Below, one piece after another: positions 1 to 64,000 of a DNA stretch of 64,000 nt. Origin of the DNA: a beta proteobacterium AAP65 (GTDB taxonomy: Bacteria > Pseudomonadota > Gammaproteobacteria > Burkholderiales > Burkholderiaceae_C). A program made the translations under genes and the position numbers. Each line of letters starts with the position of its first letter. Within the stretch, counting starts at the first letter, position 1. The notes under the pieces were generated by a model, which searched no databases, was not told where the DNA came from, and worked only from the letters and a program-made list of their open reading frames with translations. Location: positions 1-64,000 of the forward strand of contig LJHW01000009.1 of NCBI GenBank assembly GCA_001295865.1, read 5' to 3'.

Positions 1-2237
1 GGGCCGCTGGGTCTGCCACCGCCCCCGCCCCCGCCGCCGCCCGTGTTCGGCCGGCGCGGGCCGCCACGGCCACCCCCGCCGCCGCCACCCTTGCCCTTGC
101 GCAGGAAGGCATCGGCGCCGATGTAACCCACGGCGGTCTGCAGCGGATCGGGCACGCGGTTCGGATCACCACCGCCCTTTTTGGGGCCACCGGCGCGGCC
201 GTTGCGGCCGCCCCGTTTGCCCGGGCCGCCGGCAGCGCTGCCGCCGGGGCCGAAACCACCACCGCCACCACCGCCAGCAAAACGCCGGTCGTAAGTTTGC
301 TGCAGGGGGTTGGGGATGGGGCCGTCTTCGGGAATGTCACGCTGCGGCTGGCGGTCGCGCATCAGCGCGCGCTTGTCGTAGGTCTGCTGCAGCGGGTTCG
401 GGATCGGACCGTCTTCCGGGATCTCGCGCTTCTTGGCGCGCTCTTGCTGGATGGCGCGTTTGTCGAAGGTCTGCTGCAGCGGATTGGGGATGAAACCCAC
501 CTCGCCTTCGCCGCGCGGCGGGCGCGGCTCGCGCGGGGGGCGGGCCTCACGCGGTGGGCGCGGTGCCTGCTCGGGGCGCGGGCCGCGCTCGGCCAACGGT
601 GGGCGCGCGTCACGGGGTTCACGCGGTTCACCACGGCCCTTGCCGCCACGGCGCTTGCGGTCGCGGCGGGCGCCGTCAGCTTCGGACGCTTCACGCGGCG
701 GACGGGACTCGCCACCTTCCTGGCGCTCGCTGCGCTCGGGTCGCGCCACCCCGGCGAGGTGGCGCAGGTTGCGCAGGTCGCCCTCGTCGAGCTCGACCCA
801 CACGCCGCGCTTCAGACCGCGCGGCAGCACCACGCTGCCATAGCGGATGCGGATCAGCCGGCTCACCGCGTGACCCACGGCCTCGAACAGGCGGCGCACC
901 TCGCGGTTGCGGCCTTCGGTGATGACGCAGCGGTACCAGTGGTTGACGCCCTCGCCGCCACCGTCGTCGATGCTCTTGAAAGCGCAGCGCTGGCCGTCGA
1001 TCTCCACACCTTCCAGGAGCTTCGCCTTGGCCTCGGCGCCCAGCACGCCCAGTGATCGCACAGCGTATTCGCGCTCCACGCCGAAGCGCGGGTGCATCAG
1101 CTGGTTGGCCAGTTCACCCGAGGTGGTGAAGAGCAACAGACCTTCGGTGTTGATGTCGAGCCGGCCCACGCTCTGCCACTTGCCCTGCGGCAGGCGCGGC
1201 AGGCGGCGGAAGACGGTGGGGCGCTGCTGCGGGTCGTCGTGCGTGACCACCTCGCCCGCAGGCTTGTGGTAAGCCAGCACACGTGCCGGCGGCGGCGCGA
1301 TGCGGTAGCGCACCGGCTTGCCGTCGAGCGCGATGCGGTCGCCGAAGCTCACGCGCTGGCCGATGTGCGCACGCTCGCCGTTCACGGTGAAACGGCCGTC
1401 GGCGATCATCTGTTCGAGGTCGCGGCGCGAGCCCACGCCGGCCTGCGCCAGCACCTTGTGCAGTTTGGGCGCGTCGGCTTCGGGGGCCAGCACACGGCGG
1501 GCCTGGCCGTCGTCGCCCGCGGCTGCGTCTTCAGTGGCCGCATCGGCAGTTTCCGCCACGGCATCTGCCACGGGCCCGCCCTCAGCACGAGCCTCTGCGG
1601 GCAGAGGGCCTTCATCGCCGGCCGCGGCTTCTGCCAACGGCGCGGCCGCTTCGGGCGCTGCACCGAGGTCTGCATCGGCCGGGGGCTCGGTGTCGAACTC
1701 GCCTGAGAGCACCTGCGCGAACAGTGCTTCGGTCACGGGCTGCAGGGCCTGCACCAGCGGGGCCACGCCCTCGGCCAGCTCGGCGCCCTCGCGAGCGCCA
1801 CCGCGGCGTCCGCGGCGGCGGTTGCGGCCGCGGCGGCCGCCGGGGCGGCCATCGTCGGCCCCGCCCTCGGCCGGGCCATCGCCACCCGCGCCTGCTTCAC
1901 CGGCCGGGCCGCTGTTGGCGGGCGATTCCGCAGCGTGAGCTGCGGGGCTGGCCGTCTGGGTCGGTGCTTCGGCCGTTGCCGCAACCGGCGCGGGCTCACC
2001 CGCACCTTCCGCCGCAGCGGTGGCCACCGCGCTGCGCTTGCGGCGCGGCTTGGGGGCGACAGCCTCGGCAACGGCTTGCGCAGGGGCGGCCGGTGCACCC
2101 GCCGCCTCGGGCGCCGCAGCGTCAGCGGCTTCGGCCACCTTGCGCGGCGCACGCTTGCGCTTGGGTTTGTCGGCCGTGGCCTCGGGGCTGGCATCAGCAC
2201 CAGCGTCCGGGGGCAGCTCGTTGTCGGAAGGGTTCAT
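1..2237 (-). CDS. rluB: 23S rRNA pseudouridine synthase B, very long form, 3' end cut by window edge
   Basis: The frame opens with ATG at 2237, overlapping the scpB stop by four bases (ATGA), and is still open at the window edge after about 745 codons. It should make pseudouridine in helix 80 of 23S rRNA in the cytoplasm. The core is an S4 RNA-binding domain ([18 protein letters not shown]) followed by the catalytic block with [13 protein letters not shown], whose Asp is the expected catalytic residue. About 240 Ala/Pro/Glu-rich residues with Arg-rich patches precede the core. An Arg/Pro/Gly-rich tail follows, with three near-identical repeats around [13 protein letters not shown] (about 260-500), a degenerate fourth, and poly-Gly. 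Typical RluB proteins have about 300 residues, so more than half of this one is low-complexity extension. The family call is firm; the role of the extensions is unknown. Confidence 0.92.
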
Positions 2238-2992
2238 GCGGGCTTGTCGTTGGCGGTAGGAGGTGCGGCTTCAACGGCCGCGGGGTCGGTGCCGGCAATC
2301 GGCGCCGTGTCTGGGGGTGTGGGCGTGGGCGCGTCTTCGGGCTCGCGCTCAGCGTCTTCTCGCGCTGCAGCAGCAGCGGGGTCTTGTGCAGCTTCCAACG
2401 GCAGGCTGGCTTGTGCACCTTCGAGCAGGTCGGGCACATCAGCGGCGCTGGCCAGGGCCTCGAAAGAACGCGCGGCTGAATCGGCGCCGTCGATCGGGGG
2501 CAGCTGGTCGAGGCTGGCCAGCCCGAGGTCGTCGAGGAACTGGCGCGTCGTGGCATACAGCGCCGGGCGGCCGGGGGCCTCGCGGTAGCCGATGGCGTCG
2601 ATCCAGCCGCGGTCTTCGAGTTGCTTGACGATCTGGCTGCTGACGGTGACACCGCGGATGTCTTCGATATCGCCCCGCGTCACCGGCTGCCGGTAGGCCA
2701 CGATGGCCAGCGTTTCCATCGCGGCCCGCGAATACTTGGGCGGCTTCTCGGGGTGCAGGCGGTCGAGGTAGACGCGCAGCTCGGGCCGGCTCTGGAAACG
2801 CCAACCGCTGGCCAGCGCCACGAGTTCGGCGCCGCGGTCCTGCCAGTCGTTCACCAGTTCGTCGAGCAGGCGGCGCAGGGTGTCGGCGCCGATCTCGTTG
2901 TTGAACAGCGCTTTCATCTCGGCCAGCGGCAGGGGTGCGCTGGCGCAGATCAGCGCCGTTTCGAGGACACGTTTGGCCTCAGCTGTGTTCAT
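2234..2992 (-). CDS. scpB: Segregation and condensation protein B
   Basis: ScpB is the winged-helix kleisin partner that binds ScpA and SMC in the condensin complex acting on the nucleoid. The protein opens [17 protein letters not shown], the usual ScpB beginning, and carries the tandem winged-helix core with [24 protein letters not shown] and GRPALYATT. The last 80 or so residues are an acidic, Ala/Pro-rich tail. I chose ATG 2992 because it matches the family N-terminus; a GTG at 3013 in the same frame would add seven residues. The stop overlaps the start of rluB, so the two are translationally coupled. scpA is not in the window. Confidence 0.93.
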
Positions 2993-3183
2993 GGACTGCG
3001 CTGGTGCGGCCACAGCCCGGGCCGTGGTCTTGAGTTCTTCCGAAGGGTCGGGGGCCGCGAGGCCGGCATGGGCCGGGGCGCGGGTGGAGCCTGGTGCGGC
3101 GGGGTGCCGGCAGCGGGCGTCTGCAGCGGGTCGAACAGGCGCGGAACGCGTTGGGCGTGCGGCAGCGCTGCGAATGGCGGCTG

Positions 3184-3189
3184 ATTGTA
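3184..3189 (-). promoter_or_regulatory. Possible -10 element for scpB-rluB
   Basis: TACAAT on the minus strand lies in the 235-base gap between rluD and scpB, with no clear -35 at the right distance. The rest of that gap (2993-3227) shows no convincing gene. Confidence 0.3.
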
Positions 3190-3227
3190 GCCCGCTTATT
3201 CACACCCCTTGTTGCCGACGCAACGCT

Positions 3228-4124
3228 TCAGCCGCAGACCTGGCCCCAGGCCTGCGCGAAGTCGGACGGCGGCGGGCACTGGAAGGCCAGCGCCTGGCGC
3301 GAGACCGGGTGGGCCAGTTCGAGCTGGGTGGCGTGCAGCGCCTGCCGGGCCATGCCCAGCGCCGGCTTGCCACCATAGAGCGCGTCGGCCACCAGCGGGT
3401 GGCCCCGGTGCGCCAGGTGCACGCGGATCTGGTGCGTGCGCCCCGTGTGCAAGGTGCAGCGCAACGCACACACGCCCTGCCCGCGCGCCAGCACGGCCAC
3501 GTCGGTTCGGGCCGGCTTGCCGCCACCCACCACGGCCATGCGCACGCGCACGGCGGGGTCGCGGCCGATGGGCGCGTCCACCGTGAAGCCGTCGACTCCC
3601 GGCAGCCCGTGAGCCAGCGCGAGGTAGCTGCGGTGCACGCTGCGCGCAGCGATGTCGCGCACCAGCGCGGTGACGGCCGGCAGCGTCTTGCCGACCATCA
3701 TCACGCCCGAGGTGTCCTTGTCGAGCCGGTGCACGATGCCGGCGCGCGGCAGCGCCGCCGCCCCCGGGTGGCGCGCCAGCAGGCCGTTGAGCAGCGTGCC
3801 CGACCAGTTGCCCGGCGCCGGGTGCACCACCAGGCCGGCGGGCTTGTCGATGACGAGCAGGTCCTCGTCTTCGTGCAGCACCACCAGCGCCATGGCCTGC
3901 GGCCGGAAGGCACGGCTTTCGTCGGTGGGCACCAGTTCCAGCTGCACGGTCTGGCCGCCGCGCAGGCGGCGCGAGGCGGCGCCGCCAACGCCGCCATCCA
4001 CCAGCACATGGCCACGCTCCAGCAGGTGCTGCAGGTGGTTGCGCGAAAACTCGGGGGCCATGGCCACCAGCACCTTGTCGAGCCGCTCGCCATGCTGGGC
4101 CGTGGACACGGTGCCGATGCGCAT
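3228..4124 (-). CDS. rluD: 23S rRNA pseudouridine(1911/1915/1917) synthase RluD-type
   Basis: RluA-family pseudouridine synthase, expected to modify helix 69 of 23S rRNA. An N-terminal S4 domain (GERLDKVLVAMAPEFSRNHLQHLL) precedes the catalytic domain, where GIVHRLDKDTSG holds the catalytic Asp; HTGRTHQIRVHLAHRGHPLVAD is the conserved C-terminal block. The ATG at 4124 gives 298 residues with a complete S4 domain. The same frame reaches back to a GTG at 4385, but that version would run through the bamD promoter and first 36 codons, so I reject it. The gene is divergent from bamD, a common arrangement in betaproteobacteria. Confidence 0.9.
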   Translation of the reverse strand: MRIGTVSTAQHGERLDKVLVAMAPEFSRNHLQHLLERGHVLVDGGVGGAASRRLRGGQTVQLELVPTDESRAFRPQAMALVVLHEDEDLLVIDKPAGLVVHPAPGNWSGTLLNGLLARHPGAAALPRAGIVHRLDKDTSGVMMVGKTLPAVTALVRDIAARSVHRSYLALAHGLPGVDGFTVDAPIGRDPAVRVRMAVVGGGKPARTDVAVLARGQGVCALRCTLHTGRTHQIRVHLAHRGHPLVADALYGGKPALGMARQALHATQLELAHPVSRQALAFQCPPPSDFAQAWGQVCG

Positions 4125-4237
4125 TTCAGCGGGGGCTTCGAGCCCGGCTGCAGCGTCTTCGCTGGCTTCGTCAGGGCCCGTCTGTGCCGGGCTGGGCTCG
4201 GTGCCCGCAAGGGCCTGGGGCCGCAGGAGGGGCTCCC

Positions 4238-4243
4238 TATAAT
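4238..4243 (+). promoter_or_regulatory. -10 element of the bamD promoter
   Basis: A perfect TATAAT sits 33 bases before the bamD ATG. No good TTGACA stands 16-18 bases upstream, so the -35 is weak or activator dependent. Confidence 0.5.
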
Positions 4244-4276
4244 CAGCGCCTTCTTGCACGACCGGCACCTTTCTCG

Positions 4277-5095
4277 ATGAGCCTTTCTGTGATGTGGCCC
4301 GCGCTCTCGCGCCTGACGGTCTTGGGCCTGCTTGCAGCGTCGCTGCAGCTCGCAGGTTGTGGGACGACTTCCGTCGAGGAATCACCCGACACCACCGCGG
4401 AGCGATTGTACAAAGAGGCCCGCGAAGACATGGCCAGCGGCAGCTACGAGCGCGCCATCAAGACGCTGGAGCGCGTGGAGAGCCTGGCCGCCGGCTCGCT
4501 GCTGGGCCAGCAGGCGCAACTCGACACCGCCTACATGCACTGGCGCAACGGTGAACGCACCGAAGGCTTGGCCGCGGTGAACCGCTTCATCAAGCTGAAC
4601 CCCTCGAGCCCGGCGCTGGACTACGCGCTCTACCTGCGCGGGGTGATCAACTTCAACGAGAACCTCGGGCTGCTGGGCAAGATCGCGAACCAGGATCTCT
4701 CCGAACGTGACCAGAGCGCGGCGCGCGAGTCCTTCCAGTCCTTCAAGCAACTGGTCGACCAGTTCCCCCAGTCGCGCTACGCCGGTGATGCGAAGGCGCG
4801 CATGAACTTCATCATCAATGCGCTGGCCAGCTACGAAGTGCACGTGGCGCGCTACTACTTCCGCCGCGGCGCTTACGTGGCCGCCGCTGCGCGCGCGCAG
4901 CAGGCCGTGGCCGAGTTCCAGCGCTCACCGGCCGCCGAAGAGGCGCTGTTCCTGATGATGCAGAGCTACGACAAGCTGCAGCTCACGGGCCTGCGCGACG
5001 ACGCCGAACGTGTGCTGCGCAAGAACTTCCCCGACAGCGCCTTCCTGAACCAGGGCACGGCGCTGAACGCCCGCCCCTGGTGGCGTTTCTGGTGA
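4277..5095 (+). CDS. bamD: Outer membrane protein assembly factor BamD
   Basis: BamD is the essential lipoprotein of the BAM complex that folds beta-barrel proteins into the outer membrane. The 272-residue protein has a lipoprotein signal peptide ending in LQLAGC (cleavage before Cys) and then five TPR-like helical pairs, starting at AERLYKEAREDMASGSYERA and including FKQLVDQFPQSRYAGDAKARM. The ATG at 4277 is the start that leaves a proper signal peptide. The gene has its own promoter and is convergent with the helicase gene downstream, with only about 35 bases between stops. Confidence 0.95.
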   Translation: MSLSVMWPALSRLTVLGLLAASLQLAGCGTTSVEESPDTTAERLYKEAREDMASGSYERAIKTLERVESLAAGSLLGQQAQLDTAYMHWRNGERTEGLAAVNRFIKLNPSSPALDYALYLRGVINFNENLGLLGKIANQDLSERDQSAARESFQSFKQLVDQFPQSRYAGDAKARMNFIINALASYEVHVARYYFRRGAYVAAAARAQQAVAEFQRSPAAEEALFLMMQSYDKLQLTGLRDDAERVLRKNFPDSAFLNQGTALNARPWWRFW

Positions 5096-5130
5096 TGCGG
5101 CGCGCCTGAGCGCCCGCGGCCTGGCGGCAC

Positions 5131-7104
5131 TCAGTGCGCCCAGGCCAGTTCTTGCAGCCAGCCCAGGGCCTCGGCTTCGTCGTTCAGCACCCCCATGGGC
5201 GGCAGCGCGGCGATGAGGCGCCGACCGTAGGCCATCTGGCGCAGGCGCGGGTCGCACAACACGAGCAGCCCGCGGTCGCTCTCGGTGCGGATGAGGCGCC
5301 CGGCGCCCTGCTTCAGCGAGACCGCGGCTTCGGCCACGAAGTAGGCCTCGAAGGGGTTCTTGCCGGCTTCGCGCAACTGCTTCACACGCGCTTCCACCAG
5401 CGGGTCGCCCGGCGGTGGGAACGGCAGTTTGTCGATCAGCACACACTGCAGCGCATCGCCGGGCATGTCGATGCCTTCCCAGAAGCTGGCCGAGCCGATG
5501 AGCACGCAGCCGCGGCCATCGCCGTAGCGCTGCAGCAGCGCGCGCCGCGGCTCGCTGCCCTGCACCAGCACCGTGAGTTCATGGCCGAGTGCCGCCGCCT
5601 CGGCCTGCAGGGCCTGCGCCACCTGGGGCAGCACACGCAGCGTGGTGGTGAGCACGAAGGTACGGCCGCCCAGGGCCGCCGCACAACGCGCGGCCAGGGC
5701 GCCCACGGCCGCTGGGTGGCCCGGTGCATTGGGCAAGGGCAGCCTGCCCGGCACCCACACACGCGCGTGGGCCGCGTAGTCGAAGGGGCTGCCCACCCGC
5801 AGGCGCTCGGCATCTTCCAGACCCGTGGTGGCGGTGAACCAGCTCAGATCGTCGTCATCGCCCAGCGTGGCCGAGGTGAAGACCCAGGCCTTGGGCGCCG
5901 CGGCGCGTTGCTGCGTGAGCATGTCGCGGATGTCCAGTGGTGACTCGACCAACCGCGCCTGCTGCGGCGTGAGATCGATCCAGCGCACCTGCCCAGGCTC
6001 GGCCTCGTGGGCAAAGCGGGCCGCCAGCAGCGCCAGCGTGCGCGCGCGCTGCTCGATCTTCGGCAATTCGGGGCTGGTTTCGGCCACCGCAGCAGCGGCG
6101 TCACCTGCCGCCCGCGACGCTTCGGCCAGCGCCTGCAGCGGCGCCAGCAGTTCGTCGGCACGCTCCTCCCAGCGCAGCTTGAGCGTGCCACGCACCTCGC
6201 GCAGCGTGCCGCTGGCCACCAGGCGCAGCTCGCGCGTGCAGCGCTCCAGCGCGGCCTGCAGTTCGGCCCAAGGCTGCAGCCCACGCGCGTGCTGCAGGCC
6301 GGCGGCCAGCAGGTCGCGCGCAAGTTCCAGCGCCACGCCGGTGCTGAGCGTGGTGCCGAGAAACTGCACCCCGGCTTCCACCAGCTGGTGGGCCTCGTCG
6401 AACACCGCCGCATCCACCGTGGGCAGCAGCTCGGCCACGCCGCTGTCACGCAGCGCGAGGTCGGCGAAAAAGAGATGGTGGTTCACCACCACCAGATCGG
6501 CCGCCATGGCCTCGCGTCGCGCCTGCATCACGTGGCAGGCGCGGTGCTCGGGGCATTCGGTGCCGAGGCAGTTGTCGCGCGTGCTCGTCACCAGCGGGAT
6601 GACGGGCGAACGTTCGTCCAGGCCTTCGATCTCAGCCAGGTCGCCGCTCCGTGTGGCCTGAGCCCAGGTCGCCACGCGGTTCAACGCACGCAGCGCGAAG
6701 CGGTCGGGCAGCTGGCCGCTGGTCTGCGCCTGCTGCAGGCGCCAGCGGCACAGGTAACTCGCGCGGCCCTTCAGCAAGGCCAGGCGCAAAGGTGTCTTCA
6801 GGGCCGCGGCCAGGCGCGGCAGGTCGCGCAGGAAGAGCTGATCTTGCAGGCTCTTGGTGGCGGTGCTCACCAGCGCGCGCCGGCCCGACAACAACAGCGG
6901 CACGAGGTAGGCGAAGGTCTTGCCGACGCCCGTGCCCGCCTCGGCCACCAGCGTGCCTCGCGTCTGCAGGGCGTGCGCGATGTGCGCAGCCATCTGGTCT
7001 TGTTGCGGCCGCGGGATGAAACCCGGGTCAGCCTGGGCCAGCGGTCCGTCGGCCGCGAAGGCGCTGGCCACGGCCTCGAGCAGGCCGTCGTCGTTTTCGT
7101 TCAC
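5131..7104 (-). CDS. DinG/YoaA-family ATP-dependent DNA helicase
   Basis: XPD-like superfamily 2 helicase of 657 residues. It has Walker A AEAGTGVGKTFAYLVPLL near residue 55, the DEAH box VFDEAHQL, and a C-terminal helicase block with GSASFWEGIDMPGDAL and QGAGRLIRTESDRG. Four cysteines (YLCRW, then CLGTECPEHRAC) fit the iron-sulfur ligands of this family. It is probably a repair helicase acting on damaged or stalled forks, as YoaA is. Translation starts at GTG 7104 inside the stop of the DUF465 gene (GTGA), so the two are coupled. I leave the symbol empty because DinG and YoaA cannot be separated by eye. Confidence 0.9.
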   Translation of the reverse strand: MNENDDGLLEAVASAFAADGPLAQADPGFIPRPQQDQMAAHIAHALQTRGTLVAEAGTGVGKTFAYLVPLLLSGRRALVSTATKSLQDQLFLRDLPRLAAALKTPLRLALLKGRASYLCRWRLQQAQTSGQLPDRFALRALNRVATWAQATRSGDLAEIEGLDERSPVIPLVTSTRDNCLGTECPEHRACHVMQARREAMAADLVVVNHHLFFADLALRDSGVAELLPTVDAAVFDEAHQLVEAGVQFLGTTLSTGVALELARDLLAAGLQHARGLQPWAELQAALERCTRELRLVASGTLREVRGTLKLRWEERADELLAPLQALAEASRAAGDAAAAVAETSPELPKIEQRARTLALLAARFAHEAEPGQVRWIDLTPQQARLVESPLDIRDMLTQQRAAAPKAWVFTSATLGDDDDLSWFTATTGLEDAERLRVGSPFDYAAHARVWVPGRLPLPNAPGHPAAVGALAARCAAALGGRTFVLTTTLRVLPQVAQALQAEAAALGHELTVLVQGSEPRRALLQRYGDGRGCVLIGSASFWEGIDMPGDALQCVLIDKLPFPPPGDPLVEARVKQLREAGKNPFEAYFVAEAAVSLKQGAGRLIRTESDRGLLVLCDPRLRQMAYGRRLIAALPPMGVLNDEAEALGWLQELAWAH

Positions 7105-7304
7105 GCGGGCTCGGGCGGGCTGAGCTGCAGTTCCAGCCGCGCGATCTGGTCGCGCAGCAGCAGCCGGCGCTTTTTCAGGCGCCGCAGGGCCAGGTCGTCG
7201 CCAGGCTTGTCGAGCGGGTTGCGGTCGATGAGATCGTCCAGGTCGGCATGCTCCATGCGCAGCTCGATGAGGCGGCGCTGCGGGGAATGCAGGTTCTCGT
7301 CCAT
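7101..7304 (-). CDS. DUF465/YdcH-family small coiled protein
   Basis: A 67-residue basic protein beginning MDENLHSPQRRLIELRMEHADLDDLID and ending in a Leu/Arg-rich helix (RRLKKRRLLLRDQIARLELQL). This pattern of two amphipathic helices is that of the DUF465/YdcH family, whose function is not known. It is the first gene of a two-gene unit with the helicase, overlapping it by four bases, and is divergent from the PP2C gene across 42 bases. Confidence 0.82.
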   Translation of the reverse strand: MDENLHSPQRRLIELRMEHADLDDLIDRNPLDKPGDDLALRRLKKRRLLLRDQIARLELQLSPPEPA

Positions 7305-7346
7305 GGCTGCAGGGCGCGGGGCTGGGCCGAGTTTATATTCGTGACC

Positions 7347-8114
7347 ATGGCCCTCCCCACTGCAGCGTTCAGATTCAGTGCCGCCACCGGCTTGCACCGC
7401 GGTGACCGCGCCTACCAACAAGACCAGGTCGAAATCATCGCCCACCCCAAGGTCACGGGCGCCGTGCTGGCCCTCGTGGCCGACGGCATGGGTGGCAAGA
7501 GCGGGGGCCGCAAGGCCGCCGACCAGGTGCTGATGACGGGCCGACAGATCTTCGAGCGCTTCGCGCCCGTGCACGACGACGCGGCCGAGATGCTGCGCCA
7601 GGTGGTGCTGGAGTCGCACCTGATGATCAAGCTGACGGCCATCACCTCCGAAGAAGAACCGCACAGCACGGTCGCGGCCTTCTGCATCTCGCCCACGCTG
7701 GAGTGCGACGTGGTGCACGCAGGCGACTCACGCGTGTACCACTTCCGCGGCGCGGAAATGATGCGCCGCACCGTCGACCACTCTTTCGTGCAGCGCCTCG
7801 TCGACGAGGGCAAGATCAGCGAAGAGGCCGCCAACACGCACCCGCAAAGCAACCTCCTCACGGGCTGCCTGGGCACACACTCAGACCCGCCGGTGGCGCT
7901 GTGGCACATCGAGCGCCTGGAGTTCGGCGACACCATGCTGGCCTGCAGCGACGGCCTGTGGCACTACTTCACCCCGAAGGAAATCGGCGCCATCCTGCAC
8001 GCCCTGCCCCCGCGCGAGGCCAGCGAGATGCTGATCAGCAAGGCGCGCCAACGCGCCCGCGGCGGCGGCGACAACCTCTCGCTGGCGCTGGCGCGCGTCG
8101 ACCCTCTGCGCTGA
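7347..8114 (+). CDS. PP2C-family serine/threonine protein phosphatase
   Basis: Metal-dependent phosphatase of 255 residues with the usual PP2C motifs: RGDRAYQQDQVE near the N-terminus, VADGMGGKSGG with the metal-binding Asp and Gly, HAGDSRVYHFR, ACSDGLWHYF and GGGDNLSLALA. It has no membrane segment, so it is cytoplasmic. No Ser/Thr kinase or FHA gene lies nearby, so its partner must be encoded elsewhere. TATATT at 7334-7339 is too close to the ATG to be a normal -10. The start at 7347 is the ATG that begins the phosphatase domain cleanly. Confidence 0.9.
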   Translation: MALPTAAFRFSAATGLHRGDRAYQQDQVEIIAHPKVTGAVLALVADGMGGKSGGRKAADQVLMTGRQIFERFAPVHDDAAEMLRQVVLESHLMIKLTAITSEEEPHSTVAAFCISPTLECDVVHAGDSRVYHFRGAEMMRRTVDHSFVQRLVDEGKISEEAANTHPQSNLLTGCLGTHSDPPVALWHIERLEFGDTMLACSDGLWHYFTPKEIGAILHALPPREASEMLISKARQRARGGGDNLSLALARVDPLR

Positions 8115-8167
8115 AGCGCTGCGGGTTTCACGCCCGCGACAAGCGGCCCGTCAAGGCCGCACCCGGT

Positions 8168-8779
8168 TCACCGCGAAGCCGCAGGCACCGGCAGCGGCGC
8201 AGCCACACGGCCGCGTCGTTCACGTTCGGCCTGGCGTTGCTGGATGCGGGCCTGCGTGGCCTCCGTCTGCGCCTGGCGTTCACGCGCTTCCGCGGCACGC
8301 TGGCGCGCCGTGGCCGCGGCCGCGGAGGCCGCACGCGCCTGCTGGGCCTGGCGTTCGGCTTCCGTGGGCCCTGCCACACGCGGCGGCGGCCGCTGCGCGG
8401 CAGCCCCAGACGCCGGAACCGCCGCAGCCGATGCGCCCGGCGCGCTGCGCTGCGCCGCCTCGCGCTGCTTGGCCTGCACGGCGGCGCGCCGCGCCGCGGC
8501 GCGTTCACGCCGTTCGAGATCGTCCAAGGCCAGGCCCTCGGCGCGCGGTGCGGCCAGGGCCTGTCGCCGCCGCTCAAGTGCATCGTCTGCGCAGGCGGTG
8601 ACGGCGAACCGCGCCGAGCAGGCGGCCATGTCGGCCGAGAAGCGGGCTTCGATGCGTTCGCGCTCGGCTTGCAGGCGGGCACGCACCTGCTCACGTGGCG
8701 CCGGGTCTGCGGCCGCCGTTACCACGGCCGTCTGCAGCACCAGCATCAGACCAAGCCCGCCCAGCGGCAAGCGCCTCAT
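8168..8779 (-). CDS. Hypothetical exported Ala/Arg/Gln-rich protein
   Basis: A 203-residue protein I do not recognise. It begins with a signal peptide (MRRLPLGGLGLMLVLQTAVVTAAADP). Residues 27-75 hold three cysteines and look like a small helical domain (RARLQAERERIEARFSADMA, then CADDALERRRQAL). The rest is an Ala/Arg/Gln-rich, probably coiled or disordered stretch. Its ATG overlaps the zapE stop by four bases (ATGA), making it the last gene of the sucA-odhB-lpdA-zapE unit. The frame continues upstream, but that part is antisense-free overlap with zapE and lacks a signal peptide. Confidence 0.72.
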   Translation of the reverse strand: MRRLPLGGLGLMLVLQTAVVTAAADPAPREQVRARLQAERERIEARFSADMAACSARFAVTACADDALERRRQALAAPRAEGLALDDLERRERAAARRAAVQAKQREAAQRSAPGASAAAVPASGAAAQRPPPRVAGPTEAERQAQQARAASAAAATARQRAAEARERQAQTEATQARIQQRQAERERRGRVAAPLPVPAASR

Positions 8780-9873
8780 GTCAGCGAAGTGTCGACATCG
8801 CGGCGCGCCAGCGCCAGGAATTCGGCGCTCTGCATCTCGTGCAGGCGCGAGACGGTGCGCGGGAACTCGTGCGCCAGCGGCCCTTCGGTGTACAGCTGTT
8901 CGGGCGGCACGGCACAGCTCATCACCAGTTTCACGCGGCGGTCGTAGAGCACGTCCACCAGCCAGGTGAAACGCCGCGCCTCGCTGGCCAGGCGCGGCGG
9001 CATCAGCGGCACGTTGCTCAGCAGTACCGTGTGGAAACGCGAAGCGATTTCCAGGTAGTCGTTTTGCGAACGCGGCCCACCGCAGAGCGTGCGGAAGTCG
9101 AACCACACCACGCCGCCGGCGCGACGCACGGCGCGGATCTCGCGGTGCTCGATGCTCATCACCGGCGCTTCATCGCGCGCTTCGGCGAGTTGCTCGAAAG
9201 CACGCTCCATCGCGGCTTCGGCCTCGGGGCCCAGCGGGCAGTGCAGCATGTCGATGCGAGCCAGCGTCTGCTGCCGGTAATCGGTGCCGGCGTCGACGTT
9301 CACCACCTCCAGCTGCTGCTTCAGCAGCTCGATGGCCGGCAGGATGCGGTCGCGGTGCAGGCCGTTCGGGTACAGGCCGTCGGGGTGGAAGTTCGACGTG
9401 GTGACGATGCTCACGCGATTGGCGAACAGCGCCGCCAGCAGCCGGTGCAGGATCATCGCGTCGGTGACGTCGGCGACGTGGAACTCGTCGAAGCAGATCA
9501 GCCGGAAGCGCCGCGCGATGCGCGCGCCGAGTTCGTCCAGCGGGTCGGCCATGCCCTTGAGGTCTTGCAGCTCGCGGTGCACCTCGCGCATGAACTCGTG
9601 GAAGTGCAGCCGCGTCTTGCGCTGCAGCGGCACGGCCTGGAAGAAGCAGTCCATCAGGAAGCTCTTGCCGCGGCCGACACCGCCGTACATGTAAACGCCG
9701 CGCGGGATGGGCGGGCGGCGGATGAGCTTGGTCAGCGCGTTGCTGCGGCGGGCCTTGTAGTCGGCCCACTCGCCTTCACAGCGCTCCAGCGCGTCCACCG
9801 CGCGCAACTGCGCGGGGTCGCTCTGAAAGCCGCGCTGTTTCAGCTCGGCTTCGTAGAGATCCCGGACGCTCAC
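8776..9873 (-). CDS. zapE: Cell division protein ZapE (AFG1-like ATPase)
   Basis: AFG1/LACE1-type P-loop ATPase of 365 residues, which in E. coli associates with the Z-ring during constriction. Walker A is YMYGGVGRGKSFLMD near residue 63 and Walker B is RLICFDEFHVADVTDA; the sensor-like VTTSNFHPDGLYPNGLHR follows, then VDVLYDRRVKLVMSCAVPPEQLY. Translation starts at GTG 9873, four bases after the lpdA stop, so it is very likely co-transcribed with the 2-oxoglutarate dehydrogenase genes, a linkage common in Burkholderiales. Confidence 0.92.
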   Translation of the reverse strand: MSVRDLYEAELKQRGFQSDPAQLRAVDALERCEGEWADYKARRSNALTKLIRRPPIPRGVYMYGGVGRGKSFLMDCFFQAVPLQRKTRLHFHEFMREVHRELQDLKGMADPLDELGARIARRFRLICFDEFHVADVTDAMILHRLLAALFANRVSIVTTSNFHPDGLYPNGLHRDRILPAIELLKQQLEVVNVDAGTDYRQQTLARIDMLHCPLGPEAEAAMERAFEQLAEARDEAPVMSIEHREIRAVRRAGGVVWFDFRTLCGGPRSQNDYLEIASRFHTVLLSNVPLMPPRLASEARRFTWLVDVLYDRRVKLVMSCAVPPEQLYTEGPLAHEFPRTVSRLHEMQSAEFLALARRDVDTSLT

Positions 9874-9877
9874 GGGC

Positions 9878-11308
9878 TCAGAAGTTCAGCGTGCGCTTGT
9901 CCACCGCGAGCGCGGCTTCTTTCGTGGCTTCGCTCAGGCTCGGGTGCGCGTGGCAGATGCGCGCGATGTCCTCGGCGCTGGCCTTGAACTCCATCGCCAC
10001 CACAGCCTCGCTGATCAGCTCGCTGGCCATGGGGCCGACGATGTGCACACCCAGGATTTCGTCGGTGGCGGCATCGGCCAGGAACTTCACCATGCCAGTG
10101 GTGTCGCCAAGCGCCCGCGCCCGGCCGTTGGCCAGGAAGGGGAAGGTGCCGGTCTTGTAGGCGCGGCCCGCGGCCTTGAGCTGCTGCTCGGTCTGGCCCA
10201 CCCAGGCGATCTCGGGGCTGGTGTAGATCACCCACGGGATGGTGTTGAAGTTCACATGGCCGTGCTGGCCGGCGATGCGCTCGGCCACCGCCACGCCTTC
10301 TTCTTCGGCCTTGTGCGCGAGCATGGGGCCACGCACCACGTCACCCACGGCCCACACGCCGGGCAGGTTGGTGCGGCACTCGTCGTCCACCACGATGGCG
10401 CCGCGCTCGTCGAGTTTCAGGCCCACGGCTTCGGCGTTCAGGCCGATGGTGTTGGGCACACGGCCGATGCTGACGATGAGCTTGTCCACCGCCAGCGTCT
10501 GGGCCTCGCCCTTGGCATTGGTGTAGGCGATGCTGACGCCCTTCTTGGCGCCCTTGCCGGTGATGGCGATCTCGCCGACCTTCACACCCAGCTCGATCTT
10601 CAGGCCCTGCTTGGTGAAGGCCTTGTGCGCTTCTTTGGCGATCTGTTCGTCCACCGCCCCCAGGAAGGTGGGCAGGCCTTCGAGCACCGTGACCTCGGCG
10701 CCCAGCCGGCGCCAGACGCTTCCCATCTCCAGGCCGATGACGCCCGAGCCGATGACACCCAGCTTGGCGGGCACGTCACCGATGCGCAGCGCACCGTCGT
10801 TGCTGAGCACGAGCTCTTCGTCGAAGGGCGTGCCGGGCAGCGCACGGGCGTTGGAGCCCGTGGCCAGCACGACCTGCTTGCCGATCAGCACCTCGTCGTT
10901 GACGGCGATCTCGTAGCCGCCCTCGGCCGCCTTCACGAAGCTGCCACGACCATGGAAGAACGCGATCTTGTTCTTCTTGAAGAGGTAGAGGATGCCGTCG
11001 TTGTTCTGCTTCACGACGCCGTCCTTGCGGGCCAGCATCTTCTTCACGTCGATGCTCAGGTCCTTCAGACCGATGCCGTGGTCGGCAAACGCATGGCCGG
11101 CGTGCTCGAAGTGCTCGGAGCTTTGCAGCAGCGCCTTGCTCGGGATGCAGCCGACGTTGGTGCAGGTGCCACCCGGGGCCGGGCCGCCCTTGCCGTTTTT
11201 CCACTCGTCGATGCAGGCCACGTTGAAGCCCAGCTGCGCCGCGCGGATGGCGGCGATGTAGCCGCCCGGGCCGCCACCGATGACGATGACGTCGAAGTTC
11301 TTGCTCAT
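9878..11308 (-). CDS. lpdA: Dihydrolipoyl dehydrogenase (E3) of the 2-oxoglutarate dehydrogenase complex
   Basis: Flavoprotein disulfide reductase of 476 residues that reoxidises dihydrolipoyl groups and reduces NAD+. The FAD-binding [17 protein letters not shown] is at the N-terminus, the redox-active pair is in [15 protein letters not shown], the NAD-binding Rossmann motif is [13 protein letters not shown], and the C-terminal catalytic His-Glu is in [15 protein letters not shown]. It lacks an N-terminal lipoyl domain. It follows odhB by ten bases, so this copy serves the 2-oxoglutarate complex (odhL position). Confidence 0.96.
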
Positions 11309-11318
11309 CGTGCCGGCC

Positions 11319-12581
11319 TCAGATGTCGAACATCAAACGGGCCGGGTCTTCCAGCGCGTCCTTCATGGCCACCAGCGCCAGCACGGCTTCGCGGCCGTCG
11401 ATGATGCGGTGGTCGTAGCTCATCGCCAGGTAGTTCATCGGGCGCACCACGACCTGGCCGTTCTCGACGACAGCGCGGTCCTTCGTGGCGTGCACGCCCA
11501 GGATGGCGCTCTGCGGCGGGTTGATGATGGGCGTGCTCAGCATGCTGCCGAAGGTGCCGCCGTTGCTGATGCTGAAGGTGCCGCCGGTCAGCTCTTCGAT
11601 GCCGAGCTTGCCGTCCTTGGCCTTCTGGCCGTACTCGGCGATCTTCTTCTCGATGTCGGCAAAGCTCATCTGGTCGGCATTGCGCAGCACGGGCACCACC
11701 AGGCCGCGCGGGCTGCCCACGGCGATGCCGATGTCGAAGTAGCCGTGGTAGACGATGTCGTTGCCATCGACGCTGGCGTTGACGATCGGGTACTTCTTCA
11801 ACGCTGCCACGGCCGCCTTCACGAAGAAGCTCATGAAGCCCAGCTTCACGCCGTGCTCCTTCTCGAACTTCTCCTGGAACTTCTTGCGCATGTCCATCAC
11901 CGGCGCCATGTTCACTTCGTTGAACGTGGTCAGGATGGCGTTGGTGCTCTGGCTCTGCACCAGGCGCTCGGCGATGCGCGCGCGCAGGCGGCTCATCGGC
12001 ACGCGCTGCTCGGGGCGCTCGCCCAGGCTGTTGCCGATGGGTGCAGCCACCTGCTGCAGCGGCGCTGCGGCAGGTGCAGCGGCCTTGGGCGCCGCCACCG
12101 GTGCGGGAGCGGGTGCCGGGGCGGCCAGCGCACCCAGAACGTCGCCCTTGGTCACGCGGCCGTCCTTGCCGGTGCCCGCCACGGAGCCGGCGGCCAGGCT
12201 GTTGTCGGCCATCAGCTTGGCGGCGGCGGGCATGGCGACGCCGGCCTTGCTGGTGGAAGCCGGCGCCGCGGCGGCAGCCGCCACGGGGGCAACTGCCGGT
12301 GCGGCGGGCGCAGCGGCCGGGGCCGCAGCACCAGCCTTGGCGGCGGTGTCGATGCGCGCGATCAGCTGCTCGGCGGTGACGGTGGCGCCATCGGCCTGCA
12401 CGATCTCGGCCAGCACGCCGGCGGCTGGAGCCGGCACTTCCAGCACCACCTTGTCGGTTTCGACCTCGATGAGGATCTCGTCCATGGCGACGGCGTCGCC
12501 CGGCTTCTTCTTCCACTGCAGCAGCGTGGCCTCGGCCACCGATTCGGAGAGCTGCGGAACCTTCACTTCAACAATTGACAT
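11319..12581 (-). CDS. odhB: Dihydrolipoyllysine-residue succinyltransferase (E2)
   Basis: E2 core of the 2-oxoglutarate dehydrogenase complex (also called sucB), 420 residues. It has a lipoyl domain with [12 protein letters not shown] (lipoylated Lys near position 43), an Ala/Pro linker, a peripheral subunit-binding domain ([27 protein letters not shown]), a second Ala/Pro linker, and the catalytic acyltransferase domain ending with [13 protein letters not shown], where His is catalytic. It transfers succinyl from lipoate to CoA. It lies between sucA and lpdA with short gaps. Confidence 0.97.
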
Positions 12582-12625
12582 GGTCTATCTCGGATGTTTG
12601 TTCTGGGCGGGCGGAAGGGCGCGGC

Positions 12626-15493
12626 TCACTTGGTGAGCACGAAGCCCTTGAGCTTGCCGAAAGCCTGGTCGAGCAGCGCCTTCTGCTGCTCTTGGTGGAG
12701 GTGGCTGTAACCCACGGCCGGCGAGGCGCTGGCGGGGCGGCCGGCGTAACCCAGCTTCTGCCCGTCGAGCATGTTCTCGTGCACGTAGTGCTGCACGTAG
12801 AACCAGGCGCCCTGGTTCTGCGGCTCGTCCTGGCACCACACCACGTCGGTGGCGTTCGGGAAGCGCTTCATCTCGGCCGCGAAAGCCTTGTGCGGGAAGG
12901 GGTAGAGCTGCTCCACACGCACGATGGCCACGTCCCAGGCCTTCTTCTCGTCGCGCTTCTTGATCAGGTCGTAGGCCACCTTGCCCGAGCAGCAGATGAC
13001 GCGCTTGACCTTGTCGCCTTCCACCTCGGCGCGCGCCGGGCCGATGACGGTCTTGAACTCACCCTTGGTGAACTCGGCGAGCGGGCTGGTGGCGTCCTTG
13101 TTGCGCAGCAGGCTCTTGGGCGTGAAGATGATCAGCGGCTTGCGGAACTGCCGCACCATCTGCCGGCGCAGCAGGTGGAAGATCTGGCTGGCCGAGGTGG
13201 GCTGCACGATCTGCATGTTGTTGTCAGCCGCCAGCTGCATGAAGCGCTCGAGCCGCGCGCTGCTGTGCTCGGGGCCCTGGCCCTCGTAGCCGTGCGGCAG
13301 CATCAGCGTCAGGCCGTTGACGCGGCCCCACTTCACTTCGCCGCTGGCGATGAACTGGTCGATCACCACCTGCGCGCCGTTGGCGAAATCGCCGAACTGC
13401 GCTTCCCAGATCGTCAGCGTGTTGGGCTCGGCGGCGGCGTAGCCGTACTCGAAGCCCAGCACCGCTTCTTCCGACAGCAGCGAGTCGATGACGACGAAAG
13501 GCGCCTGGCCCTCGGCCACGTTCTGCAGCGGCACGTAGGTGCCGGTGTCCCACTTCTCGCGGTTCTGGTCGTGCAGCACGGCATGGCGGTGCACGAAGGT
13601 GCCCCGGCCGCAGTCTTCACCGCTCAGGCGCACGGCATAGCCGCTGGCCACCAGCGAAGCGTAGGCCAGGGTCTCGCCCATGCCCCAGTCGACGTTGATC
13701 TCGCCACGGCCCATGGCGGCGCGGTCGGCCAGCACCTTCTCCACGAGCGGGTGCACCTTGAAGGTGGCCGGCAGCGTGGTGACACGTTCGCTCAGGCGCT
13801 TCACCTCGGCCAGCGGCAGCGCGGTGTCGGCCGCGTCCGTCCACTTCTTGCCGAGGAAGGGCGCCCAGTCCACCGCGTACTTGCTCTTGAAGTTCGTCAG
13901 CACCGGGTCCACGGTGTGGCGGCCTTCATCCATGGCAGCGCGGTAGGCCTTGACCATGCCGTCGGGGCTGTTCGCACCCTCGGCCTGCAGCACGCCCTGC
14001 GCCACGAGCTTCTCGCCGTAGAGCTTGCGCGTGCCGGGGTGCTGCGCGATCTTCTTGTACATCAGCGGCTGGGTGAGCGAGGGCGTGTCCTGCTCGTTGT
14101 GGCCCAGCTTGCGGAAGCAGATGATGTCGACCACCACGTCCTTCTTGAACTGCTGGCGGTAGTCCATGGCCAGCTGCGTGCACCACACCACGGCCTCGGG
14201 GTCGTCGGCGTTCACGTGCAGCACGGGCGCTTCGATCATCTTCACCACGTCGCTGCAGTACAGCGTGCTGCGGCTGTCGCGCGGGTCGCTGGTGGTGAAG
14301 CCGATCTGGTTGTTGATCACCAGGTGCACCGTGCCACCGGTGAAGTAGCCGCGCGTCTGCGCCAGTGCCAGCGTCTCCATCACCACGCCCTGGCCGGCGA
14401 AAGCGGCGTCGCCGTGCACCAGCACGGGCAGCACTTGGTCGCCGTCCTTGTCGCCACGGCGCTCCATGCGCGCCTTCACGCTGCCCTCGACCACCGGGTT
14501 CACGATCTCCAGGTGGCTGGGGTTGAAGGCCAGGCTCAGGTGCACCGGGCCGCCGGGGGTGGTGACGTCGCTGCTGAAGCCCTGGTGGTACTTCACGTCA
14601 CCGGCGGGCAGGTCTTCCTTGGCGGTGTGGTCGAACTCGGCGAAGAGGTCGGCAGGCATCTTGCCCAGGGTGTTGACCAGCACGTTCAGGCGGCCGCGGT
14701 GGGCCATGCCGATGACGATCTCCTGCACGCCGTTGGTGCCAGCTCGCTGCACCACCTCGTCCATGCTGGCGATGAAGCTCTCACCGCCTTCCAGGCTGAA
14801 GCGCTTCTGGCCGACGTACTTGGTGTGCAGGTAGCGCTCCAGGCCTTCGGCGGCGGTCAGGCGGTCGAGGATGTGCTTCTTCTCGTCGGCGCTGAAGCTC
14901 GGGCTGCTGCGGCGCGATTCCAGGCGCTCTTGCCACCAGCGCTTCTCGGCCGGGTCGGTGCAGTGCATGAACTCGGCGCCGATGGTGCGGCAGTAGGTCT
15001 CACGCAGGGCCTGCACGATCTCGCGCAGGCTCATGTTCTCGGCCTTGGTGAAGTAGGTGTTCGCCGCCGAGAAGGTGATGTCCATGTCCGACTCGGTGAG
15101 GTCGTAGAACGACGGCTCGAGTTCGGGGATCTTGGGGCGCTCGGTGCGCTTGAGGGGGTCCAGGTCGGCCCAGCGGGAACCCAGGAAGCGGTAGGCGGCA
15201 ATCAGCGACTGCACGTGCACCTGCTTGCGGGCGACGGCCAGATCGGCCTCGCTGGCCTTCAGCGCGAAGGCGTTGGCCTTGGCGCGCTGCGCGAAAGATT
15301 CGACGACGGGGGCGTGGGCGACATCGCGCGCGGTGCTGCCATCGGTGGCCGGCACGTGCTGCAGGTTGTCGAAATACGTGCGCCAGTTGTCGGGCACGCT
15401 GCCGGGGTTGTCGAGGTAGGCCTCGTACAACTCTTCCACGTAAGGGGCGTTGCCCCCGAACAGGTACGAGTTGGACCTGTGTTGCTGCATCAT
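12626..15493 (-). CDS. sucA: 2-oxoglutarate dehydrogenase E1 component
   Basis: Thiamine-diphosphate E1 enzyme of the TCA cycle, 955 residues, decarboxylating 2-oxoglutarate and succinylating the E2 lipoyl group. Recognisable parts are the N-terminal SNSYLFGGNAPYVEELYEAYLD, the active-site GMAHRGRLNVLVN, HGDAAFAGQGVVMETL, and the C-terminal EPQNQGAWFYV block. Starts at ATG 15493 or the adjacent ATG 15490; AAAGGTGAG lies just upstream. It is the first gene of the sucA-odhB-lpdA-zapE unit. The 256 bases before it (15494-15749) hold its leader and show no other gene. Confidence 0.96.
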   Translation of the reverse strand: MMQQHRSNSYLFGGNAPYVEELYEAYLDNPGSVPDNWRTYFDNLQHVPATDGSTARDVAHAPVVESFAQRAKANAFALKASEADLAVARKQVHVQSLIAAYRFLGSRWADLDPLKRTERPKIPELEPSFYDLTESDMDITFSAANTYFTKAENMSLREIVQALRETYCRTIGAEFMHCTDPAEKRWWQERLESRRSSPSFSADEKKHILDRLTAAEGLERYLHTKYVGQKRFSLEGGESFIASMDEVVQRAGTNGVQEIVIGMAHRGRLNVLVNTLGKMPADLFAEFDHTAKEDLPAGDVKYHQGFSSDVTTPGGPVHLSLAFNPSHLEIVNPVVEGSVKARMERRGDKDGDQVLPVLVHGDAAFAGQGVVMETLALAQTRGYFTGGTVHLVINNQIGFTTSDPRDSRSTLYCSDVVKMIEAPVLHVNADDPEAVVWCTQLAMDYRQQFKKDVVVDIICFRKLGHNEQDTPSLTQPLMYKKIAQHPGTRKLYGEKLVAQGVLQAEGANSPDGMVKAYRAAMDEGRHTVDPVLTNFKSKYAVDWAPFLGKKWTDAADTALPLAEVKRLSERVTTLPATFKVHPLVEKVLADRAAMGRGEINVDWGMGETLAYASLVASGYAVRLSGEDCGRGTFVHRHAVLHDQNREKWDTGTYVPLQNVAEGQAPFVVIDSLLSEEAVLGFEYGYAAAEPNTLTIWEAQFGDFANGAQVVIDQFIASGEVKWGRVNGLTLMLPHGYEGQGPEHSSARLERFMQLAADNNMQIVQPTSASQIFHLLRRQMVRQFRKPLIIFTPKSLLRNKDATSPLAEFTKGEFKTVIGPARAEVEGDKVKRVICCSGKVAYDLIKKRDEKKAWDVAIVRVEQLYPFPHKAFAAEMKRFPNATDVVWCQDEPQNQGAWFYVQHYVHENMLDGQKLGYAGRPASASPAVGYSHLHQEQQKALLDQAFGKLKGFVLTK

Positions 15494-15749
15494 CTTTCGC
15501 TCACCTTTCGCCCTGGTTTCCAAGGCTCCGATGGGTTGATCAACCTTCCGCGACCCCGGCTACACCGGGCAAGCGGATTGCGACCCGCCTTGCTGCATGT
15601 GTCATACAAGCAAGGGGACGGGAAGGACCGTTTGTTCAGACCGTCACTTTAACACCCCGATCTGCACCACTCCGCGGGCTTATTGGGCGCCTGCAACCCC
15701 CTTGTTCTCCTGACAAGACCGACCCACGCTGGACCAGACTGCCCGGGCC

Positions 15750-16055
15750 ATGCGCCCCCGCACCATCCTGCTGCGCGCCGATGCGCCCACCAAGCCGCCC
15801 ACCGGCCAGCCCTGCAACGGCTGTGGCCTGTGCTGTGCCGCCGAGCCCTGCCCACTGGGCATGTGGGTCAGCCGCCGTACACGCGGCCGATGCGCGGCAC
15901 TGCGCTGGCAGGCCGAGGCCGGCCACTACCGCTGCGGCGTGTTGACCGACCCCGCCCGCCACCTGCCCTGGCTGCCGGCGCGCTGGGCGCAGGCCCTGGT
16001 GCGCCGCTGGATCGCCGCGCAGCAAGGCTGCGATGCCGACCTGCAAGCCCTGTGA
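15750..16055 (+). CDS. YkgJ-type cysteine-cluster protein
   Basis: A 101-residue protein with PCNGCGLCCAAEPCPLG near residue 22 and a further Cys in HYRCGVL, the CxxCxxCC pattern of the YkgJ / putative zinc- or iron-binding family (possible UPF0153 relation). Function unknown; the cysteines suggest metal binding. It stands alone, divergent from sucA and upstream of the substrate-binding protein gene, with about 155 bases between. Confidence 0.72.
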   Translation: MRPRTILLRADAPTKPPTGQPCNGCGLCCAAEPCPLGMWVSRRTRGRCAALRWQAEAGHYRCGVLTDPARHLPWLPARWAQALVRRWIAAQQGCDADLQAL

Positions 16056-16209
16056 AGCCACCCAAGGCGACGGCGCTCACTGCGGCGAGACGCTCGGCAG
16101 CGTGGCCACGCCGCGCCAAGTTCAGGCCCTGACACCGGGTCTGGTGTGGCCCGGCCGCGTGTTTACGTAGCATAGGCGGTCCAGCTCCCACCCTTCGAGG
16201 ACACCGCCG

Positions 16210-17781
16210 ATGAAACTCCACGCCCTGGTGGCTGCCGCCGCAGTCACGCTGGCCCTGGCCCTGCCCGCCCAAGCGCAGACCGTGCGTTGGGCAGCGCAGA
16301 ACGACATCCTGACCATGGACCCGCACTCGCAAAACCATGCCACCACCAACACGGTGCTCGCGCATGCCTACGAGGGGCTCACGCGCTACAGCGCGACCTA
16401 CGAGATCGAGCCTTCGCTGGCCACGAAGTGGACATTCATCAGCCCGACGCAGGTGCGTTTCGAACTGCGCAAGGGCGTGAAATTCCACGACGGCTCGCCC
16501 TTCACGGCCGACGACGTGGTCTTCAGCTTCGGCCGCATCAAGCAGCCGCAGGGCACGATGGGCATCTACGTCACCGGCATCAACGAGGTGAAGAAGATCG
16601 ACAGCCACACCGTCGATCTCATCCTGGCGGCGCCCTCGCCCATCCTGCTGCGCAACCTGGCGTACTTCTTCATCATGAACAAGGGGTGGGCCGAGAAGAA
16701 CAAGAGCGCCAACGTCCAGGACTACAAGGCCAAGGAAGAGAACTTCGCCTCGCGCAACGTCAACGGCACCGGCGCCTTCCGCGTGACGGGCTGGCAGCCC
16801 GAGCAGCGCGTGACCATGGCCGCCAACCCCGAGTGGTGGGACAAGACCGGCGGCAACGTGAAGGAGGTGATCTACACGCCCATCAAGAGCGACCCCACCC
16901 GCGTGGCAGCGCTGCTCTCGGGTGATGTCGACCTGCTGACCGACATTCCGACGCAAGACGTGGCCCGCCTGCGCAGCGACAAGAAGCTGAAGGTGCTGGA
17001 AGGCCCTGAAGTGCGGACCATCTTCCTGGTGATGGACGTGGGCAGCCCCGAGCTGAAGTACAGCAGCGTCAAGGGCAAGAATCCGTTTGCCGACAAACGG
17101 GTGCGCCAAGCGCTGAGCATGAGCATCGACCGCACGGCCATCCAGCGCAACATCATGCGCGGCCTGTCGGTGCCGGCAGGCATCATCGTGGCACCGGGCG
17201 TCAACGGCCACACGGCCGATCTCGACGCACCGCCCAAGGTCGACACCGAAGCGGCGAAGAAGCTGCTCGCCGACGCCGGCTACCCCAGCGGCTTCGAGGT
17301 TCGCTTCAGTTGCCCGAACAACCGCTACGTCAACGACGAAGAAGTCTGCCAGGCCATCGTGGCGATGTGGGCCCGCATTGGCGTGAAGGCGCAGCTGGCG
17401 GCCGAGAACTTCGCCACCTACAGCCAGAAGTTCCAGAACTTCGACACCTCGCTGTACATGCTGGGCTGGGGCGTGGCCACTTACGACGCACAGTACGCCA
17501 TCCAGTCGCTCATCCGCACGCGCACCAGCGGCGCCGACGGCAACTTCAACTTCGGCCGCATCAGCGACCCCGTGGTCGACAAGCTGAACGACGCGATGAA
17601 GGCCGAACCCGACGTGGCCAAGCGCAACGGCATGATCCGCGAGGCACTGGTGCGCATCAAGGACGAGGCGCTGGTGATCCCGCTGCACCACCAGGTGAGG
17701 CCTTGGGCGATGAAAACCGGCGTGACCACGCTGCACCGCTCCAACGACAACCCGCACATGCGCTTCACCACGGTGAAGTGA
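16210..17781 (+). CDS. ABC transporter substrate-binding protein, peptide/nickel family 5
   Basis: Periplasmic solute-binding protein of 523 residues with a Sec signal peptide (MKLHALVAAAAVTLALALPAQAQ). Family-5 landmarks include YEGLTRYSATYEIEPSLATKW, the signature FELRKGVKFHDGSPFTADDVVFS, and FADKRVRQALSMSIDR. Ligands of this family are usually oligopeptides, dipeptides, opines or nickel; the sequence does not tell which. GAGG precedes the ATG. No permease or ATPase gene is next to it, so it is an orphan binding protein. A terminator follows. Confidence 0.9.
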   Translation: MKLHALVAAAAVTLALALPAQAQTVRWAAQNDILTMDPHSQNHATTNTVLAHAYEGLTRYSATYEIEPSLATKWTFISPTQVRFELRKGVKFHDGSPFTADDVVFSFGRIKQPQGTMGIYVTGINEVKKIDSHTVDLILAAPSPILLRNLAYFFIMNKGWAEKNKSANVQDYKAKEENFASRNVNGTGAFRVTGWQPEQRVTMAANPEWWDKTGGNVKEVIYTPIKSDPTRVAALLSGDVDLLTDIPTQDVARLRSDKKLKVLEGPEVRTIFLVMDVGSPELKYSSVKGKNPFADKRVRQALSMSIDRTAIQRNIMRGLSVPAGIIVAPGVNGHTADLDAPPKVDTEAAKKLLADAGYPSGFEVRFSCPNNRYVNDEEVCQAIVAMWARIGVKAQLAAENFATYSQKFQNFDTSLYMLGWGVATYDAQYAIQSLIRTRTSGADGNFNFGRISDPVVDKLNDAMKAEPDVAKRNGMIREALVRIKDEALVIPLHHQVRPWAMKTGVTTLHRSNDNPHMRFTTVK

Positions 17782-17820
17782 AAGACGGCGGGCTTCGTGC
17801 CCGCTTGCGTACTGCAAGAA

Positions 17821-17846
17821 CAAAGGCGGCCCACGGGCCGCCTTTG
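17821..17846 (+). terminator. Intrinsic terminator after the substrate-binding protein gene
   Basis: CAAAGGCGGCC pairs with GGCCGCCTTTG around a four-base loop, followed by TTCTT on the plus strand. Its position between convergent genes, and the A-run on the other side, mean it may also serve the amidohydrolase gene. Confidence 0.75.
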
Positions 17847-17870
17847 TTCTTGCGCCGGCAGCGCTGCCGA

Positions 17871-19112
17871 TCAGGCCAGCAGCCGGTCGAGCACCACGCG
17901 GCCACTCTGCATCAAGAGCCGGATCCCTTGCGCGGGCGCGGCCAGTGGCGCCAGGTCTTGCGTGGGGTCGCCGTCCACCACCAGCAGGTCGGCCCAGGCG
18001 CCGGGCACCAGCTGGCCAATCTGGCCTTCCTGGCGCATCAAACGCGCGGCGGCGATGGTGGCGCTCTGCAGCACCTCTACCGGGCTCATGGCGGCGGCGC
18101 GCAGCGCGAACTCGCCGTTCTGGCGGCCGTGCATGTGGCCCAGCAGGTCGGTGCCGAAGACCACGGGCACCCCTTCGTCACAGGCCATCTTCACGGCCAA
18201 GGCGCCCTGCGACTGCACCACGACCAGCTTCTCCAGCATCGCGTTCGACCAGCCCAGGCGCTGCCCTTCCTCGGCCAGCGCCGCGTAGGTGGAAAGCGTC
18301 GGCACGAGGTAGGTGCCATGCGTCTTCATCAGGCGCAGCGTGGCCTCGTCGACCAGGTTGCCGTGCTCGATGCTGCGCACACCGGCCTGCACCGCGCGCT
18401 GCACGGCACGCGGCGAGTAGGCGTGGGCCAGCGCGTAGAGGTTGGCGGCTTCGGCCTCTTCCACCGCGGCGCGCAGCTCTTCCATCGAAAACTGCGTGCC
18501 GTCGATGGGGTCGCTGGGGCTGCTGATGCCGCCGCCGGCCATGATCTTGATGTGGTTGGCGCCCTGGCGCACCTGCTCGCGCACGGCGCGCCGCACCTCG
18601 CCCACGCCGTCGGCAATGGCGCCCATCAGGCCCATGCCGGCGCAGCTGCAGAAATAGCCCTCACCACGGACGCCACGCGGGCGCATGTCGGCATGGCCGC
18701 CGGTCTGGCTGATGGGCTGGCCTGCGATGAAGAGCCGCGGGCCTTCGTAGAGGCCGCGGCGCACGGCCTCCTGCAGGCCGTGGTCGGCACCGGCGGCGTC
18801 GCGCACGGTGGTGAAGCCGCGGTGCAGCATCTCACGCAGGATCTGCGCCGACATCGCGCCCACCAGCGAAGGCGGCTGCAGCGACAGGCCCGCCAGGTCG
18901 TGCGAAGCCGCCACCACGTGCACGTGTGCGTCGATCAGGCCCGGCAGCACCACGCGGCCTTGCACGTCGATGACATCGGCGTCGTCGACGGTGATGGGCT
19001 CCTGCGTGGCTGCAACCACACGTTCACCCTCGATCACCAGCGTGCTGTGCGACCGCAGCACGCCAGCAGCGCTGTCGAAGAGACGCGCGTTGCGCAGCGC
19101 GGTGCGGCGCAT
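17871..19112 (-). CDS. Amidohydrolase family protein
   Basis: Metal-dependent hydrolase of 413 residues, closest in look to imidazolonepropionase/prolidase-like amidohydrolases. The metal motif LPGLIDAHVHVVAAS is near residue 55, NHIKIMAGGGISSP has the probable carboxylated Lys, AHAY and SIEHGNL supply further His ligands, and VFGTDLLGHMHG gives the catalytic Asp. The substrate cannot be read from the sequence. It starts eight bases after the nitronate monooxygenase stop, so it is the last gene of an acyl-CoA dehydrogenase-monooxygenase-hydrolase operon. Confidence 0.87.
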   Translation of the reverse strand: MRRTALRNARLFDSAAGVLRSHSTLVIEGERVVAATQEPITVDDADVIDVQGRVVLPGLIDAHVHVVAASHDLAGLSLQPPSLVGAMSAQILREMLHRGFTTVRDAAGADHGLQEAVRRGLYEGPRLFIAGQPISQTGGHADMRPRGVRGEGYFCSCAGMGLMGAIADGVGEVRRAVREQVRQGANHIKIMAGGGISSPSDPIDGTQFSMEELRAAVEEAEAANLYALAHAYSPRAVQRAVQAGVRSIEHGNLVDEATLRLMKTHGTYLVPTLSTYAALAEEGQRLGWSNAMLEKLVVVQSQGALAVKMACDEGVPVVFGTDLLGHMHGRQNGEFALRAAAMSPVEVLQSATIAAARLMRQEGQIGQLVPGAWADLLVVDGDPTQDLAPLAAPAQGIRLLMQSGRVVLDRLLA

Positions 19113-19120
19113 CCCGAGAC

Positions 19121-20089
19121 TCAGCCCGCCACGCCCAGACGCTGCCGCGCGGCCTGCAGCTCACGCTTCAGGCGCGCCACCAGTTCGCCGGCCGGCAACA
19201 CTTCCTTCACCGCGCCGATGCCCTGGCCGCAGCCCCAGATCTCTTTCCAGGCCTTGGGCTTGCTGCCCTCGCCACCGCCGAAGTCCATCTTGCTCGGGTC
19301 ACTCTCGGGCAGGTTGTCGGGGTCCATGCCGGCGGCGCGGATGCTGGACTTGAGGTAGTTGCCGTGCACGCCAGTGAAGAGGTTGCTGTAGACGATGTCG
19401 TCGCTGTTGCTCTCGACAATGCACTGCTTGTAGGCCTCGGCCGCACGCGCTTCCTGCGTGGCGATGAAGGCGCTGCCGATGTAGGCGAAGTCGGCGCCCA
19501 TCGCCAGCGAGGCCAGCACGGCATCACCGGTGGCGATGCTGCCGCTGAGCGCCAGCGGACCGTCGAACCATTCGCGGATCTCCTGCACCAGCGCGAACGG
19601 GCTCTTCACGCCCGCGTGGCCGCCAGCGCCCGCGGCCACGGCAATCAGACCGTCGGCGCCCTTCTCTATGGCCTTCTTGGCGAAGAAGTTGTTGATGATG
19701 TCGTGAAGCACGATGCCGCCCCAGCTGTGCACGGCGTCGTTCACATCGGTGCGCGCGCCGAGTGAGGTGATGACGATGGGCACCTTGTACTTCGCGCAGA
19801 CCTGCATGTCGTGCTCGAGCCGGTCGTTGCTCTTGTGCACGATCTGGTTGATGGCGAAAGGCGCGCTCTTCTGCTCAGGGTGGTCGCGGTCCCAGGCGGC
19901 CAGGGTCTCGGTGATCTCGGCCAGCCACTCGTCCAGCTGCGAAGCCGGGCGCGCGTTCAGCGCCGGCATGCTGCCCACGATGCCGGCCTTGCACTGCTCG
20001 ATCACCAGCTTGGGGTTGCTGATGATGAACAGCGGCGAGCCGATGATGGGCAGCGGCACGCGCTGCAGGGCGGGAGGAAGCTTGCTCAT
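19121..20089 (-). CDS. Nitronate monooxygenase family flavoprotein
   Basis: A 322-residue TIM-barrel FMN enzyme of the 2-nitropropane dioxygenase/NMO class. It begins with the family-typical LPIIGSPLFIISNPKLVIEQCKAGIVGSMPALNARP; IAVAAGAGGHAG binds FMN and SGSIATGDAVLASLAMGADFAYIGSAFIAT is the phosphate-binding end. It may oxidise alkyl nitronates such as 3-nitropropionate, or act as an enoyl-reductase-like enzyme. Its ATG overlaps the acyl-CoA dehydrogenase stop by one base (TGATG), so translation is coupled. Confidence 0.88.
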   Translation of the reverse strand: MSKLPPALQRVPLPIIGSPLFIISNPKLVIEQCKAGIVGSMPALNARPASQLDEWLAEITETLAAWDRDHPEQKSAPFAINQIVHKSNDRLEHDMQVCAKYKVPIVITSLGARTDVNDAVHSWGGIVLHDIINNFFAKKAIEKGADGLIAVAAGAGGHAGVKSPFALVQEIREWFDGPLALSGSIATGDAVLASLAMGADFAYIGSAFIATQEARAAEAYKQCIVESNSDDIVYSNLFTGVHGNYLKSSIRAAGMDPDNLPESDPSKMDFGGGEGSKPKAWKEIWGCGQGIGAVKEVLPAGELVARLKRELQAARQRLGVAG

Positions 20090-21888
20090 CAGAAGGACTC
20101 CAGGGCCAGGGCGGTGACGGCGTCGGCGCCTTCGACAATGCTGTCGCGCTCGGCCGGCACCTTGTTGAGGATGTGGTCGCCATAGAAGCGCGCGGTGGCG
20201 ATCTTGGCTTGCAGGAAGGCGGTGTCGGTGTCGGCCTGCGGGCTGGCCAGTTCGTCTTCGGCGGCCATCAGCGCACGCGCCATCTGCCAGCCGGCGATGG
20301 TGGTCCCGGCCATCATCAAGTAGGGCACGCTACCGGCGAACACGGCATTCGGCGAGGCCTTGGTCTGGCCGGCGACAAAGGCCACGACGTCTTCGAAAGC
20401 CCGGCGGGCTGCACCCAGCCGCTTGGCCATGGCCTGACAGGCGGCACTCGACCGGGCCTTCAGCGCGCCTTCGGTGGCCTCGATTTGCCCGGCGATGGCC
20501 CGTGCCACCGCGCCGCCGTCACGCGCCGTCTTGCGGCCGACCAGGTCGTTGGCCTGGATCGCCGTGGTGCCTTCGTAGATCGACAGGATCTTGGCGTCGC
20601 GCAGGTACTGCGCCGCACCGGTCTCTTCGATGAAGCCCATGCCGCCGTGCACCTGCACGCCCAGGCTGGCCACCTGCAGCGACATCTCGGTGGACAGACC
20701 CTTGATCAGCGGCACCAGGAATTCGTAGAAGGCCTGGTTCTGCTGGCGCGCTTCGGCGTCGGGGTGCGCGTGCGCGGCGTCAAAGGCCGCAGCGCCCACC
20801 AGCGCCATCGCGCGGCAGCCCTCGGTGTGGGCGCGCATCGTCATCAGCATGCGGCGCACATCGGGGTGGTGAATGATGGCGCCGGCCTTGGGCAGGCTGC
20901 CATCCACAGGGCGGCTTTGCACGCGGTCGCGCGCATAGCCAACGGCCTTCTGGTAGGCGCGCTCGGCCAGCGCGATGCCCTGCACGCCCACGCCGTAGCG
21001 CGCGGCGTTCATCATGATGAACATGTACTCGAGGCCGCGGTTTTCCTGGCCCACGAGGAAACCCGTCGCACCGCCGTGGTCGCCGTACTGCAGCACCGCC
21101 GTGGGGCTGGCCTTGATGCCCAGCTTGTGCTCGATGCTCACGCAATGCACGTCGTTGCGCGCACCCAGGCTGCCATCGGCGTTGACGAGGAACTTCGGGC
21201 AGATGAAGAGGCTGATGCCCTTCACGCCCTCGGGTGCACCCACCACGCGCGCCAGCACGAGATGGACGATGTTCTCGGCCATGTCGTGCTCACCGTAGGT
21301 GATGTAGATCTTGGTGCCGAAGATCTTGTAGCTGCCGTCGGCCTGCGGCTCGGCGCGCGTGCGCACGGCCGAGAGGTCCGAGCCGGCCTGCGGCTCGGTC
21401 AGGTTCATCGAACCCGTCCAGCTGCCGTCGATCATCTTCGGGATGTAGGTGGCCTGCTGCTCGGGCGTGCCGGCGGTGAGCAGCGCCTCGATGGCACCGT
21501 CGGTCAGGAGCGGGCACAGCGCGAAGCTCATGTTCGCGCTGTTGACCATCTCGCTGCACGCCGCGTGAATCAGCTTGGGCAGGCCCTGGCCGCCGAAATC
21601 GGCCGGGTGCTGCAAGCCCTGCCAGCCGCCCTCGGCGAACTGGCGGAAGGCTTCCTTGAAGCCGGGCGTGGTGGTGACCTGGCCGTCCTTGAAGAAGGAC
21701 GGATTGCGGTCGCCTTCCCAGTTCAGCGGCGCGACCACGCCTTCGTTGAACTTGGCGCTTTCCTCCAGCACCGCGGCGGCGGTGTCCAGGCCGGCGTCTT
21801 CATAGCCGGGCAGGCTGGCCACGTGTTCGATGCCGGCGAGCGCCTTCATGACGAACAGCATGTCCTTGACGGGGGCTCGGTAGCTCAT
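20089..21888 (-). CDS. Acyl-CoA dehydrogenase, large (about 600-residue) form
   Basis: FAD-dependent acyl-CoA dehydrogenase of 599 residues, of the type with an N-terminal helix extension (MSYRAPVKDMLFV) and an extra C-terminal domain. Central features are WTGSMNLTEPQAGSDLSAVRT (FAD and substrate binding), IYITYGEHDMAENIVHLVLAR, and the C-terminal core QVHGGMGFIEETGAAQYLRDAKI with IYEGTTAIQANDL. It feeds electrons to electron-transfer flavoprotein, whose genes lie directly upstream. GGAGA precedes the ATG. Chain-length preference is not readable. Confidence 0.93.
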   Translation of the reverse strand: MSYRAPVKDMLFVMKALAGIEHVASLPGYEDAGLDTAAAVLEESAKFNEGVVAPLNWEGDRNPSFFKDGQVTTTPGFKEAFRQFAEGGWQGLQHPADFGGQGLPKLIHAACSEMVNSANMSFALCPLLTDGAIEALLTAGTPEQQATYIPKMIDGSWTGSMNLTEPQAGSDLSAVRTRAEPQADGSYKIFGTKIYITYGEHDMAENIVHLVLARVVGAPEGVKGISLFICPKFLVNADGSLGARNDVHCVSIEHKLGIKASPTAVLQYGDHGGATGFLVGQENRGLEYMFIMMNAARYGVGVQGIALAERAYQKAVGYARDRVQSRPVDGSLPKAGAIIHHPDVRRMLMTMRAHTEGCRAMALVGAAAFDAAHAHPDAEARQQNQAFYEFLVPLIKGLSTEMSLQVASLGVQVHGGMGFIEETGAAQYLRDAKILSIYEGTTAIQANDLVGRKTARDGGAVARAIAGQIEATEGALKARSSAACQAMAKRLGAARRAFEDVVAFVAGQTKASPNAVFAGSVPYLMMAGTTIAGWQMARALMAAEDELASPQADTDTAFLQAKIATARFYGDHILNKVPAERDSIVEGADAVTALALESF

Positions 21889-21910
21889 GGTGTGTCTCCG
21901 GATACAAAAA

Positions 21911-21930
21911 GGGCGCCCCTCAAGGCGCCC
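21911..21930 (-). terminator. Terminator between etfA and the acyl-CoA dehydrogenase gene
   Basis: GGGCGCC pairs with GGCGCCC around a six-base loop, and on the minus strand the hairpin runs into TTTTTG. It ends the etfB-etfA transcript 17 bases past the etfA stop; the dehydrogenase gene begins shortly after and needs read-through or its own promoter. Confidence 0.72.
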
Positions 21931-21946
21931 CGGTTCAGCCCTGGGT

Positions 21947-22879
<933 letters not shown>

Positions 22880-22881
22880 GC

Positions 22882-23631
22882 TCAAACCACCTTGGCTTCG
22901 TTCTTCAGCTTGGCCACCAGCGTGGCCACATCGGGCACCTTGATGCCGGCGCCGCGCTTGGGCGGCTCGGACACCTTCAGCGTCTGGATGCGCGGTGCCA
23001 CGTCCACGCCCAGGTCGGCCGGCTTCACCACCTCAAGCGGCTTCTTCTTGGCCTTCATGATGTTGGGCAGCGTGACGTAACGCGGCTCGTTCAGGCGCAG
23101 GTCGGTCGTCACGATGGCGGGCAGCTTGAGCTTCAGGGTTTCGAGGCCGCCGTCGACCTCGCGCGTGACGGTGGCCACACCCTCAGCCACTTCCACCTTC
23201 GAGGCGTAGGTGCCCTGCGGCAGGCCGGCCAGCGCGGCGAGCATCTGGCCGGTCTGGTTGCAGTCATCGTCGATGGCCTGCTTGCCCAGGATCACGAGGC
23301 CCGGCTGCTCCTTGTCGACCAGCGCCTTCAGCAGCTTGGCCACGGCCAGCGGCTGCAATTCGGCGTCGGTCTCGACCAGGATGGCGCGGTCGGCGCCGAT
23401 GGCCATCGCCGTGCGCAGCGTTTCCTGGCACTGCGTGACCCCGCAGGACACGGCCACGATCTCGGTGACCACGCCCTTCTCCTTCAGGCGCACGGCCTCT
23501 TCGACGGCAATCTCGTCGAAGGGGTTCATGCTCATCTTGACGTTGGCGATGTCCACGCCCGTGCCGTCGCTCTTGACGCGCACCTTGACGTTGTAGTCGA
23601 CCACCCGCTTCACGGGCACCAGCACCTTCAT
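22882..23631 (-). CDS. etfB: Electron transfer flavoprotein subunit beta
   Basis: Beta subunit of ETF, 249 residues, AMP-binding. It starts [20 protein letters not shown] and contains [47 protein letters not shown] and the ETF-beta signature [31 protein letters not shown]. First gene of the etfBA unit, with an 18-base palindromic operator 20 bases before its ATG. Confidence 0.96.
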
Positions 23632-23651
23632 GAATGACGCTCCTGCGCTCA

Positions 23652-23669
23652 GTTGACGTTTACGTTAAC
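23652..23669. promoter_or_regulatory. Palindromic operator upstream of etfBA, LiuR-like
   Basis: GTTGACGTTTACGTTAAC is an imperfect inverted repeat (7 of 9 positions match between the arms) lying 20 bases before the etfB ATG. Its ACGT-rich pattern resembles, from memory, the site used by the MerR-family regulator LiuR, which controls branched-chain amino acid and acyl-CoA catabolism genes in proteobacteria. The repeat is seen; the regulator assignment is inference. Confidence 0.55.
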
Positions 23670-23844
23670 CAACCCATTCTAGGCGGCGCACCTCGTCTGT
23701 GCGCCTTCTGGAACGGAAAAATAGTACGGTCGTTCTATTTTGTGGCGTGGCTGCGCCAAGGCGGGTCGCGTGCGCGACAAAGCGCTTGAGGCTGAGGGGC
23801 TTGGGACGGGGGAAGAAGGCAGGGCGAAGGCCACGGAGAAGCCG

Positions 23845-23933
23845 TGGTGCCCGGGACGGGACTCGAACCCGTACACCCTGTGAGAGGTGGCGGATTTTAA
23901 GTCCGCTGCGTCTACCGATTTCGCCACCCGGGC
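23845..23933 (-). tRNA. tRNA-Leu (anticodon TAA), CCA encoded
   Basis: An acceptor stem of GCCCGGG paired with CCCGGGC, a long variable arm as in class II tRNAs, the T-arm GGGTTCGAGTCCC, and a TAA anticodon in the loop. The CCA tail is encoded. Third of a Gly-Cys-Leu cluster. Confidence 0.93.
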
Positions 23934-24006
23934 CGGCGCGCGATTATGTGGGCGCCCTGGAAAGACGAAGGGCTCCGCATCGGGAGCCCTGTCACTGGAG
24001 AAGATC

Positions 24007-24080
24007 TGGAGGCGCGATCCGGAGTCGAACCGGACTAGACGGATTTGCAATCCGTTGCATAACCGCTTTGCTATCGCGCC
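24007..24080 (-). tRNA. tRNA-Cys (anticodon GCA), CCA encoded
   Basis: The acceptor GGCGCGA pairs with TCGCGCC, the anticodon loop carries GCA, and the T-arm GGTTCGACTCC and CCA end are present. Lies 73 bases from the tRNA-Leu gene and 87 from tRNA-Gly. Confidence 0.94.
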
Positions 24081-24167
24081 AGGGTCTTGCGGCTGGCTCT
24101 GCGCCAGCGTGTGCTGGCATTCTCGGCCAAAAAGAAGGGAAGCCGAAGCTTCCCTGTCTTTGAAATT

Positions 24168-24243
24168 TGGAGCGGGATAAGAGGCTCGAACTCTCGACCT
24201 ATACCTTGGCAAGGTATCGCTCTACCAACTGAGCTAATCCCGC
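24168..24243 (-). tRNA. tRNA-Gly (anticodon GCC), CCA encoded
   Basis: The acceptor GCGGGAT pairs with ATCCCGC, the anticodon loop TTGCCAA gives GCC, and the CCA end is encoded. First gene of the Gly-Cys-Leu cluster, 112 bases after lon. Confidence 0.94.
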
Positions 24244-24355
24244 GTGTCTTTCAAACCGCTCGCTGCTTGATGATCAGTTGCCACCTGATCGCTGCGAGTC
24301 TCGCATTCTATGCCGAGAAGTGGCGCCAGCGCAAGTGCGGGCGCCACCTGCTGCA

Positions 24356-26782
<2,427 letters not shown>

Positions 26783-26875
26783 AGGAGAACCTCTCTTTCT
26801 CAAGACCACGTGGGGCCCGAGAACAGGAATGCAAGACAGGCGCTCGCGGCCGGCGGCGGCGCGGCCGGTGTGACC

Positions 26876-28147
26876 TCAGGCGCTGGCCTTCTGCTCGCGG
26901 TACACGAGCAGGGGCTTGGCGCCCTCTTCGACGATGTGATCGTCGATCACCACCTTGGCCACGCCGTCGAGCGTGGGCAGGTCGAACATGGTGTCGATCA
27001 AGGAATGCTCCAGGATGGAGCGCAGGCCGCGGGCGCCGGTCTTGCGCGCCAGCGCCTTCTTGGCGATGGCTGTCAGCGCCGAGGGGCGGATCTCAAGTTC
27101 GACGCCGTCCATCGCGAACAGCTTCTGGTACTGCTTGACCAGCGCGTTCTTGGGCTCGGTGAGGATCTGCACCATCGCTTCGATGGTGAGTTCACCCAGC
27201 GTGGCGACCACCGGTAGGCGGCCGACCAGTTCGGGGATCAAACCGAACTTGATCAGATCTTCCGGTTCGGCGTGGCGGAACACATCGGCCGCACGCTTCT
27301 CGGTCTTGCTGTGCACGCTGGCGGCGAAACCGATGCCGCTCTTCTCGGTACGGTTCTGGATGACCTTTTCCAGCCCGTCGAAAGCCCCGCCGCAGATGAA
27401 CAGGATGTTCGTCGTGTCGATCTGCAGAAAGTCTTGGTTGGGGTGCTTGCGCCCGCCCTGCGGCGGCACGCTGGCCATCGTGCCTTCCACCAGCTTCAGC
27501 AGCGCCTGCTGCACGCCTTCACCCGACACATCACGCGTGATGCTGGGGTTGTCGGCCTTGCGGCTGATCTTGTCGATTTCGTCGATGTAGACGATGCCGC
27601 GCTGCGCACGCTCGACGTCGTAATTGCAGTTCTGCAGCAGCTTCTGGATGATGTTCTCGACGTCTTCACCCACGTAGCCGGCTTCGGTCAGCGTGGTGGC
27701 GTCAGCGATCACGAAGGGCACGTTCAGCAGCCGCGCCAGCGTCTGCGCCAGCAGCGTCTTGCCGCTGCCCGTGGGGCCGATCAGCAGGATGTTGCTCTTG
27801 GTGAGCTCCACCTCGTCCTTGGAGGCGTTGGCCCCCATGTGCTTCAGGCGCTTGTAGTGGTTGTAGACCGCAACGCTCAGCGTGCGCTTGGCCACGTCTT
27901 GCCCGATCACATACTGGTCGAGGCTGGCCTTGATCTCGCTGGGCACCGGCAGGTCGCTCTTGGCGGCCTTGGCGCCGGGCGCCTCGGCCGGCACCTCGTC
28001 GCGAATGATGTCGTTGCAGAGCTCGATGCACTCGTCGCAGATGAACACCGAAGGCCCGGCGATGAGCTTCTTGACCTCGTGCTGGCTCTTACCGCAGAAG
28101 CTGCAGTAAAGAACCTTTTCGCCTGAGGCGCCCTTCTTGTCAGCCAT
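26876..28147 (-). CDS. clpX: ATP-dependent Clp protease ATP-binding subunit ClpX
   Basis: AAA+ unfoldase of 423 residues that feeds substrates to ClpP. The N-terminal zinc domain has [18 protein letters not shown] followed by CDECIELC; Walker A is [26 protein letters not shown] is Walker [11 protein letters not shown] is the ClpP-contacting IGF loop. The ATG at 28147 (MADKKG) gives the canonical start; an earlier ATG in frame adds 15 unlikely residues. Sits between clpP and lon on the minus strand. Confidence 0.97.
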
Positions 28148-28275
28148 GGGTGATCTTGAGTACGGGTTGAGCGCGGGGTTGCACTGCATCATAGACGAAG
28201 TGCCATCCCACGAAGGGGGTGGAAAAAGGGCCGAAAACAGGCCGAAGCGCGCCGGCTCGAACCCCAGAAATGATC

Positions 28276-28296
28276 AGGCCCGCCAGCGGCGGGCCT
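28276..28296 (-). terminator. Strong hairpin between clpP and clpX
   Basis: AGGCCCGCC and GGCGGGCCT pair perfectly around AGC, 28 bases past the clpP stop. On the minus strand it is followed only by ATCATTTCT, so it may be an attenuating or RNA-processing hairpin rather than a full terminator. Confidence 0.5.
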
Positions 28297-28323
28297 GCAC
28301 ACGCAGCTTGGCGTTGCGCGGCT

Positions 28324-28932
28324 TCAGCCCCGCTTGTCCAGCACCTGGTCGATGAGGCCATATTCCTTGGCTTCGTCGGGCGACAGCCACTTGTCACGCT
28401 CCATGTCGGCAGCGATGCGCTCGATGGGCTGGCCGGTGCGGTCGGCGTAGATGCGGTTGAGCTGTTCGCGCGTCTTGATGATCTCGCGCGCCTGGATCTC
28501 GATGTCAGTGGCCTGGCCCTGCGCGCCGCCCGAGGGCTGGTGGATCATCACGCGCGAGTTCGGCAGTGCCGAACGTTTGCCCTTGGCGCCGGCCATCAGC
28601 AGGAAGCTGCCCATGCTGGCGGCCATGCCCATGCACAGCGTGCTCACATCCGGCTTGATGAAGTTCATCGTGTCGTAGATCGACAGGCCGGCGCTGACGC
28701 TGCCGCCAGGGCTGTTGATGTAGAGGAAGATGTCCTTGTCAGGGTTCTCGCTCTCCAGGAACAGCATCTGCGCCACCACCAGGTTGGCCGTGGCGTCGTT
28801 CACCGGGCCCACCAGGAACACGATGCGCTCGCGCAGCAGGCGGCTGTAGATGTCGTAGGCGCGCTCACCCCGCCCCGATTGCTCGATGACGATGGGCACC
28901 ATGCCCAGGCCGACAGTGTCTTGAACGCTCAT
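28324..28932 (-). CDS. clpP: ATP-dependent Clp protease proteolytic subunit
   Basis: Tetradecameric serine peptidase, 202 residues. The catalytic Ser106 is in GMAASMGSF, His131 in [13 protein letters not shown], and Asp180 in MERDKWLS. The short N-terminal propeptide-like region ([18 protein letters not shown]) is usual. It lies downstream of tig by 31 bases and is likely co-transcribed with it. Confidence 0.97.
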
Positions 28933-28963
28933 CAGGGCTTCCTCGATATCTGGGATGTCAGGC

Positions 28964-30277
28964 TCAGCTCTGCTGAGTCATGAGTTCGTCGAACGGTAGC
29001 ACCTTGTCATTGACCTTGACCTGGCCCAGCACGAACTCCGTCACGTTGTTCTCGATGACCACGGCTTCCACCTCGGCCATGCGCTGGCGGTCGCCCAGGT
29101 ACCAGCGCATCACTTCGGCCGGCTTCTCGTAGCTCTGGCTCAGCTCTTCGATGTGGGCCTGCAGCTGCTCGGGCTTGGCCTGCAGCTTGTTCTGGCGCAC
29201 CAGTTCCGAGACCACCAGGCCCAGGCGCACGCGGCGCTCGGCCTGCGGCTTGAAGATGTCGGCGGGGATGTCCACGCTCTCGGCATCCTTCACGCCGCGC
29301 TGCTTCAGGTCGGCGCGCGCGCCTTCGATCAGGCGCTGCGATTCGGCTTCGATCAGCGCGTTCGGCAGATCGAGTTCGGCGGCAGCGGCCAGCGCGTCCA
29401 TCACGGCGGCCTTGTTGCGAGCCAACACGCGGAACTTCACCTCGCGCTCGAGGTTCTTCTTGACGTCGGCGCGCAGGCCTTCGACGGTGCCTTCCTTGAT
29501 GCCCAGGCTCTTGGCCAGCGCTTCATCAACGGCGGGCAGGTTCTGCGCTTCGACCTTGCTCACGGTGACGAGGAAGTCGGCTTCTTTGCCGGCCACATCG
29601 GCGCCGTGGTAATCGGCCGGGAACTGCAGCGGGAAGGTCTTGCTTTCGCCGACCTTCATGCCGCGCACGGCCTGGTCGAACTGCTCGAGCATCTGGCCTT
29701 CGCCGATGATGAACTGGAAGGCCTCGGCCTTGCCGCCCGAGAAGGGCTCGCCGTCGATCTTGCCTTCGAAGTCGATGGTGACGCGGTCGCCTTCGATGGC
29801 GCCTTCGTCCTTGGCGCGCAGGCCGAAGGTGCGGCGCTGCTTGCGCAGGATCTCGACCGTGCGGTCGATGGCGGCCTCGGTCACTTCGGTGCTGATGCGC
29901 TCGACCTCGGCAGTGCTCAGATCACCCAGCTTCACTTCGGGGTAGACCTCGAAAGTGGCGTCGAAGGCCAGTGCGCCCTCGGGGGCCTGGTCCTTCTGGG
30001 TGATCTTGGGCATGCCGGCCACGCGCAGCTGGGCTTCGTTGACGGCTTCGTTGAAGCTCTGGCCCACGCGGTCGTTGACCACCTCGTACTGCACCTGGTA
30101 GCCGTAGCGCTGGGCCACCACGCTCATCGGCACCTTGCCGGGGCGGAAGCCGTCGGCCTTGACGGTGCGCGAGAGCTTCTTCAGGCGCGCTTCGACCTCG
30201 CCGTTGATGACCTCTGCCGGCAGCGTGAGGGTGATGCGGCGTTCGAGTTTCTCGAGGGTTTCGACTTGGACGGCCAT
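28964..30277 (-). CDS. tig: Trigger factor
   Basis: Ribosome-bound peptidyl-prolyl isomerase and chaperone of 437 residues. The ribosome-binding domain carries the signature region [16 protein letters not shown] near residue 45. The FKBP-like domain begins at [23 protein letters not shown] and the helical C-terminal domain follows, with [17 protein letters not shown]. First protein gene of the tig-clpP-clpX-lon set and preceded by a tRNA-Leu gene. Confidence 0.97.
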
Positions 30278-30312
30278 GATGTCTCTGGAATGAAGGGCTG
30301 AGGATGCAGGGC

Positions 30313-30399
30313 TGGTGCGCGGGGCGGGACTCGAACCCGCACACCCGTGAAGGCGTCAGGACCTAAACCTGGTGCGTCTACCAATTTCGCCACCCGCGC
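30313..30399 (-). tRNA. tRNA-Leu (anticodon TAG), CCA encoded
   Basis: The acceptor GCGCGGG pairs with CCCGCGC, the anticodon loop TTTAGGT gives TAG, a long variable arm and a GGGTTCGAGTCCC T-arm are present, and CCA is encoded. It reads CUA codons, which appear in the leuA leader peptide at 42837-42896. Sits 35 bases upstream of tig on the same strand. Confidence 0.93.
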
Positions 30400-30431
30400 A
30401 GGTGGTGCCGTTGACCGGCAAACCGTCGATT

Positions 30432-33400
30432 TTAGCCTGCCACGGGCGCGCCCCCGCCGGCCGGCGCTTCCGCGCCTTCGCGGCGCACCCGGAACCAGGC
30501 CGCGTACATGGCCGGCAGGGCCAGCAGCGTGAGCGCCGTGGCGACGATCAGGCCGCCCATGATGGCCACCGCCATCGGCCCCCAGAACACGCTGCGCGAC
30601 AGCGGAATCATCGCCAGCACCGCCGCCGCGGCCGTCAGCACGATGGGGCGGAAACGCCGCACCGAGGCCTCCACCACCGCCGTCCAGTCGGGCACGCCAC
30701 GTCGGCGGTCTTGCTCGATCTGGTCGATCAGGATCACGGAGTTGCGCATGATCATGCCCATCAGCGCAATCACGCCCAGCAACGCCACAAAGCCGAAGGG
30801 CCGGTTCAAGAGCAGCAAGGCGGCGGCCACACCGATGATGCCGAGCGGCCCGGTCAAGAAGACCAGCATCGAACGGCTGAAGCTCTGCAGTTGCAGCATC
30901 AGCAGCGTGAAGATGATGAAGGCCATCAGCGGCACGTTGGCCAGCAGCGAGCCCTGGCCCTTGCTGCTTTCTTCCACCGCACCGGCCACTTCGATGGCGT
31001 AGCCCGGCGGCATGGTGGCCGCCAGCTTCTTGAGCTCGGGCCAGACTTGCGCCGTGACGGTAGGGCCTTGCACGCCTTCGACAACGTCGCCCTGGATGGT
31101 GACGGCGAAGTTGCGCCCCTCGCGCCACACCACGCCGGGTTCCCAGGTGAAATCGACCTGGGCCACCTGCATCAGGGGCACCGCGCGGCCGCTGCTGCTG
31201 GGCAGGTAGCCGTTGCGCAGATCGGTGATCGCATTGCGTTCGTCTACTGGCTGGCGCAGCACGATGTCGACGAGCTTGTCGCCCTCACGGTACTGGCCCA
31301 CGGTGGTGCCGCTCAGCGTGGTGCGCGAAGCCTGGGCGATGGCCTGGCTGGTGACACCCAGCGCCCGTGCCTTGTCCTGGTCGATGTTCAGGCGCAGCAC
31401 CTTGATCGCTTCGTTCCAGTTGTCGTTCACGCCGCGCATGCTGGGGTTGCCGCGCAGCACTTCCTTGGCCTTGTCGGCCCACAGGCGAACCTCTTTCGCA
31501 TCCACACCCACCACGCGGAACTGCACCGGGTAGGGCACGGGCGGCCCGTTGGGCAACAGCTTCACGCGGCCCCGCACCTCCGGGAAGTCGGTGGCCAGCA
31601 TTTCAGGCAGGCGCAGGCGCAGCGCTTCGCGCTCCTTCAGGTCTTTGGGCAGCACGATGAACTGCGTGACGTTGCTCTGCGGGAAAACCTGGTCCAGCGG
31701 CAGGTAGAAACGCGGCACGCCACTGCCCACCCAGGCGGTGACGGTGCTGACACCCTTCTCTTGCAGCATGCGCGCCTCGAAACGCCGCGCCACGGCCTCG
31801 GTGGCCTGGATGGTGGAGCCCTCGGGCAGCCACAGGTCCACGACCAACTCGGGCCGGCTCGAATCCGGGAAAAACTGCTGCTGCACCTTGCCCATGCCCA
31901 CGATGCCGAGCGCAAAACTGGCCACCGTGAGGCCGATGGTGATCCAGCGGTGTTGCACGCACCAGTCCACCAGGCCGCGGAAGCGTGCGTAGAAAGGCGT
32001 GTTGTAGAGCTCGTCTTCGTGCGGCTGGCCCTCGACGTGTTTGCGCGTACGCAGCAGCTTCCAGCCCAGGTAAGGCACGAAGTACACCGACACCACCCAC
32101 GAGATGATCAATGCGGCCGAGGTGACGGCAAAGATGGCGAAGGTGTATTCGCCGGTCACGCTCTTGGCCAGACCGATGGGCAGGAAACCCGCGGCGGTGA
32201 TGAGCGTGCCGGTGAGCATGGGCATGGCCACCAGCTCGTAGGTGAAGGTGGCGGCGCGGGCGCGGTCGTAGCCCTCTTCCAGCTTGCGCACCATCATCTC
32301 CACCGCAATGATGGCGTCGTCCACCAGCAAACCCAGGGCGATGATCAGGCTGCCCAGGCTGATCTTGTGCAGGCCCACGCCCCAATAGAACATCGTCACG
32401 AAGGTGATGGCCAGCACCAGCGGGATGGTGATGCCCACCACCAGGCCCGGCCAGATGTCGATGCGCAAGGGCTTCGTGTGCAGGCCCAGGCTGATGAAGC
32501 TCACCGCCAACACGATGACGATGGCCTCGATGAGCACGTTGACGAACTCGCCCACCGAGCGCGTGACGGCCGCCGGCTGGTCTTGCACCTGGCTCACGGT
32601 GATGCCCACCGGCAGCTCTTGCTGCACACGCGCCACCACCTTCTGCAGCGCTTCACCGAGCGCGATGATGTCGCCGCCCTTGGCCATCGAGACGCCGAGT
32701 GCGATGACCGTCTGCCCCTGGTGGCGCACCAGGGTGCTGGGCGGGTCGATGTAGTCGCGGCGGACCTCGGCGATGTCGCCCAGGCGCAGCGTGCTGGCCG
32801 CCCCGGTGGCCGCGTTCACGCCGCGGATGGGAAAGCGCCGCAGTTCGTCGACGGTGTTGAACTGCCCGCCCACGCGCACCTGCAGGTTCTCGCTGCCGGC
32901 GTTGAGCACGCCGGCGCCCTCCACGGCGTTCTGCGCGCCGATCTGCGCGATGACCTGGTTGAAGTCCAAACCCAGCTGCGCAAGGCGCTTCTGCGAGATC
33001 TCGATGAACACCTTCTCGGCCTGCGCGCCGAAGACCTCGACCTTGGCCACATCGGGCACACGCAGCAACTGCTGGCGCACGCGATCGGCATAGACCCGCA
33101 GTTCTTCACGGCTGAAACCATCGGCGCTCAGCGCGAAGATCGAGCCGTAGACATCGCCGAAGTCGTCGTTGAAGACCGGGCCGATGACACCCGCCGGCAG
33201 CGTGTTGCGCATGTCGCCGATCCGCTTGCGCGCCTGGTACCAGCTGTCGGTGACCTCCCCCGGCGGCGCCGAATCGCGCAGCTGCAGGATGGTCAGCGAC
33301 TCGCCGGGCTTCGTGTAGCTGCGCAGCTTGTCGGCGTGCGGCACTTCCTGCAGCGTCTTCTCGATCTTGTCGGTGACCTGCTCGGCCATCTGCAAGGCGC

Positions 33401-33599
33401 TGGCGCCGGGCCAGAAGGCCTGCACGACCATGGCGCGGAAGGTGAAGGGCGGGTCTTCGTCCTGCCCCAGCTGGAAGTAGGCGGCGGTGCCCAGCACCAG
33501 CAGCACCACCATCAGGTAGCGCGTGAGCGCCGGGTGCTCCAGCGCCCAGCGCGAGATGTTGAAACGGGGGCCGGAGCCGGGGCTGTCCGTGGCGTTCAT
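30432..33599 (-). CDS. RND efflux transporter permease subunit
   Basis: Inner-membrane proton-driven pump of the AcrB/HAE class, 1055 residues, with two six-helix halves. ALGLLVDDAIIAVEMM in transmembrane helix 4 carries the paired Asp of the proton relay; the periplasmic porter regions are typical, and MRNSVILIDQIEQDRR lies near the end. I take ATG 33599, which starts MNATDSPGSG just after the adaptor stop; the frame upstream overlaps the adaptor gene. No outer-membrane channel gene is adjacent, so it probably uses a TolC encoded elsewhere. Substrates cannot be inferred. Confidence 0.93.
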   Translation of the reverse strand: MNATDSPGSGPRFNISRWALEHPALTRYLMVVLLVLGTAAYFQLGQDEDPPFTFRAMVVQAFWPGASALQMAEQVTDKIEKTLQEVPHADKLRSYTKPGESLTILQLRDSAPPGEVTDSWYQARKRIGDMRNTLPAGVIGPVFNDDFGDVYGSIFALSADGFSREELRVYADRVRQQLLRVPDVAKVEVFGAQAEKVFIEISQKRLAQLGLDFNQVIAQIGAQNAVEGAGVLNAGSENLQVRVGGQFNTVDELRRFPIRGVNAATGAASTLRLGDIAEVRRDYIDPPSTLVRHQGQTVIALGVSMAKGGDIIALGEALQKVVARVQQELPVGITVSQVQDQPAAVTRSVGEFVNVLIEAIVIVLAVSFISLGLHTKPLRIDIWPGLVVGITIPLVLAITFVTMFYWGVGLHKISLGSLIIALGLLVDDAIIAVEMMVRKLEEGYDRARAATFTYELVAMPMLTGTLITAAGFLPIGLAKSVTGEYTFAIFAVTSAALIISWVVSVYFVPYLGWKLLRTRKHVEGQPHEDELYNTPFYARFRGLVDWCVQHRWITIGLTVASFALGIVGMGKVQQQFFPDSSRPELVVDLWLPEGSTIQATEAVARRFEARMLQEKGVSTVTAWVGSGVPRFYLPLDQVFPQSNVTQFIVLPKDLKEREALRLRLPEMLATDFPEVRGRVKLLPNGPPVPYPVQFRVVGVDAKEVRLWADKAKEVLRGNPSMRGVNDNWNEAIKVLRLNIDQDKARALGVTSQAIAQASRTTLSGTTVGQYREGDKLVDIVLRQPVDERNAITDLRNGYLPSSSGRAVPLMQVAQVDFTWEPGVVWREGRNFAVTIQGDVVEGVQGPTVTAQVWPELKKLAATMPPGYAIEVAGAVEESSKGQGSLLANVPLMAFIIFTLLMLQLQSFSRSMLVFLTGPLGIIGVAAALLLLNRPFGFVALLGVIALMGMIMRNSVILIDQIEQDRRRGVPDWTAVVEASVRRFRPIVLTAAAAVLAMIPLSRSVFWGPMAVAIMGGLIVATALTLLALPAMYAAWFRVRREGAEAPAGGGAPVAG

Positions 33600-33616
33600 G
33601 GGGAGCCTTCCGGGGG

Positions 33617-34747
33617 TCAGCGGCTGGCAGCAGCAGCAGGGGCCGAGGCTGCAGCGGCACCCTCGTAGCGTTTGACTTTCTGGCCGGGCGTGAGCACGTG
33701 CACGCCAGCGGTCACCACCTGCTGGCCCGGCTGCAGGCCTGCGCCCACGATGACGGTGTTGCCGTCGGCGCCGGCCACCACCACGGGCTGCAGTCGGACA
33801 GTCATGCTGGCAGTGTCTAGCAGCCACACCGCGGTCTGGCCCTGCTGCTGGAACACGGCTGACAGCGGCAGGCGGGCGATGCCCTCCAGGCGCGGCAGCT
33901 CGGCCAGCACCGTGACGGTCTGGCCCAGCTGCAGGTCGGCCTTGCCGACATCGGCCTTCACGAGGAAGGTCCGCGTGGCCGGGTCGGCGGCCGCGGCCAC
34001 CTCGCGCACGGTGGCGGGCAGCACCGCGCTGCTGCCCCAGCCGCGCACTTTCAGCGCACCCGGTTTGCCGAGCTTGGCACGCATGGCCGCAGCGCCGTCT
34101 TCGGGCACCGCAAACACGGCATCGCGCGGGCCGTCGTGCGCCAGGCGCAGCACCGGCGCGCCGGCGGCCAGCACCGCGCCGGCTTCGGCCTCGGTGGCGG
34201 TGATCACACCGGGGGCCGTGGCCACCAGCGCGGCATAGCCGGCCTGGTTGCCCTGCACACGGGCCTGCGCCTGGGCTTGCTCCAGCTGCGCCTTCTGCGC
34301 CTTGAGCGTGGCCTCGCGGCGCTCGAGTTCGAGGCTGCTGATGAAGCCCTGGGCGCGCAGCTCCTGGTAGCGCTTGAACTCGGCGGCGGCCAAGTCGTAC
34401 TGCGTCTGCGCGGCGCGTGCGGCGGCCAGCGCGGCGTCACGGCCCAGCTGGAGGTCGGCCGCGTCCAGCTGCGCGAGCACCTGCCCGGCGCGCACACGCT
34501 GGCCCACCTCGGCGCTGCGCGTGAGCATCTTGCCGCCGACGCGGAAACCCAGGCGCGATTCGGTGCGCGCCCGCACCTCGGCGGCGTACTCGTGCACGCC
34601 CCCTGCACCTTCGGCGCTGATGGTCATCGTGCGCACCGCGCGCACGGGCTCGGGTGCGGGCGCCGGGCGCGAACACGCCGAGAGGCCGACGGCCGCCAGG
34701 AGCACCACCGCGTGGGCACGGCCGCGAAAGAATAAAAAGGCTTGCAT
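33617..34747 (-). CDS. RND efflux periplasmic adaptor (membrane fusion protein), lipoprotein
   Basis: A 376-residue adaptor linking the RND pump to an outer-membrane channel. The signal peptide ends in GLSAC, a lipobox, so it is probably anchored in the inner membrane. Domains in order are a lipoyl/barrel-sandwich half (SRLGFRVGGKMLTRSAEVGQRVRAGQVLAQLD), an alpha-helical hairpin (residues about 95-165), the second barrel-sandwich half (APGVITATEAEAGAVLAAGAPVLRLA) and a beta-barrel. It precedes the permease gene by 17 bases and is the first gene of the pair. Confidence 0.92.
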   Translation of the reverse strand: MQAFLFFRGRAHAVVLLAAVGLSACSRPAPAPEPVRAVRTMTISAEGAGGVHEYAAEVRARTESRLGFRVGGKMLTRSAEVGQRVRAGQVLAQLDAADLQLGRDAALAAARAAQTQYDLAAAEFKRYQELRAQGFISSLELERREATLKAQKAQLEQAQAQARVQGNQAGYAALVATAPGVITATEAEAGAVLAAGAPVLRLAHDGPRDAVFAVPEDGAAAMRAKLGKPGALKVRGWGSSAVLPATVREVAAAADPATRTFLVKADVGKADLQLGQTVTVLAELPRLEGIARLPLSAVFQQQGQTAVWLLDTASMTVRLQPVVVAGADGNTVIVGAGLQPGQQVVTAGVHVLTPGQKVKRYEGAAAASAPAAAASR

Positions 34748-34806
34748 GCGATCGCCCCCCGGGGCCGGGCCGGGGCCCCGACAGGCGCACGACCGAATAG
34801 TTAATG

Positions 34807-34820
34807 ACTGACCGGTCAGT
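34807..34820. promoter_or_regulatory. TetR-type operator of the RND pump genes
   Basis: ACTGACCGGTCAGT is a perfect 14-base palindrome just downstream of the probable -10, where a repressor would block transcription. It looks like a TetR-family operator. No tetR gene is next to it. Confidence 0.65.
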
Positions 34821-34850
34821 ACTGTAGAGGCCGGCTCGGGGCCTTGTCAA
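34821..34850 (-). promoter_or_regulatory. Sigma-70 promoter of the RND pump genes
   Basis: On the minus strand TTGACA (34850-34845) and TACAGT (34826-34821) are separated by 18 bases. The transcription start would fall inside the palindrome at 34807-34820. Confidence 0.65.
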
Positions 34851-34929
34851 TCGCGTGGTTCATGGCCGCCACAGCCTGTGCCGAGCAGGCCGCGGCCGGG
34901 AACGCCTGGCGGCCGGCGAGAATCGGGCG

Positions 34930-35763
34930 GTGAGCGTCGATCATTACGAGAACTTCCCGGTGGCCTCGCTGCTGTGCCCGCCGGCGCTGCGGCCGGCGGT
35001 GGTGGCCATCTACCACTTCGCCCGCACCGCCGACGACATCGCCGACGAAGGCGATGCGCAAGCCGCCGACCGCCTGGCCGATCTGGCCGCCTACCGGCAA
35101 GATTTGCAGGCCGCGTTGGCGAGCCAGCCGCTGGCCGCGCGTTGGCGCCACGTGTTCGAGCCGCTGGCTGCGGCCGCGCAGCATTTCCGCCTGCCGGCGC
35201 AGCCGCTGCACGACCTGCTCGACGCCTTCGAGCAGGACGTGCGCAACCCCGTCTACACCCACCGCGACGGCGTGCTCGACTACTGCCGCCGTTCGGCCAA
35301 CCCGATAGGCCGGCTGCTGATGCACCTGTACGCGCTGCACGACGCCCGTTCGCTGCAGCAGTCCGACGCCATCTGCACCGCCTTGCAGCTCATCAACTTC
35401 TGGCAAGACCTCAGCATCGACGGCCCACGCGGCCGCTGCTACGTGCCCGGGACCGACATGCAGCACCACCGCGTGGCGCGCGATGAGTTGCTCACCGCCA
35501 CCGACAGCGCCCGCGCCCGCGTGCTGGTGGCCGCGCTTTGCGGCTGGGCGCGCACCTTGATGCTGCAAGGTGCGCCCCTGGCCTTGCGGGTGCCCGGCCG
35601 CGCCGGCTGGGAATTGCGCCTGGTGGTGCAAGGCGGGCTGCGCATCCTGGAGAAAATCGAGACGATGAGATACGCCGCCCTCGCCCAACGCCCCCAGCTG
35701 GGTGCGCTAGACCTGCCGGTGCTGCTGTGGCGAGCCTGGCGCATGCCGGCGATGTTGCGCTGA
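34930..35763 (+). CDS. hpnC: Hydroxysqualene synthase HpnC
   Basis: Trans-isoprenyl diphosphate synthase-type protein of 277 residues. In the three-enzyme squalene route HpnC converts presqualene diphosphate to hydroxysqualene. The first Asp motif is FARTADDIADEGD and the second is NFWQDLSIDGPRGRCYVP. I take the GTG at 34930 (VSVDHYENFPVASLL), which begins the family at the usual place; an ATG at 34855 adds 25 residues of unlikely sequence that overlap the promoter of the divergent pump. First of hpnC-hpnD-hpnE. Confidence 0.9.
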   Translation: MSVDHYENFPVASLLCPPALRPAVVAIYHFARTADDIADEGDAQAADRLADLAAYRQDLQAALASQPLAARWRHVFEPLAAAAQHFRLPAQPLHDLLDAFEQDVRNPVYTHRDGVLDYCRRSANPIGRLLMHLYALHDARSLQQSDAICTALQLINFWQDLSIDGPRGRCYVPGTDMQHHRVARDELLTATDSARARVLVAALCGWARTLMLQGAPLALRVPGRAGWELRLVVQGGLRILEKIETMRYAALAQRPQLGALDLPVLLWRAWRMPAMLR

Positions 35764-35784
35764 CACGCTGGCACCACCCCGCCC

Positions 35785-36633
35785 ATGACGCCGCAACAGT
35801 ACGTGCAGGACAAGGCCGCGAAGAGTGGCTCGTCGTTCTACTACGCCTTCCTCTTCCTGCCGCCGCCGCGCCGCGCGGCCATCACCGCCTTCTACGCGTT
35901 CTGCCGCGAGGTGGACGACGTGGTCGACGAGGTCAGCGACCCCGCCGTGGCCGCCACCAAACTCGCCTGGTGGCGCAAAGAGGTCGCTGCTGCCTACGCC
36001 GGCGCGCCCACCCACCCCGTGATGCAGGCACTGATGCCGCTGGCCGCCGACTTCGACATCACCGCAGCCCACCTGCAGGCCGTGATCGAAGGCTGCCAGA
36101 CCGACCTGGAGCAGACGCGTTTTCTCGACTACCCCGGCCTGCAGCGCTACTGCCACCTGGTGGCCGGCATCGTCGGCGAGGTGGCGGCCAACATCTTCGG
36201 TCGGCACGAGGCGGCCACGGTGCAGTACGCACACCGCCTGGGCCTGGCGATGCAGCTCACCAACATCATCCGCGACGTCGGGGACGACGCACGCCGCGGC
36301 CGCATCTACCTGCCCGTCAACGAACTGCAGCAGTTCGGCGTGAAAGCCAGCGAGCTGCTGCAGCGTGAAGCGCCCTGGGGCTACAGCGAACGTTTCACCG
36401 CGCTGATGCAGTTCCAGGCCGCACGTGCACACGCCACTTACGACGAAGCGCTGGCGCTGCTGCCCGCACGCGACCGCCAGGCGCAGAAGCCGGGCCTGAT
36501 GATGGCCAACATCTACCGCACGTTGCTGCGCGAGATCGAGGCGCAGGGCTTCCAGGTGCTGCACCAGCGCACCTCGCTCACGCCGCTGCGCAAGCTGTGG
36601 ATCGCCGCCCGCACGCACCTGCGCGGGCGCTAG
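35785..36633 (+). CDS. hpnD: Presqualene diphosphate synthase HpnD
   Basis: A 282-residue enzyme that joins two farnesyl diphosphates head-to-head to presqualene diphosphate. It carries both Asp-rich motifs: AFYAFCREVDDVVDEVSD near residue 40 and NIIRDVGDDARRGRIYLP near 165, with MQLT before the second. It follows hpnC by 21 bases and precedes hpnE by 16. Membership of the HpnD rather than CrtB group is judged from the neighbours. Confidence 0.92.
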   Translation: MTPQQYVQDKAAKSGSSFYYAFLFLPPPRRAAITAFYAFCREVDDVVDEVSDPAVAATKLAWWRKEVAAAYAGAPTHPVMQALMPLAADFDITAAHLQAVIEGCQTDLEQTRFLDYPGLQRYCHLVAGIVGEVAANIFGRHEAATVQYAHRLGLAMQLTNIIRDVGDDARRGRIYLPVNELQQFGVKASELLQREAPWGYSERFTALMQFQAARAHATYDEALALLPARDRQAQKPGLMMANIYRTLLREIEAQGFQVLHQRTSLTPLRKLWIAARTHLRGR

Positions 36634-36649
36634 GCGCGGGCCACCAGCG

Positions 36650-37921
36650 GTGAAGATCGCCGTCATCGGCGCCGGCTGGTCCGGCCTGGCCGCGGCGGTG
36701 CGGGCCACCGAGGCCGGGCAAAGCGTCACCGTCTTCGAGATGGCGGCACAGCCCGGCGGCCGCGCGCGTGAGCTGCAGGTCGAAGGCCTGGCGCTGGACA
36801 ACGGCCAGCACATCCTCATCGGCGCCTACCGCGAGACGCTGGCGCTGATGCGCACGCTGGGCGTGGATGTCGATGCCTCCTTCGACCGCCGCCCGCTGGA
36901 ACTGCGCTACCCCGATGGCCGCGGCCTGCGCCTGCCGCGCGGCCCGGCGGCACTGGTGTTTGCGCTCGGCGTGGCCAGCGCACGCGGCTGGAACTGGCGC
37001 GACAAGCTGGCGCTGCTGCGTGCCGCCGCGGGCTGGGCGCTGGCGGGATTCGAGTGTGCACCAGGCACCAGCGTCGACACGCTGTGCCGCGGCTTGCCGC
37101 CGGCCGTGCGCGAACTGATGATCGACCCGCTGTGCGTGGCCGCGCTGAACACGCCCGCTGCACAGGCCGATGCCGCCGTGCTGCTGCGCGTGCTGAAAGA
37201 CGCGCTCTTCGGCGGCGCCGGCGGCGCCGACCTGCTGCTGCCAAGGCGCTCCTTGGGCGGCTTGCTGCCGACACCGGCGCTGGCCTGGCTGCAGGCCCGC
37301 GGCGCGGCCGTGCACCTGGGCCGGCGCGTGCAGCAGCTGCAAGCCGCCGACGGCCCCGGCTGGCGGGTCGACGCTGAGCACTTCGACCAGGTGGTGCTGG
37401 CCTGCAGCGCGGCCGAAGCAGCGCGGCTCACGCAGACCATCGCGCCAGGCTGGGCGGCGCAAGCCCAGGCGCTGCGCTACGAACCCATCGTCACGGTTTA
37501 TCTGCGGGCCCCTGGTGCGCGCCTGGCAGCACCGATGATGGCGCTGGTGGAAGGGCCGGCAGCGCCCGCGCAGTTCGCCTTCGACCATGGCGCGCTGGGC
37601 GCAAGCCCGGGCATCTTTGCCTTCGTCGCCAGCGGGGCCCAGGCCTGGGTCGACCAGGGCCTGGAAGCCACGGCTGCCGCGGTGCTGCAGCAGGCGCAGC
37701 TGGCCTTCCCGGCCGGCACCTGGCCGCAAGCTCCGACGGTGTTGCGCTGCGTGGCCGAGAAGCGCGCCACCTTCCGCTGCACGCCGGGGCTGCAGCGGCC
37801 GCGTGCAACGATTGCAGCGGGTCTGGTGGCGGCCGGTGACTACGTGGCCGGCCCCTACCCCGCCACCCTGGAAGGTGCGGTGCGCGCCGGCACTGCGGCG
37901 GCGCGCGCGGCATCGCGTTAA
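36650..37921 (+). CDS. hpnE: Hydroxysqualene dehydroxylase HpnE
   Basis: FAD-dependent amine-oxidase/desaturase-like protein of 423 residues that reduces hydroxysqualene to squalene. The dinucleotide fold KIAVIGAGWSGLAAAVRATEAGQ opens the protein after a GTG start at 36650; NGQHILIGAYRETL and the C-terminal GDYVAGPYPATLEGAVRAG are typical of the family. With hpnC and hpnD it supplies squalene for hopanoids. The squalene-hopene cyclase gene is not in the window. Its TAA stop shares bases with the stop of the convergent neighbour (TTAA). Confidence 0.9.
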   Translation: MKIAVIGAGWSGLAAAVRATEAGQSVTVFEMAAQPGGRARELQVEGLALDNGQHILIGAYRETLALMRTLGVDVDASFDRRPLELRYPDGRGLRLPRGPAALVFALGVASARGWNWRDKLALLRAAAGWALAGFECAPGTSVDTLCRGLPPAVRELMIDPLCVAALNTPAAQADAAVLLRVLKDALFGGAGGADLLLPRRSLGGLLPTPALAWLQARGAAVHLGRRVQQLQAADGPGWRVDAEHFDQVVLACSAAEAARLTQTIAPGWAAQAQALRYEPIVTVYLRAPGARLAAPMMALVEGPAAPAQFAFDHGALGASPGIFAFVASGAQAWVDQGLEATAAAVLQQAQLAFPAGTWPQAPTVLRCVAEKRATFRCTPGLQRPRATIAAGLVAAGDYVAGPYPATLEGAVRAGTAAARAASR

Positions 37922-39057
37922 GGCTGCTGCACCGGGCTGCCGGCCGAAGACGGCGCAAACGGCGCCGCCAAGGGCTCACCGATGAACAGGCTCTGCTGCG
38001 GCCAGGCCACGCTCTTCCAGTAGGCCTCGATGGCGGTGGCCCCCTGGGCGTAATGGCCCAGCAGCACCTGCGGGTGCGGAAACTTCTGCAGGTGGTTGCA
38101 AGGCTCGCTCACGCTGCCGTGGCTGGCCGTGGCCCCCGAGGCGATCCAGTCCAGCGCCGTGCCCTGGCCGTGCGTGCCCAGCAGGTCGCCACCGAATGAG
38201 GTGAGGTGGTCGCCCAGGCCGCCTGCCACCCAATCGGGCGGCGGCAGCACCGGCGCCTGCACGCTGCCCGTGATGGCCACCAGCACACGTCGGGCCTGCG
38301 GCAGCTCGGCCGCGGGGCGCCATTGCACGTCCACACCCACGCTGCGGCGCAGGCCCGGCTCGGGGTAGAGCACGGTGCGCACACGGCGCGGCACGTCATC
38401 GGTGAGCAGCAGCTGCGCCGTCACCGGCGGCCGGCCGCGCAGCGCGAGTTGCCCGTCGCTGGCCACGCCGCGGTCGATCATCGCGATGGCCGCCGGCACC
38501 GATGGCGCTGCCAGCAACATGGCGGGGCGCAGGCCCAGCCTTGCTTGGGGCCGGTGCGTGGCGTGGTTGAAGTAGCGCGACACGCGCGAGGCCCCGCAGC
38601 TGTTGCGGCACAGCGCCGCGTCGTAACCCAGCGCCAGCGCCCCGGTGATCGCGTTGCAGCCCACGGCATAGGGCGCCGTCCAGGCCAGCGCCAGCGCCTG
38701 CGTCTGGGTGCCGAAGTGGCGCTCGATGGCCTGTACCAGCGTGTTGAACTCGGTTTCGTCCAGCGCCGGCCGCAGCGGCAGGCGCACGCGCAACACCTGC
38801 GCAGACTGCAGGCCGCGGGCGACGATGTAGTGCTCGCCCACCGCCACGGAAGCCGGGTCGTCGAGGTTGATCACGAGCCCGATGTCGGCCGCACGCAGGC
38901 GGCCGGCCAGGCGCGGCACCAGCAGCACCGGGCGCGGGGGGGCGGCCGCCGAGGCCGGCTGGGCGGCCACGCCCGTTGCGGCCGAAGCCGGCTGGGCTAC
39001 CGCGGGCAGTGCCACCGCCCCCAAGGCCGGCGCCAGAACAAGCGCCAGCTCGCGCAA
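37918..39057 (-). CDS. TIGR03790-family exported protein
   Basis: The body (PVLLVPRLAGRLRAADIGLVINLDDPASVAVGEHYI and the long Gly/Ala-rich core with CNAITGALALGYDAALC, HLTSFGGDLL and NHLQKFPHPQVLL) fits the TIGR03790 family, whose function is unknown. The only ATG in frame is at 39126, three bases from the start of the divergent IclR gene, and would give an unusually long n-region. A TTG at 39057 instead gives a normal signal peptide (MRELALVLAPALGAVALPAVAQ), which I prefer. The start is uncertain. Confidence 0.7.
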   Translation of the reverse strand: MRELALVLAPALGAVALPAVAQPASAATGVAAQPASAAAPPRPVLLVPRLAGRLRAADIGLVINLDDPASVAVGEHYIVARGLQSAQVLRVRLPLRPALDETEFNTLVQAIERHFGTQTQALALAWTAPYAVGCNAITGALALGYDAALCRNSCGASRVSRYFNHATHRPQARLGLRPAMLLAAPSVPAAIAMIDRGVASDGQLALRGRPPVTAQLLLTDDVPRRVRTVLYPEPGLRRSVGVDVQWRPAAELPQARRVLVAITGSVQAPVLPPPDWVAGGLGDHLTSFGGDLLGTHGQGTALDWIASGATASHGSVSEPCNHLQKFPHPQVLLGHYAQGATAIEAYWKSVAWPQQSLFIGEPLAAPFAPSSAGSPVQQP

Positions 39058-39129
39058 AGCCCGGTTCCGGTATGCAAGCCAGCGTTCCGCGATGCAAAAT
39101 CGCGCCGTGTTCCCCGAGGCCTTCATCCC

Positions 39130-39897
39130 ATGACCAGCAAAGAACCGCTCAAGCCCACCATCCAGGTGCTCGAACGCAGCTTCGCGCTGCTGGAGATGCT
39201 GGCGGCGCAGCCCGAACCGGTATCGCTGAAAGAGGTCAGCGAACGCACGGGGCTGCACCCGAGCACGGCCCACCGCATCCTCAACGACCTGGCCATCGGC
39301 CGCTTCGTCGACCGCCCGGCCGCCGGCACCTACCGCCTGGGCATGCGCCTGCTGGAGCTGGGCAACCTCGTGAAGGCGCGGCTGGACGTGCGCGAGGCCG
39401 CCATGGGCCCGATGCGCGAGCTGCACAAGGTGACGCACCAGCCGGTGAACCTGTCGATGCGCCAGGGCGACGAAATCGTCTACATCGAACGCACCTACAG
39501 CGAACGCTCCGGCATGCAGGTCGTGCGTGCCATCGGCGGGCATGCACCGCTGCATCTCACGTCGGTGGGCAAGCTGTTTCTGGCACATGAAGACCCGGCG
39601 CGTGTGCGCGCCTACGCCACGCGCACGGGCCTGACCGGCCACACGCGCAACAGCATCACAGACCTGGCCCGGTTGGAGCGCGAGCTCGCCGCCGTGCGCA
39701 GCACCGGCGTGGCGCGCGACGACGAAGAGCTGGAACTGGGCGTGCGCTGCATGGCCGCTGGCGTCTTCGATGACCAGGGCAAGCTGTTGGCCGGGCTGTC
39801 GATCTCAGCCCCGGCCGACAGGCTGGAAGAGAGCTGGCTCGAGCGCGTGAAGGGCACCGCGGCGCAGATCTCGCTGGCGCTGGGTTACCGCGGCTGA
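39130..39897 (+). CDS. IclR-family transcriptional regulator
   Basis: A 255-residue regulator with an N-terminal winged helix-turn-helix (VSLKEVSERTGLHPSTAHRILNDLAIG) and a C-terminal GAF-like effector domain (GGHAPLHLTSVGKLFLAH, YATRTGLTGHTRNSITD, GVRCMAAGVFDDQGKLLAGLSIS). IclR proteins often control aromatic or carboxylate catabolism. It is divergent from the TIGR03790-type gene and overlaps the end of convergent pbpG by 13 bases. The target is unknown. Confidence 0.9.
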   Translation: MTSKEPLKPTIQVLERSFALLEMLAAQPEPVSLKEVSERTGLHPSTAHRILNDLAIGRFVDRPAAGTYRLGMRLLELGNLVKARLDVREAAMGPMRELHKVTHQPVNLSMRQGDEIVYIERTYSERSGMQVVRAIGGHAPLHLTSVGKLFLAHEDPARVRAYATRTGLTGHTRNSITDLARLERELAAVRSTGVARDDEELELGVRCMAAGVFDDQGKLLAGLSISAPADRLEESWLERVKGTAAQISLALGYRG

Positions 39898-41075
39898 TCG
39901 GCCAGCACGGCAGGCGCCACCGGCAGCGATACCGGCGACACCACGGGGCCCAGCAAAGTCTTGTCAGCGGGCGCAGGTGCCACCGCAGGCCGCACCGGCA
40001 AGGGTGCTGCCACGGCCGAGGGCACAAAAGGTGCCGTGGCCAACCACTTGCGGATGCGTTCGGCATCGCCCATGCGCGAGTATTTGCCCGCCGAATCGAG
40101 CAGCACCATGATGAGCTTGCGGCCGGCGAGCTGCGTCTGCATCACCAGGCAACGGCCGGCTGCGGCGATGTAGCCGGTCTTCTGCAGGCCGATTTCCCAC
40201 TCCGGGTTGCGAACCAGCCCGTTGGTGTTGCGGAACTGGACCTGGCGCGAACCCACGGGCACCGAAGCCTCGAGCGAGGTGGAGAGGTCGGCGATCACCG
40301 GGTGCGCCGTTGCAGCACGCACCAGGCGCGTGAGATCGGCCGCGCTGCTTTGGTTGTCGGAAGACAAGCCCGTGGGCTCGACGAAGCGGGTGCCGCTCAT
40401 GCCGAGCAGCTGCGCCTTGGCGTTCATCGCCGCCACGAAGCTGCGGATGCCGCCCGGGTAGGTGCGGCCCAGCACGTGCGCCGCGCGGTTCTCGGAAGCC
40501 ATCAGCGCCAGGTGCAACATTTCGCCGCGGTTGAGTTGCGTGGCCACACGCAGGCGCGAGGTGCTGCCGACCGTGGCATCCACGTCGTCTTGCGTGACGA
40601 CCAGCATCTCGTCCAGCGGCAGCGCCGCTTCGGTCACCACCAGCGCCGTCATGAGCTTGGTGATGGAGGCGATGGGCAGCACCGCCTCGGGGTTCTTGCT
40701 GAAGAGCACCTCGTCGGTGTCCTGGTCGACCACCAGCGCCACGCTGCTTTTCAGATCGAGCGCGTCTTCGGCCTTCTGCAGGCCGAACTGGTGACCAAAA
40801 GAAGGCCGAACGGGCTCGGCCCGCACCACCCGCTTGCGCTTGACGCTGCCGACCTTGCCCTTGCGCACCGGCGCCTTGGAGACGCGGGTGGGCGCCTTGG
40901 GGCGCGCTTTGGCCTTGGGAGCAGCTTTGGAGGCAGGCGCTGCCTTGGCCGAGGCGGTGGTTTTGCCCTTCAGGGGCGCGTTACCCTGGGCTTGCGACAC
41001 CGCGGTGGCGCCCAAGGCCAGGCTCAACACCGACACCGAGAGCCAGGAACGCCCCCACAACAACTTTTTCTGCAC
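39885..41075 (-). CDS. pbpG: D-alanyl-D-alanine endopeptidase, PBP7-like
   Basis: Low-molecular-weight penicillin-binding protein of 396 residues, acting on peptidoglycan cross-links in the periplasm. The SxxK motif is in PIASITKLM near residue 138, the SxN motif in MASENRAAH, and KTG in GLQKTGYIAAAG. Between the signal peptide (QKKLLWGRSWLSVSVLSLALG) and the domain lies a Lys/Ala/Pro-rich linker. I use GTG 41075; the longer ATG version at 41138 starts with hydrophobic residues that do not form a normal signal peptide. Confidence 0.9.
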   Translation of the reverse strand: MQKKLLWGRSWLSVSVLSLALGATAVSQAQGNAPLKGKTTASAKAAPASKAAPKAKARPKAPTRVSKAPVRKGKVGSVKRKRVVRAEPVRPSFGHQFGLQKAEDALDLKSSVALVVDQDTDEVLFSKNPEAVLPIASITKLMTALVVTEAALPLDEMLVVTQDDVDATVGSTSRLRVATQLNRGEMLHLALMASENRAAHVLGRTYPGGIRSFVAAMNAKAQLLGMSGTRFVEPTGLSSDNQSSAADLTRLVRAATAHPVIADLSTSLEASVPVGSRQVQFRNTNGLVRNPEWEIGLQKTGYIAAAGRCLVMQTQLAGRKLIMVLLDSAGKYSRMGDAERIRKWLATAPFVPSAVAAPLPVRPAVAPAPADKTLLGPVVSPVSLPVAPAVLADQPR

Positions 41076-41189
41076 CGCGCACCCCGACGACTGACCAGTT
41101 GCAAGTGTAGGCCGAGGGAAAAACACACGCAAGATCAATCGCTTGCGAGTTTTTTCTCAAGTGCCCTCTCGGTGCAGAAACGAGCGCCT

Positions 41190-42731
41190 TCAGCCCTGCG
41201 CGGCCACCCGGTCGGCGGCACTGTGCAACTTGTTCAGCGCCGACAGGTAGGCCTTGGCCGAAGCCACCACGATGTCCGGGTCTGCACCCACCCCGTTCAC
41301 CACGCGGCCGCCGTGCTGTAGGCGCACGGTGACCTCGCCTTGCGATTCTGTGCTGCCCGAAGTGATGGCATTGACCGAATACAGCATCATTTCCGCGCCA
41401 CTCTTCACCTTGGACTCGATGGCCTTGAGGCTGGCGTCCACCGGACCGTTGCCGTCGCTGTCAGCGTGGTGTTCCACACCGCCGGCGGAGAAGCTCACTT
41501 TCGCGTGCGGCCGCTCGCCCATCTCGGAGTGCTGGGCGAGGGATAGAAGGCGGTAGTGTTCCTGCTCGGCGGTGACGCTCTCATCGCTGACCAGCGCGAT
41601 GATGTCCTCGTCAAAGATCTCGCTCTTGCGATCGGCCAGGTCTTTGAAGCGCGCGAAGGCGGCGTTGATCTCGCTCTCACTCTCCATCTGAACGCCCAGT
41701 TCCTGCAGGCGCTGCTTGAAGGCGTTGCGGCCGCTGAGCTTGCCCAGCACGATCTTGTTGGCAGCCCAGCCCACGTCTTCGGCGCGCATGATCTCGTAGG
41801 TGTCGCGTGCCTTGAGCACACCGTCCTGGTGGATGCCGCTGGCGTGCGCAAACGCGTTTGCGCCCACCACCGCCTTGTTCGGCTGTACGACGAAGCCCGT
41901 GGTCTGGCTCACCATGCGGCTGGCCGGCACGATCTGCGTCGTGTCGATGCCCAGGTCCAGCCCAAAGTAGTCGCGCCGCGTGCGCACGGCCATCACGATC
42001 TCTTCGAGGCTGCAGTTGCCGGCACGTTCGCCCAGGCCGTTGATGGTGCACTCCACCTGGCGCGCACCGCCGATCTTCACGCCGGCCAGCGAGTTGGCCA
42101 CCGCCATGCCCAGGTCGTTGTGGCAGTGCACGCTCCAGATCGCCTTGTCGCTGTTGGGCACGCTTTCGCGCAGGCGGCGGATGAAGTCGCCGTACAACTC
42201 GGGCACGGCATAGCCCACGGTGTCGGGGATGTTCAGCGTGGTCGCTCCTTCGTCGATCACGGCCTCGAGCACGCGGCAGAGGAAATCGAAGTCGCTGCGG
42301 TAGCCGTCTTCGGGGCTGAACTCGATGTCGCCGCAGAGGTTGCGCGCAAAACGCACCGACAGGCGCGCCTGCTCCAGCACCTGCTCACGTGTCATGCGCA
42401 GCTTCTTCTCCATGTGCAGTTCGCTGGTGGCGATGAAGGTGTGGATGCGCGAACGTGCGGCGCCCTTCAGCGCCTCGGCGGCACGGCCGATGTCGCGGTC
42501 GTTCGCACGCGCCAGGCTGCACACGGTGCTGTCCTTGATGGCGTCGGCAATGCTCTTCACGGCTTCGAAATCGCCGTTGCTGGAAGCGGCGAAACCGGCC
42601 TCGATCACGTCCACCCGCAGTCGCTCGAGTTGGCGCGCGATGCGCAGCTTCTCGTCACGCGTCATCGAGGCGCCGGGCGACTGTTCGCCGTCGCGCAAGG
42701 TGGTGTCAAAGATGATGAGCTTGTCGGTCAT
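41190..42731 (-). CDS. leuA: 2-isopropylmalate synthase
   Basis: First committed enzyme of leucine synthesis, 513 residues: acetyl-CoA plus 2-oxoisovalerate to 2-isopropylmalate. The catalytic N-terminal barrel has [15 protein letters not shown] and [16 protein letters not shown] with the metal-binding histidines, and the C-terminal regulatory domain ([25 protein letters not shown]) senses leucine. ATG 42731 is used; the ten residues before it belong to the leader. Downstream of pssA and the ilv genes, and behind a leader-peptide attenuator. Confidence 0.97.
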
Positions 42732-42768
42732 GGTGGTTGCCTGTGCGGTTGGGGTTCGCAAGCAGCTG

Positions 42769-42810
42769 TGGAAAAGAAAAACGGCCCGCTGCTTGCGCTG
42801 GCGGGCCGTT
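42769..42810 (-). terminator. Attenuator terminator between leuL and leuA
   Basis: On the minus strand AACGGCCCGC and GCGGGCCGTT form a perfect ten-base-pair stem with an 11-base loop, followed by TTTTTCTTTTCC. It starts 27 bases after the leader-peptide stop and ends 38 bases before leuA. A second smaller hairpin (GTTCACGTCTGAAC) lies just before it, a candidate antiterminator or pause element. Confidence 0.85.
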
Positions 42811-42836
42811 GATCGGGAATGTTCAGACGTGAACGA

Positions 42837-42896
42837 TCAGCGCACCCGCAGGGCTCCTAGCAGGGCTAGCAGGGCGGAGGCATTGAACGAAGACAT
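42837..42896 (-). CDS. leuL: Leucine-rich leader peptide of leuA (attenuation)
   Basis: A 19-codon frame reading MSSFNASALLALLGALRVR: five Leu in eleven residues, two of them the rare CUA codon (read by the tRNA-Leu(TAG) at 30313-30399). It sits immediately before a strong terminator and leuA, the classic arrangement for attenuation by leucyl-tRNA charging. There is no Shine-Dalgarno sequence, and a possible -10 (TACATT, 42908-42903) would put the transcript start at the ATG itself, so the peptide may be leaderless. Confidence 0.8.
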   Translation of the reverse strand: MSSFNASALLALLGALRVR

Positions 42897-42949
42897 GATC
42901 GGAATGTAGCACGCAGCCCCGGCCGCGGCGGCGCGGGAACTGCGGGGCT

Positions 42950-43771
42950 TCATTGGTGCAGCCCTTTTTCGTCGGGGTCGTCGGTGGACGTGGCGATCAC
43001 GCTCACCGGCTTGCCTTTCATGCGCCGCCACACGTAGACGCCGTAACCCGACACGCCGTACACGCAGAACACCGCGAACAGAGCCAGCGGCGGGTTCTGG
43101 CTGATGAGCCCGATGGCCAGGGCCATGGCCATGATGCTGGCGAAGGGCACGGTCTGCTTCGCACCCATCACCTTGAAGCTGTAGAAAGGCACGTTGGTGA
43201 CCATGGTCAGGCCGGCGTACAGCGTCACGCCGAAAGCCGTCCAGGCCAGCCAGTCGATCTGGCCCACGTTCTTGAAGCCGGCGTCGTCCATCACCCAGAT
43301 CAAGCCCATCACCAAGGCTGCCGCGGCGGGGCTGGGCAGGCCCTGGAAAAATCGTTTGTCGACGATGCCGATGTTGGTGTTGAAGCGCGCCAGCCGCAGC
43401 GCTGCACCGGCGATGTAGACGAAGGCCGGCAGCCAGCCCCAGCGCCCCAGGCCCTGCAGCGCCCATTCGTAGACGATGAGGGCCGGCGCGGCGCCGAAGC
43501 CCACCATGTCGCACAGGCTGTCCATCTGCTCGCCGAAGGCACTCTGCGAGTTGGTCATGCGCGCGACGCGGCCGTCCAGTGCGTCGAGCACGGCGGCGCA
43601 GAAGATGCCGATGGCCGCCAGCTCGAAGCGGCCGTTCATCGCCATGACGATGCCGTAGAAGCTGGCGAACAGCGCCGCCAGCGTCACGGCGTTGGGCAGC
43701 ATGTAGATGCCCTTGCGCCGCGGGCGCGGCACTTCGGCCGGGGTCTCGGGCGGGCGGCTTTCTTCAGTCAT
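42950..43771 (-). CDS. pssA: CDP-diacylglycerol-serine O-phosphatidyltransferase
   Basis: Integral inner-membrane enzyme of 273 residues making phosphatidylserine, precursor of phosphatidylethanolamine. The CDP-alcohol phosphotransferase signature is present in DALDGRVARMTNSQSAFGEQ followed by MDSLCD. Six or more hydrophobic segments are visible (for example LPNAVTLAALFASFYGIVMA). It lies between ilvC and leuA, a standard Burkholderiales placement. The N-terminal 24 residues are charged and Pro-rich. Confidence 0.94.
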   Translation of the reverse strand: MTEESRPPETPAEVPRPRRKGIYMLPNAVTLAALFASFYGIVMAMNGRFELAAIGIFCAAVLDALDGRVARMTNSQSAFGEQMDSLCDMVGFGAAPALIVYEWALQGLGRWGWLPAFVYIAGAALRLARFNTNIGIVDKRFFQGLPSPAAAALVMGLIWVMDDAGFKNVGQIDWLAWTAFGVTLYAGLTMVTNVPFYSFKVMGAKQTVPFASIMAMALAIGLISQNPPLALFAVFCVYGVSGYGVYVWRRMKGKPVSVIATSTDDPDEKGLHQ

Positions 43772-43805
43772 AGGCGGCGGAGGATACCGCAGCCCCCCAA
43801 AGCAA

Positions 43806-43827
43806 AAGGCCGCCTCGCGGCGGCCTT
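43806..43827 (-). terminator. Terminator after ilvC
   Basis: AAGGCCGCC and GGCGGCCTT pair perfectly around a four-base loop; on the minus strand it runs into TTTTGCTTT. It lies between ilvC and pssA and probably ends most ilv transcripts. Confidence 0.75.
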
Positions 43828-43847
43828 CTGGTCTGGGGCGAAGGGCC

Positions 43848-45419
<1,572 letters not shown>

Positions 45420-45426
45420 TCACGCG

Positions 45427-45444
45427 CCGGGGCGGTAACCCCGG
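45427..45444. other. Hairpin in the ilvI-ilvN gap (one of a related pair)
   Basis: CCGGGG and CCCCGG pair around CGGTAA. About 100 bases away (near 45527-45545) a similar block around GCGGTAAC recurs. The 168-base gap (45398-45565) holds no gene that I can see. Confidence 0.45.
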
Positions 45445-45565
45445 CGGCTTGGCCACGCGTTGCGAGTTGAGGAACAGGTGTCTGGCTTCTGAAGCTCTGG
45501 GGCCGCTGCTGCGGTGCCGCAGCCTCGGCGCGGTAACGCCGGGGCCATGCACCGCTTTCGCGGCT

Positions 45566-47359
45566 TCAGAGGTCTTCGGAGCCCAGCAGCATCTCGCTGA
45601 TGCCCTTGCCGGCCTGCACCATCGGCCAGACGTTTTCGGTGGGGTCGGTGCGGATGTCCAGGAAGACCGTGCGGTCCTTCAGCGCGATGGCTTCGCGCAG
45701 CGCGCCTTCCACATCAGACGGCTTCTCCACCAGCAGGCCCACGTGCCCGTAGGCCTCGGCGAGCTTCACGAAGTCGGGCAGCGCGTCCATGTAGCTGTGC
45801 GAGTAGCGGCCGCCGTAGTCGAGCTGCTGCCACTGCCGCACCATGCCCAGGTAGCGGTTGTTCAGCGACACCACCTTCACCGGCGTGTTGTACTGCTTGC
45901 AGGTGGAGAGTTCCTGGATGCACATCTGGATGCTGCCCTCGCCCGTGATGCAGAAAACATCGCTCTCGGGCTTGGCCAGCTTGATGCCCATCGCATAGGG
46001 CAAGCCCACGCCCATGGTGCCCAGGCCGCCGCTGTTGATCCAGCGGCGCGGCTCTTCGAAGCGGTAGAACTGCGCGGCCCACATCTGGTGCTGGCCCACG
46101 TCACTCGTGATGTAGGCGTCGCGGTCCTTCGTCAGCTCCCAGAGCTTTTCCACCACCATCTGCGGCTTGATGACCTCGGTGCTGTGCTTGTAGGCCAGGC
46201 ACTCGCGGCGGCGCCACTCATTGATCTGCTTCCACCAGGCCGACAAGGCCCCGGCATCGGGCCGCGTCTGCGCCTCGCGGATCTGCGAGATCAGCTCGAT
46301 CAGCACTTCCTTCACGTCGCCGACGATGGGGATGTCGACCTTCACGCGCTTGCTGATGCTGCTGGGGTCGATGTCGACGTGGATGATCTTGCGCTCCACC
46401 GAAGCGAAGTGCTTGGGGTTGCCGATCACACGGTCGTCGAAACGTGCACCCACGGCCAGCAGGACGTCGCAGTTCTGCATCGTCATGTTGGCTTCATAGG
46501 TGCCGTGCATCCCCAGCATGCCCAGGAACTTGGGGTCGCTGTGCGCGATGGCGCCCAGGCCCATCAGCGTGTTGGTGCAGGGGAAGCCCAGCATGTCGGC
46601 CAGCTGGCGCAACTCGGCCGTGGCGTTGCCCAGGATCACGCCGCCCCCGGTGTAGATGTAGGGCCGCTTGGCCTGCAGCAGCAGCTGCACGGCCTTGCGA
46701 ATCTGCCCGCCGTGGCCCTTCTTCACCGGGTTGTAGCTGCGCATCTCCACCGTCTCGGGGTAGTGGAAGGCGCAGGTCTTGAGCGAAACGTCCTTGGGAA
46801 TGTCGACCACCACCGGGCCGGGCCGCCCGGTGCGGGCGATGTGGAAGGCTTTCTTGAGCGTCAGCGCCAGGTCGCGCACGTCCTTCACGAGGAAGTTGTG
46901 CTTGACGATGGGGCGCGTGATGCCGACGGTGTCGCACTCCTGGAAGGCGTCCAGGCCAATGGCCGGCGTGGGCACCTGCCCGGTGATGATCACCATCGGG
47001 ATGCTGTCCATGTAGGCCGTGGCAATGCCGGTGATGGCATTCGTCACGCCCGGACCGGACGTCACCAGCGCGACGCCCACTTCGCCCGTGGCACGGGCGT
47101 AGCCGTCGGCGGCGTGGATGGCGGCCTGTTCGTGGCGCACCAGCACGTGCTCGATGGACTCTTGCTTGTAGAGCGCGTCGTAGATGTAGAGCACCGCACC
47201 GCCGGGGTAGCCCCAGAGGTACTTCACCTGTTCGGCCTGCAGGCAGCGAACCAGGATCTCGGAGCCGTTGGGCTCAGCGGTGACGGAGGGGGAAGATGCA
47301 GAAGAGGCGCGACCATCGACGGTCGCAGCACGCTTGACATCCGCGGCAGACATTTCCAT
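45566..47359 (-). CDS. ilvI: Acetolactate synthase large (catalytic) subunit
   Basis: Thiamine-diphosphate enzyme of 597 residues, joining two pyruvates or pyruvate plus 2-oxobutyrate. The N-terminal catalytic Glu is in VRHEQAAIHAADGYARATG, the FAD region is central, and the ThDP/Mg site is in GGLGTMGVGLPYAMGIKLA with CITGEGSIQM. The first 35 residues are a variable leader. ATG 47359 directly abuts the stop of an 11-codon upstream frame; ATG 47353 is an alternative. ilvB is an equivalent name. Confidence 0.95.
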   Translation of the reverse strand: MEMSAADVKRAATVDGRASSASSPSVTAEPNGSEILVRCLQAEQVKYLWGYPGGAVLYIYDALYKQESIEHVLVRHEQAAIHAADGYARATGEVGVALVTSGPGVTNAITGIATAYMDSIPMVIITGQVPTPAIGLDAFQECDTVGITRPIVKHNFLVKDVRDLALTLKKAFHIARTGRPGPVVVDIPKDVSLKTCAFHYPETVEMRSYNPVKKGHGGQIRKAVQLLLQAKRPYIYTGGGVILGNATAELRQLADMLGFPCTNTLMGLGAIAHSDPKFLGMLGMHGTYEANMTMQNCDVLLAVGARFDDRVIGNPKHFASVERKIIHVDIDPSSISKRVKVDIPIVGDVKEVLIELISQIREAQTRPDAGALSAWWKQINEWRRRECLAYKHSTEVIKPQMVVEKLWELTKDRDAYITSDVGQHQMWAAQFYRFEEPRRWINSGGLGTMGVGLPYAMGIKLAKPESDVFCITGEGSIQMCIQELSTCKQYNTPVKVVSLNNRYLGMVRQWQQLDYGGRYSHSYMDALPDFVKLAEAYGHVGLLVEKPSDVEGALREAIALKDRTVFLDIRTDPTENVWPMVQAGKGISEMLLGSEDL

Positions 47360-47395
47360 TTAGAACCTCTGAGGTTTTCTCTGACGAAAATCCAT
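47360..47395 (-). CDS. Possible 11-codon upstream open frame abutting ilvI
   Basis: MDFRQRKPQRF, with a perfect AGGAGG (47403-47408 on the other strand's numbering) seven bases before its ATG, and a TAA that is followed with no gap by the ilvI ATG. It has no Leu, Ile or Val codon, so it is not a classical branched-chain attenuation peptide. It may couple or tune ilvI translation. The codons are seen; translation is inference. Confidence 0.45.
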   Translation of the reverse strand: MDFRQRKPQRF

Positions 47396-47632
47396 CGGTG
47401 CGCCTCCTGCGAGCCCTTGTGAGGCCGATTCGGCACCTGCGCGGTCGAAAATCCGCCGTCGGGGTTTGACGGCCGGGCTTAGGACCCAAAAAGAACGTTG
47501 TGCGAAGCCCCCTATTATGCATGGGGCGGGCTTGCACCTTCTTGACAAGCCCACCGTTCGCGACCGCCAACACGGTGTGAGGCGCACAGTGATAATCCGC
47601 CCGCCCCAACCCGGGCGCTCTGCTGCAACGCG

Positions 47633-48202
47633 TTGGCCACCGACAAAGAACTGTCTGACTTCCTCAAGAGTGTCGAGAAGCGTGCCTTCAAGCGGGCCGC
47701 CTACGCGGTGCGTAACGACGAGGCGGCGCTGGACATCGTGCAGGACACCATGATCCGACTGGCCGAGAAGTACGCCGACCGCCCTGCGGCCGAATTGCCG
47801 CTGCTCTTCCAGCGCATCCTGTCCAACGCCACGATGGACTGGTTCCGCCGCGAGAAGGTGCGCGGCGCCGTGATGCAGAACCTGTCGGAATTCGAAGGCG
47901 CTGGCGACGACGGCGGGGACTTCGATCTGCTCGAAACCCTGCACACGCTGGAAGACACCCTGGGCACTGAAAGCGCCGCCGACGCGGTTTCGCGCAGCCA
48001 GGTGCTGCAACTCATCGACGAGCAGGTGGCCGAACTGCCGGCCCGTCAACGTGAAGCCTTCCTGCTTCGTTACTGGGAGGAGTTCGACGTCAGCGAAACC
48101 GCCGCCGTGATGGGTTGCTCGGAAGGCAGTGTCAAGACACACTGCTCCCGGGCATTGCATGCATTGGCCAAGGCCCTCAAGAACAAGGGAGTCTCTTCAT
48201 GA
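47633..48202 (+). CDS. ECF-type RNA polymerase sigma factor
   Basis: A 189-residue sigma-70 family protein with region 2 (AFKRAAYAVRNDEAALDIVQDTMIRLAEKY) and region 4 (LPARQREAFLLRYWEEFDVSETAAVMGCSEGSVKTHCSRALHAL) but no region 1 or 3. The frame starts at TTG 47633 (ATDKELSDFLKSVEKRAF follows); no ATG is available in the right place and no clear Shine-Dalgarno precedes it. A GATAAT (47591-47596) may be its -10. Its stop overlaps the DUF3619 ATG (ATGA). Divergent from ilvI. Confidence 0.9.
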   Translation: MATDKELSDFLKSVEKRAFKRAAYAVRNDEAALDIVQDTMIRLAEKYADRPAAELPLLFQRILSNATMDWFRREKVRGAVMQNLSEFEGAGDDGGDFDLLETLHTLEDTLGTESAADAVSRSQVLQLIDEQVAELPARQREAFLLRYWEEFDVSETAAVMGCSEGSVKTHCSRALHALAKALKNKGVSS

Positions 48203-48633
48203 ACCGCAGCCGTTTCGGCACCGACACGCCCGCCCTTGAGGCGCGCCTGGGTGCCCGGCTGGCCGCCGGCCTCAGCCTGCACAGCGAGGCCACCCACCCC
48301 GATGTGGGTGAGCGCCTGCGCGTGGCGCGCGAGCGGGCCCTGGAGCGCGCCCGCACGGGCAGGCAGCCGGCGGCGGCCCAAGCGTCCGCCACACTGGGCG
48401 GCGGACCCGTGGCCCATTTGGCGGGCTTCTCGCCCTGGCGTGAGCGCCTGGCCCTGGCGCTGCCATTGCTGGTGATGGTTGCAGGGCTGATCGCCATCGA
48501 CCGCTGGACCGTGCGCGAGCGTGTGATTGCAGCGGCTGACATCGACGCCCAGTTGTTGACGGACACGCTGCCGCCCACTGCCTACTCGGACCCCGGCTTC
48601 GTCGAGTACCTGCGCACTGCGCCGCCACCATGA
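48199..48633 (+). CDS. DUF3619-family membrane protein, possible anti-sigma partner
   Basis: A 144-residue protein: an N-terminal Ala/Arg-rich cytoplasmic part with two helices, one membrane segment (LALALPLLVMVAGLIAI near residues 92-108), and a short C-terminal part outside (ADIDAQLLTDTLPPTAYSDPGFVEYL). This layout, and coupling to an ECF sigma gene by four-base overlaps on both sides, would suit an anti-sigma factor. DUF3619 has no established function, so that is only inference. Confidence 0.85.
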   Translation: MNRSRFGTDTPALEARLGARLAAGLSLHSEATHPDVGERLRVARERALERARTGRQPAAAQASATLGGGPVAHLAGFSPWRERLALALPLLVMVAGLIAIDRWTVRERVIAAADIDAQLLTDTLPPTAYSDPGFVEYLRTAPPP

Positions 48634-49352
48634 GCGGGCATGGCGGGCTGCGGCTCCTGGTGTTCATGGCTCTCCTGTGGGCGGGCGGCGCGCTGGCGGC
48701 CGCAGAAACCGGACCGGCCTGGGCCAGCCTCACGGCACAGCAGCAGCAGGTGCTGGCGCCGCTGAAGAAGGATTGGGGCCAGATCGAAGCACACCGGCGG
48801 CTGAAGTGGCTGGAGGTGGCCTCGCGTTACCCCGCGCTGCCTCCCGAGGAGCAAGGCCTGTTGCAGGCGCGCATGACTGCCTGGGCCCGCATGACGCCGG
48901 CACAGCGCAGCACCGCACGTCAGCAGTTCCAGGAAGTGCGCAACCTTCCCGACGCCGAGCGCCAGGCTCGCTGGGCGGCCTACCAGGCCCTGGCACCGGA
49001 AGAGCGTGCTCGGCTGGCGCAGAGAGCCCGGCCTGCCGTGCGCGCCGCATCGGCCGAGGCCGCCGCGCCCGCGCAGACGCAGGCAGCGGGCAGCAGCAAG
49101 CGCAACATGGTGCGCGCCCCAGCGCACGCACCGGCCCGGGCCGTGACACCGGGCGTGCAGCAGATGCGACCAGGCGCGACAACCACACCCATCACCGCCC
49201 GCGCGGCACCGCCGGCCCATCACCAGACGGGCCTGCCGAAAATCGCAGCGACTCCTGGGTTCGTCGACAAGGCCACCTTGCTGCCCCAGCGTGGCCCGCA
49301 AGGCGCCGCCGTCAGCGCCCCGCCACCACCCGACAAGAACGACCGTCCATGA
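48630..49352 (+). CDS. DUF3106-domain exported protein
   Basis: A 240-residue protein with a signal peptide (MSGHGGLRLLVFMALLWAGGALAAAE), a helical domain with repeated short motifs (WLEVASRYPALPPEEQGLLQ, then MTAWARMTPAQRSTARQQFQ, then ERQARWAAYQALAPEERARL), and a disordered Pro/Ala/His-rich tail. The helical part resembles periplasmic stress sensors in style. Its start overlaps the DUF3619 stop and its own stop overlaps the RDD start by four bases. Confidence 0.85.
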   Translation: MSGHGGLRLLVFMALLWAGGALAAAETGPAWASLTAQQQQVLAPLKKDWGQIEAHRRLKWLEVASRYPALPPEEQGLLQARMTAWARMTPAQRSTARQQFQEVRNLPDAERQARWAAYQALAPEERARLAQRARPAVRAASAEAAAPAQTQAAGSSKRNMVRAPAHAPARAVTPGVQQMRPGATTTPITARAAPPAHHQTGLPKIAATPGFVDKATLLPQRGPQGAAVSAPPPPDKNDRP

Positions 49353-49900
49353 ACCATCCTGTGGTGCCCCCGGCGAGTTCGCCGGCGCCGCGCCTGCGCC
49401 AGCGCATGGCCTGCTTTCTGTACGAGGGCGTCTTGCTTTTCGGCGTGGTGATGATCGCGGGGCTGTTCTACGGCATCGTCACGCGGCAGACACACGCGCT
49501 GGTCGGCACCGCCGGTTTGCGCGCCTTCCTCTTTGCCGTGCTCGGGGTCTACTTTGTCTACTTCTGGTCGCGCAGCGGCCAGACCTTGGCCATGCAGACC
49601 TGGCACATCCGCCTCGTCACCCGTGACGGCGCACCCGTGCGCCCGCTGCGCGCCCTGTGCCGCTACCTGCTGGCCTGGCTGTGGTTCCTGCCGGCGCTGG
49701 CCACCGTGTGGTTCAGCGGCCTCACGGGCAGCGGCGTGACCTTCGGGGCGCTGAGTGCGGGCGTGCTGGCTTATGCCGGGCTGGTGTGGCTGCACCCGCA
49801 ACGCCAGTTCTTCCACGACGCGGTCTGCGGCACACGGCTGATAAGCTGGAAGCTGCCGCCGCGCAAAGCGCGCGGCAAGACCACCGCCCCCAGCCCCTGA
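49349..49900 (+). CDS. RDD-family membrane protein
   Basis: A 183-residue inner-membrane protein with four or so hydrophobic segments ([34 protein letters not shown] and others) and the RDD family pattern around [21 protein letters not shown]. Function not known; some relatives act in ion transport. It is the fourth gene of the sigma-led operon, coupled to DUF3106 by ATGA. Confidence 0.88.
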
Positions 49901-49928
49901 ACCGGCCGCGCTCGCGCGGCATGCCTCC

Positions 49929-50534
49929 ATGTCCGCCAAGCCGACCGCTTCCTCCCCCTTCAGCATCACCGTCTACTGCGGCGCCCGCCACGGCGCGAAG
50001 CCGGCTTACACCGCCGCGGCGCGGGCCCTGGGGCAGGCCATCGGTGAACGGGGCTGGCAGCTCGTCTACGGCGGCGGCAAGGTCGGCCTGATGGGCGAGG
50101 TGGCCGATGCCACGCTGGCCGCTGGCGGTCGCGTGGTGGGCATCATCCCCGAGACGCTGAAGCAGATGGAAGTCGGCCACGAGGGCCTGCACGAACTGCA
50201 CGTGGTGCCCACCATGCACGTGCGCAAGCAGATGATGGCCGAGCGCGCCGATGTGTTCATCGCGTTGCCCGGCGGCATCGGCACGCTGGAAGAGCTGTAC
50301 GAGGTGTGGACCTGGCGCCAGCTCAAGTACCACGACCAGCCCATCGGCCTGCTCAACGTCGCGGGCTACTACGACAACCTCCTGCGCTTCATGGCACACA
50401 GCGTCGCCGAAGGCTTCCTGTCAGCGCCGCAGAACGCGGTGCTGGAGGTGGGCACCGACCCCGTGGCCCTGATGTTGCGCCTGGCTGAGCAGGCGCGCGC
50501 AGCGACCGGCCCCGACGACTACACGCGCATCTGA
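49929..50534 (+). CDS. LOG-family protein (TIGR00730), possible cytokinin-type phosphoribohydrolase
   Basis: A 201-residue Rossmann-fold protein. The family signature [18 protein letters not shown] is present, after ALPG, with [22 protein letters not shown] earlier. LOG enzymes release the base from nucleoside monophosphates. The bacterial role is not settled. It follows the RDD gene by 28 bases and may be its operon partner. Confidence 0.9.
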
Positions 50535-50556
50535 GCGCAGCCGGGGCCTGCGGGCT

Positions 50557-50931
<375 letters not shown>

Positions 50932-52617
50932 TTAAGCACGGAACTTCGAGGTGATGGGGTAGCGCCAATCCCGCCCGAAAGCCCTGTGGGTGATGCGGAT
51001 GCCCACAGGCGCTTGCCGCCTTTTGTACTCGTTGAACTTGATCAGGCGCGTGACACGTTCGACGTCGGCCCGTGCAAATCCCGCTGCCACGATGTCCTCG
51101 ATGCCCTGGTCTTCCTCCATGTAGCGCGCGAGGATGGCGTCGAGCACCTCGTAAGGCGGCAGGCTGTCCTGGTCGGTCTGGTTGGGCCGCAGTTCGGCCG
51201 AGGGTGCGCGGGTCAGGATGCGCTCGGGGATCACCGGTCCCACGCTGCCATCGGCGCGGCGCGTGGGCTGGCGGTTCTTCCACTCGCACAGCCGGTAGAC
51301 GAGGGTCTTGGCCACGTCCTTGATGACCGCAAAGCCGCCCGCCATGTCGCCGTACAGCGTGCAGTAGCCGGTGGCCATCTCGCTCTTGTTGCCGGTGGTC
51401 AGCACGATGTGGCCGAGCTTGTTCGACAGCGCCATCAGCAGCGTGCCGCGGATGCGGGCCTGCAGGTTCTCTTCCGTCGTGTCTTCGGCACGGCCCTCGA
51501 ACTGCGGCGCCAGCGCACCGCGGAAAGCCTCGAACATCGGCTCGATGGCGATCTCGTCGTAACGCACGCCCAGGCGCTCGGCCATGTCGCGCGCGTCGAT
51601 CCAGGAAATGTCGGCCGTGTAGGGCGAGGGCATCATCACCGTGCGCACCTTGTCGGCGCCGATGGCGTCCACCGCCAGCGCCAGCACCAGCGCCGAATCC
51701 ACGCCGCCCGACAGGCCGATGATCGCGCCCGGGAAACCGTTCTTGCCCAGGTAATCACGCACCCCGATCACCAGCGCAGCCCAGGCCTGGGCTTCGAGTT
51801 CGGGCACCGGGGCGATATCACCTTGGGGTGTGCCGTCGGCCCCGATGTCCAGCATCAGCAGAGCGGGCTCGAAGGCCGCAGCCCGCGCGGTCACCACACC
51901 GGAGGCGCTCAGCGCGAACGAGGCGCCGTCGAACACCACCTCGTCCTGCCCGCCCACGAGGTGGGCGTAGAGCAGCGGCCGGCCCACGGCCCGCGCGCGT
52001 TCGGCCATGCGCGCCTCGCGCTCGTCGGCCTTGTCCAGGTGGAAGGGCGAGGCGTTCAACACACACAGCAGTTCGGCCCCGGCGGCCACGGCGGCGGCGG
52101 CGGGTTCTTCGAACCAGGCGTCTTCGCAGATCAGCAGGCCGATGCGCAGGCCGTCGATGTCCAGCACCAGCGGGCCCAGGCCGTGGTCGCGGCCCGAAGC
52201 GAAATAGCGGCGCTCGTCGAAGACCTGGTAGTTGGGCAGCTCGCGCTTGCAATACGTGCCGAGCACACAGCCCCCTGCCAGCACCGAGGCTGCGTTGAAG
52301 CGACGCTGCACCGCGTGGGACTTCGACCTAACATCCGCCCGCTCGCCGAACTGGTGCGGGTGCCCCACCACGAGGTGCAGGCCTTCGCAATCGGCCAACT
52401 CGGCGGCCAGCGTGGCCAGCGTGTCGGCGCAGGCCTGCATGAAGGCCGGGCGCAACAACAGGTCTTCGGGCGGGTAGCCGGTCAGGGCCAGTTCGGGGGC
52501 CAGCACCAGTTGCGCGCCCTGGGCGTGGGCCTGGCGGGCGGCGGTGGCCAGCAGGCGGGCGTTGCCCGCGAGGTCGCCCACGGTGGCGTTGATCTGTGCC
52601 AGGGCCGCTTTCAGCAT
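50932..52617 (-). CDS. nadE: Glutamine-dependent NAD+ synthetase
   Basis: A 561-residue bifunctional enzyme: an N-terminal nitrilase-type glutaminase with Glu in LAPELALTGYPPEDLLLRP, Lys in CKRELPNYQVFDERRYF and Cys in LLICEDAWFEE, and a C-terminal synthetase with the P-loop IIGLSGGVDSALVLAL and TGNKSEMATGYCTLYGDMAGG. It forms NAD+ from deamido-NAD+. ATG 52617 is used; the frame continues upstream into the divergent gene. Confidence 0.96.
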   Translation of the reverse strand: MLKAALAQINATVGDLAGNARLLATAARQAHAQGAQLVLAPELALTGYPPEDLLLRPAFMQACADTLATLAAELADCEGLHLVVGHPHQFGERADVRSKSHAVQRRFNAASVLAGGCVLGTYCKRELPNYQVFDERRYFASGRDHGLGPLVLDIDGLRIGLLICEDAWFEEPAAAAVAAGAELLCVLNASPFHLDKADEREARMAERARAVGRPLLYAHLVGGQDEVVFDGASFALSASGVVTARAAAFEPALLMLDIGADGTPQGDIAPVPELEAQAWAALVIGVRDYLGKNGFPGAIIGLSGGVDSALVLALAVDAIGADKVRTVMMPSPYTADISWIDARDMAERLGVRYDEIAIEPMFEAFRGALAPQFEGRAEDTTEENLQARIRGTLLMALSNKLGHIVLTTGNKSEMATGYCTLYGDMAGGFAVIKDVAKTLVYRLCEWKNRQPTRRADGSVGPVIPERILTRAPSAELRPNQTDQDSLPPYEVLDAILARYMEEDQGIEDIVAAGFARADVERVTRLIKFNEYKRRQAPVGIRITHRAFGRDWRYPITSKFRA

Positions 52618-52668
52618 GTCTTTTTCACGTCCTTGAGCCCTGCGTCTTGAACACCTGATCGGCCCTGA

Positions 52669-53859
52669 ATGTCGCAGCACACCAGCATCGAAAAAGATTA
52701 TGTCATCCGGGTTCACAGCGATCCGTCGGCGCTGGATGCCCCTGCCTGGAACACGCTGCTGGCCGCACAGGCCGCACCGACGCCTTTCATGCAGCACGAG
52801 TACCTGGCCGCCATGCACACCTCAGGCAGCGCCGTGCCCGACACCGGGTGGGCCCCGCAGTTCATCACCCTGGAGCTGGATGGCGAACTGCACGCCGCCA
52901 CGGCGCTCTACCTGAAGAGCCATTCCTACGGCGAGTACGTCTTCGACTGGGCCTGGGCCGACGCCTACCGCCGGCACGGCCTGCGCTACTACCCCAAGCT
53001 GCTGGGCGCGGTGCCCTTCACGCCCGTGCCCGGCACCCGGCTGCTGGCGCGCGACGCGGCGGCCCGCACGGCGCTGGTGGCGGCCATCGGGCAGTTCGCA
53101 CGCGAAGCGCGGCTGTCATCGGCCCACATGCTCTTCGGCGACGAGGCCGACCGGCAGGCCTTCGCTGACGCCGGCTGGATGTTGCGCGCCGGCGTGCAGT
53201 TCCACTGGACGCAGGACGAAGCCGCACCGGCGGCCGACTTCACCGAACTGCTGGCGCGTTTGCAGCGCGACAAACGCAAGAAGATCCAGCAGGAGCGCCG
53301 GCGCGTGGCCGAGCAGGGCATCACCTTCACCACGCACGAAGGCGCAGCCATCGACGAGGCGCTGTGGGACTTCTTCTACCGCTGCTACACCCTCACCTAC
53401 CAAGCGCACCACAGCACGCCCTACCTCACGCGCGAGTTCTTCGCGCAGATGGCGGTGCAGATGCCGCAACACTGGGTGATGTTCGTGGCACGTCGCGATG
53501 GCGAACCCATCGCGGCGTCGCTCATCGCCGTGGACGGCGAACGCCGTGCGGCCTGGGGCCGCTACTGGGGCTGCACCGAGCCGGTGAGCTGCCTGCACTT
53601 CGAGGCCTGCTACTACCAGCCGCTGGCCTGGTGCCTGGCGAACGGCTACCGGCGTTTCGAGGGCGGCGCCCAGGGCGAGCACAAGATGGCGCGCGGCCTG
53701 CTGCCGGTGGCCACGGGCTCGGCGCATTGGCTGCGCGACGAGCGTTTCGCCGCCGCGGTGCAAGACTTCCTGGCCCAGGAGGGCCAGGGCATGGCGCAGT
53801 ACGTGGACGAACTGCGTGAACACACGCCGTTCAAGACGCCCCAGGGCTCAGGAGCCTGA
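52669..53859 (+). CDS. FemAB/GNAT-like acyltransferase (DUF482)
   Basis: A 396-residue protein of the peptidoglycan-style FemAB-like family (PF04339-type). Landmarks are FMQHEYLAAMHTSGSAVPDTGWAPQF, YLKSHSYGEYVFDWAWADAY, YYPKLLGAVPFTPVPGTRLL and CLHFEACYYQPLAWCLANGYRRFEGGAQGEHKMARGL. Substrate unknown. It is divergent from nadE across 51 bases. Confidence 0.88.
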   Translation: MSQHTSIEKDYVIRVHSDPSALDAPAWNTLLAAQAAPTPFMQHEYLAAMHTSGSAVPDTGWAPQFITLELDGELHAATALYLKSHSYGEYVFDWAWADAYRRHGLRYYPKLLGAVPFTPVPGTRLLARDAAARTALVAAIGQFAREARLSSAHMLFGDEADRQAFADAGWMLRAGVQFHWTQDEAAPAADFTELLARLQRDKRKKIQQERRRVAEQGITFTTHEGAAIDEALWDFFYRCYTLTYQAHHSTPYLTREFFAQMAVQMPQHWVMFVARRDGEPIAASLIAVDGERRAAWGRYWGCTEPVSCLHFEACYYQPLAWCLANGYRRFEGGAQGEHKMARGLLPVATGSAHWLRDERFAAAVQDFLAQEGQGMAQYVDELREHTPFKTPQGSGA

Positions 53860-53901
53860 GGCAGCGCGCCACGGCCCAGGCCGTGACACGGCGGGCCCGT
53901 G

Positions 53902-54441
53902 TCAGCCCGGGTGCTTCTCGCTGTAGGTCTTGATGCCTTGCGTGATCTCGGTGCGCGCGGCCTCGGCATCGGCCCAGCCCACCACCTTCACCCACTTGCC
54001 GGGCTCCAAATCCTTGTAGTGCTCGAAGAAGTGCTGGATGCTCTTCAGCAGCAGTTCCGGCAGGTCTTCGCTCTTCTTGATGTTGGCGTAGGAGGGCAGC
54101 AGCTTCTCGGTCGGCACCGCGATCAGCTTGTTGTCGCCGCCGGCTTCGTCGTCCATGCGCAGCATGCCCAGGGCGCGGCACTTCACCACCGAGCCCGGCA
54201 GCAGCGGCAGCGGCGTGACCACCAGCACGTCCACCGGATCGCCATCGTCGGCCAGCGTGCGCGGCACGTAGCCGTAGTTGCACGGGTAGTGCATGGCGGT
54301 GCTCATGAACCGGTCGACAAACAGCGCGCCGGTGTCATGGTCGACCTCGTACTTCACCGGGTCGGCGTTCATCGCGATTTCGATGATCACGTTGAACTCT
54401 TGGGGCGCCTTGGCGCCGGGGGGAACGTTGAGCAGGCTCAT
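53902..54441 (-). CDS. ppa: Inorganic pyrophosphatase
   Basis: Family I soluble pyrophosphatase of 179 residues. The signature [18 protein letters not shown] is near residue 65, with [23 protein letters not shown] before it. It hydrolyses pyrophosphate released by biosynthetic reactions in the cytoplasm. It stands alone on the minus strand. Confidence 0.96.
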
Positions 54442-54545
54442 GGCGTGTTTTCTCGTGGCAGGGCTTCAGGACAACCGCGGATTCTAGGTCCGCGACTTGC
54501 CCGCCCCTGACGCCGCGGGCTCGCCGCGCCGTGACGGAAGCCGCC

Positions 54546-54842
54546 TCAGGCCTGCAGGTCGAGCAAGGTTTCCGACATGCGCCGCGCGGTCTTGAAGACC
54601 GCGAGATTGGCCGCGAAGGCGTGGCCGGCCTGCATCTGGCCGACGATGTCCTCGGCTATTGCTTCGCCCACAACGGCCGCGGGCGCCACGCTGGTGCTGG
54701 TGCCGCCCCCGGACGCGGTGGCCTGCAGCGTGCGCTCGCGCCGAAAGCCCTCGGTGCCGAGGTTGGCCAGGTTGTGGGCGTGGCTGCGCAGCGTCTGCTG
54801 TGCGGCATTCATACCCGTGAGGGCGATGTGGGCGGCGTTCAT
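54546..54842 (-). CDS. Miniature flagellar rod-like protein (D0 domains only)
   Basis: A 98-residue protein with the N-terminal rod/hook signature ALTGMNAAQQTLRSHAHNLANLGTEGFRRE and the C-terminal one IVGQMQAGHAFAANLAVFKTARRMSETLLDL. The region between is a 28-residue Gly/Thr/Ala spacer, so it lacks the D1 domain of FlgB/FlgC/FlgF/FlgG. No other flagellar gene is nearby. It may cap or join rod subunits, or be a relic. Confidence 0.72.
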   Translation of the reverse strand: MNAAHIALTGMNAAQQTLRSHAHNLANLGTEGFRRERTLQATASGGGTSTSVAPAAVVGEAIAEDIVGQMQAGHAFAANLAVFKTARRMSETLLDLQA

Positions 54843-54953
54843 CGTGCGGGCTCTCTGCGGGGTGCTGACACGGCGTCTGGTCGCATCTTCGCGCGCCGTG
54901 CCGGTGTGTGCACGGCCAAGGTGGCGCGGTGGCCACACGCAGCGGTGCAGATG

Positions 54954-56702
54954 TCACGCCGCGTCGGGCGCCAGCGCCAACCAGGCCTGGTGCTGGCTCA
55001 TGAACACCTGCCCGCTCAGCCCCTGCAGGAAGTCGCTGCGCTGCAGGCGGTCCATCACCGGGCCTTTCACTTCCGACAGGTGCAACTGCACGCCCGCATC
55101 GTGCAGGCGCTGATGGATGGCCTGCAGGCTGTCGAGCGCGCTGGCGTCGATGTCGTTGATGGCCGAGCACTGCAGCAGCACATGGGCCAGCGCCGGCCGC
55201 GAGGCCACTTCATCGTTGATGCGGTCTTCGAGCGCGCGTGCGTTGGCGAAGTACAGGCTTTCGTCCACGCGCAGGCTCAAGACCCGGGGGCTGGTCTGCA
55301 CCGCGTGCCGCAGCACGTTGCGGAAGTGCTCGGTGCCCGGCACCCGGCCCACCTCGGCAATGTGCGGTCGGCTGGTGCGGAACAGAAAAAGCGCCAGCGA
55401 CACGCCCACGCCCAGCACCAGCCCCGCCTCCACACCCAGCAGCAGGGTGCCCGCCAGGGTGGTGGCCACCGCGGCAAAGTCGGGTTTGGACCAACCCCAG
55501 GTGTGCTTGAGCACGCTGAAATCCACCAGCGACAGCACCGCCACCACGATGGTCGCCGCCAGCGTGGCCTGAGGCAGGTAGAACAAGGCCGGCGTGAGGA
55601 AAAGTGAAGCCAGCAGCAGGCCCAAGGCGGTGTAGACACCGGCTGCCGGCGTCTGCGCACCGGCGTCGAAGTTCACCACCGAGCGCGCGAAACCGCCCGT
55701 CACGGGCAAGCCCCCGGTGAAGGCGGCGCCCACGTTGCTGGCCCCCAGCGCCACCAGTTCCTGGTCGGGTTCGATGCGCTGTCGGCGCTTGGCCGCCAGC
55801 GTCTGGCCCACCGACACCGATTCGACGAAGCCCACCACGCTGATCAGCAGCGCCGGCAAGAGCAGCGGCTGCCATACCGCGATCTCGAAACTCGGCAGCG
55901 TCAGCGGCGGCAGGCCCTGCGGCACGTGGCCCACCACTTTCAGGCCCTGGGCCTGCCAATCCAGCGCCCAGCTCAAGGTGGCCGTGGCGGCGATGGCCGC
56001 CACCGGTCCCGTCTTGGCCAGCACATCGGCCAGGCGCGGTGCCAGCCCCAGGCCCAGCAGGGCCGGCTTCAAGCCTTGGCGCGCCCAGAACAGGAAGGCC
56101 AGGGTCGACAGGCCCACCACGGCCGTCAAGCCGTGCAACTCGGGCAGCTGCCGCGCCAACGCGCCCAGCAGCGCGAGGAAATCGTGGCCCTGCGCCGGAA
56201 TGCCGAGCAGGGTCTTCAACTGGCTGGCGGCGATCAGCAGGCCCGACGCAGTGATGAAACCCGAGATGACCGGGTGGCTCAGGAAATTCGCCATGAAGCC
56301 CAGGCGCAGCAGGCCCATGGCCAGCAGCATCAGCCCCGAAATCAGCGCCAGCACCAGTGCCAGGCCGGCATAGGCGGGCGTGCCTGCCTGCGCCAATTCA
56401 CCCAGCGTGGTGGCCGTCATCAGCGACACCACCGCCACCGGCCCTACCGCCAGAACGCGGCTGCTGCCGAACACGGCGTACAGCAGCAAGGGCGCCACGC
56501 TGGCGTAGAGCCCGGCTTCTGGCGGCAGACCCGCCAGCATGGCGTAGGCCAGGCTCTGCGGGATGAGCATGATGGTGACGATGACGGCCGCGAGGCCGTC
56601 GCTCACCAAGGTCTCGCGCCGGTACTCGCGGCCCCACTGCAGCACCGGCAAGGCCGGCAGCCAGCGGCCGATGCCGGTGGGCGCCCTCGGGCCGGACTTC
56701 AC
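54954..56702 (-). CDS. SulP-family anion transporter with STAS domain
   Basis: A 582-residue inner-membrane transporter, with ten or more hydrophobic segments from residue 30 to about 430 (SulP motif IVTIMLIPQSLAYAMLAGLPPEAGLYAS) and a C-terminal cytoplasmic STAS domain (LSLRVDESLYFANARALEDR). It probably moves sulfate or a related anion. GTG start at 56702 overlaps the stop of the YeeE-type gene (GTGA). Last gene of the repressor-led operon. Confidence 0.92.
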   Translation of the reverse strand: MKSGPRAPTGIGRWLPALPVLQWGREYRRETLVSDGLAAVIVTIMLIPQSLAYAMLAGLPPEAGLYASVAPLLLYAVFGSSRVLAVGPVAVVSLMTATTLGELAQAGTPAYAGLALVLALISGLMLLAMGLLRLGFMANFLSHPVISGFITASGLLIAASQLKTLLGIPAQGHDFLALLGALARQLPELHGLTAVVGLSTLAFLFWARQGLKPALLGLGLAPRLADVLAKTGPVAAIAATATLSWALDWQAQGLKVVGHVPQGLPPLTLPSFEIAVWQPLLLPALLISVVGFVESVSVGQTLAAKRRQRIEPDQELVALGASNVGAAFTGGLPVTGGFARSVVNFDAGAQTPAAGVYTALGLLLASLFLTPALFYLPQATLAATIVVAVLSLVDFSVLKHTWGWSKPDFAAVATTLAGTLLLGVEAGLVLGVGVSLALFLFRTSRPHIAEVGRVPGTEHFRNVLRHAVQTSPRVLSLRVDESLYFANARALEDRINDEVASRPALAHVLLQCSAINDIDASALDSLQAIHQRLHDAGVQLHLSEVKGPVMDRLQRSDFLQGLSGQVFMSQHQAWLALAPDAA

Positions 56703-57136
56703 GCCTGGGCCGAGAGCCGGCGTTGCCGGAGGTGCTCCAAGGCCTCGAACAGCAGCATGCCGCCGACCATGGCCCCGACGAACGCCGCCGCTTTGGGTTC
56801 ACCCGAAGCCAGCGACACCAGCCCAGGTCCGGGGCAGAAACCCGCCAGGCCCCAGCCCACGCCGAAGGTGACGGCGCCCAGCACCAGGCGATGGTCGATG
56901 TCGTTCGACGTCGGCAGGTGCATGGCCCCACCGAAGAAGGCCCGGGTGCGTTTGGCCGCCAGCGCGAAGGCGAAGAAGCCCACCGCGATGGCGCCCCCCA
57001 TCACAAACGCCAAGGAAGGATCCCAGGCGCCGAAAAGATCCAGGAAGCCCAGCACCTTGCTGGGATCGGTCATGCCGGACAGCAGCAAGCCCAGCCCGAA
57101 GAGCAGGCCGACGATGAACTCGGAAACGCGGTGCAT
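56699..57136 (-). CDS. YeeE/YedE-type half-transporter (DUF6691)
   Basis: A 145-residue membrane protein with four hydrophobic segments and GFCPGPGLVSLASGE, the Cys-containing counterpart of the YeeE/YedE (TsuA-like) repeat. With the neighbouring 57148 gene it rebuilds a full two-half transporter of sulfur compounds, perhaps thiosulfate. It follows that gene by 11 bases and overlaps the SulP gene. Confidence 0.85.
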   Translation of the reverse strand: MHRVSEFIVGLLFGLGLLLSGMTDPSKVLGFLDLFGAWDPSLAFVMGGAIAVGFFAFALAAKRTRAFFGGAMHLPTSNDIDHRLVLGAVTFGVGWGLAGFCPGPGLVSLASGEPKAAAFVGAMVGGMLLFEALEHLRQRRLSAQA

Positions 57137-57147
57137 CACAGGGCTCC

Positions 57148-57585
57148 TCACAGCAGGTGGCGGACGGCGAACACGACGGCAAAACCCGCAGCCATGAAGC
57201 TCAAGGTCGCCACCAGCGAGCGTGGCGACAGCCGCGACAGGCCGCACACACCATGGCCGCTGGTGCAGCCGGCGCTGTAGCGCGTGCCGACACCGACCAA
57301 CAGCCCCGCCACCACCACCAGCCCGAAACTGGCGTCGATGCGTGGCGCCGAAGCAAAACCGGCCGGGGCCAAGAAGCCGTAGACCAGGGGCGCGGCCAGC
57401 AGACCCGCGAGAAAGGCCAGGCGCCAGCCGGCGTCGCCCGCGCGCGGCCGCAGCAGGCCGCCGAGGATGCCGCTGATACCCAGCACGCGGCCGTTCAGCA
57501 GGATAAACAGGGCCGAGGCCACGCCCAGCAGCACGCCGCCGGCCAGCGAGGCCCAAGGGGTGAAATGGGTCCAGTCGATCGTCAT
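57148..57585 (-). CDS. YeeE/YedE-type half-transporter
   Basis: A 145-residue membrane protein with the family motif YSAGCTSGHGVCGLSRLSPRSLVAT. The two Cys lie at the same helical turn as the thiosulfate-path cysteines of TsuA relatives. ATG 57585 is chosen; it follows the repressor gene by 13 bases. It is the first transporter half. Confidence 0.87.
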   Translation of the reverse strand: MTIDWTHFTPWASLAGGVLLGVASALFILLNGRVLGISGILGGLLRPRAGDAGWRLAFLAGLLAAPLVYGFLAPAGFASAPRIDASFGLVVVAGLLVGVGTRYSAGCTSGHGVCGLSRLSPRSLVATLSFMAAGFAVVFAVRHLL

Positions 57586-57598
57586 TGTTGTCACTCTC

Positions 57599-57925
57599 TC
57601 AGGCAATGGAAGGTTGGCAGAACTGGCTGTAGAGCATCTGCATCACGGCGCGTGCGCGCTCGCTGCTGAGGCGGTAATGGATGTGCTTGCCTTCGCGCCG
57701 CGTGGCCACCAGCCCCTCGTCGCGCAGCACGCCCAACTGCTGCGACAAGGTGGGCTGCACGATGCCCAGCGCCGCCTCCAGATCGCTGGGGCAGCGCTCG
57801 CCTTCGGCGAGTTGGCACAGCAGCAGCAGGCGGTCGGGGTTGGCCAGCACCTTCATCAGGCGGCAGGCCTCGGCCGCAGCGGCGCGCATGGTGTCGATAT
57901 CGATGGTGGCGGCTTCGCTTCGCAT
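57599..57925 (-). CDS. bigR: BigR/SqrR-type ArsR-family persulfide-sensing repressor
   Basis: A 108-residue winged-helix repressor. RLMKVLANPDRLLLLCQLAEGERCPSDLEAALGI and VQPTLSQQLGVLRDEGLVATRREGKHIHYRL are the ArsR DNA-binding parts. Cys37 and Cys103 are 66 residues apart, the same spacing as the tetrasulfide-forming pair I recall for SqrR (41/107) and BigR (42/108). A third Cys45 is extra. ATG 57925 is used; TTG 57985 would add 20 residues. First gene of the operon, divergent from the persulfide dioxygenase. Confidence 0.86.
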   Translation of the reverse strand: MRSEAATIDIDTMRAAAAEACRLMKVLANPDRLLLLCQLAEGERCPSDLEAALGIVQPTLSQQLGVLRDEGLVATRREGKHIHYRLSSERARAVMQMLYSQFCQPSIA

Positions 57926-57994
57926 AGGGGGGGTCAGGGGCGCAGGCAAGCGGGGTGACGGCTGGCGAAAACAGGACGACAGCAAACGCCGGAG

Positions 57995-58039
57995 TCATCA
58001 CTATATTGACGGATATATTGTTTGTCAATATAGTGATGA
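57995..58039. promoter_or_regulatory. Perfect inverted repeat with two face-to-face promoters
   Basis: Arms TCATCACTATATTGAC and GTCAATATAGTGATGA (16 bases each, perfect) flank a 13-base loop. On the plus strand TTGACG (58006-58011) and TATAGT (58029-58034) have a 17-base spacer; on the minus strand TTGACA (58028-58023) and TATAGT (58005-58000) also have a 17-base spacer. One repressor site would shut both the dioxygenase and the repressor-transporter operon. Confidence 0.82.
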
Positions 58040-58067
58040 TCACTGATATACGGATGGAGTCCGCAAC

Positions 58068-58946
58068 ATGACCACTGCTGAACACACCGCCCCGCAGGTG
58101 CACGGGCTCTTCGACCCCGCCACCTGGACCGTTACCTATGTCGTGCACGCGGGCCCAGGCAGCACCTGCGCCATCATCGATTCGGTGCTCGACTACGACC
58201 CCAAGTCAGGCCGCACCAGCCATGCCTCGGCCGACCAGGTCATCGACTACGTGCGCAAGCTCGATCTGAAGGTGGCCTGGATCCTGGAGACCCATGCGCA
58301 TGCCGACCACCTGACCGCGGCGCCCTACCTGAAGGCCCAGCTCGGCGGGCGCATCGGCATCGGCCACCGCATACAGACCGTGCAGAAGGTCTTCAAAGGG
58401 CTGTTCAACCTCGAAGCTGGTTTCGCGGAGGACGGCTCGCAGTTCGACCATCTGTTCGAAGACGGCGAGTCTTTCGCCATCGGCACGCTCACGGGCGAAG
58501 TGATGGCCGTGCCCGGACACACACCGGCCTGCGTGGCCTACCGTGTCGGCGACGCCGTCTTCACGGGCGACACAATCTTCATGCCCGACGTTGGCACGGC
58601 GCGCTGCGATTTTCCGGGCGGCGACGCGCGCACGCTGTACCGCTCGGTGCGGCGGCTGCTCGCATTGCCCGACACGACGCGGCTGTTTTTGTGCCACGAC
58701 TACCCGCCTGCCGGGCGCACGGTAAATTTCGAAACCACCGTGGCCGAACAGCGCGCGAAGAACATCCACGTGCACGACGGCGTCAGCGAAGCTGACTTCG
58801 TCTCCATGCGCACGCAGCGTGACGCCACGCTGGCCATGCCCACGCTCATCCTGCCGGCCGTGCAACTCAACATCCGCGCCGGCGAAATGCCCCCCACGGA
58901 AGACAACGGCGTGGCTTACCTGAAGATCCCGCTCAACGCCTTGTGA
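58068..58946 (+). CDS. blh: Persulfide dioxygenase, ETHE1/Blh-type MBL-fold enzyme
   Basis: Metallo-beta-lactamase fold hydrolase of 292 residues. Iron ligands are in ETHAHADHLTAAPYL, VPGHTPACVAYRVGD, FTGDTIFMPDVGTARCDFPGGDA and LFLCHDYPPAGR. The family oxidises glutathione persulfide to sulfite. It has no fused rhodanese domain. It is divergent from bigR and shares its promoter palindrome. Confidence 0.88.
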   Translation: MTTAEHTAPQVHGLFDPATWTVTYVVHAGPGSTCAIIDSVLDYDPKSGRTSHASADQVIDYVRKLDLKVAWILETHAHADHLTAAPYLKAQLGGRIGIGHRIQTVQKVFKGLFNLEAGFAEDGSQFDHLFEDGESFAIGTLTGEVMAVPGHTPACVAYRVGDAVFTGDTIFMPDVGTARCDFPGGDARTLYRSVRRLLALPDTTRLFLCHDYPPAGRTVNFETTVAEQRAKNIHVHDGVSEADFVSMRTQRDATLAMPTLILPAVQLNIRAGEMPPTEDNGVAYLKIPLNAL

Positions 58947-58975
58947 CCCGGGCCCGCGAGGGCCGAGAAAAGCAA

Positions 58976-59005
58976 AAAGCCCGGTGTCGTGAGACACCGG
59001 GCTTT
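58976..59005 (+). terminator. Terminator after the persulfide dioxygenase gene
   Basis: AAAGCCCGGTGTC and GACACCGGGCTTT form a perfect 13-base-pair stem with a GTGA loop, 29 bases past the stop. A-run and T-run on the two sides let it act in both directions, so it may also end the tRNA-Pro transcript. Confidence 0.85.
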
Positions 59006-59015
59006 GCCGTTTCTA

Positions 59016-59093
<78 letters not shown>

Positions 59094-59127
59094 CTGAGCC
59101 TCGCAGTATAGCCCGAAATCGAGCGTC

Positions 59128-59550
59128 TCAGACGGAGAGCAACTCTCGAATCGACAAAAGCTCGCTGCGCAGTTGCTGGGCCGACACCGGGCTCGCACCC
59201 GTTGCCGCTGACGCCGGCAGCGATACGGCGGCGGGCTCCTGGCCGCGTTCGTCTGGCGTTTCTGTGTCTTCATCGAAGTCGCCCGGTGCCGACGGCAGGG
59301 CGTCGGACAACCGGTTGCGCGCGCCGCTGATCGTGAAGCCCTGGTCGTAGAGCAGGTCGCGGATGCGGCGGACGAGCAGCACCTCGTGGTGCTGGTAGTA
59401 GCGCCGGTTGCCCCGGCGCTTCATGGGCTTGAGCTGCGTGAACTCTTGTTCCCAATAGCGCAGCACGTAAGGCTTCACCCCGCACAGCTCGCTCACCTCA
59501 CCGATGGTGAAGTAACGCTTGGCCGGTATGGTGGGGAGAGCTTTCTCCAT
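59128..59550 (-). CDS. MerR-family transcriptional regulator
   Basis: A 140-residue protein with the MerR winged helix (RYFTIGEVSELCGVKPYVLRYWEQEFTQLKPMKRRGNRRYY) and a short C-terminal part rich in acidic and Ala residues. It lacks an obvious metal- or drug-binding domain. It is the usual neighbour downstream of ihfA in this order. A TTG at 59559 could add three residues. Confidence 0.9.
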   Translation of the reverse strand: MEKALPTIPAKRYFTIGEVSELCGVKPYVLRYWEQEFTQLKPMKRRGNRRYYQHHEVLLVRRIRDLLYDQGFTISGARNRLSDALPSAPGDFDEDTETPDERGQEPAAVSLPASAATGASPVSAQQLRSELLSIRELLSV

Positions 59551-59584
59551 TGAAATCAATGGGATCGGTGCAGAAAACTAGACT

Positions 59585-59977
59585 CTACTCGAAGTCCCCT
59601 TCGACGGGGGTGTCGCCCTGCACCACCGATTTCAGCTTGTGACTGGCGTGGAAGGTGACGACGTTGCGCGCCTTGATGGGGATGCTCTCGCCCGTGCGCG
59701 GGTTGCGCCCCGGGCGCGGCGCCTTGCGGCGGATATTAAAGTTGCCGAAGCTGGAGAGCTTCACGTCCTGCCCCTCGACGAGCGTGCCGTGCACGATCTC
59801 GAAGAAGGCCTCCACCATGTCCTTGCTCTCGCGTTTGTTCAGGCCCAGGCGGTCGAACAGCAGCTCGGCGAGTTCGGCTTTGGTGAGCGTGGGCGTTTCC
59901 AGCGACGAGAGGATCACAGGCGAGCGCGGGCTGTCTTCAGGTGCGTTCATGGTTCGGTGTCCGGTCTCGGTTTTCAT
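59585..59977 (-). CDS. ihfA: Integration host factor subunit alpha
   Basis: DNA-bending HU/IHF-family subunit of 130 residues. The core begins [30 protein letters not shown] and carries the DNA-arm [29 protein letters not shown]. About 30 residues precede the usual start. ATG 59977 overlaps the pheT stop (ATGA); ATG 59950 is an alternative closer to other IhfA proteins in length. Confidence 0.94.
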
Positions 59978-62418
59978 GCGCGCAGGCGCGCGCCAACAGC
60001 CGCGGCCGCACGGGCCACGGCAGCCGCCACGGTGGCCTCGATGCGCTCGTCGGTGAGCGTGCTCTCGTCATCACGCAGTTCCAGGCGCACGGCCAGGCTG
60101 CGTTCACCGGCTTGCAGGCCCGCCACGGGCGTGGCAGGCTTGTAGATGTCGAAGAGGCGCGCGCTGCGCACCAGGCCCTGTGGGTCTTGCTGCAGCGCCG
60201 CCATCAGGCTGTCGTGGCTGACGTCTTCGCGCACCACCAGCGCCAGGTCGCGCTGCACGGCCTGCTGGCGCGACAGTGGCGTGAACACCGGCAGCGGCTG
60301 GCCCAGCACAGCGGCCAGTTCCAGCTCGAACAGCACCGGCGCCTGGCCCTGGAAGGCCGGGATGTCATAGGCCAGTCGCCACTTCGGGTGCAACTCGCCC
60401 ACGTAGCCCACCACGCGCCCATCCAGCGAGATGCTGGCGCAGCGGCCTGGGTGCAGCGCCGGGTGCTCGGCCGCGGTGAAGACCGGCTGCTGCGGCGCCA
60501 GCAGCGCCTGCAGGTCGCCCTTCACGTCGAAGAAATCGGCACCCTGCTCTTTTGCGCCCCACTGCAGCGGCAGCGCGCCGCCCCAAACCAGGCCGCCCAC
60601 GCGCATGGGCTGGTTCACGCCCGCCACGCTGAGCGGACCGTCGGTGGCCGCCGCGTCGCGCATGAACACGCGGCCGATCTCGAACACGCGCACACGCGGC
60701 GCCTTGCGCGCCAGGTTGTTGCGCAACGCCTGCACCAGGCTGCCCATCAGGCTGGAGCGCATCACCGCCAGCGGCGCGGCGATGGGGTTGAGCACGCGGA
60801 TGGGGTCGGCATTGCCTGCCAGCTCACGCTCCCAGCGCTCTTCGACGAAGCTGAAGTTGATGGTTTCCTGGTAATCCAGCGCGGCGAGCGCGCGGCGCAC
60901 GGCGTGCGCGCCGCGCTGGGCCTCGCGCCGTACACGCGGCGTCACGGGCGCGATGGGCGCGGTCATCGGCAGGCTGTTGAAGCCCACCACGCGCGCCACT
61001 TCCTCGATCAGGTCTTCCTCGATCTGCAGGTCGAAACGCCAGCTCGGCGGCGTGACGGTGAACACGCCGCCGGCTTCGCTGTGCGCCAGCCCCAGGCGTG
61101 TGAAGACATCGGCGCACTGCGCGCTGCTCACGGGCATGCCGATGACCTGCGCCGCACGCGCCACGCGCATCGTCACGGGCTTGCACTCGGGCAGACCCAG
61201 CACTTGATCGGTGACCGGGCCGCAGGCGGTGGCCGGCGTGCCGCAGATGTCGAGGATCAGCTGCGTGATGCGCTCGATGTGCTCCACCGTGCCCTGCGGG
61301 TCGACGCCACGCTCGAAGCGGTGGCCGGCATCGGTGCTGAAGTTGTAGCGGCGCGAGCGACCGGCCACGGCCTCTGGCCACCAGAAGGCGGCTTCCACGT
61401 AGACGTTTTGCGTACCGTCGTTCACCGCGGTGGCGTCGCCACCCATGATGCCCGCGAGCGATTCGACGTCCTGCGCATCGGCGATCACGCCGACCTCATC
61501 GTCGAGGCTGATGGTGTTGCCGTTGAGCAGCTTGAGCTGCTCACCTTCACGCCCCCAGCGCACCACCAGCTTCTCGTGGATCTTGTCGAGGTCGAAGATG
61601 TGCGAGGGCCGGCCGTACTCGAACATCACGTAGTTCGAGATGTCCACCAGCGCCGAGACGCTGCGCTGGCCGCAGCGCGCGAGGCGGTCGACCATCCACG
61701 CGGGCGTCTTGGCCTGCGTGTTCACGCCCAGCACCACGCGGCCTGAGAAGCGGCCGCACAGATCGGCGGCCTGCACTTCCACCGGCAGCACACGGTCGCT
61801 GCGCGGCTGCACGGGCGGGAAGGCCGGCAGGCGCAGCGGCGCGCCAGTGAGCGCGGCCACTTCACGCGCCACGCCGAACACGCTGAGGCCGTGGCCCAGG
61901 TTGGGCGTGAGCTTCAGCGTGAAGAGGTGGTCGTCAAGCTGCAGCCACTGGCGGATGTCGGTGCCCACGGGCGCGTCGGCCGCCAGTTCCAGCAAGCCGC
62001 CGTGGTCGTCGGCGATCTTGAGTTCACGCGCCGAGCACAGCATGCCGCGGCTTTCGACGCCGCGCAGCTTGCCCACACCGATCTTGAAGGGCTTGCCGTC
62101 TTCACCAGGCGGCAACTCTGCACCCACGGTGGCCAGCGGCACCTTGATGCCCACGCGCGCGTTGGGCGCACCACAGACGATCTGCAGCGGGCCGTCTTTC
62201 GAGAAGGCGCCGGCGTCCACCGTGCACACGCGCAGGCGGTCGGCCTGCGGGTGCTGCTCGGCGGTGAGGATCTCGGCCACGACGATGCCGTGGAAAGGCG
62301 GCGCCACCGGGCGCACCTCTTCCACCTCCATGCCGGACATGGTCAGCAGGTCGGCCAGTTCTTGCGTGTTCAGCGGCGGGTTGCAGAACTCGCGCAGCCA
62401 GGATTCGGGGAATTGCAT
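59974..62418 (-). CDS. pheT: Phenylalanyl-tRNA synthetase beta subunit
   Basis: An 814-residue subunit with the N-terminal EMAP-like tRNA-binding domain ([20 protein letters not shown]), the B3/B4 editing domain, B5 DNA-binding-like domain, catalytic-like core and the C-terminal FDX-ACB domain ([23 protein letters not shown]). ATG 62418 follows the pheS stop by two bases. It charges tRNA-Phe with PheS. Confidence 0.97.
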
Positions 62419-62420
62419 GG

Positions 62421-63476
62421 TCAGTTGAACTGCGAGAGGAAGCGGAGATCGCCATCGAACATCAGGCGCAGGTCGTCGATGCCGTAGCGCAGCATCGCGA
62501 AGCGGTCGGCGCCAATGCCGAAGGCAAAGCCGATGTGCGCTTCAGGATCGAGCCCGAAGTTGCGCACCACGTTCGGGTGCACCTGGCCGCTGCCGGCCAC
62601 TTCCAGCCAGCGGCCGGCCAGCGGGCCGCTGCCGAAGCGGATGTCGATCTCGGCGCTGGGCTCGGTGAAGGGGAAGAAGCTCGGGCGGAAACGCACGTCG
62701 AAGTCGTCGGTCTCGAAGAACTCGCGCACCAGCGAAGCGAACACGACCTTCAGGTCCTTGAAGCTGACGTTCGCCCCCAGCCACAGGCCTTCGATCTGGT
62801 GGAACATGGGCGAGTGCGTGGCATCGCTGTCCACGCGGTACACGCGGCCTGGCGCGATGACACGGATCTCCGGCATCGGCAGGCCTTGCGCCGCCAGCGC
62901 GGCGTGCTGCTTCGCGTGCGCCTGGGCATACCGCACCTGCATCGGGCTGGTGTGCGGGCGCAGGCAGAGCCAGCGGCCCTGCGCGTCTTTCATGTCGACG
63001 TAGAAGGTGTCCTGCATTGAACGCGCCGGGTGGTTTTCCGGGTTGTTCAGCGCAGTGAAACTCATCCAGTCAGTCTCGATCTCGGGGCCTTCGGCGACGT
63101 CGAAACCCATGCTGCCGAAGATGGCCTCGATGCGCTCGATCGTGCGGCTCACCGGGTGCAGGCCGGCCACGCCGCGGCCTCGGCCGGGCAGCGTGACGTC
63201 CAGCGCCTCGGCGCGCAGTTGGGCCTGCAACTCGGCTTCGGCCAGCGCTTCACGGCGGGCCTGCAACGCGGCTTCGATGGCGGCCTTGGCCTGGTTGATC
63301 TCGGCGCCGCGGGTCTTCTTCTGCTCGGGCGCCAGCGCGCCCAGGCCCTTGAGCAGCTCGGTGAGGCGGCCGCTCTTGCCCAGGAAGCGGGCCTTGGCGT
63401 CTTCAAGCGCTGCGCCCTGGGTGGCGGCGGCAAAGTCGGCCTGCGCCGCCTGCACGAGGGTGTCGAGATCGTTCAT
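62421..63476 (-). CDS. pheS: Phenylalanyl-tRNA synthetase alpha subunit
   Basis: Class II catalytic subunit of 351 residues. It has the N-terminal coiled coil (residues about 1-85), motif 1 around [19 protein letters not shown], motif 2 with [20 protein letters not shown], and motif 3 [21 protein letters not shown] 63476 ([12 protein letters not shown]) is the family start; the frame upstream runs through the terminator. Confidence 0.97.
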
Positions 63477-63507
63477 CGCTGGGGAAACGGACAGAAATCG
63501 GGAAAAA

Positions 63508-63534
63508 AAAGGCCGCCACGAGGTGACGGCCTTT
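63508..63534 (-). terminator. Terminator between rplT and pheS
   Basis: AAAGGCCG with CAC pairs with GTG and CGGCCTTT (one mismatch), followed on the minus strand by eight T. It ends the rpmI-rplT transcript. A smaller CGGTGC/GCACCG hairpin precedes it (about 63553-63568). Confidence 0.8.
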
Positions 63535-63577
63535 GAGTGCTTGAAAGCTATCGGTGCTGAAGCACCGACGGCGGGGA

Positions 63578-63934
63578 TCAAGCCAATTGAGCCTTCACCT
63601 TGTCGACGATGCTGCTGAAGCCAGCAGGATCGTGGATGGCCATGTCCGACAGCACCTTGCGGTCGATGTCGATGCCGGCCTTCTTCAGACCGGCCATGAA
63701 CTTGCTGTAGGTCAGACCCAGGCCACGGCTGGCCGCGTTGATACGCGCAATCCACAGCTGACGGAACACACGCTTGCGTGTGCGACGGTCACGGTAGGCG
63801 TACTGGCCGGCCTTCATCACCGCCTGCTTGGCGATGCGGAAGACGTTCTTGCGACGGCCGCGGAAGCCCTTGGCGAGCTTCAGGATCTTTTTGTGGCGGG
63901 CGTGTGCGGTGACACCACGTTTGACGCGAGGCAT
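63578..63934 (-). CDS. rplT: 50S ribosomal protein L20
   Basis: A 118-residue basic protein of the large subunit: [39 protein letters not shown] and the C-terminal domain with [33 protein letters not shown] precedes the ATG. In the usual infC-rpmI-rplT order. Confidence 0.98.
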
Positions 63935-63966
63935 TCAATAACTCCTTGTGCGTACGTTGAAGTGGG

Positions 63967-64000
63967 TCAGAGACCGGCCATCGGCAGCATCTTGGCGATG
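63967..64000 (-). CDS. rpmI: 50S ribosomal protein L35, last codons only
   Basis: Ten codons (IAKMLPMAGL) then TGA, 32 bases before rplT on the same strand. The ending and position fit L35; the rest lies outside the window. Confidence 0.8.
   Translation of the reverse strand, partial: IAKMLPMAGL

Follow-up and report, generated by a model that had tools for sequence, protein, structure and literature searches.

The 64,000-nucleotide stretch of DNA analysed here (the window) carries, between a gene for a BigR-like regulator and a divergent gene for a persulfide-dioxygenase-like protein (pdo), a conserved pair of interlocked predicted promoters with a predicted BigR operator that sits off-centre and, in relatives, is found on either side of the axis. 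Our joint reading, which we consider probable, is that the two promoters diverge and that BigR would shut both from this one off-axis site; template switching, as the process that shapes the element, is its less confident part. A preliminary description of this DNA had proposed two promoters, a BigR-like regulator, one operator and a dioxygenase-like gene, and these are retained below as predictions, while its head-on orientation of the promoters, its reading of the symmetry and its claim of rarity are given up.

Two predicted promoters interlocked within a palindrome

The regulator (Table 1) has an ArsR-type winged helix (HTH_5, 53 bits), and its best match in the PDB is BigR (3pqj, E 1.3e-23). 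Its Cys37 and Cys103 align with the BigR/SqrR cysteine pair and both are invariant in 11 relatives, giving it, with the winged helix, the two conserved cysteines of the BigR/SqrR dithiol persulfide sensors. Against the NCBIfam BigR equivalog NF040642 it scores 105.1 bits, under the cut-off of 155, and it is therefore named BigR-like rather than proven BigR. The protein encoded opposite scores 400.7 bits against the equivalog for bifunctional Blh (sulfurtransferase plus dioxygenase; NF040641), under the cut-off of 625, and covers only positions 137-423 of the 423 in that profile, which is the dioxygenase part. By sequence, the adjacent BigR/SqrR-type regulator and the opposing persulfide dioxygenase of the preliminary description are supported as BigR/SqrR-like and persulfide-dioxygenase-like. 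Within the likely bigR operon, the Sulf_transp and DUF6691 genes (56699-57606, minus strand) form a split sulfur-transport-like pair. Just 3' of the dioxygenase gene, a GC-rich inverted repeat with a T-run, seen by eye at 58977-59005, is a likely terminator before a tRNA-Pro (ggg) gene at 59016-59092 on the minus strand; past this gene, on the same strand, ORFs resembling a MerR-type regulator, IHF/HU and pheT/pheS were also noted by eye.

Table 1. Features at the bigR-pdo locus, in window coordinates
Feature	Position	Strand	Details
SulP-type anion transporter with STAS domain	54954-56702	-	probably bigR operon (co-transcription presumed)
DUF6691 protein	56699-57139	-	205 bits; probably bigR operon (co-transcription presumed)
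Sulf_transp-domain membrane protein	57148-57606	-	probably bigR operon (co-transcription presumed)
BigR/SqrR-like ArsR-family regulator	57599-57925	-	108 aa; profile and structure-sequence matches
Perfect palindrome	57995-58039		arms 57995-58010 and 58024-58039, centre 58011-58023, axis 58017
Predicted BigR operator (10-6-10 dyad)	57997-58022	.	22.5 bits; 7.5 bp left of axis
Predicted bigR-operon promoter	58000-58028	-	-35 TTGACA 58028-58023, 17 nt, -10 TATAGT 58005-58000
Predicted dioxygenase-gene promoter	58006-58034	+	-35 TTGACG 58006-58011, 17 nt, -10 TATAGT 58029-58034
Weaker mirror match of operator motif	58012-58037	.	10.0 bits; common centre
Persulfide-dioxygenase-like metallo-beta-lactamase-fold protein	58068-58946	+	292 aa; profile matches

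The intergenic palindrome consists of two 16-nt arms, 100% complementary, around a 13-nt spacer. With up to 3 mismatches allowed, its pattern has a single match in the window and none in 100 dinucleotide shuffles, and the perfect arms noted earlier are thus confirmed; TTGAC-N13-GTCAATANNNT, with 1 mismatch allowed, has no other match in the 4.84-Mb genome. A sigma70 scan of 57900-58100 returned two sites, one per strand, where 0.1 were expected from 50 shuffles. They agree with the consensus at 10 of 12 positions (plus strand) and 11 of 12 (minus strand), and bear out the -35 and -10 elements with a 17-base spacer that had been described on each strand. The rightward -35 adjoins the leftward -10 and the leftward -35 adjoins the rightward -10, so that each arm holds the five bases TTGAC and a -10 hexamer. 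The view that the palindrome is simply the overlay of two promoters holds for these 11 of the 16 arm bases and fails for the remaining 5, which lie outside the promoters.

If both predicted promoters fire, as we infer from these matches, transcription would be expected to start near 58041 (plus) and 57993 (minus), about 48 bp apart, and the same start positions given previously are consistent with this geometry. Both polymerases would run outward; the promoters are therefore divergent and interlocked, and not head-on as had been stated. Because both use the same 29-35 bp, mutual exclusion of the polymerases is expected, and there is likely room for one RNA polymerase at a time. A repeat of this kind might instead be a hairpin or terminator with no promoter function, and as single-stranded DNA it does fold well (-14.4 kcal/mol, z -5.4). 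Its stem, however, is AT-rich, has no T-run and lies upstream of both genes, and a hairpin would not need the positions that are kept, namely TTGAC and TA.A.T with a constant 17 nt between them, which makes this explanation very improbable.

Conservation of the layout and position of the predicted operator

Loci for comparison were collected by searching with BigR or dioxygenase proteins and by searching for the pattern. We left out bigR loci below 48% identity and plasmid-borne bigR loci, and removing 13 loci whose intergenic stretch duplicated another reduced the 96 divergent bigR-pdo loci to 83, of which 13 had been fetched by pattern and hence selected for their arms. The layout was scored as present where the two -35 elements (9 or more of their 10 bases) and the two -10 elements (A2, T6) stood in the geometry of the window. 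It occurs in 58 of the 83 distinct divergent loci and in 0 of 4150 shuffled regions. Such symmetry had been called seldom seen; without the pattern-fetched loci the same layout is present in 46 of 70, which contradicts that claim for divergent bigR-pdo loci. The 25 divergent loci that lack it mostly have a more distant BigR, and at 48-60% identity the layout is found in 2 of 11.

The spacing is narrowly defined, an exact TTGAC-N-GTCAA having a gap of 13 in 54 of the 83 regions and none of the remaining gaps between 0 and 30 being seen in more than 2. Across 399 genomes of the family, TATTGACN{3,30}GTCAATA gave 75 matches in 63 genomes, of which 24 have a gap of 13, no other gap accounting for more than 5; 21 of the gap-13 matches are at bigR-pdo loci and 3 elsewhere (L178, L181, L182). 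Order-wide, a gap-13 match occurs in 13 of 399 genomes, in 8 cases at a bigR or pdo gene, one of these being the window. Among 36 bigR loci without a divergent pdo (that is, with no pdo match within 450 bases in the available stretch, some of these loci being near contig ends), TTGAC-N13-GTCAA was found in none of the upstream stretches scanned, usually 150 bases long. This indicates that the interlocked pair goes with the divergent arrangement, and that BigR needs no such repeat. As a separate observation, TATTGAC-N13-GTCAATA occurs with no bigR or dioxygenase gene in the available stretch in L178, L181, L182, L185, L186, L188, L194 and L195; the spacers of L181, L185 and L194 are similar and perhaps represent one coding motif.

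The bigR genes without a divergent pdo also supplied the operator motif. Five of the 36 were dropped (L049, L050, L051, L053, L162) and 2 near-duplicates were removed inside the search, leaving 29 upstream regions for training. From these, expectation maximisation constrained to symmetric motifs yielded a dyad of 26 bp, AACAWTATAT-N6-ATATAWTGTT (10-6-10), whose half-sites have their centres 16 bp apart; its core was unchanged when the constraint was lifted. This motif replaced our first guess, ATATTG-N5-CAATAT with the nearer arm. In the window its best match and the weaker mirror match (Table 1) compare with a 99th percentile of 3.9 bits for shuffled maxima, and the consensus with 3 mismatches allowed has one match in the 4.84-Mb genome, inside the palindrome. 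The predicted operator takes up the left arm and the centre, lying over the -10 of the leftward promoter and the -35 of the rightward one; the window thus offers three half-sites (arm, centre, arm), with the centre oriented one way. Across the 58 double-promoter loci the best match lies at +7.5 bp from the axis in 41, at -7.5 bp in 16 and at +22.5 bp in 1. In this last locus, that of Limnobacter litoralis (L100), the match is a second, stronger one (25.1 bits) beside the double promoter, 22.5 bp right of the axis.

The preliminary description had a dimeric repressor reading the palindrome's own symmetry. Were the whole palindrome the operator, with one dimer or two on the symmetric arms and the promoters overlapping it, the perfect symmetry, the half-site-like sequence in both arms and the mirror site of 10.0 bits would all be accounted for. 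Against this, the motif derived from other bigR loci lands off-axis, 7.5 bp to the right or left, in 57 of the 58 loci, and the repeat is missing upstream of the bigR genes that lack a divergent pdo; we regard this alternative as unlikely. Since the motif is off-axis in the window as well as in relatives, the axis of the palindrome appears to be that of the promoter pair and not that of the repressor site, and the predicted operator uses one arm plus the spacer. What survives of the earlier proposal is a single site for both promoters, because the one predicted operator overlaps elements of each, so that one off-axis BigR dimer would be placed to silence both. Under the reading we prefer, a BigR dimer at this site would keep the dioxygenase gene and the bigR operon silent by blocking both promoters, and persulfide would release it and free both directions. 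Release by persulfide is known for BigR/SqrR relatives, and it would be expected here too of a BigR dimer at the predicted operator.

Arm likeness and operator side in relatives

With less confidence, we infer that template switching, which fits both traits, may explain the likeness of the arms and the changes of operator side. A template switch during replication would copy one arm onto the other, by which the arms would stay alike, or would invert the spacer, by which the operator would change side; given the symmetry of the promoter pair, the switch would go on working with its spacer inverted. The palindrome would then be a self-renewing and self-inverting element, in which arms are kept alike and the spacer is flipped in single steps, the repressor site jumping between the two -10 elements with the switch intact, a proposal that we put forward tentatively and hold at somewhat below even confidence. 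The same promoters and off-centre operator could also have evolved otherwise, with selection for balanced -10 strengths keeping the arms alike and point mutations moving the operator from side to side. This second account is possible, though we are inclined to doubt it, and the evidence below bears on both.

Arm positions fixed by the promoters are uninformative on symmetry. The 58 loci were chosen by their -35 elements and by A2 and T6 of the -10, and not by -10 positions 3 and 5, which are free to vary. After L177, whose sequence equals that of L117, had been dropped, these two positions pair within the 57 remaining loci at 0.75 and 0.60, compared with 0.35 across loci; without the pattern-fetched loci (n = 46) the values are 0.76 versus 0.36 and 0.61 versus 0.32. 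When independent evolution was simulated on a tree of the 57 loci (IQ-TREE, BigR plus dioxygenase), the pairing at the first position was reached in 0 of 2000 runs, and for the second position P was 0.0055 and 0.0075 on two trees. In 31 of 57 loci the two -10 elements have the same sequence.

Over all loci the -10 strengths correlate (rho 0.66), which favours selection for balance. Among the 26 loci with unlike -10 elements they do not (rho 0.15, P 0.46; strength weights from general background), which speaks against it. Also against it, arms of at least 16, which extend past the promoters, are present in 6 of 57 loci, where simulations that kept the inner positions as they are give 0.28 on average and reach 6 in 0 of 5000 runs. 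On the other side, changes between close relatives mostly affect a single arm, which favours this account and counts against copying: in 19 disjoint close pairs, the -10 positions show 7 one-sided changes, 2 two-sided changes that pair and 2 two-sided changes otherwise, and the corresponding figures for the outer positions are 77, 3 and 22. Also counting against copying, outer arm positions pair weakly when taken one by one, and at 0.56 versus 0.42 (P 0.068) in loci with alike -10 elements. Some individual arms may be mentioned here. L193, a bigR-pdo locus in another family of the order and outside the tested set, has 19-base arms at about 1489-1539; the bigR-pdo intergenic regions of the close relatives L073 and L170 have perfect arms of 21 bases, and in both arms the outer bases are not the same in the two species; and L072 and L129, which are relatives of these two, have broken arms.

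The operator side is clear in 46 loci, being right in 36 and left in 10. On the tree, 5 changes of side are needed, 4 of them forced by starred branches, compared with 9.2 for shuffled labels. In many loci the motif scores higher than in shuffled sequence on each side of the axis, so that drift between sides would be easy, in line with point mutation. Standing against point mutation is one pair of loci from a single genus, L015 and L180, whose BigR proteins are 93% identical and whose spacers agree at 11 of 13 positions as reverse complements and at 6 of 13 directly; L180 has no clear operator side, and the search for close relatives with opposite sides covered 2 genomes of this genus. Weighing against template switching, this is the only inverted-looking spacer among 51 pairs closer than 0.35, and how similar spacers of opposite side are depends hardly at all on relatedness (rho -0.12). 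Inverted-looking spacers and side changes may also have come from convergence on the operator motif.

Significance and relation to known systems

If our reading is correct, two full promoters within the same 35 bp, together with one operator over both, would be a very compact way of coupling a detoxifying enzyme with its repressor. This would also expose a trap for motif finding, since a repressor gene can have a perfect palindrome next to it that is not the site of the repressor. Were the arms in fact kept alike by copying, these loci would provide a natural case of a mutational mechanism that shapes and moves a bacterial operator. Our literature search, which had most subscription journals beyond its reach, found no report of the interlocked layout or of operator inversion.

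The closest relatives of the regulatory part are the persulfide-sensing ArsR-family repressors BigR, SqrR and YgaV, with which the window shares the two aligned cysteines and a repressor gene beside a dioxygenase gene. YgaV is reported to bind its own promoter over the sites used by RNA polymerase, and the SqrR site is given as ATTC-N8-GAAT (PMC9774250). Compared with that SqrR site, the motif found here, AACAWTATAT-N6-ATATAWTGTT, is different and lies off-axis in an interlocked promoter pair.

The promoter pair itself recalls the bacterial bidirectional promoters of Warman, Grainger and colleagues, which share a -10 element and have starts 7-25 bp apart, mostly 18 (PMC12825309, PMC10268837), and in which symmetric DNA gives divergent transcription by polymerases that should exclude each other (PMC12825309). 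The window pair resembles them in its symmetric DNA, its divergent direction and its expected mutual exclusion. It falls outside their definition, however, since unlike a shared -10 it has two separate -10 elements, which flank two inner -35 elements, and its predicted starts are about 48 bp apart. For the evolutionary part, template switching has been described (PMC8604942) as homogenising the arms and inverting the spacers of repeats with arms longer than 9 bp, and alike arms with inverted spacers are what we propose for bigR-pdo loci. The cases covered there are coding genes of yeast, in which 2-5 bases of the spacer change, whereas in the window the spacer has 13 bases and, if the proposal holds, its inversion would move an operator half-site.
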